Position numbers and translations under genes: made by a program. Below the pieces are notes generated by a model that worked only from the letters and a program-made list of their open reading frames with translations, was not told the DNA's origin and searched no databases. A stretch of DNA of 22,284 nt from the IMG/VR virus record IMGVR_UViG_3300025132_000345, positions 1 through 22,284 of that record. One strand, written 5' to 3'. Shown here one piece after another: positions 1-22,284 of this stretch (its first letter is position 1; every line of letters begins with the position of its first letter). This DNA comes from a virus.

Positions 1-255
1 AGATTATAAGAAAAGTGATTGGCATTTTTTAGCTCTACATAGATGCAAATAAACCTGAACATCAGCAGGTATAGCCTGATGTGCCTAGATGAGGGTAGTG
101 TCGTTATGAGGTTACGATTCCACGAGTATGCAAAGCAACCGAAAAAATCATCGAGCTTACAGGTGGTGCGCAGTGAGTCACAGCGTAAGGCTAGAAACCG
201 AAAGGATGCCAAGTGCGTTTAAACATATTAACAATGTCCTAAAGGAGGGCACATT
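1..255. promoter_or_regulatory. Non-coding leader before the early operon
   Basis: I see no convincing gene here. The stretch holds a perfect 7-bp hairpin (ACATCAG 59-65, CTGATGT 76-82) and an imperfect palindrome at 169-185 (CGCAGTGAGTCACAGCG, one mismatch, centred on G177) that could be an operator or an RNA stem. It also holds the first copy of the repeated octamer GTTTAAAC at 217-224. A very strong Shine-Dalgarno (AAAGGAGGG, 241-249) precedes the first gene. An open frame from 128 to 331 is not believed, because it overlaps the well-supported gene at 256. I could not identify a clear promoter; the region may be a structured 5' leader, operator or part of an origin. Confidence 0.4.
169..185. 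promoter_or_regulatory. Imperfect palindrome, possible operator
   Basis: CGCAGTGAGTCACAGCG reads as an inverted repeat around G177 with one mismatch (A172/A182), and the flanking T167/A187 also pair. Its size and symmetry suit a dimeric regulator. It lies about 70 bp upstream of the first early gene. It could equally be the stem of a leader RNA. No binding protein can be assigned. Confidence 0.25.
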
Positions 256-456
256 ATGGTTGATCAAGAAAATGAAACAAAAGAATACAGAGTGCGTTTG
301 TCTGGTTATGTTGAAGGTGAGGCATATGTAGAGGCGCAGAGTCTTGATGATGCAGAAAGCAAAGCTGAGTATTTATCGGTATCGGATATTGTGCATCATG
401 GGGGTGATATAGACTTCTCAAATGTGTTAATGGTTGATGCAGTGGAGGTAGCATGA
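256..456 (+). CDS. Small conserved-type early protein (66 aa)
   Basis: First gene of the early operon, with a textbook Shine-Dalgarno (AAAGGAGGG) 6 bp before the ATG. The product is short and acidic, with a beta-rich N-terminal half followed by a motif of the form V-x-A-x-S-x-D-D-A-E-x-K-A-E (about residues 25-38). The same pattern occurs in the proteins at 1278-1493 and 18270-18464, so these look like three members of one small fold family, reminiscent of DpnD/PcfM-like domains, though I would not assign that name. It has no signal peptide, membrane segment or catalytic motif. Its stop overlaps the next ATG (ATGA), so the two are probably translationally coupled. Function unknown. Confidence 0.8.
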   Translation: MVDQENETKEYRVRLSGYVEGEAYVEAQSLDDAESKAEYLSVSDIVHHGGDIDFSNVLMVDAVEVA

Positions 457-641
457 TTCAAGAAGAATTGTATTTCAACGAGCTAATCATGCGAGAGGCG
501 CAACATACTATCATCATGGAGGCAATGTTTTGGGTAGGTACACCAATACTCATGATGATCGTATTGTCTGCGTGTATTCAAATTCACGAAAAATTTACAG
601 GAGGCTCATATGAGTTCATCGAAAGACTATTTGATAGCTAA
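453..641 (+). CDS. Small single-pass membrane protein (62 aa)
   Basis: The start codon overlaps the previous stop as ATGA, which supports coupling. After about 24 polar residues there is one hydrophobic stretch (roughly residues 25-43, containing WVGTPILMMIVLSACIQI) long enough to span a membrane, followed by a short polar tail. The last 32 bases overlap the following gene. I do not recognise a family. Small membrane proteins early in phage operons often act on the host envelope or in superinfection exclusion, but nothing here shows that. Confidence 0.65.
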   Translation: MIQEELYFNELIMREAQHTIIMEAMFWVGTPILMMIVLSACIQIHEKFTGGSYEFIERLFDS

Positions 642-855
642 GAAAAACCTGCTTAAAAAGAATAAAAAAGCAAAGATTGAAGCTATGCGCAGGGCAATAA
701 GAGTGCTCAAAGGTGCAGAGTGTGTCTGTTGCACAGAAGGTCTGTATAAGAATGACATTGATCTAGAAGGTTTGATAATTCACATCACAGATGTCATGTC
801 GGTTGCAGAAGGTAAAACAAGTCGTTTAAACATAGTGGAGGTGGATGAAGTATGA
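610..855 (+). CDS. Small basic protein with a CxCC motif (81 aa)
   Basis: A strong ribosome binding site (AGGAGG, 599-604) sits before this ATG, which lies inside the end of the preceding gene. The N-terminal 35 residues are Lys/Arg-rich and probably helical. The middle carries C-V-C-C (about residues 38-41), a possible metal site though too few ligands are visible to call a zinc finger. The C-terminal half is acidic. The Arg-Leu-Asn near the end is encoded by a GTTTAAAC copy at 824-831. Function unknown. Confidence 0.7.
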   Translation: MSSSKDYLIAKKNLLKKNKKAKIEAMRRAIRVLKGAECVCCTEGLYKNDIDLEGLIIHITDVMSVAEGKTSRLNIVEVDEV

Positions 856-1043
856 GTATGGTAAATAAACAAAAAATAACAGAAACTGAGATGAGTGAAA
901 ATTGTCCAGAATGTGGCTTTATTTTAGAACAAGATGAACAAGAATTTGATACATCAGTTTGCTACAAATGTGGACTAGGTTGGGAGACTTACGAGCCTCA
1001 AGCGATAGATGATCATTACATGGGGGTATCAAATGATGAATGA
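852..1043 (+). CDS. Zinc-ribbon protein (63 aa)
   Basis: Starts by ATGA overlap with the preceding gene. The sequence shows two cysteine pairs, CPEC near residue 18 and CYKC near residue 37, about 19 residues apart, with Gly following each pair. This is the usual geometry of a small zinc ribbon, so zinc binding by four cysteines is expected. The rest is acidic. An alternative start at the downstream Met (MSENCPECG) would leave the ribbon intact. Such tiny ribbons in phages may bind nucleic acid or host transcription proteins; the target is not evident. Confidence 0.75.
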   Translation: MSMVNKQKITETEMSENCPECGFILEQDEQEFDTSVCYKCGLGWETYEPQAIDDHYMGVSNDE

Positions 1044-1275
1044 TTATCCGAGAGGTTTAACCTTGAATCTCAATAGCATTGAAGATGCTAGAGAGTATTT
1101 GAGGGATGCTAAAGCAAGGATTAATCCTAGTAACGCAACAATAAAGAAACCAGTGGTTTCCATTAGGTTGTTATTACAAAACGATTATGACCTGCTCACA
1201 CAAGCAGTAACAGGGATGCATAACATGAAGATGTTCAGGTTTGTGCATGGTGCAAAAAAATATACATGGGAGTGA
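1033..1275 (+). CDS. Hypothetical early protein (80 aa)
   Basis: I place the start at the ATG at 1033, where GGGGG (1022-1026) can serve as Shine-Dalgarno. An upstream in-frame ATG at 1009 exists but lies deep inside the zinc-ribbon gene without a ribosome site. The start overlaps the end of that gene by about 11 bases. The product has a helical segment with the pattern SIEDAREYLRDAK and a basic middle and tail. No known domain is recognised. It is followed within a few bases by the next gene, as part of the same operon. Confidence 0.65.
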   Translation: MMNDYPRGLTLNLNSIEDAREYLRDAKARINPSNATIKKPVVSIRLLLQNDYDLLTQAVTGMHNMKMFRFVHGAKKYTWE

Positions 1276-1277
1276 CA

Positions 1278-1493
1278 ATGGCTAGGTATAAAACAAAAAG
1301 ATTTGTTCTTGAATCTGTATGGGATGAACAATGGGTGGAATGCGAGGCTGATTCGATAGAAGAGGCAGGAAGAAAATTTGAGCAACATGAAGGTGTTGAG
1401 GTTACGCATTCTGAAATGGGCGATGTTGAAGAAACAATTCGAGTTGATATAGAGCTACCAATATTATTGGTGAAGGAGTCTGACAATGGATAA
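1278..1493 (+). CDS. Small early protein, same fold family as the 256 gene (71 aa)
   Basis: The start at ATG 1278 (MARYKTK) is chosen because GGGAG at 1268-1272 is well placed; the in-frame ATG at 1266 has no ribosome site and overlaps the previous gene. The layout is a beta-rich N-terminus followed by C-E-A-D-S-I-E-E-A-G-R-K-F-E, which matches the A-x-S-x-(D/E)-(E/D)-A-x-x-K-x-E pattern of the proteins at 256-456 and 18270-18464. The protein is acidic, with no membrane segment. Its end overlaps the next start by 8 bases. Function unknown. Confidence 0.7.
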   Translation: MARYKTKRFVLESVWDEQWVECEADSIEEAGRKFEQHEGVEVTHSEMGDVEETIRVDIELPILLVKESDNG

Positions 1494-1884
1494 ATACAAA
1501 GTATTAATTATCGGTGATGAAATGAGTGGCTTAGATTTAGAGGTAAGATCTTTTGATGAAAAGCCTACGCTCAAGGAGATGCAAGAGATGGTGGGTGGAT
1601 ACATAGAGTTCGTTCCTGTATTCATGCATCAGGGTATGGCTGAAAGCAATTTTATTATGGAAAAAGTAGCCGATTTGCTTGAGTTTACAGAAAAAGATTT
1701 TGAAAAATATGCAGGTGCAGAGATGACAGGTGTCATTAATGAAGAAGGTAAGTTCAATGGCTCTGAGCCTAATCCAATAGCTACTGAGCTTTATAATGCG
1801 TTTAAACAGTTTAATAAAATACCTGATGATGGAGATTGGATTGCAGGAACGATGTTCATTCCGATCAACTTCAAGATGGATTAG
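1486..1884 (+). CDS. DUF3846-like early protein (132 aa)
   Basis: Good Shine-Dalgarno (AAGGAG, 1473-1478). The protein has M-V-G-G-Y-I-E-F-V near residues 36-44, then V-I-N-E-E-G-K around 85-91, and N-P-I-A-T-E-L followed by D-W-I-A-G-T-M near the end. This order (GGYIE, NEEGK, N-x-I-A, G-T) is what I remember of the DUF3846 family found in phages and plasmids, whose function is unknown. A GTTTAAAC copy at 1800 encodes the Phe-Lys-Gln near the C-terminus. It is the last gene before the internal promoter at 1917. Confidence 0.7.
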   Translation: MDKYKVLIIGDEMSGLDLEVRSFDEKPTLKEMQEMVGGYIEFVPVFMHQGMAESNFIMEKVADLLEFTEKDFEKYAGAEMTGVINEEGKFNGSEPNPIATELYNAFKQFNKIPDDGDWIAGTMFIPINFKMD

Positions 1885-1916
1885 TTACTCTGTAAACCTT
1901 ATGATATAAAAAGTTC

Positions 1917-1945
1917 TTGACACAAAAAAACACAAGCCTCATAAT
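1917..1945 (+). promoter_or_regulatory. Sigma70-type promoter
   Basis: A consensus -35 box TTGACA (1917-1922), a 17-bp spacer and a -10 box CATAAT (1940-1945; five of six consensus bases) lie in the 99-bp gap between the gene ending at 1884 and the next gene. Transcription should begin near 1952 and give a short leader before the Shine-Dalgarno GGAGG (1974-1978). It would drive the genes from 1984 to 4892 using host RNA polymerase. Confidence 0.75.
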
Positions 1946-1983
1946 GGGGTTTCAATAAATCGCAACTGACTGTGGAGGTCGAT

Positions 1984-2391
1984 ATGCAAAAGACTAAAAA
2001 GCCTTTGATTCAAAAGCACTATGAAAAACTAAACATCATTCGCTCATTCAGCGATGATTTGGTTGTTGTTCCTTGCTCATACAAGGGCAAGCCTAGAGGT
2101 GCGTTGGCACTCAAGCAAGGCACTCGTTTTGTTCCCATTGCACTACTGATAGATAGCAAGCACATAGACAATTTCAATTATGTGGGTTTTGAGACATCGG
2201 AAATCATCAATGAAATATTTGATGACATAAGAAAAATTGATCCAAGAAAAACGCTTGATGAGATCAATGAGCATGACGAGGGTGTATCACTAGCGTTCAA
2301 TGAGCTTGTGGATGGACTCTTGCACATGGAAGAAGAACTGGATTTAGATATTTACACTGGTGAAAGCAAAAGCTCAAAGGAGGGCAAATAA
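1984..2391 (+). CDS. Hypothetical early protein (135 aa)
   Basis: The start is set at ATG 1984, five bases after GGAGG; a GTG at 1972 is in frame but sits upstream of that Shine-Dalgarno. It is the first gene after the promoter at 1917-1945. The N-terminal third is basic. The middle, with G-K-P-R-G-A-L-A-L-K-Q-G-T-R-F-V-P, looks like a small beta sheet. The C-terminal third is strongly acidic (EEELDLD). No family is recognised. The stop overlaps the next start (TAATG). Confidence 0.75.
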   Translation: MQKTKKPLIQKHYEKLNIIRSFSDDLVVVPCSYKGKPRGALALKQGTRFVPIALLIDSKHIDNFNYVGFETSEIINEIFDDIRKIDPRKTLDEINEHDEGVSLAFNELVDGLLHMEEELDLDIYTGESKSSKEGK

Positions 2392-2570
2392 TGAAAATCA
2401 CTGAACTGAAAAAACTAGCAAAAGAAATTGGTGAGAAGAAGATCATCAAGATGATTGAATCCACCATCGAGAAAGATGCAATACCTGCGGATGTCAAAAA
2501 GCATGTGCAAGGTGTGCTCAAGCACTTCAAGTCTGACTCGTTTAAACAAGCAGATGCAGGTGGTAGCTAA
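2391..2570 (+). CDS. Small Lys-rich helical protein (59 aa)
   Basis: Starts by TAATG overlap with the previous gene, six bases after a strong Shine-Dalgarno (AAGGAGGG, 2377-2384), and ends by TAATG overlap with the next. The product is mostly charged helix, beginning MKITELKKLAKEIGEKK. Near the C-terminus the Ser-Phe-Lys-Gln is encoded by a GTTTAAAC copy (2540-2547). Function unknown. The tight coupling on both sides makes it very likely real despite its size. Confidence 0.7.
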   Translation: MKITELKKLAKEIGEKKIIKMIESTIEKDAIPADVKKHVQGVLKHFKSDSFKQADAGGS

Positions 2571-3091
2571 TGGCTACCCCTGCGCCAAGAGAGGCATTCG
2601 ATAACGATCAAGAATATCTAAAAGCTTATTGGATAACCACAGAATTCGGTGTCGATAATACCGATGACTATGATGTGTTTATGAACTTCTTTCAAGAGGG
2701 GCATTGTCCTCAAACAGAAGAAGAGAAAGAACATTATGAGGCTTTGCCTGATATAGGCATAAAAGTATATCGTGGATATGAATTCACAAGTGGCTCGCCT
2801 TATCGTATTTCATGGACTCCAAACAAGCGTGAAGCTGAATTCTTTGCACATAGAACAGCTATGTTTGAAGAATGTTTCAGGAAAAATGGTGACTCGAATC
2901 GCACAAAAGAAATCATTCCAATGCTTGCAAGCATGACAATAAGCAAGGGCAACATAGATGCGGTGCTGTTACAGCGTGAATGTGAATACATAATCTGTCA
3001 TGCCGATGCTATATGGTATGACGAGTATGAAGAGTTTGAAATCACAATAGAAAAAAGACTTGATTTATTGCCAAAAAAGGAGGGCATATGA
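2570..3091 (+). CDS. Putative ADP-ribosyltransferase-like protein (173 aa)
   Basis: Translationally coupled (TAATG) to the gene before. Three motifs appear in the right order for an R-S-E type ADP-ribosyltransferase: V-Y-R-G (Arg68), S-W-T (81-83) followed by an A-E-F-F-A helix, and R-E-C-E-Y-I-I (Glu137, Glu139) near the C-terminus. In that fold the Arg binds NAD, the Ser stabilises the pocket and the last Glu is catalytic. Phage enzymes of this kind modify host proteins early in infection, for example T4 Alt and ModA. The assignment rests on motif spacing only; the protein could be a catalytically dead relative or unrelated. The first 60 residues are acidic and of unknown role. Confidence 0.45.
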   Translation: MATPAPREAFDNDQEYLKAYWITTEFGVDNTDDYDVFMNFFQEGHCPQTEEEKEHYEALPDIGIKVYRGYEFTSGSPYRISWTPNKREAEFFAHRTAMFEECFRKNGDSNRTKEIIPMLASMTISKGNIDAVLLQRECEYIICHADAIWYDEYEEFEITIEKRLDLLPKKEGI

Positions 3092-3585
3092 GCAAGAAAA
3101 AAATGACAAAAGAAGAAGAAAAGCTTTTCAAAGACAATGTTGTATTGTTGTCTGACAGAAAAGAATCGTTTAAACAAGGCAAAGCAAGACTCGAAGGCTC
3201 ACTGCGTGTTGAGCAAAGCTTAAAAAATGCAAGTCATGACGAAAACTTTGGATTCTGGTTTGGAGATGAAGGCAAAGGCGATGTAAACATAACAGGTAAA
3301 GTCAGTAAAAAACTATTCAAAGCTCATGGTAGCGAAGAGGAGGCTCAAAATTACATGAGCTATTTACTTCATCTTATTAGTGTTGGAACTTTTGGCATAA
3401 CAAGTTATGTAGAGGATGCACATAACATGAAAGCTATTGCAAACAATGAAACAGTATTCGCTAAATTTCCTTATGATGAAACTATTCCTAAGAAAGATCT
3501 TACAAGCGAGGACATCATAGTGGTCACGATACCTTTTCATAGAGAAGAAATCTTTGTGTGCTTGGAATCGGAGATTCTGTCATGA
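3088..3585 (+). CDS. Hypothetical early protein (165 aa)
   Basis: Starts by ATGA overlap with the preceding gene, after AAGGAGGG (3077-3084). The N-terminal 60 residues are Lys/Glu-rich and probably helical. The middle has a Gly/Asp-rich turn region (FWFGDEGKGDVNITGK) and a hydrophobic helix (YLLHLISVGTFGI). The C-terminus has alternating hydrophobic residues suggesting beta strands. No family is recognised. A GTTTAAAC copy at 3168 encodes Ser-Phe-Lys-Gln. The stop overlaps the next start (ATGA). Confidence 0.7.
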   Translation: MSKKKMTKEEEKLFKDNVVLLSDRKESFKQGKARLEGSLRVEQSLKNASHDENFGFWFGDEGKGDVNITGKVSKKLFKAHGSEEEAQNYMSYLLHLISVGTFGITSYVEDAHNMKAIANNETVFAKFPYDETIPKKDLTSEDIIVVTIPFHREEIFVCLESEILS

Positions 3586-3953
3586 GAGCACCTCCGCACT
3601 GGTACAATCTCGCTGAAAAATTCAGGCGAGAAAATCACACGCTTCAACAAATATCTGATCTCTTGGGAGTAGCTATACCTACTCTCAGGACTCAACTATT
3701 GTTACGAATGAAAGATTATGATGCGTTTAAACAGCCTACAGCAAACGATGAAGCAAGACAAAGGAGCTTGAGAATACTAGAGGCAGTTGATGCAAAAGAA
3801 TCTATTTCTAAAATCGCAAGAGAAGAAGGTGTTTCTCGGCAATGGATATACAAACTGTTGAAAAGGAGAGAAGAAAAGATTAACAGATTTGTTAAAGAAG
3901 AAGTTAAACGAAAACAATTAGAAAAAAAATTCGAGGGTTACAGTTATGAATGA
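3582..3953 (+). CDS. Double helix-turn-helix DNA-binding protein (123 aa)
   Basis: The start at ATG 3582 overlaps the preceding stop; an upstream in-frame ATG at 3558 would lie further inside the previous gene. Two homeodomain-like helix-turn-helix units are visible: residues about 12-40 (ending LLGVAIPTLRTQL) and about 65-95 (S-I-S-K-I-A-R-E-E-G-V-S-R-Q-W-I-Y). Both read like the sigma-region-4/resolvase type of HTH. The C-terminal 30 residues are a highly charged helix. It probably regulates phage or host transcription, but the operator is unknown. A GTTTAAAC copy at 3725 lies between the two HTH units. Confidence 0.75.
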   Translation: MRAPPHWYNLAEKFRRENHTLQQISDLLGVAIPTLRTQLLLRMKDYDAFKQPTANDEARQRSLRILEAVDAKESISKIAREEGVSRQWIYKLLKRREEKINRFVKEEVKRKQLEKKFEGYSYE

Positions 3954-4170
3954 TGAAAAACAAATCAAAGATTTGGCTAAGTATATGCATGCATTGGATG
4001 ACATGAATGTGCTTACAGCAAGATTAAAATCTTGCGTAGGAGCAATCAAAAGATCTAAATCGGTATGGGCAAAAAAGCATTGGACTCAAGTAATGAGGGC
4101 ATTACATGACGAATATGTTAGCAGGCACAGTAAGAAAAAAACCATTAAAGGTAATCGTGTTTTACACTAG
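3946..4170 (+). CDS. Small basic hypothetical protein (74 aa)
   Basis: Overlaps the previous gene by 8 bases, with GAGGG (3933-3937) as a plausible Shine-Dalgarno. The product is helical and Lys/Arg-rich, with an amphipathic first half and a basic tail. It could bind nucleic acid, but no motif shows this. It is in the early operon, 8 bp before the next gene. Confidence 0.65.
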   Translation: MNDEKQIKDLAKYMHALDDMNVLTARLKSCVGAIKRSKSVWAKKHWTQVMRALHDEYVSRHSKKKTIKGNRVLH

Positions 4171-4178
4171 GAGGCAAC

Positions 4179-4451
4179 ATGGAAGAAATTAAATTTGATG
4201 TTATTGAAAAAAACATACCCATCCCTCAAAGGAGAGGAGTTGTCAAAACTACAAATCGTTACATATACGATTTTGTAGATCATGCACAGGTTGGAGATAG
4301 CATGGCATTTGAAGACAAAAAAAAATGCGGTGTTCTAAGAAATGCAATATCCAATAGAAAAAAGAGTGGCAAACTGGATGACAAAAAGTTTGTTGAAAGG
4401 ATGCTGTTGAATGATGGGAAAACATATTGGCGATACTGGAGGGTGAAGTGA
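4179..4451 (+). CDS. Phage protein resembling the DUF7303 type (90 aa)
   Basis: Strong ribosome site (TAGGAGG, 4169-4175). The protein has I-P-I-P near residue 15, then a Y-D-F-x-x-x-x-Q-V-G-D-S-M segment (about 30-42), a basic stretch, and a C-terminal Y-W-R-Y-W-R. A P-x-P, GDS, WR layout occurs in a small phage protein family that I recall as DUF7303, with no known function. The family name is tentative. The stop overlaps the next start (TGATG). Confidence 0.65.
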   Translation: MEEIKFDVIEKNIPIPQRRGVVKTTNRYIYDFVDHAQVGDSMAFEDKKKCGVLRNAISNRKKSGKLDDKKFVERMLLNDGKTYWRYWRVK

Positions 4452-4585
4452 TGGAAAAGGCAGACCTTGAGAAGATTAGAGATTTAGTAGATGACTTAGG
4501 TTGGGAGCACCAAAGGATGTCATCAAGCGGTCAGGAAACATATGAACAGCTTTGCAAGATACTCGGTTGGGAGTTTGAGAAATGA
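4451..4585 (+). CDS. Tiny acidic protein (44 aa)
   Basis: A 44-codon frame beginning with the ATG that overlaps the previous stop (TGATG, 4449-4453) and ending by ATGA overlap with the next gene. GGAGGG (4438-4443) is a good Shine-Dalgarno. The product, MEKADLEKIRDLVDDLGWEH onward, is acidic and helical with two Leu-Gly-Trp-Glu repeats (residues about 16-19 and 38-41). No function can be assigned. The double coupling is the main argument that it is real. Confidence 0.65.
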   Translation: MEKADLEKIRDLVDDLGWEHQRMSSSGQETYEQLCKILGWEFEK

Positions 4586-4785
4586 TTGACTTTGAATACA
4601 AAGAGATTGTGAGAGCAAGCATGGGTACTCGCAAGATGATTATCATCGGTTACATTGAAAGATGCAGGCAAGGTTATTTCTTTAGACCTAAAGATAAATC
4701 TCATACAAATCTAAAAAGAACAAAAAGATTTAAAACTGCAAATCAAGTTAGAACATTCATCAAAGGTAAATTAGAATGCGTTTAA
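4582..4785 (+). CDS. Small basic hypothetical protein (67 aa)
   Basis: Starts by ATGA overlap with the 44-aa gene. It is Lys/Arg-rich in its second half with scattered aromatics (GYFFRPKDK), consistent with a small beta-rich nucleic-acid binding protein but not proof. Its stop codon TAA (4783-4785) is the centre of the GTTTAAAC copy at 4780, the only copy here that acts as a stop signal. It overlaps the start of the next gene by 10 bases. Confidence 0.65.
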   Translation: MIDFEYKEIVRASMGTRKMIIIGYIERCRQGYFFRPKDKSHTNLKRTKRFKTANQVRTFIKGKLECV

Positions 4786-4892
4786 ACAGTGTCGATCCCA
4801 GCGAAGAAAGCTGGTGGGAAGAACAAGACCAAGATCATTCTTGGCTGAAACAACAAGAAGAAGAGCAACAACAACAGGAGGATACAGATTAA
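4776..4892 (+). CDS. Tiny Gln/Glu-rich protein ending the early operon (38 aa)
   Basis: ATG at 4776, with a weak upstream site (AAAGG, 4763-4767). The product begins MRLNSVDPSEESWWEEQDQD and ends in a run of Gln and Glu. Residues 2-4 (Arg-Leu-Asn) come from a GTTTAAAC copy. The stop TAA lies in the loop of a 14-bp hairpin and overlaps, on the other strand, the stop of the primase-helicase gene. The acidic low-complexity sequence might mimic DNA or bind a partner, but this is speculation. The small size leaves some doubt. Confidence 0.5.
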   Translation: MRLNSVDPSEESWWEEQDQDHSWLKQQEEEQQQQEDTD

Positions 4893-4906
4893 CTGTATCT
4901 TCCTGT
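4874..4906. terminator. Bidirectional hairpin between converging genes
   Basis: Arms ACAGGAGGATACAG (4874-4887) and CTGTATCTTCCTGT (4893-4906) pair over 14 bp with one G-T wobble, around the loop ATTAA. The loop holds both stop codons: TAA at 4890-4892 for the rightward gene and, on the minus strand, TAA at 4891-4889 for the primase-helicase. There is no clear U-run, so it may be a weak or factor-aided terminator, or an RNA 3'-end stabiliser. Confidence 0.65.
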
Positions 4907-6601
4907 GTTCAAATCATATTTCAACTCTATCACACCCAATCTTCCTGATTGTCTGAATCTAATCTTCTTAACATGAACTCTTACATCGTTAGAGTTTGGA
5001 GTGAAATCTCTTTCAACAATCAATAGATTGTCACATTTGTTGTAGAAATTAGCCGATCCTGATATGTCCTGCGCTGTCGGAGTCGGGAAACTTCCATCCA
5101 TGTTTCGTCTGAGCTTTGTGGGATGAGCTACAAGCCATACATGAACACCATGCGTAGATGCCCATCTTTTTATCTGCGCTAACATCAATGACACATATTC
5201 GGTCTCGGTATATCCAGATGGTCGTTTATGTTCAAACTCATTGTAAGGATCTAAAACCAAACCACGAAGATTCGGATACCTCTGCACTGCATTGGTTGCT
5301 GTGTTTAAACACCATTCAATAGTTGGAGGCTCATCCTCACTACGAATCCAATAAAAATGTTCTTGAATAAATTCAACCGCAGGATACCATTCGTCATCTC
5401 TAACTTTGTTACCTGAGGCTACATCCCAAGTCGGCTTGCCAACAAATTTAGCAACTAACTTGTTTATATGCTCATCTACAGGGTTTTCAAAGCTACAAAT
5501 GGCAAACCTGTGAGCGTGATTCTTTGCCAAGCTGAGTATGATTGCATCTAAAAGCTCTGACTTGCCTCCATTTGGAACACCTGAAACAAGAGTCAACTCG
5601 CCTGCACGAACACGATACGAGCCTGAACTGCCATCTGCATTACCATCCATTGCTTTTATGCCAGTAGATAAGCCTGTGCGTACTTCTCCATGCAACAAGC
5701 GTAGAGCGTTCTCAATGTAATCGTGTGTCTCTCTAAGATCTTTCAATGGATATGGAGTAGCATTGTCCACAATATCCAGAAGTGCAACCTTTCCATTCTG
5801 CAAAACATCGTTGGCATCTTTGTGTCCACTCGGTAATGAAACTGTCCAACATCTCACTTTCCCTAATCTACGAGATAATTCTTCTCTCAATTCAATACCT
5901 TGCTTGTCCTCGTCTGTGAATAATATTATCTGTTTAAACGATTTAAGCTCTTCATGCAAGGTGTCTAGCCAAGACATTTTTCTATCGCCTGCTCCATCAG
6001 GAACTGAAATTACATTGTTCAAACCTGCGCTCATGCATGCCAAAGCATCCATTTCACCTTCAACTATGATCAATTTTTCGTTGTTTTGGTCAACTAAACT
6101 CCATAAATAGGGTAATCTTGTGCCATTTGCTGTCTGTGAAAAGGATTTATCAAGCGTTCTGAACTTAATATTAGTAGTTTGCCCATCGTTCCTGTGTAAA
6201 AAAGCGATTGCTTTTTGATTTTTTCCACCAATAAAGGTGTTTGCACATCGAACTTCCGCTATTTCTAGCACTTTTTTTTCTATCTTTCTCTCATTTACAA
6301 ACCAATCTAGCAATTCTTCGGTGAGAGGATAGGTCTCGATGTCATCTTTGAACTTCGGTTTTGTTTGTTTAAACGATTCAGGGTAACTACTATCATCATT
6401 CCTCCAGATATTGCCTGTCCAATCACAATGATGGCAATTCCATTTAGCACCTTGATTGTCTAATGAGAATGAAAGACATGTATCGTTTTTGTTTTTCTTT
6501 CTTGTGTGGCTACATGATGGACATTTCATTTTAGATTGCCCATCTCTCAATGAGGAGATATTAAAGCCTTCGTTAATAAGTTTTTCTGAGAATGATTTCA
6601 T
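4889..6601 (-). CDS. Phage primase-helicase, T7 gp4/Twinkle type (570 aa)
   Basis: Makes RNA primers and unwinds DNA at the replication fork. Domains in order: a zinc-binding domain with Cys27, Cys30, Cys56 and Cys59; a TOPRIM primase fold (about 175-270) with I-V-E-G-E (Glu181), T-D-E-D (Asp230, Asp232) and the K-D-A-N-D-V motif at 261-266; and a DnaB/RecA-like helicase with Walker A G-V-P-N-G-G-K-S (341-348) and Walker B L-R-G-L-V-L-D-P (445-452). Length and order match bifunctional phage enzymes. It overlaps the upstream partner gene by 4 bases, so the two are coupled. GTTTAAAC copies lie at 5303, 5932 and 6367. No replicative DNA polymerase is in the window. Confidence 0.93.
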   Translation of the reverse strand: MKSFSEKLINEGFNISSLRDGQSKMKCPSCSHTRKKNKNDTCLSFSLDNQGAKWNCHHCDWTGNIWRNDDSSYPESFKQTKPKFKDDIETYPLTEELLDWFVNERKIEKKVLEIAEVRCANTFIGGKNQKAIAFLHRNDGQTTNIKFRTLDKSFSQTANGTRLPYLWSLVDQNNEKLIIVEGEMDALACMSAGLNNVISVPDGAGDRKMSWLDTLHEELKSFKQIILFTDEDKQGIELREELSRRLGKVRCWTVSLPSGHKDANDVLQNGKVALLDIVDNATPYPLKDLRETHDYIENALRLLHGEVRTGLSTGIKAMDGNADGSSGSYRVRAGELTLVSGVPNGGKSELLDAIILSLAKNHAHRFAICSFENPVDEHINKLVAKFVGKPTWDVASGNKVRDDEWYPAVEFIQEHFYWIRSEDEPPTIEWCLNTATNAVQRYPNLRGLVLDPYNEFEHKRPSGYTETEYVSLMLAQIKRWASTHGVHVWLVAHPTKLRRNMDGSFPTPTAQDISGSANFYNKCDNLLIVERDFTPNSNDVRVHVKKIRFRQSGRLGVIELKYDLNTGRYS

Positions 6602-6882
6602 GGCAATGTCCTAAATATTTTTTTGCCATTCGCATCTATTTTTCTACCTATTTCATCTGTTGCGTTTTCTTTAGCATATTGTGCATCTAATTTAGCTAAA
6701 TATGAGGCTGTTGAAAGATACCATCTTGATTTCTGCGCATATTCTGCTTTTTTGTGAAACCATTCGTCTCTTGAAAATAATTGTGCCTGTAGGTTAGGTA
6801 TATTCTTATATGCTTTTTCCCACCTATCGTAATCTGATTTTTTGAGTTTGATTACATGCCCCTCGAAAGTGTATTTTTCCAT
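6598..6882 (-). CDS. Small replication-linked protein (94 aa)
   Basis: I set the start at 6882 (MEKYTFEGHVIKLKKSDYDRW) because GGAG lies 8 bases upstream; the frame is open further upstream, but that extension is hydrophobic and reads through the structured leader. The motif F-E-G-H-V-I-K-L-x-x-x-D-Y-x-x-W followed by I-P-N-L-x-A-Q-L and D-E-W-F is one I remember at the ends of phage replication proteins or as free small proteins beside helicases. A helicase-loading or DNA-binding role is therefore likely but unproven. Its stop overlaps the primase-helicase start (ATGA). Confidence 0.7.
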   Translation of the reverse strand: MEKYTFEGHVIKLKKSDYDRWEKAYKNIPNLQAQLFSRDEWFHKKAEYAQKSRWYLSTASYLAKLDAQYAKENATDEIGRKIDANGKKIFRTLP

Positions 6883-7070
6883 TTGCGTTTCTCCATTTGC
6901 GATAAAATTAACCAAGTAAATCAACAGGTTACATAACATGTGTGTTAGACTTCGGAAAGTCTGAGGTAAGCCCCCCAAACCCCCCATTGAAAAAAATGGA
7001 AGTTTGAGGTGTTAGACTTGCGGATTAGTCGTCAGTCATGCCCCCACCACATTTAGCTGTGATCAGCTTG
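6883..7070 (-). promoter_or_regulatory. Structured 5' leader of the primase-helicase operon
   Basis: About 190 non-coding bases between the minus-strand promoter at 7078-7106 and the start at 6882. They hold a 6-bp hairpin with a CGGA loop (6947-6962), a direct repeat GTGTTAGACTT (6942-6952 and 7009-7019), a second near-repeat AAGTYTGAGGT (6957-6967 and 7000-7010), a 5-bp stem CCATT/AATGG (6984-6999) and a hairpin AGCTG/CAGCT (7055-7068). On the minus strand there are two G6 tracts separated by TTT. The repeats suggest a protein-binding site or replication origin as well as a leader. Confidence 0.45.
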
Positions 7071-7077
7071 CAAAAAT

Positions 7078-7106
7078 AATATAACAAAGTAAAATTCTAC
7101 TTGCAA
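7078..7106 (-). promoter_or_regulatory. Sigma70-type promoter, minus strand
   Basis: Read on the minus strand: -35 TTGCAA (7106-7101), a 17-bp spacer and -10 TATATT (7083-7078), with four and five consensus bases respectively. Transcription would start near 7071 and run through the structured leader into the small partner protein and the primase-helicase. It lies 51 bp downstream of the resolvase stop, so this operon can be expressed separately from the resolvase. Confidence 0.55.
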
Positions 7107-7157
7107 ATATGTTCTCACCTCCACCGAAATATTTGCCCCTTCATGTTGCGATGAAGA

Positions 7158-7568
7158 TTAAAAAGCCTCCACATTTCTAGATGATGGAGGTTTTTTTTCA
7201 TCCCAATCAATCTCGGTGACTGTTACTTCACATCTCGGATTCTTTTTGTCGAGAAACTTTCTTACAATTTTTTGTTTAAACGCTCTATCGTTTTGATACC
7301 AGATCCCTTGCAGGGCATCCAGAAGAATACTTTCATCCAAATCAGGTCTGCGAGATGAATAGTAAATATCGGCTTCAATCATGAGGTCACCTTCCAACAT
7401 CGGTTTTATTTTTTTTGCTTGTACTTGCACATCACGCTCAAAAACTAATGCTTTTTTGCTCTTGATGAATCTAGGTTTACCTCCAAAATGCACCAATCTA
7501 CGAGAGTTTGCTTTAGAGCAACATTCTCCATAAATAATCTGTTTGACTTCTCTTTTTTCTTTCTTCAT
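7158..7568 (-). CDS. rusA: RusA-type Holliday junction resolvase (136 aa)
   Basis: Cuts four-way DNA junctions made during recombination and replication, using metal-binding aspartates as a homodimer. The family signature is clear: S-R-R-P-D-L-D (72-78, with Asp76 and Asp78), L-L-D-A-L-Q-G (82-88, Asp84), N-D-R (93-95, Asp94) and the K-K-N-P-R segment near 108-112. The length is typical. It is divergent from the exonuclease gene, whose start is 33 bp away, placing it beside the recombination module although on the other strand. The Ala-Phe-Lys-Gln after NDR is encoded by the GTTTAAAC at 7274. Confidence 0.92.
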   Translation of the reverse strand: MKKEKREVKQIIYGECCSKANSRRLVHFGGKPRFIKSKKALVFERDVQVQAKKIKPMLEGDLMIEADIYYSSRRPDLDESILLDALQGIWYQNDRAFKQKIVRKFLDKKNPRCEVTVTEIDWDEKKPPSSRNVEAF

Positions 7569-7601
7569 AATAGTTATGTTTTATCGCAACAATGGAGAAT
7601 C

Positions 7602-8468
7602 ATGGAGTATATCAACACTCACAATTTGCCTGCACCTTTAGCTAATGCTATCAAAAGAGACAGTTATAGCAAGGGAGATGCAGTTATTTCAGCTACTGGT
7701 CTCATGCGCCCTGCTCGTATGTCTGCCTTGTTTGATCATTATGATGATCAAATACAAAGAGATGTCACATCGGAGGTATGGTCATTATTTGGGAGGGCAG
7801 TGCATTGGATATTGGAACAAGGCGAAACAGATGGTTATATAACCGAAGAAAGATTATTCGCTGAATGCAATGGTTGGAGAGTATCAGGTCAGTTAGATGT
7901 TCAAGAGATACAAGATGATGGCTCTCGCATAATACAAGATTATAAGACTAGAAAAGTGTATGGTGTCATGCATGGAGGCATAAGCGATGAACAACAGCTA
8001 AATATATACGCTTGGTTAGCTCGCCAAAATGGCATAGAAATATCTGGTTTACAGATAATAAATCTAATAAAAGATTGGTCAAAACATCAAGTGGATAGAG
8101 TAGATGGGTATCCAGAGAGAGATGTTCATATACAAAATATTAATATGTGGTCTCCAGAGGAGGCAGAAGAATTTGTAAAACAGCGTGTTTCAATTCATAA
8201 AAAAGCCAGAGATGGCGATTTACCAGAGTGCACAGATGAAGAACGATGGTTGCGTGGTGAGAAATATGCTGTTCGCAAAGAAGGTAGGAAAACAGCAGTA
8301 AGAGTTTTCGAGCAAGAAGAAGAGGCTGAGACATTCATTTCAGCATTAAAAGACAAAGATAAACACAGCATTGAACATAGAAAAGGTATCAACATGAGAT
8401 GTGAGAGCTTTTGTGATGTCGCTGAGTTTTGTTTTCAATATCAATCCATAAAGGTGCAAAATGACTAA
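7602..8468 (+). CDS. Cas4/RecB-like PD-(D/E)XK exonuclease (288 aa)
   Basis: Probably resects double-stranded DNA to give single strands for the annealing protein encoded next. The start at 7602 (MEYINTHN) follows GGAG by four bases; the frame is open further upstream, but that part is antisense to the resolvase gene. Nuclease motifs: His68 in R-A-V-H-W, Asp99 in G-Q-L-D-V, Asp113 and Lys115 in Q-D-Y-K, then the Q-Q-L-N-I-Y motif near 131-136. Four cysteines (Cys210, Cys267, Cys271, Cys277) are placed as in Fe-S cluster nucleases of the AddB/Cas4 group. It overlaps the next gene by 8 bases. Confidence 0.85.
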   Translation: MEYINTHNLPAPLANAIKRDSYSKGDAVISATGLMRPARMSALFDHYDDQIQRDVTSEVWSLFGRAVHWILEQGETDGYITEERLFAECNGWRVSGQLDVQEIQDDGSRIIQDYKTRKVYGVMHGGISDEQQLNIYAWLARQNGIEISGLQIINLIKDWSKHQVDRVDGYPERDVHIQNINMWSPEEAEEFVKQRVSIHKKARDGDLPECTDEERWLRGEKYAVRKEGRKTAVRVFEQEEEAETFISALKDKDKHSIEHRKGINMRCESFCDVAEFCFQYQSIKVQND

Positions 8469-9243
8469 AAAAGTTGAAGATAAGCTTGTAAAAGCAGTGA
8501 GACAGATGGCAGAACTGCCAGATAAAGATAAAGTGTCGATTAGGGGCAAAATGTATGCCGAAGTACATACGCGAGTGCAAGCATTTCGTGAAGCATTCGG
8601 TGTCGATGGCAAGATAATTAGTAAGGTGCATGTAGCAGATGCAAACAGAGTCATGACTGAAACTACTGTTCATGTGCATGTAGATGGCTCATGGAGAGAA
8701 ATAGGTAATGATTTTGCCGAAGAATTTAGAGGTGAAGGGATGGTCAATAAGACCAGTGCAGTAGAAAACTGTCTTACCTCGTCAATCGGTAGAGCTTTAT
8801 CGGCATGTGGCTTATCTGGAGGAAGCTATGCCTCATTTGAAGAAATGGATCATGCTATCAATGAGAAAGCCGAAGTGCCTAAAGATGCTGTAACTAAAGA
8901 AAAACCAAAAAAGAAAGAGCCAAAGCCACAGACTGCTGAGGAAATAAAAGAGTCTATGGAAGAGAAAGGTCTTGCGGAAAAACCAAAAGATGAAAAGCTC
9001 GAAAAAAAGATTAGAGAAACTTTCAATCTAGAAGATCCATCCGAAAAATTTACTGTAATTTCAGAGAAAGCTATTGCTGATATGGATGTAGCAGTGAATT
9101 CGCAGGAAATAGAGAAGATATGGAAAGACTCAATAGAATCCTTGAAAGATGTAAAAGGAGAGGTGTCTCAAACTGCATGGCAAGTGTGGTTAGGAGAAAT
9201 GTCAAAAATGCGTGAAGAAATGATTAAGAAGGAAAAGAAATAA
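8461..9243 (+). CDS. ERF-like single-strand annealing protein (260 aa)
   Basis: Anneals complementary single strands in phage recombination. The first 135 residues carry the ERF-type core: K-x-Y-A-E-V-x-x-R-V-x-x-F-R (30-43), then N-K-T-S-A-V-E-N-C-L-T-S-S-I-G-R-A-L (96-113) and G-L-S-G-G-S-Y-A-S. The second half is a long Lys/Glu-rich, low-complexity and probably helical tail, as is common in this family. It sits between the exonuclease and an SSB-like protein, overlapping both, which is a complete exonuclease-annealase-SSB set comparable in logic to lambda Red. Confidence 0.82.
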   Translation: MTKKVEDKLVKAVRQMAELPDKDKVSIRGKMYAEVHTRVQAFREAFGVDGKIISKVHVADANRVMTETTVHVHVDGSWREIGNDFAEEFRGEGMVNKTSAVENCLTSSIGRALSACGLSGGSYASFEEMDHAINEKAEVPKDAVTKEKPKKKEPKPQTAEEIKESMEEKGLAEKPKDEKLEKKIRETFNLEDPSEKFTVISEKAIADMDVAVNSQEIEKIWKDSIESLKDVKGEVSQTAWQVWLGEMSKMREEMIKKEKK

Positions 9244-9491
9244 TGGCTTACGAAAGAAAAGATAATAGTGGTAGTATTTTTAAGAATGCAAACAAAACAG
9301 AAGATTGGCATGCAGATGCTAGAGGAAGTGCGCTGATTGATGGTGTCGAGTATTGGGTTGATGCATATACCAATACTGGAACTAAAAACAACAGCGATGA
9401 AAAATGGCAAGGCTTGAGATTTAAAAAGAAAGATAGTCAGCCTAAAAAAGAGTCATCTAGCGAAATAACCTATGATGACATTCCATTTTAA
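9243..9491 (+). CDS. Small SSB-like protein with a DDIPF tail (82 aa)
   Basis: Coupled to the annealing protein by a TAATG overlap. The body (N-S-G-S-I-F-K-N, H-A-D-A-R-G-S-A-L-I-D-G-V-E-Y-W-V-D-A-Y) belongs to a small beta-rich family I recall from phages and proteobacteria, often near recombination genes. The last five residues are D-D-I-P-F, identical to the end of the acidic tip by which bacterial SSB recruits partner proteins. I infer that it coats single-stranded DNA for the annealase and may also draw in host repair proteins. Confidence 0.72.
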   Translation: MAYERKDNSGSIFKNANKTEDWHADARGSALIDGVEYWVDAYTNTGTKNNSDEKWQGLRFKKKDSQPKKESSSEITYDDIPF

Positions 9492-9505
9492 TTGAGCGTT
9501 TAAAC

Positions 9506-9637
9506 GAATATTGTGGTACATACTGAGGTTTAAAAGGACAAAGTTCGAGGTTTCCCTAATCATGTTCCCTCGAATCGTGCTAAGTTGAGAGTTAATGTAA
9601 ATTCCTGAGTGTAGCCAGACTCCAAGCCACAATATTC
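9506..9637. repeat. Non-coding element bounded by 11-bp inverted repeats
   Basis: GAATATTGTGG (9506-9516) and CCACAATATTC (9627-9637) are perfect inverted repeats 110 bp apart. Between them is a second perfect 7-bp stem, TTCGAGG (9544-9550) with CCTCGAA (9569-9575), and a short GAGT/ACTC stem (9607-9622). The gap (9492-9656) has no open frame of note. Nested stems suggest a structured RNA, an origin or a recombination site. A GTTTAAAC copy (9498) lies just outside the left arm. The gene at 9657 follows with its own ribosome site (GGAGG, 9648-9652). Confidence 0.55.
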
Positions 9638-9656
9638 CCTAACTTGTGGAGGCAAT

Positions 9657-10019
9657 ATGGAAATAAAACCAAATGGTAAATCGAGACACGATCAAATGAG
9701 AGAACAAGTAAGTGATTTTCATAGAGAAAATCCTGAGGTATGGGATTTATTTGTAAAGTTTACTTTAGATAGAATACATAGAGGATTCAATAACTACAGT
9801 GTAAACGCTATCTTTGAAAGAATAAGATGGGAAAAAGACGATGTAGGTGGCGATTCTAAGTATTCTTTTAAGTTAAATAATAATTATCGTGCATTCTATG
9901 CAAGAAGATTCATGAAAATGTATCCACAATACGATGGATTCTTTAGAACAAGAACACAAACTAGCAAATATGATGATGCCTCCAAGTATTCAGAGTTAAC
10001 ACCGAGAGATTATGAATAA
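9657..10019 (+). CDS. Conserved phage protein of unknown function (120 aa)
   Basis: Starts four bases after GGAGG. The central part (D-F-H-R-E-N-P-E-V-W-D-L-F, then S-V-N-A-I-F-E-R-I-R-W-E and N-N-N-Y-R-A-F-Y-A-R-R-F-M) matches a protein I remember seeing repeatedly in tailed phages and prophages, usually near HNH or replication genes, without an assigned function. It is soluble, aromatic-rich and slightly basic. It overlaps the HNH gene by 8 bases, so the two are probably made together. Confidence 0.75.
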   Translation: MEIKPNGKSRHDQMREQVSDFHRENPEVWDLFVKFTLDRIHRGFNNYSVNAIFERIRWEKDDVGGDSKYSFKLNNNYRAFYARRFMKMYPQYDGFFRTRTQTSKYDDASKYSELTPRDYE

Positions 10020-10299
10020 AGATTGGGCAGATAAAGTAAGAAGTCAAAAGTATTTAGAGAATGTGCGTGAGCATGGCTGTTTAATATGCCATAGACCTCC
10101 TCAGGCACATCATTTAACTCATGCACAAGGTCTTAGAGGCATGAGAAGGACAGGAGATCAATGGGCAGTACCATTGTGTCAAGAACATCATTTTAACTTA
10201 CATGCTTATGGCAATGAATCGCAATGGTGGGCATTGCAAGGCATTGATCCTATCAAATGGGCAGAAAACAATTGGGAGATTTACAACAATGAGAAGTGA
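10012..10299 (+). CDS. HNH nuclease-like zinc protein, Ref/DUF968 type (95 aa)
   Basis: Residues show C-L-I-C (Cys23, Cys26), A-H-H-L-T-H (His33, His34), then P-L-C-Q-E-H-H-F-N-L-H (Cys56, His59, His60, His64). This is the beta-beta-alpha metal HNH layout with extra zinc ligands seen in the phage P1 Ref/DUF968 group, where Ref is a RecA-dependent nuclease. The QAHHLTHAQG and GNE-WWALQGIDP segments fit the same group. A DNA-cutting or recombination-enhancing role is likely; the substrate is unknown. It overlaps the next gene by 11 bases. Confidence 0.78.
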   Translation: MNKDWADKVRSQKYLENVREHGCLICHRPPQAHHLTHAQGLRGMRRTGDQWAVPLCQEHHFNLHAYGNESQWWALQGIDPIKWAENNWEIYNNEK

Positions 10300-10750
10300 A
10301 ATAGAAAATATGGCAGAGCATTTTGAATGCAAGAAGTATGCCTATAGACAAACTAAAGATGGAGTTGTTCTTTCTTTTGTCCTACATCCAGACGATATAC
10401 CGCCTGATATGGCTGTTTCTGCTATTGGATCTAGATATATGGTTGCATGTGTTCAGATAAATGATCAAGAAGAGCCGATGCAAGCCAAAGCTAAGAATGA
10501 AGGAGAAAGAGCCTTATCAAGAGCATGTTTGATTTGCAAAGATGCTGATTATCAACAGTGGGTGCGTTTAAACGCAGAAAAATGGGGTATAAAACAGTTG
10601 GATCTTGAAGATGAAGAGCTTTGTGCCTTAGTAATTAGAAATGTTTGTCGTGTCGGTAGCAGATCAGAAATCAAAACATCTCCATCTGCACAACAGCGTT
10701 TAAACTTACATTTACAAGATTTTTTAAAAAGGGATAAAGGTGTCGTATGA
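10289..10750 (+). CDS. Conserved phage protein of unknown function (153 aa)
   Basis: The start at 10289 (MRSEIEN) is preceded by GGGAG (10275-10279); the frame is open upstream, but only inside the HNH gene. The N-terminal half (A-Y-R-Q-T-K-D-G-V-V-L-S-F-V-L-H-P-D-D-I-P, then G-S-R-Y-M-V-A) resembles a protein seen in other phages near replication genes, with no function I can name. The second half includes W-V-R-L-N and Q-R-L-N, both encoded through GTTTAAAC copies only 132 bp apart (10566, 10698). Ends by ATGA overlap with the XRE regulator. Confidence 0.68.
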   Translation: MRSEIENMAEHFECKKYAYRQTKDGVVLSFVLHPDDIPPDMAVSAIGSRYMVACVQINDQEEPMQAKAKNEGERALSRACLICKDADYQQWVRLNAEKWGIKQLDLEDEELCALVIRNVCRVGSRSEIKTSPSAQQRLNLHLQDFLKRDKGVV

Positions 10751-10947
10751 CTAATTGGAGTAGTGAGCTTAGAGAAGCTAGACATAATAGAAAATTAACT
10801 TTAGAACAATTAGGAGAGATTATTGGGATGTCTAAACATTATCTCTCATGTATGGAAAGAGGGGTGCATGAGCCTAGAATTAGCACTCTAGAGAAGGTTT
10901 TTAATGCCTTAGAATATGATTTAGTTGTAAAAAATAGGAATGAATAG
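10747..10947 (+). CDS. XRE-family transcription regulator (66 aa)
   Basis: A single Cro/CI-type helix-turn-helix domain nearly fills the protein: L-R-E-A-R-x-x-R-K-L-T-L-E-Q-L-G-E-I-I-G-M-S-K-H-Y-L-S-C-M-E-R-G, followed by P-R-I-S-T-L-E-K-V-F. It should bind a palindromic operator as a dimer, but has no separate dimerisation or cleavage domain, so it is not a RecA-inactivated repressor. It lies inside an operon, coupled on both sides (ATGA, TAGTG), not at a divergent switch. This argues against a classic lysogeny control role. Confidence 0.85.
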   Translation: MTNWSSELREARHNRKLTLEQLGEIIGMSKHYLSCMERGVHEPRISTLEKVFNALEYDLVVKNRNE

Positions 10948-11399
10948 TGACTATTGATGGCATACATCAGATTTTAGAAGAAAATAATGTAGGTATATCC
11001 CATAATGGTGCATTGGTAATCACTTCTAATCCAACATCAGCGAATTATACTACTGCTTGTATTAATGCTCTTCCAAAAACGACTACGACAGCAGGAGGAG
11101 GGATAATTCGAGAAGATGATACATATGAATTGTATCGAAAGCCATTATATGTAGCGATTAGAGGATCGCAAAGATTAGACTCAGTATTTACCCCTAGTGT
11201 CTATCTCTTAACAAGATATGATGATGTTGTGTATGTTGGACAAAGTATAAATCCAGTAGGAAGAATATATACCCATAAAAGAGATAAAAATTTTGATGGA
11301 TTTAGAATTTTAAAATGTAAAGAAGATAGAATGTTATATTGGGAGGATAAGTTGATAGATCATTATCAACCTGAATACAACAAACGCGGAAGATATTGA
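10947..11399 (+). CDS. GIY-YIG domain protein, GTG start (150 aa)
   Basis: The GTG start overlaps the previous stop (TAGTG), seven bases after AGGA. The C-terminal half (about 85-150) is a GIY-YIG nuclease domain: V-Y-L-L for the GIY part, V-V-Y-V-G-Q-S for YIG, an Arg in G-R-I-Y-T-H-K, and a Glu in W-E-D-K-L-I-D-H-Y-Q-P-E-Y-N. The N-terminal 80 residues (Thr/Ala-rich, with TTTTAGGG) match nothing I know. It may be a homing-type or host-DNA nuclease. The next gene is a DNA methyltransferase, and a nuclease-methylase partnership is possible but not shown. Confidence 0.75.
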   Translation: MTIDGIHQILEENNVGISHNGALVITSNPTSANYTTACINALPKTTTTAGGGIIREDDTYELYRKPLYVAIRGSQRLDSVFTPSVYLLTRYDDVVYVGQSINPVGRIYTHKRDKNFDGFRILKCKEDRMLYWEDKLIDHYQPEYNKRGRY

Positions 11400-11402
11400 T
11401 AA

Positions 11403-12566
11403 ATGAAGTATTTATCCATATGTAGCGGAATAGAATCAGTGGGAGTTGCATGGCATCCGCTTGGTTTTGAATGTCTCGGTTTAGCTGAGATTGATCCATT
11501 TAGATCGGCTGTGCTTGATTATCATTATCCAGAGGTAAAAAATTATGGAGACTTCACACAAATCGAAAGATCAGACTTGCGAGCCACACCAGACATCCTT
11601 GTTGGAGGAACACCATGCGCTACCTTCTCAATCGCAGGACTTAGAGGAGGCATGGGAGAAGATAGAGGGAATCTCGCACTTGAGTTTATTCGCTTGGCTC
11701 AAAGAATTAAGCCGAAATGGATACTCTGGGAAAATGTTCCCGGAATCTTGTCATCTAACGGAGGAAAAGATCTTGCTACCTTCTTCGGAGCATTGGCAGA
11801 ACTCAGGTATGGGTTCGCATACAGGGTTCTTGACACTCAATACATCAGAACACAACGATTTCCAAGAGCAATCCCACAAAGACGAAGGCGTATCTTCGTT
11901 GTCGGATGTCTTGGAGACTGGAAAAGTAGCGCAAAAGTATTATTTGACCAAGAAACAATGTCAGGGAATCCTCCTCCGAGCAGAAAAGAAAGGAGCAAAG
12001 ATCCCAGAAAGCCTAAGGAATTGCATAGAGACCTATATAGAAAGCTAGATTATCATGGATCATTTTCAGATGAAGATCAAGTCTCAGGAACAATAACTGC
12101 AAAAGGTAGATTTTCCCCTCCTGAAAACTCAATGTTGTGCATTGAAGATCCAATTGCCTTACAAACTGCACATACAAAATCTAATGGCTCAGGCATAAAA
12201 GCAGATGGTGCTATGTATTCATTAACAGCAGGAGATAGGCATGCAGTCATGTGTTTTGAGCCTAATACACCAGATGGTCATGCCAGAATAACAAAAAACA
12301 ACATATCGCCTACTTTAAACGCTATGACAGGAGGTAATAGACAGCCATGTGTCATGGCAAAAAACAGAATTAGAAGGCTCACAATCGTTGAATGCGAGAG
12401 ATTACAAGGCTTTGACGATAACTATACGCAAGTTCCTTATCGTGGCAAACCGAAAGAACAAGCTCCAAAATCCAAAAGATATGAGGCAGTTGGTCGCGCA
12501 ATGTCAATAAATGTCATGGAATGGTTAGGAACAAGGATACAAAAGGTGCACAATAATGAAATTTGA
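11403..12566 (+). CDS. C5 cytosine DNA methyltransferase (387 aa)
   Basis: Transfers a methyl group from S-adenosylmethionine to carbon 5 of cytosine in a specific DNA site. Motif I is S-I-C-S-G-I-E-S (5-12). Motif IV is G-G-T-P-C-A-T-F-S with catalytic Cys72. Motif VI is W-E-N-V-P-G (109-114). Motif VIII is Q-R-R-R-R-I-F-V-V-G (159-168). Motif IX is R-R-L-T-x-x-E-C-E-R-L-Q-G-F and motif X is A-V-G-R-A-M near the C-terminus. All are present, so it should be active; the target site cannot be read from sequence. It may shield phage DNA from host restriction. Its 5' half also contains a long second frame (11545-12048), and it overlaps the next gene by 11 bases. Confidence 0.93.
   Translation: MKYLSICSGIESVGVAWHPLGFECLGLAEIDPFRSAVLDYHYPEVKNYGDFTQIERSDLRATPDILVGGTPCATFSIAGLRGGMGEDRGNLALEFIRLAQRIKPKWILWENVPGILSSNGGKDLATFFGALAELRYGFAYRVLDTQYIRTQRFPRAIPQRRRRIFVVGCLGDWKSSAKVLFDQETMSGNPPPSRKERSKDPRKPKELHRDLYRKLDYHGSFSDEDQVSGTITAKGRFSPPENSMLCIEDPIALQTAHTKSNGSGIKADGAMYSLTAGDRHAVMCFEPNTPDGHARITKNNISPTLNAMTGGNRQPCVMAKNRIRRLTIVECERLQGFDDNYTQVPYRGKPKEQAPKSKRYEAVGRAMSINVMEWLGTRIQKVHNNEI
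11545..12048 (+). CDS. Overprinted frame inside the C5 methyltransferase (167 aa)
   Basis: A 167-codon frame, shifted +1 relative to the methyltransferase, opens at an ATG with AGAGG (11531-11535) upstream. Unlike ordinary shadow frames, its product reads like a phage protein family I remember: S-G-K-M-F-P-E-S-C, then S-S-E-H-W-Q-N-S-G-M-G, L-T-L-N-T-S-E-H, L-S-D-V-L-E-T-G, and Y-Y-L-T-K-K-Q-C-Q-G-I-L-L-R-A-E-K-K-G near the end. In that family, as I recall it, the end reads YFLS-x-KAC-x-GILRRAEKRGK. This may be genuine dual coding, or the family may exist in databases only as the other frame of methyltransferase genes. Function unknown. Confidence 0.45.
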   Translation: METSHKSKDQTCEPHQTSLLEEHHALPSQSQDLEEAWEKIEGISHLSLFAWLKELSRNGYSGKMFPESCHLTEEKILLPSSEHWQNSGMGSHTGFLTLNTSEHNDFQEQSHKDEGVSSLSDVLETGKVAQKYYLTKKQCQGILLRAEKKGAKIPESLRNCIETYIES

Positions 12567-13191
12567 TTTCAGTAAAATAAAAGATTTCGATAGACATATA
12601 GAGCTTTCTATACCTAATTTATCAACATTAGACTCTATATTTAGACAAGTAACACATCAATATGCCCATCCTGAGTCGAGAGTCATAGATTTTGGATGCT
12701 CAACAGGCAGGTTTTTGGACTCTTTGACTAAGTTAGAAGGGTGCGATTATGTAGGAGTTGATGAAATAGAGATGAATAATCAAGCTCATTATCCATTTTG
12801 GAAGGGAGATATTGAAGATTTTTTTAGTTGTGCTGTCTGGAATACCAACATTTCTGTGATGATTAGCATGTTTTTCCTGCAATTTCTTGGAAATGTCAAA
12901 AGAAAAAGGGTAATGAAGTTGTTTAAACAGCATATAGATAATGGTGCAGTGCTTCTGATTGCAGAAAAAGTGTATCTAACTGATCCTGTTTTGCAACAAA
13001 CTATACATAATTTACACATACAAGAGAAAAGAAAAGGTTTTTCTGACAAAGAGATCTTAGATAAAGACATTCAATTGTCTCATTCTATGTTCTGCAAGAC
13101 TGAAACTGAGTTGGAAAAAGAATTAAGAAAGATAGGCAAGGTATCTAAAGTATGGCAAAGCTATAACTTCATGGGATATGTCGTCAGATAA
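12556..13191 (+). CDS. Class I SAM-dependent methyltransferase (211 aa)
   Basis: Residues about 34-60 hold the SAM-binding motif R-V-I-D-F-G-C-S-T-G-R-F-L-D, followed by Y-V-G-V-D-E-I at the end of the second strand, as in Rossmann-fold methyltransferases. The remaining length suits a single-domain enzyme of the Methyltransf_11/25 type. No D-P-P-Y or N-P-P-Y motif is seen, so it is not a typical adenine DNA methylase; the substrate could be a small molecule, RNA or protein. It overlaps the C5 methyltransferase by 11 bases and has AGGTG (12545-12549) as ribosome site. A GTTTAAAC copy lies at 12921. Confidence 0.78.
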   Translation: MKFDFSKIKDFDRHIELSIPNLSTLDSIFRQVTHQYAHPESRVIDFGCSTGRFLDSLTKLEGCDYVGVDEIEMNNQAHYPFWKGDIEDFFSCAVWNTNISVMISMFFLQFLGNVKRKRVMKLFKQHIDNGAVLLIAEKVYLTDPVLQQTIHNLHIQEKRKGFSDKEILDKDIQLSHSMFCKTETELEKELRKIGKVSKVWQSYNFMGYVVR

Positions 13192-13401
13192 AAGCTACAT
13201 CGGTAAGTTCATAACCGACCTTTAATACTTTGGTGCTAGTTAAGTAGCGAAAAAGCACCTCCTTATTGTTTAAACATTTATAAAATAATCAGCAGCCGAT
13301 GAGTGCTGCACAAAACCAGCGCAGCCCAGCAGTATTGTTTAAACACTATAAAATCAAAAGGTTCGCGCTTTTTTGATGTTTAAACGAATCCAATACTACT
13401 A
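13192..13401. terminator. Structured gap between converging operons
   Basis: This 210-bp non-coding stretch separates plus genes ending at 13191 from minus genes ending at 13402. It contains several hairpins: TCGGT/ACCGA (near 13200-13218), GGTGCT/AGCACC (13232-13259), GCAGC/GCTGC (near 13292-13309), and ATCAAAA/TTTTGAT (13353-13377), whose arms give A- and T-runs on both strands and could end transcription in either direction. Three GTTTAAAC copies (13268, 13337, 13378) are clustered here, the densest group in the window. Confidence 0.5.
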
Positions 13402-13713
13402 TCATGAGCCTTTTTTCCACTTTTTTGAAGGAGATTTGGTCTTACTAGGACTCCATTTAACACGGTTGGCCCAGTAAGCTGCAGACATTTTGCCCTTTTT
13501 TATGTTCTTGGCGTGTCTTGATTTAAACGCTTTTCTTTGCCCTGCTGTTTGATTTGTCTTAACACCTTGTTGTCCGAAACGAATTGTCTTTACCTTATCG
13601 CCCTCTTTGGCTACGACAATGTGCGATTTTTTAGGATGATTTGGAGTTCTTTTAGGCTTATTAAAACCTGAAACACCTGCTCTTGCGAGTCTAGGATCTT
13701 TCTTCTTAGCCAT
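13402..13713 (-). CDS. Very basic small phage protein (103 aa)
   Basis: About a third of residues are Lys or Arg. It contains D-P-R-L-A-R-A-G-V-S-G-F-N-K-P-K-R-T-P, then I-R-F-G-Q-Q-G-V and S-R-H-A-K-N-I-K-K-G-K-M-S-A-A-Y-W-A-N-R-V-K-W. I recall this last motif from small proteins of marine phages and cyanophages annotated only as domains of unknown function. The charge suggests binding to DNA or RNA, or packing inside the capsid, but no evidence here decides. Last gene transcribed in the minus-strand run; its ATG touches the stop of the gene before it. Confidence 0.8.
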   Translation of the reverse strand: MAKKKDPRLARAGVSGFNKPKRTPNHPKKSHIVVAKEGDKVKTIRFGQQGVKTNQTAGQRKAFKSRHAKNIKKGKMSAAYWANRVKWSPSKTKSPSKKWKKGS

Positions 13714-13970
13714 TATCTCTTCTTCCTTCTAGTCGTTTTCTTCTTGTGTAAGCCATGTCTAGCGTGTTGTTTGCCTTTTCTAGTAGCTTCTCTCTTCTTT
13801 TTGTTGGCTTGTGCTAGTTTTCTCCTGCCAGCAGGTGTTGATTTAAGTCTTTTGATCTTTGCAGAAGGAGCATAAACCTCTCCAGTTTCAGATGATTTCT
13901 TTCCACTTGGAGTTCGCCATTTTTGTTTTGTCCATTTTTTAAGGCTTTTTTGGCTCTTTTTTAGTGCCAT
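13713..13970 (-). CDS. Very basic small phage protein (85 aa)
   Basis: Second of five tandem basic proteins. The motif S-L-K-K-W-T-K-Q-K-W-R-T-P-S-G-K-K-S-S-E-T-G-E-V-Y (about 8-33) is one I remember from phage proteins of the DUF5872 kind. The rest is Lys/Arg-rich low complexity ending in T-T-R-R-K-K-R. Both ends overlap their neighbours by one base (TAATG type), so it is tightly coupled. Nucleic-acid binding is likely from charge; function unknown. Confidence 0.78.
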   Translation of the reverse strand: MALKKSQKSLKKWTKQKWRTPSGKKSSETGEVYAPSAKIKRLKSTPAGRRKLAQANKKKREATRKGKQHARHGLHKKKTTRRKKR

Positions 13971-14161
13971 TATGATCTCTTCTTTCTTTGAGACATGGCT
14001 TTTTTCTTGGCTTTTTTGCTAGGCAATTCACCATAATGGAATAAACGCTTGCTATTTTTTGTGTGTGTTTTGTTTGTGTGAAGCTCTCCATTAGCCATTT
14101 TATGCATTTTTCCATTCCAAACTGTTCCATCTCTTAGATAGTGTTTGACTCCCATACCCAT
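13970..14161 (-). CDS. Small basic phage protein, GVKHYLRDG type (63 aa)
   Basis: Begins MGMGVKHYLRDGTVWNGKMH and continues with M-A-N-G-E-L-H-T-N-K-T-H-T-K-N-S-K-R-L. I recall the pattern V-K-H-Y-x-x-D-G-T, M-H-K-M-x-N-G-E-L-H, K-T-H-T from other phages next to the same basic neighbours, so the set travels together. Rich in Lys and His with a basic tail. It overlaps by one base with the genes on both sides. Function unknown. Confidence 0.78.
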   Translation of the reverse strand: MGMGVKHYLRDGTVWNGKMHKMANGELHTNKTHTKNSKRLFHYGELPSKKAKKKAMSQRKKRS

Positions 14162-14337
14162 TATTTGTAGCCTCCTCCTGCTTTTTTATATGCTTTAGCC
14201 AACATTTGTGCTTTTCTTGCTGACCATTGTCCGGGTTTACCGCCTTTACCGCCTGCTTTTATTCTATTGAAAATACGCTTACGCATTGTCGGTTTCGTGT
14301 AGTTTCCTGCTTTGTTTACTGTAGATTTTTTAGCCAT
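14161..14337 (-). CDS. Small basic phage protein, KPGQWSARKAQ type (58 aa)
   Basis: A 58-codon frame from ATG 14337 to TAA 14161, coupled by TAATG to the gene that follows. It begins MAKKSTVNKAGNYTKPTMRK and ends with G-G-K-P-G-Q-W-S-A-R-K-A-Q-M-L-A-K-A-Y-K-K-A-G-G-G-Y-K, a C-terminus I recall from marine phage proteins. Strongly basic with Gly-rich turns. Function unknown. The well-matched C-terminus and coupling make this a confident call despite its size. Confidence 0.75.
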   Translation of the reverse strand: MAKKSTVNKAGNYTKPTMRKRIFNRIKAGGKGGKPGQWSARKAQMLAKAYKKAGGGYK

Positions 14338-14345
14338 TTTGTAAA

Positions 14346-14570
14346 CTATTTTCGTTTAAACGACCTATTTTTAGATTTAGATACTACTCTTAGATTCTTT
14401 TTACTGTTGTTTTTTGGGTTTCGGTCTTTATGATGAACATCTTTACCATCACCTTTTTTTACTCGACCTGCCTTTACCATTGATCTACGAGCTTTGTTTC
14501 TACCTGCACGATTCTTCTTTTGTTTAGAAGTGCCTTGATAGTTATCGTACTCTTTTCTGTAGTTTCTCAT
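14346..14570 (-). CDS. Basic HNH-like small protein (74 aa)
   Basis: First gene of the basic cluster. The second half has K-D-V-H-H-K-D-R-N-P-K-N-N-S-K-K-N-L-R-V-V-S, which matches the D-x-H-H-K-D-x-x-x-x-N-N-x-x-x-N-L core of small HNH endonucleases. Thus it may nick or cut DNA, though it lacks the zinc cysteines often present. The end, N-R-S-F-K-R-K, includes a GTTTAAAC copy at 14354. I see no Shine-Dalgarno before its ATG; a perfect -10 box sits 3 bp upstream, so the mRNA could be leaderless. Confidence 0.72.
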   Translation of the reverse strand: MRNYRKEYDNYQGTSKQKKNRAGRNKARRSMVKAGRVKKGDGKDVHHKDRNPKNNSKKNLRVVSKSKNRSFKRK

Positions 14571-14573
14571 CTC

Positions 14574-14601
14574 ATTATATTAATAATGTTTAAACAATTA
14601 A
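14574..14601 (-). promoter_or_regulatory. Possible minus-strand promoter enclosing GTTTAAAC
   Basis: On the minus strand, TTAATT (14601-14596) and a perfect TATAAT (14579-14574) are separated by 16 bp. That spacer contains a whole GTTTAAAC copy (14588-14595). The start site would fall at or near the ATG at 14570, giving a leaderless transcript for the basic protein cluster. AT-rich DNA produces such matches by chance, so this is tentative. Confidence 0.3.
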
Positions 14602-14606
14602 TCAAA

Positions 14607-15743
14607 TTAAGTGCCTTGTTTTATATTGATATAAGACTCAGTTCCACCATTGACTCTTACTTGATTTACCTTTCCTTCTTGATCAATTCTTATTGCTGTA
14701 CTGCCATCTTTAGATACTCTAAGCTCTAATTTATCTTGTACTTGTCTAATTAATTTAATTTCAGAGTCATTTACAAAACTAGATATTTGGGTTTCACTAT
14801 CGTAACCAATTTTTGTTCCTTCTACACCTTGATTACCTAAAGAGCCTGAAGCTTTGCTTAGTTCGTCTACTTCTTGTATTACATCAAGCAAATCTTCTAA
14901 AAAATTAGTCGCTAAATAATCAATATCTAACTCAGTGTATTCAAGCTCAGACTCAGAATCTAAAGCATCTTGTTCTAGTTCATCAAACTCAAGAAAATCT
15001 GTATCCAATATATTTGCAGAATTTGATGTACTTGATTCATCGGTTACTGTTTCTCTTTCTTTTGGAGGATTTACGATAAGCATGTTGTCGATCTGATCTA
15101 AAGTCAAATCTAAGATTACCGAAGGAGTTGGAGGACTTTCTAAATTATACACTGTAGTAGCCTCATATGGCTTGTTAAGCACTACTTCACCTAAAGCTGT
15201 ATATACTATAATTTCACCACTTGCCTCGCCTGTTTCGTCAGGCAATAATATTATTAAAGACTCGCCTGTTTCTTTTACAGTAATTGTAAAGTCTGTACCT
15301 CGAATCCCAACAGTGGCTGAATTTGTTCTAATTGTGATGTTATCTTTAGGAATGCGTGGCTTTTTGCTAGATATAAACCTCCCGGTGCCCTTTACAAAGT
15401 TCAAAGCCATACTAGACTTACTAGGGTTAGGATCAAACACAAACTCGTCTATAACGACATTAGAATGCTCTGTGAGTCGTATTGTAGTTTCATCTCTAAA
15501 TGTAACACCCATTCTGCCTTTTGCAGTCTCTAGGCGATCCATAGAGTTTAAAGAAAAGTCTATAGCACTTTCGTATGGTTTATCTCTTACTACTCTTGTT
15601 ATACCATTTAGTTCAGTTATATTGCCTATATCTTCAACAGCTTGTGCTTGTGCCCTGATCGTTTTGCTGCACACACACGCTGCCGTTATTCCCAGAAGAA
15701 GTAATGCGTAACCAGTCATTGTCCAGTGTCGATTGTTGATCAA
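14607..15743 (-). CDS. Secreted FecR-domain protein, probable TTG start (378 aa)
   Basis: I choose TTG at 15743 because AAGGAG lies 8 bases upstream; ATG at 15767 and ATG at 15719 are in frame but have no such site. The N-terminus then shows a signal peptide (hydrophobic G-Y-A-L-L-L-L-G-I-T-A-A, probably cut after A-Q-A). Residues about 40-200 form a FecR domain, including T-I-R-L, F-V-K-G-T-G-R-F, I-R-T-N-S-A-T-V-G-I-R-G-T-D-F and G-E-V-V-L-N. A long acidic region (about 225-300) and a beta-rich C-terminus follow. It is likely periplasmic or exported. It overlaps the curlin-like gene by 110 bases and lies downstream of csgG, so it may be a cargo or accessory of that pore. Confidence 0.75.
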   Translation of the reverse strand: MINNRHWTMTGYALLLLGITAACVCSKTIRAQAQAVEDIGNITELNGITRVVRDKPYESAIDFSLNSMDRLETAKGRMGVTFRDETTIRLTEHSNVVIDEFVFDPNPSKSSMALNFVKGTGRFISSKKPRIPKDNITIRTNSATVGIRGTDFTITVKETGESLIILLPDETGEASGEIIVYTALGEVVLNKPYEATTVYNLESPPTPSVILDLTLDQIDNMLIVNPPKERETVTDESSTSNSANILDTDFLEFDELEQDALDSESELEYTELDIDYLATNFLEDLLDVIQEVDELSKASGSLGNQGVEGTKIGYDSETQISSFVNDSEIKLIRQVQDKLELRVSKDGSTAIRIDQEGKVNQVRVNGGTESYINIKQGT

Positions 15744-16368
15744 TGTCGAAACTCCTTGTATTACCATCGTGTTCTAGCTTGAAGTACCCAGATGCGTATC
15801 CATCCCCGTTGTAATCAACAGTATTAGAATCTCCATCCAAATCAATGTAGTTAGTCGCTGAATCTACATCGAGATCAATATGAACAGTGTTTGAGTCACC
15901 TTGCACTATCGTATCGACATCAGCACCACTAGCTAAAGCATTGGTAGCCAAGTCTAATGTCATAGTATTCGTACTGCCATCCACGTTTACATTTACATTT
16001 GAGTTATCAGCACTGTAGGTGTTAGTCGGATCAACCTGTATCGTATAAGTGTTTGTGTCACCATCAAAATCAAATAATCCAGTAAATGTATCGGAGTTAA
16101 TATCTCCTAACATTTTATTGTTATTACCGATTTGATTTACATCAAGTGTCATTGTTGTTCCATCAAGATCAAATGCAGTCATACTTCCATGTGCACTGTT
16201 TAAACCACCTATAATGTTTCCGCTACCTAATTGTTCTAAATCTATATTTGCTGTTGCTCCAACTTGATCTACATATATTTCATTGTCATCAGAATATGAC
16301 AAGCTGTATGCAAATAAAAATACAAGCATTACAGCAGGATACAACATATTGTTAAAATTATTATTCAT
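15634..16368 (-). CDS. Secreted curlin-like repeat protein (244 aa)
   Basis: A signal peptide (about 1-26, hydrophobic M-L-Y-P-A-V-M-L-V-F-L-F-A, cut near S-Y-S) leads a repetitive mature part rich in Asn, Asp, Gly, Thr and Gln. Units such as D-Q-V-G-A-T-A-N, E-Q-L-G-S-G-N, N-Q-I-G-N-N-N and I-V-Q-G-D-S-N-T follow the curlin pattern Q-x-G-x-x-N, and D-G-D-x-N-T repeats fill the rest. It ends in a Cys-containing tail (S-V-C-V-Q-Q-N-D-Q-G-T). It lies directly after csgG, so it is the best candidate for the substrate secreted by that pore; an amyloid-like beta-solenoid is possible. It is not a canonical five-repeat CsgA. Confidence 0.72.
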   Translation of the reverse strand: MNNNFNNMLYPAVMLVFLFAYSLSYSDDNEIYVDQVGATANIDLEQLGSGNIIGGLNSAHGSMTAFDLDGTTMTLDVNQIGNNNKMLGDINSDTFTGLFDFDGDTNTYTIQVDPTNTYSADNSNVNVNVDGSTNTMTLDLATNALASGADVDTIVQGDSNTVHIDLDVDSATNYIDLDGDSNTVDYNGDGYASGYFKLEHDGNTRSFDIDQQSTLDNDWLRITSSGNNGSVCVQQNDQGTSTSC

Positions 16369-17194
16369 ATTTCCAATATCCTTTTTTTATCCCTATTTTT
16401 ATAATATCTAATACACACTCCTCTATTGCTGATTGTAATACTAGACTTGTTGATTCATTTTGAGCTTTACCATTTTCAACCTCTATTAATCTTTGTCCTT
16501 CAGCCAAAAATCTAAAAACATCTTGTGATATAGCAACACTCAAAAGACTCTTTTGTGCAGAAGTTTCTATTAGTATTTCGCCAGTAGATACAGAAACCAA
16601 TCTCAAACTAACTGTTATTAGATCTTCTCGGTACTGTTTACTACTGCCGATACCTAAATATCTAGCACCTGCACCGCCAGATAATATATTAGTATCATAA
16701 CTCAATACACCTCCTTGCATCAAAAGTCCAGCAAATATCAAAGGTTTTACAGTGCTATCTTCTTCAAAAGAATCCCTTGTTGACCTTATAATCTGCCTCT
16801 CTTTGGTCAAAGAGTCCAAACCTACACGCTCTACAACTGTCCAAAAATTACCATTTCCACTGTGTTTTAATGCGCGAATTAGAAATGCATCTGGAGCTTG
16901 TGATATTGCTGTGCTAAATAAAGCAAACTGACCATTGCTTTTCCTCTGTCCTGTGTAATCTAAAAAACTATTAGGATAAACCGCTACTACAGGTTTTTGC
17001 TTTGCAGGTTTTATATCTCGTAATTCATCAGACTGTAACTCTAATATAGATGTATTTTTGATAACGATGCTAGGAACACCTTTACCATCGAGCATATTTT
17101 TCGATGCACAACTAGAAAGTAAAACTACCGACAGGAATAGAAATACTGGTAACGCTACCATTTTCGTCTGTAATTGTAAGCGTAATAAGTTCAT
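16361..17194 (-). CDS. csgG: CsgG-like curli secretion pore lipoprotein (277 aa)
   Basis: Homologue of CsgG, the nine-subunit outer-membrane channel that exports curli subunits. From ATG 17194 there is a lipoprotein signal with lipobox L-S-S-C (Cys29). Family motifs: V-A-V-Y, D-Y-T-G-Q, F-S-T-A-I-S-Q-A, A-L-K-H-S, V-V-E-R-V-G-L-D-S-L-x-x-E-R-Q-I-I-R, S-G-G-A-G-A-R-Y-L-G-I-G, S-L-R-L-V-S-V-S-T-G-E-I-L, V-F-R-F and A-I-E-x-x-V near the end. These follow E. coli CsgG throughout, and the length is typical. A TTG at 17212 with AAGGA upstream is an alternative start. It overlaps csgF, and its end overlaps the curlin-like gene by 8 bases. Confidence 0.92.
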   Translation of the reverse strand: MNLLRLQLQTKMVALPVFLFLSVVLLSSCASKNMLDGKGVPSIVIKNTSILELQSDELRDIKPAKQKPVVAVYPNSFLDYTGQRKSNGQFALFSTAISQAPDAFLIRALKHSGNGNFWTVVERVGLDSLTKERQIIRSTRDSFEEDSTVKPLIFAGLLMQGGVLSYDTNILSGGAGARYLGIGSSKQYREDLITVSLRLVSVSTGEILIETSAQKSLLSVAISQDVFRFLAEGQRLIEVENGKAQNESTSLVLQSAIEECVLDIIKIGIKKGYWKYE

Positions 17195-17582
17195 TTTCGA
17201 CTTTATATTCAATCGTGTTTCCTTCAAGCTCAAGTTTACCTTCTTTCTGAGGAGTCTCTCCAAATAATTGCTCAACCATCTGTCTTGATAACTGTGCATA
17301 TATTCTGCTTTCTAAATTTCTTATAAATCTAGCAAGAGTAGTATTAGATGCATCTCTAGCTAACTCATCTTTATAAGCCTGTATTTCTTCTTTTAAGGCT
17401 TGTTTTCTACTAGCTTCTTGACTATCTATTGTCAAGTAATGTGAAGATGTGTTTAAACCAGAAAAGCTAGGACTTTTAAATTTAAATAACAACTCATCAG
17501 CATTGCTATAAACAGTAATCAATAATAAAAATATAGCTACATAAACATATATACCTAAAAACCAATGTAAACTATTCTTCAT
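17112..17582 (-). CDS. csgF: CsgF-like curli assembly factor (156 aa)
   Basis: Homologue of CsgF, which docks in the CsgG pore and holds the curli nucleator at the cell surface. I start at the second ATG (17582), because AAGGA is too close to the ATG at 17588. A signal peptide (hydrophobic about 7-25, cut after S-N-A) is followed by L-L-F-K-F-K-S-P-S-F-S-G, matching the pore-inserting N-terminus of E. coli CsgF (TFQFRNPNFGG). A helix with F-I-R-N-L-E-S-R-I-Y-A-Q-L and a C-terminal beta part (L-I-T-L-T-I-T-D-E-N-G-S-V-T-S-I) follow in family order. Gene order csgF-csgG with overlap makes co-expression likely. Confidence 0.87.
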   Translation of the reverse strand: MKNSLHWFLGIYVYVAIFLLLITVYSNADELLFKFKSPSFSGLNTSSHYLTIDSQEASRKQALKEEIQAYKDELARDASNTTLARFIRNLESRIYAQLSRQMVEQLFGETPQKEGKLELEGNTIEYKVENELITLTITDENGSVTSISIPVGSFTF

Positions 17583-17829
17583 TTTCATCCTTCAATTTAT
17601 TCTCTTCTTTTAACTCTAAAACTGTATTTACCTTTTGCTGTAACCTTATCATATCCTGATCTAACAAACGTAACTGGTCGGTAAGCCTAATAATAGTTAC
17701 CTTCATTTCTTGAACAGCAGGATCTATTTTATTAGTAATTGTTTGCCATACAAAATAAACAAAGTAACCTAATCCTGCAACCATAACTATTGGAAAGCCA
17801 AAATCTGAAACTAACTTTACAATATCCAT
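17572..17829 (-). CDS. Membrane-anchored coiled-coil protein, UviB/holin-like (85 aa)
   Basis: One membrane segment (about 11-30, F-G-F-P-I-V-M-V-A-G-L-G-Y-F-V-Y-F-V) is followed by an amphipathic helix with L-D-Q-D-M-I-R-L-Q-Q-K-V-N-T-V-L and a charged tail. Small BhlA/UviB-type proteins have this layout and are linked to lysis or bacteriocin release. The pattern repeats in the protein at 17995-18291, so the two look like duplicates. It overlaps csgF by 11 bases, joining the lysis and curli genes in one transcript. Confidence 0.68.
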   Translation of the reverse strand: MDIVKLVSDFGFPIVMVAGLGYFVYFVWQTITNKIDPAVQEMKVTIIRLTDQLRLLDQDMIRLQQKVNTVLELKEENKLKDENEE

Positions 17830-18011
17830 TACTTAAACTTCTTTTGTATATACTTTATCCCTGCATAAATTGATAATCCATAAACTGCAAATAGAGTTAA
17901 CGATCCAAAGACAATTAAGTAATCTGATGGGTATAGGTATATAAGACCAAATAAACCATCTACAACCGCTTCTGCATCGCCTACAGGAGGTAAATTAATC
18001 TCGCCTTGCAT
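17829..18011 (-). CDS. Small single-pass membrane protein (60 aa)
   Basis: An acidic, Pro-containing N-terminal half (INLPPVGDAEAVVDG) is followed by a long hydrophobic stretch (about 30-53, Y-L-I-V-F-G-S-L-T-L-F-A-V-Y-G-L-S-I-Y-A-G) and a basic end (I-K-Y-I-Q-K-K-F-K). This suggests the C-terminus faces the cytoplasm. It overlaps its neighbours by 1 and 17 bases. It may take part in lysis with the other membrane proteins here. No family recognised. Confidence 0.65.
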   Translation of the reverse strand: MQGEINLPPVGDAEAVVDGLFGLIYLYPSDYLIVFGSLTLFAVYGLSIYAGIKYIQKKFK

Positions 18012-18291
18012 CTATCTTTCCATCTTCAACAAAATTTTCGCTTCTAGCTATTCTTTCTAAATCAGGAGATAGACCTAACGCACTGCTTACACTTGTATCA
18101 ATGCGTATCATGTCATTATTCATTGTTGCTGCTCTTGTAATAAGCATTTTAGATATAGCTTGCACTGTTTGTATTTCGCTGACTAAGCCATCCATCAACT
18201 GTTTCATAATCAAAAATATGAAATAAGCCATGACAAGACCGCCTGCTACAGGCAAACCAAGCTCTGCTATTAATGTAAAACCCTGTTCCAT
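17995..18291 (-). CDS. Membrane-anchored helical protein, paralogue of the 17572 gene (98 aa)
   Basis: Same plan as the 85-aa protein: a membrane segment near the N-terminus (L-G-L-P-V-A-G-G-L-V-M-A-Y-F-I-F-L-I-M) and a helix with M-N-N-D-M-I-R-I-D-T-S-V-S-S-A-L-G-L. It adds a polar tail (L-E-R-I-A-R-S-E-N-F-V-E-D-G-K-I-D-A-R-R-D). The shared D-M-I-R-(L/I)-x-x-x-V-x-x-x-L core points to duplication. It is probably an inner-membrane protein of the lysis region; role unproven. Confidence 0.67.
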   Translation of the reverse strand: MEQGFTLIAELGLPVAGGLVMAYFIFLIMKQLMDGLVSEIQTVQAISKMLITRAATMNNDMIRIDTSVSSALGLSPDLERIARSENFVEDGKIDARRD

Positions 18292-18464
18292 TGCATTTCA
18301 TCAATATTAAGCTCATCTTGATCAATAACCATTTCTAATATTCCAACAACTACACAACCATACATTTCTGCTTTGGCTTCTGCTTCATCAAAACTAGAAG
18401 CAACAACTGTAGGGCCCTCATAATTTTTATCTTTGTAAGTAAACTCAGTTATAAAAACTTTCAT
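18270..18464 (-). CDS. Small soluble protein, same fold family as the 256 gene (64 aa)
   Basis: Beta-rich start (M-K-V-F-I-T-E-F-T-Y) followed by V-V-A-S-S-F-D-E-A-E-A-K-A-E, the same A-x-S-x-D-E-A-x-x-K-A-E signature as the early proteins at 256-456 and 1278-1493. It overlaps the holin-like gene by 4 bases and the next membrane protein by 22. A soluble acidic protein among membrane proteins could be a regulator or partner, but nothing shows which. Function unknown. Confidence 0.65.
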   Translation of the reverse strand: MKVFITEFTYKDKNYEGPTVVASSFDEAEAKAEMYGCVVVGILEMVIDQDELNIDEMQWNRVLH

Positions 18465-18943
18465 TCATCTTTATCCTTTGCATTACTTGCACCAAAATAA
18501 AAACTAATTACAGCACTTGCAAGACCTCCAAGATAGCCTAGAACTAAGTTAATCAATGCTTCGCTGTTCTGCTCTGGTGGTTGTAGTGTTACTAAAAATA
18601 TGTAACCCATAAAACCGCCAACTACAGTTATGCCCATTATTCTAGATGTCCAATCTTTAGAAAACTTACCTCTAGCATCTTGTATGTCTTTTGTTTCTAA
18701 AGCATACAAATCGACATCTAGCTCTTTCATTTTAATCTCAAAATCTGCGTCAATCTTTTTGAGTTCTGCTAGTTGTTCTGGAGTTGCTTGCTGTACTGCC
18801 TGTTCTATTTTCTTAGGTGTAGGCTCACAACCTAATGCTTCTGCTACCATATTAGCTGCCATATTACCCATAGGACCGCCTAATGCTGTACCGATTGTTG
18901 GAGCTACTGCACCTATTATGTTTTTAACAAATTTAAACTTCAT
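18461..18943 (-). CDS. Holin-like membrane protein, 3-TM holin family (160 aa)
   Basis: Gly/Ala-rich N-terminal helix (about 10-38, A-V-A-P-T-I-G-T-A-L-G-G-P-M-G-N-M-A-A), a polar middle with T-P-E-Q-L-A-E-L and I-Q-D-A-R, then W-T-S-R-I-M-G and two C-terminal membrane segments (about 105-122 and 131-150) ending with Y-F-G-A-S-N-A-K-D-K. This matches the 3-TM phage holin family, whose members let the endolysin reach the cell wall. It lies between the endolysin and the other membrane proteins. The endolysin here has no export signal, so a pore-forming holin is needed. Confidence 0.75.
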   Translation of the reverse strand: MKFKFVKNIIGAVAPTIGTALGGPMGNMAANMVAEALGCEPTPKKIEQAVQQATPEQLAELKKIDADFEIKMKELDVDLYALETKDIQDARGKFSKDWTSRIMGITVVGGFMGYIFLVTLQPPEQNSEALINLVLGYLGGLASAVISFYFGASNAKDKDE

Positions 18944-18955
18944 ACATTTCTCCAG

Positions 18956-19147
18956 TTATATAAATTTACTTAAAATTATACTGCCTACAATAAAAGGATA
19001 TACACCCCAAATTATTGCCTCAAGTCGTTTAAACCTTTGTGCACCTTCTTCTAGCCTTCTTTCAATGTATTCATATCGAATAGCACATTCTTTTTCATGT
19101 GCTTCTATCCTAATTAAAGATGCTTCTTTAAAAGTAGTTCTTTGCAT
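18956..19147 (-). CDS. Small tail-anchored helical protein, possible lysis accessory (63 aa)
   Basis: About 43 charged helical residues (E-A-H-E-K-E-C-A-I-R-Y-E-Y-I-E-R-R-L-E-E-G) precede one C-terminal membrane segment (A-I-I-W-G-V-Y-P-F-I-V-G-S-I-I-L). This recalls XhlA-type lysis accessory proteins, which have a charged helix then one membrane span. It lies 1 bp after the endolysin gene and 12 bp before the holin-like gene. A GTTTAAAC copy at 19027 encodes Arg-Phe-Lys-Arg. Confidence 0.65.
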   Translation of the reverse strand: MQRTTFKEASLIRIEAHEKECAIRYEYIERRLEEGAQRFKRLEAIIWGVYPFIVGSIILSKFI

Positions 19148-19148
19148 A

Positions 19149-19583
19149 TTACTCTCCTTCTTCCTCGAATAATAAAGCCTCTGCTTCTCTTCTACGAGTT
19201 AATCCTTCTAATACTTTTCCATTTGCTTTATTCCATCGTTTAATTTGCTCTGGAACTTCATCATATTTTCTTTGATTTAAAACTTTTAATAACGTACTCG
19301 ATTGTAAGTTTCCTGCACCCAAATTAAATGTCCATGATACAAGTGAATCGAATTGATTTTGTGTCAAAGGCACATGAACTAATCTAAGAACATCATCTTC
19401 AAACTGTCTTAAATCATCTTTTAACATAGCTTCTGCTGTATCCTCAGTTATACGCATATTTTCTACAACATCTTTTGTATGCCCATATCCTATCGTTAAA
19501 ACATTAGCTGCACATAAATAAGGCTCTAATCGACAGCCTTCAAACTCTTTTATTAAATTTATTCCTTTTTCAGATATATTCAT
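19149..19583 (-). CDS. GH24 endolysin (lysozyme), Glu-Cys-Thr triad (144 aa)
   Basis: Cleaves peptidoglycan between N-acetylmuramic acid and N-acetylglucosamine to release progeny. The N-terminus has E-G-C-R-L-E-P-Y-L-C-A-A-N-V-L-T-I-G-Y-G-H-T. Glu15, Cys24 and Thr30 give the spacing Glu-8-(Asp/Cys)-5-Thr of the T4/P21 lysozyme family, here with Cys in the middle place as in P21-type enzymes. Later F-D-S-L-V-S-W-T-F-N-L-G-A-G and R-R-R-E-A-E are also family features. No signal peptide or SAR segment is seen, so it should depend on the holin. Length is typical. Confidence 0.93.
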   Translation of the reverse strand: MNISEKGINLIKEFEGCRLEPYLCAANVLTIGYGHTKDVVENMRITEDTAEAMLKDDLRQFEDDVLRLVHVPLTQNQFDSLVSWTFNLGAGNLQSSTLLKVLNQRKYDEVPEQIKRWNKANGKVLEGLTRRREAEALLFEEEGE

Positions 19584-19584
19584 T

Positions 19585-22284
19585 TTATTTTGACCTTTGT
19601 TTATCGCTTTTTACTTTACCCACTAAATCAGAATCTTCTGCATCAAACAACTCTAATCTTGATTTCATAAATGATATTTTTTCTCTCCTATCTAAAATCG
19701 CTTCATCATAAGAACTTTTTCTAGTATTTCTATCCTGAACACTTAAACTTTCATCTCTTGCCATTCTTCTTCTAGCAGCCTTCAAATCATTAATTTCTTT
19801 TTCTAACATTTTTATTGCCATTTCATTTTGCTTAGGATCTATAGCAAAGATGTTTAAACCTATAAACTTTAAAAGTGCTTGATTAATAGTATTTCTATTT
19901 TTATCATTTATTTCACCAGACTCTTGCACTGCACTAATTAGTCTATTTGTCGCGCCATATTCAGTATGTAAAAATGAGGGCAAGAAAAACTGATTCAATG
20001 CATATTGAACATAACTAACTACTTTACCATCTTTTTTAAATATACCGGGTATTGAAAGCTCAAAATCTTTATCAGTTTCTATGAATAAAGGCTCACCTTC
20101 TCTTGCTATATTCCTTTTCAAAAATGGATCTGTATTAGTAAACAAACCTGATAATGACCATGCAGGACCACCAAATAAACCTACAGTTCTTAAAATTTCT
20201 CCTAAATCAAAATCTTCTGCTTGTTGCTCACCTGATATTGTTTTTTTAGCTTTGTAAGCTTGTTCTAGAAGTTGAGTTATAAAACCATGTGGCAATATAT
20301 ATCCTAAATCAAGAAACTGCATTCTGCCTGCATCATCTCTAAATGGTATAGGAAAAGTACCAAAGTCATTCGTATAGGATGGTAATAATTGTTTTACTTT
20401 TTCATAATCATCATCATCAATATCAAACATATGCATAAATAATTGTGGCAATACATACATCATAGCTGCATATGGTGCTAATCTAAATGGATTATTTAAT
20501 GCAACATCTATTAATTTAGGAGTCACTTTATACATAAATGTTAAGAAAGGAATACCGATAGGACTTGTTCTTAATCCTCTAACTGTAGGAGATACTAATG
20601 AATAATCAAACAATGCATCTTGTGCAATCAAATATGCTTCATCTGCATTCTTATTTTGATTTTCCATCATTTCTATTGCCATAGCAGTTTTACCCATAAC
20701 TTCTATGTTTTGATATAAAAATGAAGCTTTGTTAGCTAATCTTCTCCATCCTTTCAAATGCAACCAAGAAAGAATACCTAATTCATTGATTGATCTTTCT
20801 GTTGTAAATTCTTTAAAATCTTCTGCCCATCTAAACAATTCAGCTTCTGTAAATGAAGTTTCAGCTACACCTCTATCTAATAAAGCTTTGTAATGCTTAG
20901 AATTAGCCATATCTCCTTTTTTGTAAGCTATCATTTCATTAACAGCTTTATACATATTAGGCAGTATTCTTCTTATAGGCATACCAGAAAGATTCATTAG
21001 TATTGCGTTTGACATTGTGTTTCTTGCTACTGTAGGAGGATTCAATGGAACTTTTATTAACTTCCATGTAGATGTCAATTGTCTGGCTAATTTACCTGCT
21101 TTTACATAATTATTATCACCCCAAGCTGTATAACTTATAGATGATATTATATCTTCATATATACCTGATCTAACTGCTTTACCTGCCATAAGACCATACA
21201 ATCTATTGTTAGGAACTCTTTTAAATCCTTCAGGTGCTTGAAACCTAGATTCACTTTGTTCTTGGTTAAATATATCTTCAGGTCTAATATCATATGCCTC
21301 TGCATATTTGTCTCTAGCTTGATTAGCAACTACCAACATATCATCAGCTTCTTTTAGCATTTTTGCTTTTCTTTCAGGATCTCTATCTAAATACTGTGCT
21401 ATTTCTCTGTATTGTTTTTGTTGTTCATATAGCCAGAAAAAACTAACTTTTTTACCATCATATTCAACATCAGCCAAATCGCCATCAAGAGTCCATTGTC
21501 TGTTTTTTGCTATTGAGTTATAAAACTCTAGCATTGCTAAGTCTCTCATTGGTCTTTGTATTGCTCTAGACACCAAAAACTCAGGAGCTAATTCATCAAT
21601 TACTGTTAATGAGTCTGATGCATCTTCTTTTCTTCTTTTAGCATAACTTCTAGCATCACCAGCAGGATTTTTCAAAACATGCTCTATATACAGTCTAGGC
21701 AAGTAAGATCTTTTATTTATCTCAAAAGAGCTTGCAGGAATAATATTAGCTTCTACTAACTGTTGTCCTAGTCTTTCTATAATATCTTTAGCATCTAAAG
21801 CTGCTTTTGCCATTCTAGGATTTACATCTTTTAACTGTTTATACAAAGCCAACTCTCCATTTTTAGGAGATGTACTTAAATATTTAAATAATAATGCTCT
21901 TACTTCTTGGTGATTGCTTTTTCTTAATGGATTATTTTTATCTAAATAAGGTGCTATATCCTTTCTAAGCTTCAATGCTATGCGTTCTGCTTGATTAAAT
22001 ATACCTAGTGCCCTACCTCTATTCAAAAGATAATCTCTTTGCATAGGAACACCATATAAAGGATCAAACATCTTACTGTTCCCAACAAAATTAGAAATAC
22101 TTTCTCTAATATTTTTAGATAAATTATCTCTTTCTTTTTTACCAGAATTGACTACAGCCATTCTTCTAGCTTGAGTAGATCCTAAAGCCATAGAATCTTC
22201 TGACTCTTGTCTCATTTCTTCTGTTATCGGAAAAAATCTCAATGCATTAGTAACATTAGATGTTAATCTTTGTATTTGTGCCAT
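19585..22284 (-). CDS. Large probable virion protein, reaches the window edge (899 aa or more)
   Basis: The frame stays open to the last base; its first visible codon is an ATG exactly at 22284-22282, so it may be a true start or the cut end of a longer gene. The protein is mostly helical and charged, with L-N-P-P-T-V-A-R-N-T-M-S-N near the middle, a hydrophobic segment (Y-A-A-M-M-Y-V-L-P-Q-L-F) near residue 610, and a C-terminal part with L-P-S-F-L-H-T-E-Y-G-A-T-N. It recalls the C-terminal regions of large polyvalent or internal virion proteins of podovirus-like phages (LPD38-like), which are ejected into the host. It lies 1 bp upstream of the endolysin gene. The last GTTTAAAC copy (19852) encodes its Gly-Leu-Asn. 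Confidence 0.6.
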   Translation of the reverse strand: MAQIQRLTSNVTNALRFFPITEEMRQESEDSMALGSTQARRMAVVNSGKKERDNLSKNIRESISNFVGNSKMFDPLYGVPMQRDYLLNRGRALGIFNQAERIALKLRKDIAPYLDKNNPLRKSNHQEVRALLFKYLSTSPKNGELALYKQLKDVNPRMAKAALDAKDIIERLGQQLVEANIIPASSFEINKRSYLPRLYIEHVLKNPAGDARSYAKRRKEDASDSLTVIDELAPEFLVSRAIQRPMRDLAMLEFYNSIAKNRQWTLDGDLADVEYDGKKVSFFWLYEQQKQYREIAQYLDRDPERKAKMLKEADDMLVVANQARDKYAEAYDIRPEDIFNQEQSESRFQAPEGFKRVPNNRLYGLMAGKAVRSGIYEDIISSISYTAWGDNNYVKAGKLARQLTSTWKLIKVPLNPPTVARNTMSNAILMNLSGMPIRRILPNMYKAVNEMIAYKKGDMANSKHYKALLDRGVAETSFTEAELFRWAEDFKEFTTERSINELGILSWLHLKGWRRLANKASFLYQNIEVMGKTAMAIEMMENQNKNADEAYLIAQDALFDYSLVSPTVRGLRTSPIGIPFLTFMYKVTPKLIDVALNNPFRLAPYAAMMYVLPQLFMHMFDIDDDDYEKVKQLLPSYTNDFGTFPIPFRDDAGRMQFLDLGYILPHGFITQLLEQAYKAKKTISGEQQAEDFDLGEILRTVGLFGGPAWSLSGLFTNTDPFLKRNIAREGEPLFIETDKDFELSIPGIFKKDGKVVSYVQYALNQFFLPSFLHTEYGATNRLISAVQESGEINDKNRNTINQALLKFIGLNIFAIDPKQNEMAIKMLEKEINDLKAARRRMARDESLSVQDRNTRKSSYDEAILDRREKISFMKSRLELFDAEDSDLVGKVKSDKQRSK

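Follow-up and report, generated by a model that had tools for sequence, protein, structure and literature searches.

A curli-type secretion module with a curlin-like protein and an exported FecR-domain protein in an uncultured marine phage

An uncultured marine phage appears, from its sequence, to encode a curli-type (type VIII) secretion module made up of homologues of CsgF and CsgG, a curlin-like secreted protein and an exported FecR-domain protein. We consider it likely that the module secretes a fibre late in infection. What was observed is homology, the order and obligate linkage of the genes, export signals recognized by eye, purifying selection and a strand-rich, solenoid-like prediction for the curlin-like protein; from these we infer late timing, secretion and fibre formation. 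The system itself has been published before, and the phage described here is a new carrier lineage, for which the labels of the parts are corrected.

Source and carrier lineage

The window, meaning the whole stretch of DNA that was analysed, is IMG/VR record IMGVR_UViG_3300025132_000345, a linear fragment of 22,284 bp from an uncultured marine phage. A near-identical contig of 59,857 bp (L003) carries podovirus-type genes, including a portal with about 40 % identity to those of HTVC023P, HTVC027P and 023Pt_psg01, which share 51-63 % among themselves. Judged by these sequences, the carrier is a podovirus-like lineage of about 60 kb that lies outside the cultured HTVC023P type. Searching the phage records at near identity retrieved nothing related to the window. 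No tRNA genes were found, and promoter and terminator counts showed no excess over shuffles. In L003 the 899 aa ORF at 19585-22284 is part of a longer protein (2,913 aa) with no assigned function, of which it forms the C-terminal end; every contig retrieved with the 899 aa protein has the module if it reaches far enough.

Organization of the gene block

The genes encoding CsgF, CsgG, the curlin-like protein and the FecR-domain protein are arranged head to tail on the minus strand between 14607 and 17588. A preliminary description of the window had placed the four genes in a single direction, and translation and Pfam matches confirm that all are on the minus strand. The span given there was also correct apart from the start of csgF, which is at 17588 and not at 17582. 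The genes had been described as overlapping or adjacent, and the coordinates, with the likely starts taken, give successive overlaps of 50, 8 and 86 bp.

Upstream of csgF, and also on the minus strand, are two copies of a gene that we call TMcc (phrog_18771), whose products are 85-116 aa long with one membrane segment and a coil. Copy 1 (17995-18291) encodes 98 aa and copy 2 (17572-17829) encodes 85 aa, with one transmembrane segment and a coil. Between them is a gene for a 60 aa membrane protein (17829-18011, minus strand), which is found in the window's clade. Further upstream are a 160 aa protein (18461-18943, minus strand; phrog_1544, function unknown in PHROGs), a holin-like candidate with two C-terminal transmembrane segments by eye, and a phage lysozyme (endolysin) of 144 aa (19149-19583, minus strand; PF00959, 2.3e-50; phrog_7, 1.4e-62). 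The module is on the same strand as the lysozyme and structural genes, and in the window's lineage it is preceded on the late strand by the genes for lysozyme and membrane proteins.

The CsgF and CsgG homologues

In bacterial curli systems CsgG, with CsgF, forms the outer-membrane exit for amyloid curli, and in E. coli the N-terminal segment of CsgF enters the CsgG pore. Profile searches bear out the identification of both proteins in the window. The CsgF homologue (17112-17588, minus strand) has 158 aa, including a signal peptide, and matches PF10614 (E 3.9e-20) with 72.8 bits against a cut-off of 25.8 bits, and phrog_35372 (7e-42). Its profile aligns with E. coli CsgF of the CsgG:CsgF structures across the N-terminal segment (E 0.0012), where F-x-S-P-x-F-x-G is conserved. 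The CsgG ORF extends from 16361 to 17299, with a likely start at 17161 giving a lipoprotein of 266 aa (16361-17161, minus strand). This protein matches PF03783 (E 1.1e-45), its profile matches the solved structure of E. coli CsgG (3.5e-66), and the cysteine of its lipobox, LLSSC, is invariant in 25 aligned relatives. Among the positions that we take to be the constriction residues of E. coli CsgG, Y51 and N55 are replaced in the alignment and F56 is kept. In PHROGs, CsgF, CsgG and the FecR protein fall in families of unknown function.

The window encodes two hallmarks of type VIII secretion, a CsgG lipoprotein pore and a CsgF with a pore-entering N-terminal segment; the periplasmic gate CsgE had no match among the scanned module proteins. 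The preliminary description had noted that CsgE, CsgC, CsgD and CsgB were missing. In agreement with this, the first three are absent among the Pfam and PHROG matches of the scanned window proteins and no separate CsgB was found. CsgE is not essential for curli (PMC7029224), and the pelagiphage modules are also without it (PMC9599517). A CsgG match in a Salmonella phage record (OR851715) was set aside, the record being unannotated and only 1499 bp long.

The curlin-like protein

The presumed substrate of CsgG is a secreted protein of 244 aa (15634-16368, minus strand), recognized as curlin-like by a ladder of Q, G and N residues, by its AF2 model and by Curlin_rpt matches in its relatives. The ladder is formed by invariant positions of the alignment, and G-x-x-N occurs on average 7.7 times per protein compared with 2.6 times in shuffles (about threefold). 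The spacing of G-x-x-N is uneven and the C-terminal end carries two conserved cysteines. The window protein alone fails the Pfam curlin repeat PF07012 (Curlin_rpt). Seven of the 30 aligned homologues match this family at E<=0.1 (best 8.6e-06, in Melnitz), some relatives exceed its curated cut-off, and the homologues in HTVC008M and Melnitz are recognized curlins. The AF2 model has a mean pLDDT of 85 with strands throughout, and its strand pattern indicates a probable beta-solenoid. A Foldseek search of the PDB with this model gave nothing significant, CsgA fibrils included. The second curlin of HTVC008M (L082:8540-9865) is a fusion of a PA14 domain and curlin repeats, which suggests an adhesive tip.

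The FecR-domain protein

The FecR ORF extends from 14607 to 15767, with a likely start at 15719 giving an exported protein of 370 aa (14607-15719, minus strand). PF04773 is matched by the window protein (E 1.6e-11) and by 32 of 32 relatives, in which no other Pfam family was convincingly matched and no anti-sigma N-domain was present. PupR, an anti-sigma regulator, has a periplasmic domain that the model of the FecR domain matches (1.6e-4); the full model is weak overall (pLDDT 64.5). FecR anti-sigma regulators combine a cytoplasmic N-domain with an anchor in the inner membrane and have an ECF sigma factor as partner. Because the protein starts with a signal peptide and is without the cytoplasmic anti-sigma part, a role as an anti-sigma regulator is unsupported and iron-dependent regulation through it appears unlikely. 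The published label 'iron-dependent regulator' looks wrong for a protein of this architecture.

The C-terminal strands end in phi-x-phi-x-Q in all 32 relatives, and Q-x-G-x-x-N lies within the last 32 residues in 16 of the 32, the relatives not being independent. A curlin-like nucleator at the C-terminus was considered and kept as a lead only: a profile-profile comparison of curlin and FecR was not significant, and the motif is missing at the C-termini of the bacterial FecR proteins examined. The overlap of the curlin and FecR genes (15634-15719) is out of frame and, with the likely FecR start, measures exactly 86 bp in 55 of the 72 loci surveyed.

Linkage and selection

IMG/VR was surveyed three times, using the window CsgG, a FecR profile and a CsgG profile. 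Each survey took the best 80 loci, so the surveys describe near relatives; contigs are partly shared between them and the denominators are loci with enough flank. With the window CsgG, CsgF was found in 76/76 loci, TMcc in 73/73, curlin in 73/73, FecR in 60/60 and the cyclase in 28/42, counts that include the window, HTVC008M and Melnitz. The FecR profile gave curlin in 63/63, CsgG in 55/55, CsgF in 49/49, TMcc in 47/48 and the cyclase in 30/54, and the CsgG profile gave CsgF in 60/60, TMcc in 56/56, curlin in 59/59, FecR in 55/55 and the cyclase in 31/43. The link of the substrate and FecR genes to the pore, proposed from the window, thus holds in every survey locus that has csgFG and enough flank, and because none of these loci is without the repeat and FecR genes, chance co-occurrence is excluded. 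The block is one module. Its core is TMcc-CsgF-CsgG-curlin-FecR, and the cyclase is optional and absent from the window.

The four genes, TMcc and the gene for the 60 aa protein gave pairwise dN/dS values of 0.04-0.21 against L003, L006 and L008, a range that covers computable comparisons with amino-acid changes only; four comparisons of curlin or TMcc had zero amino-acid change and in two L008 comparisons synonymous sites were saturated. Values were 0.08-0.12 for curlin and 0.06-0.14 for the 60 aa protein, and TMcc copy 1 is 100 % identical in amino acids to its counterparts in L003 and L006 at a dS of about 0.4. The module genes are under purifying selection.

The TMcc proteins

Sensor histidine kinases have HisKA/HATPase domains and a phospho-acceptor His, whereas TMcc has no Pfam kinase match and no conserved histidine. 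From position and copy number, we infer that these genes are the 'HK' genes of Wittmers et al. (2022) (PMC9599517), and the published label 'histidine kinase' for the upstream genes looks wrong on sequence grounds. Doubt about the 'HK' and FecR-regulator labels weakens the case for iron regulation. Among phage records TMcc occurs only in six, all of them csg-bearing, and in a TMcc search of IMG/VR either CsgF or CsgG was also present in 72 of 73 informative loci. The exception (L360, 3203-4781) has a small membrane protein and, after two TMcc genes, lysozyme; the 8.8 kb examined of this 11.4 kb contig contain no csg gene. We regard TMcc as an overlooked and testable partner of the curli module. 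There is a slim chance that the two TMcc proteins serve the module as its own holin-like lysis component, coupling fibre release to lysis; if so, fibres and pore would be produced together with the lysis genes, and the bursting cell would leave an amyloid net that keeps virions near new hosts.

One TMcc-bearing contig, L089, is binned as Sphingobacteriales and has phage-type genes such as a clamp loader, so that a misbinned phage is the probable explanation. The same may apply to L090, L093 and L124.

Relationship to known systems

A tblastn search of 50,697 phage records found the genes in Pelagibacter phage HTVC008M and in Melnitz methylophages, and the curli module is widespread among ocean viruses. 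The preliminary description had mentioned csgF/csgG homologues in some marine phages, and these are on record for HTVC008M, Melnitz and pelagimyophages (PMC9599517, PMC7029224, PMC9004378). Zaragoza-Solas et al. (2020) described csgF/csgG in pelagimyophages (PMC7029224) and Buchholz et al. (2022) in the Methylophilales phage Melnitz (PMC9004378). The linked substrate and FecR genes, which had been singled out for attention, are not new in pelagiphages: in nine podoviruses of the HTVC023P type, and also in pelagimyophages, Wittmers et al. (2022) reported the complete module with its CsgA/B-type repeats and FecR, and they found pelagiphage curli genes expressed in ocean metatranscriptomes (PMC9599517).

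The window shares with the pelagiphage module (Wittmers et al., 2022; HTVC008M) the order of one or two small membrane proteins, CsgF, CsgG, curlin and FecR. HTVC008M (KC465899) and Melnitz have a second curlin and a CHASE2 adenylate cyclase as neighbouring genes, whereas the window has neither, and its lineage has the divergent portal described above. CsgF, CsgG, curlin and FecR of Melnitz are homologous to those of the window, with CsgG, FecR and curlin 35-44 % identical where BLAST aligned them. Melnitz was described as lacking csgA/B (PMC9004378), but its record annotates two curlin repeat proteins; the FecR gene is annotated there as well.

Operons with CsgF-CsgG-curlin-FecR like those of the window also occur in Caulobacterales (Hyphomonas sp. 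TMED17 and Caulobacteraceae MAGs). In contrast with the window, these have a CHASE2-type cyclase, chromosomal neighbours and no TMcc. In the CsgG tree the phages and the Hyphomonas sp. TMED17 and Caulobacteraceae MAG operons form one clade (100/99, midpoint root). Only one of 299 Caulobacterales genomes was matched in the FecR profile search, and Caulobacterales chromosomes with the CsgF-CsgG-curlin-FecR-cyclase operon are rare. The E. coli system (csgBAC-csgDEFG) has the CsgG pore and CsgF N-terminal segment in common with the window; CsgE, CsgC, CsgD and a separate CsgB were not found in the window, which has the FecR protein in addition.

Proposed function

According to the mechanism that we favour, CsgG would assemble as a lipoprotein pore in the outer membrane and CsgF would place its conserved N-terminal segment in this pore. 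The curlin-like protein would cross the inner membrane via host Sec, exit through CsgG and assemble on the infected cell into beta-solenoid (amyloid-like) fibres. Exported to the periplasm or the cell surface, the FecR-domain protein would play an accessory part there (as anchor, nucleator or gate) rather than regulate a sigma factor. The Pfam and structure-sequence matches, the linkage of pore and substrate, the low dN/dS values, the curlin model and the Curlin_rpt matches of relatives, the homologous chromosomal operons, the strand shared with lysozyme and structural genes, and the metatranscriptomic expression of pelagiphage curli genes (PMC9599517) support this mechanism. Homology, linkage and strand likewise favour the earlier proposal of a phage-encoded CsgG/CsgF outer-membrane pore with its own fibre-like substrate, transcribed in the late direction. 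Counting against the favoured mechanism are the failure of the window curlin to match Curlin_rpt, the curlin model without a significant structural match, the failure to find CsgE and a separate CsgB, the replaced Y51 and N55, and the finding that Melnitz-infected cultures did not clump (PMC9004378). The benefit to the phage would most likely be that virions, debris and infected cells stick to hosts nearby, or that the cell is masked from other phages. The sequence favours neither of these, nor any one of the roles suggested in the preliminary description (surface alteration, superinfection exclusion, aggregation or release). It is unusual for a phage to equip its host with both a secretion system and an amyloid fibre that the host may lack.

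Buchholz et al. (2022) proposed for Melnitz that the genes act in lysis or egress (PMC9004378). CsgG/CsgF would then be repurposed as an outer-membrane channel that times or completes lysis, the repeat protein being secondary. Consistent with this, the module of the window's lineage directly follows the genes for lysozyme and membrane proteins, about half of the loci with room have either lysozyme or the membrane protein phrog_1544 at most 4 kb upstream, and the otherwise csg-tied TMcc genes adjoin lysozyme in L360. However, the substrate and FecR genes are kept as strictly as the pore and are under purifying selection, the annotated neighbours of the module in HTVC008M and Melnitz are not lysis genes, and the premise of missing csgA/B is contradicted both here and by PMC9599517. 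We consider a lysis pore unlikely. Slightly less likely again is a reading in which the curlin-like protein, instead of building fibres, is secreted as a monomeric beta-solenoid and serves as a decoy or adhesin, covering the cell and blocking receptors (superinfection exclusion). The uneven G-x-x-N spacing, the two terminal cysteines and the passing of Curlin_rpt by only part of the family would fit such a protein, but the recognized curlins of HTVC008M and Melnitz and the retention of CsgF argue for a fibre. Uptake of large cofactors or siderophores during infection through a CsgG channel left ungated without CsgE, as proposed in PMC7029224 and PMC9599517, agrees with the failure to find CsgE but is very improbable, leaving the obligate curlin gene and CsgF unexplained and involving a FecR protein without the cytoplasmic part of an iron-signalling regulator.

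Finally, the region beyond the FecR gene (13402-14570) contains a cluster of genes for small, very basic proteins, and the product of 14346-14570 is HNH-like by eye.
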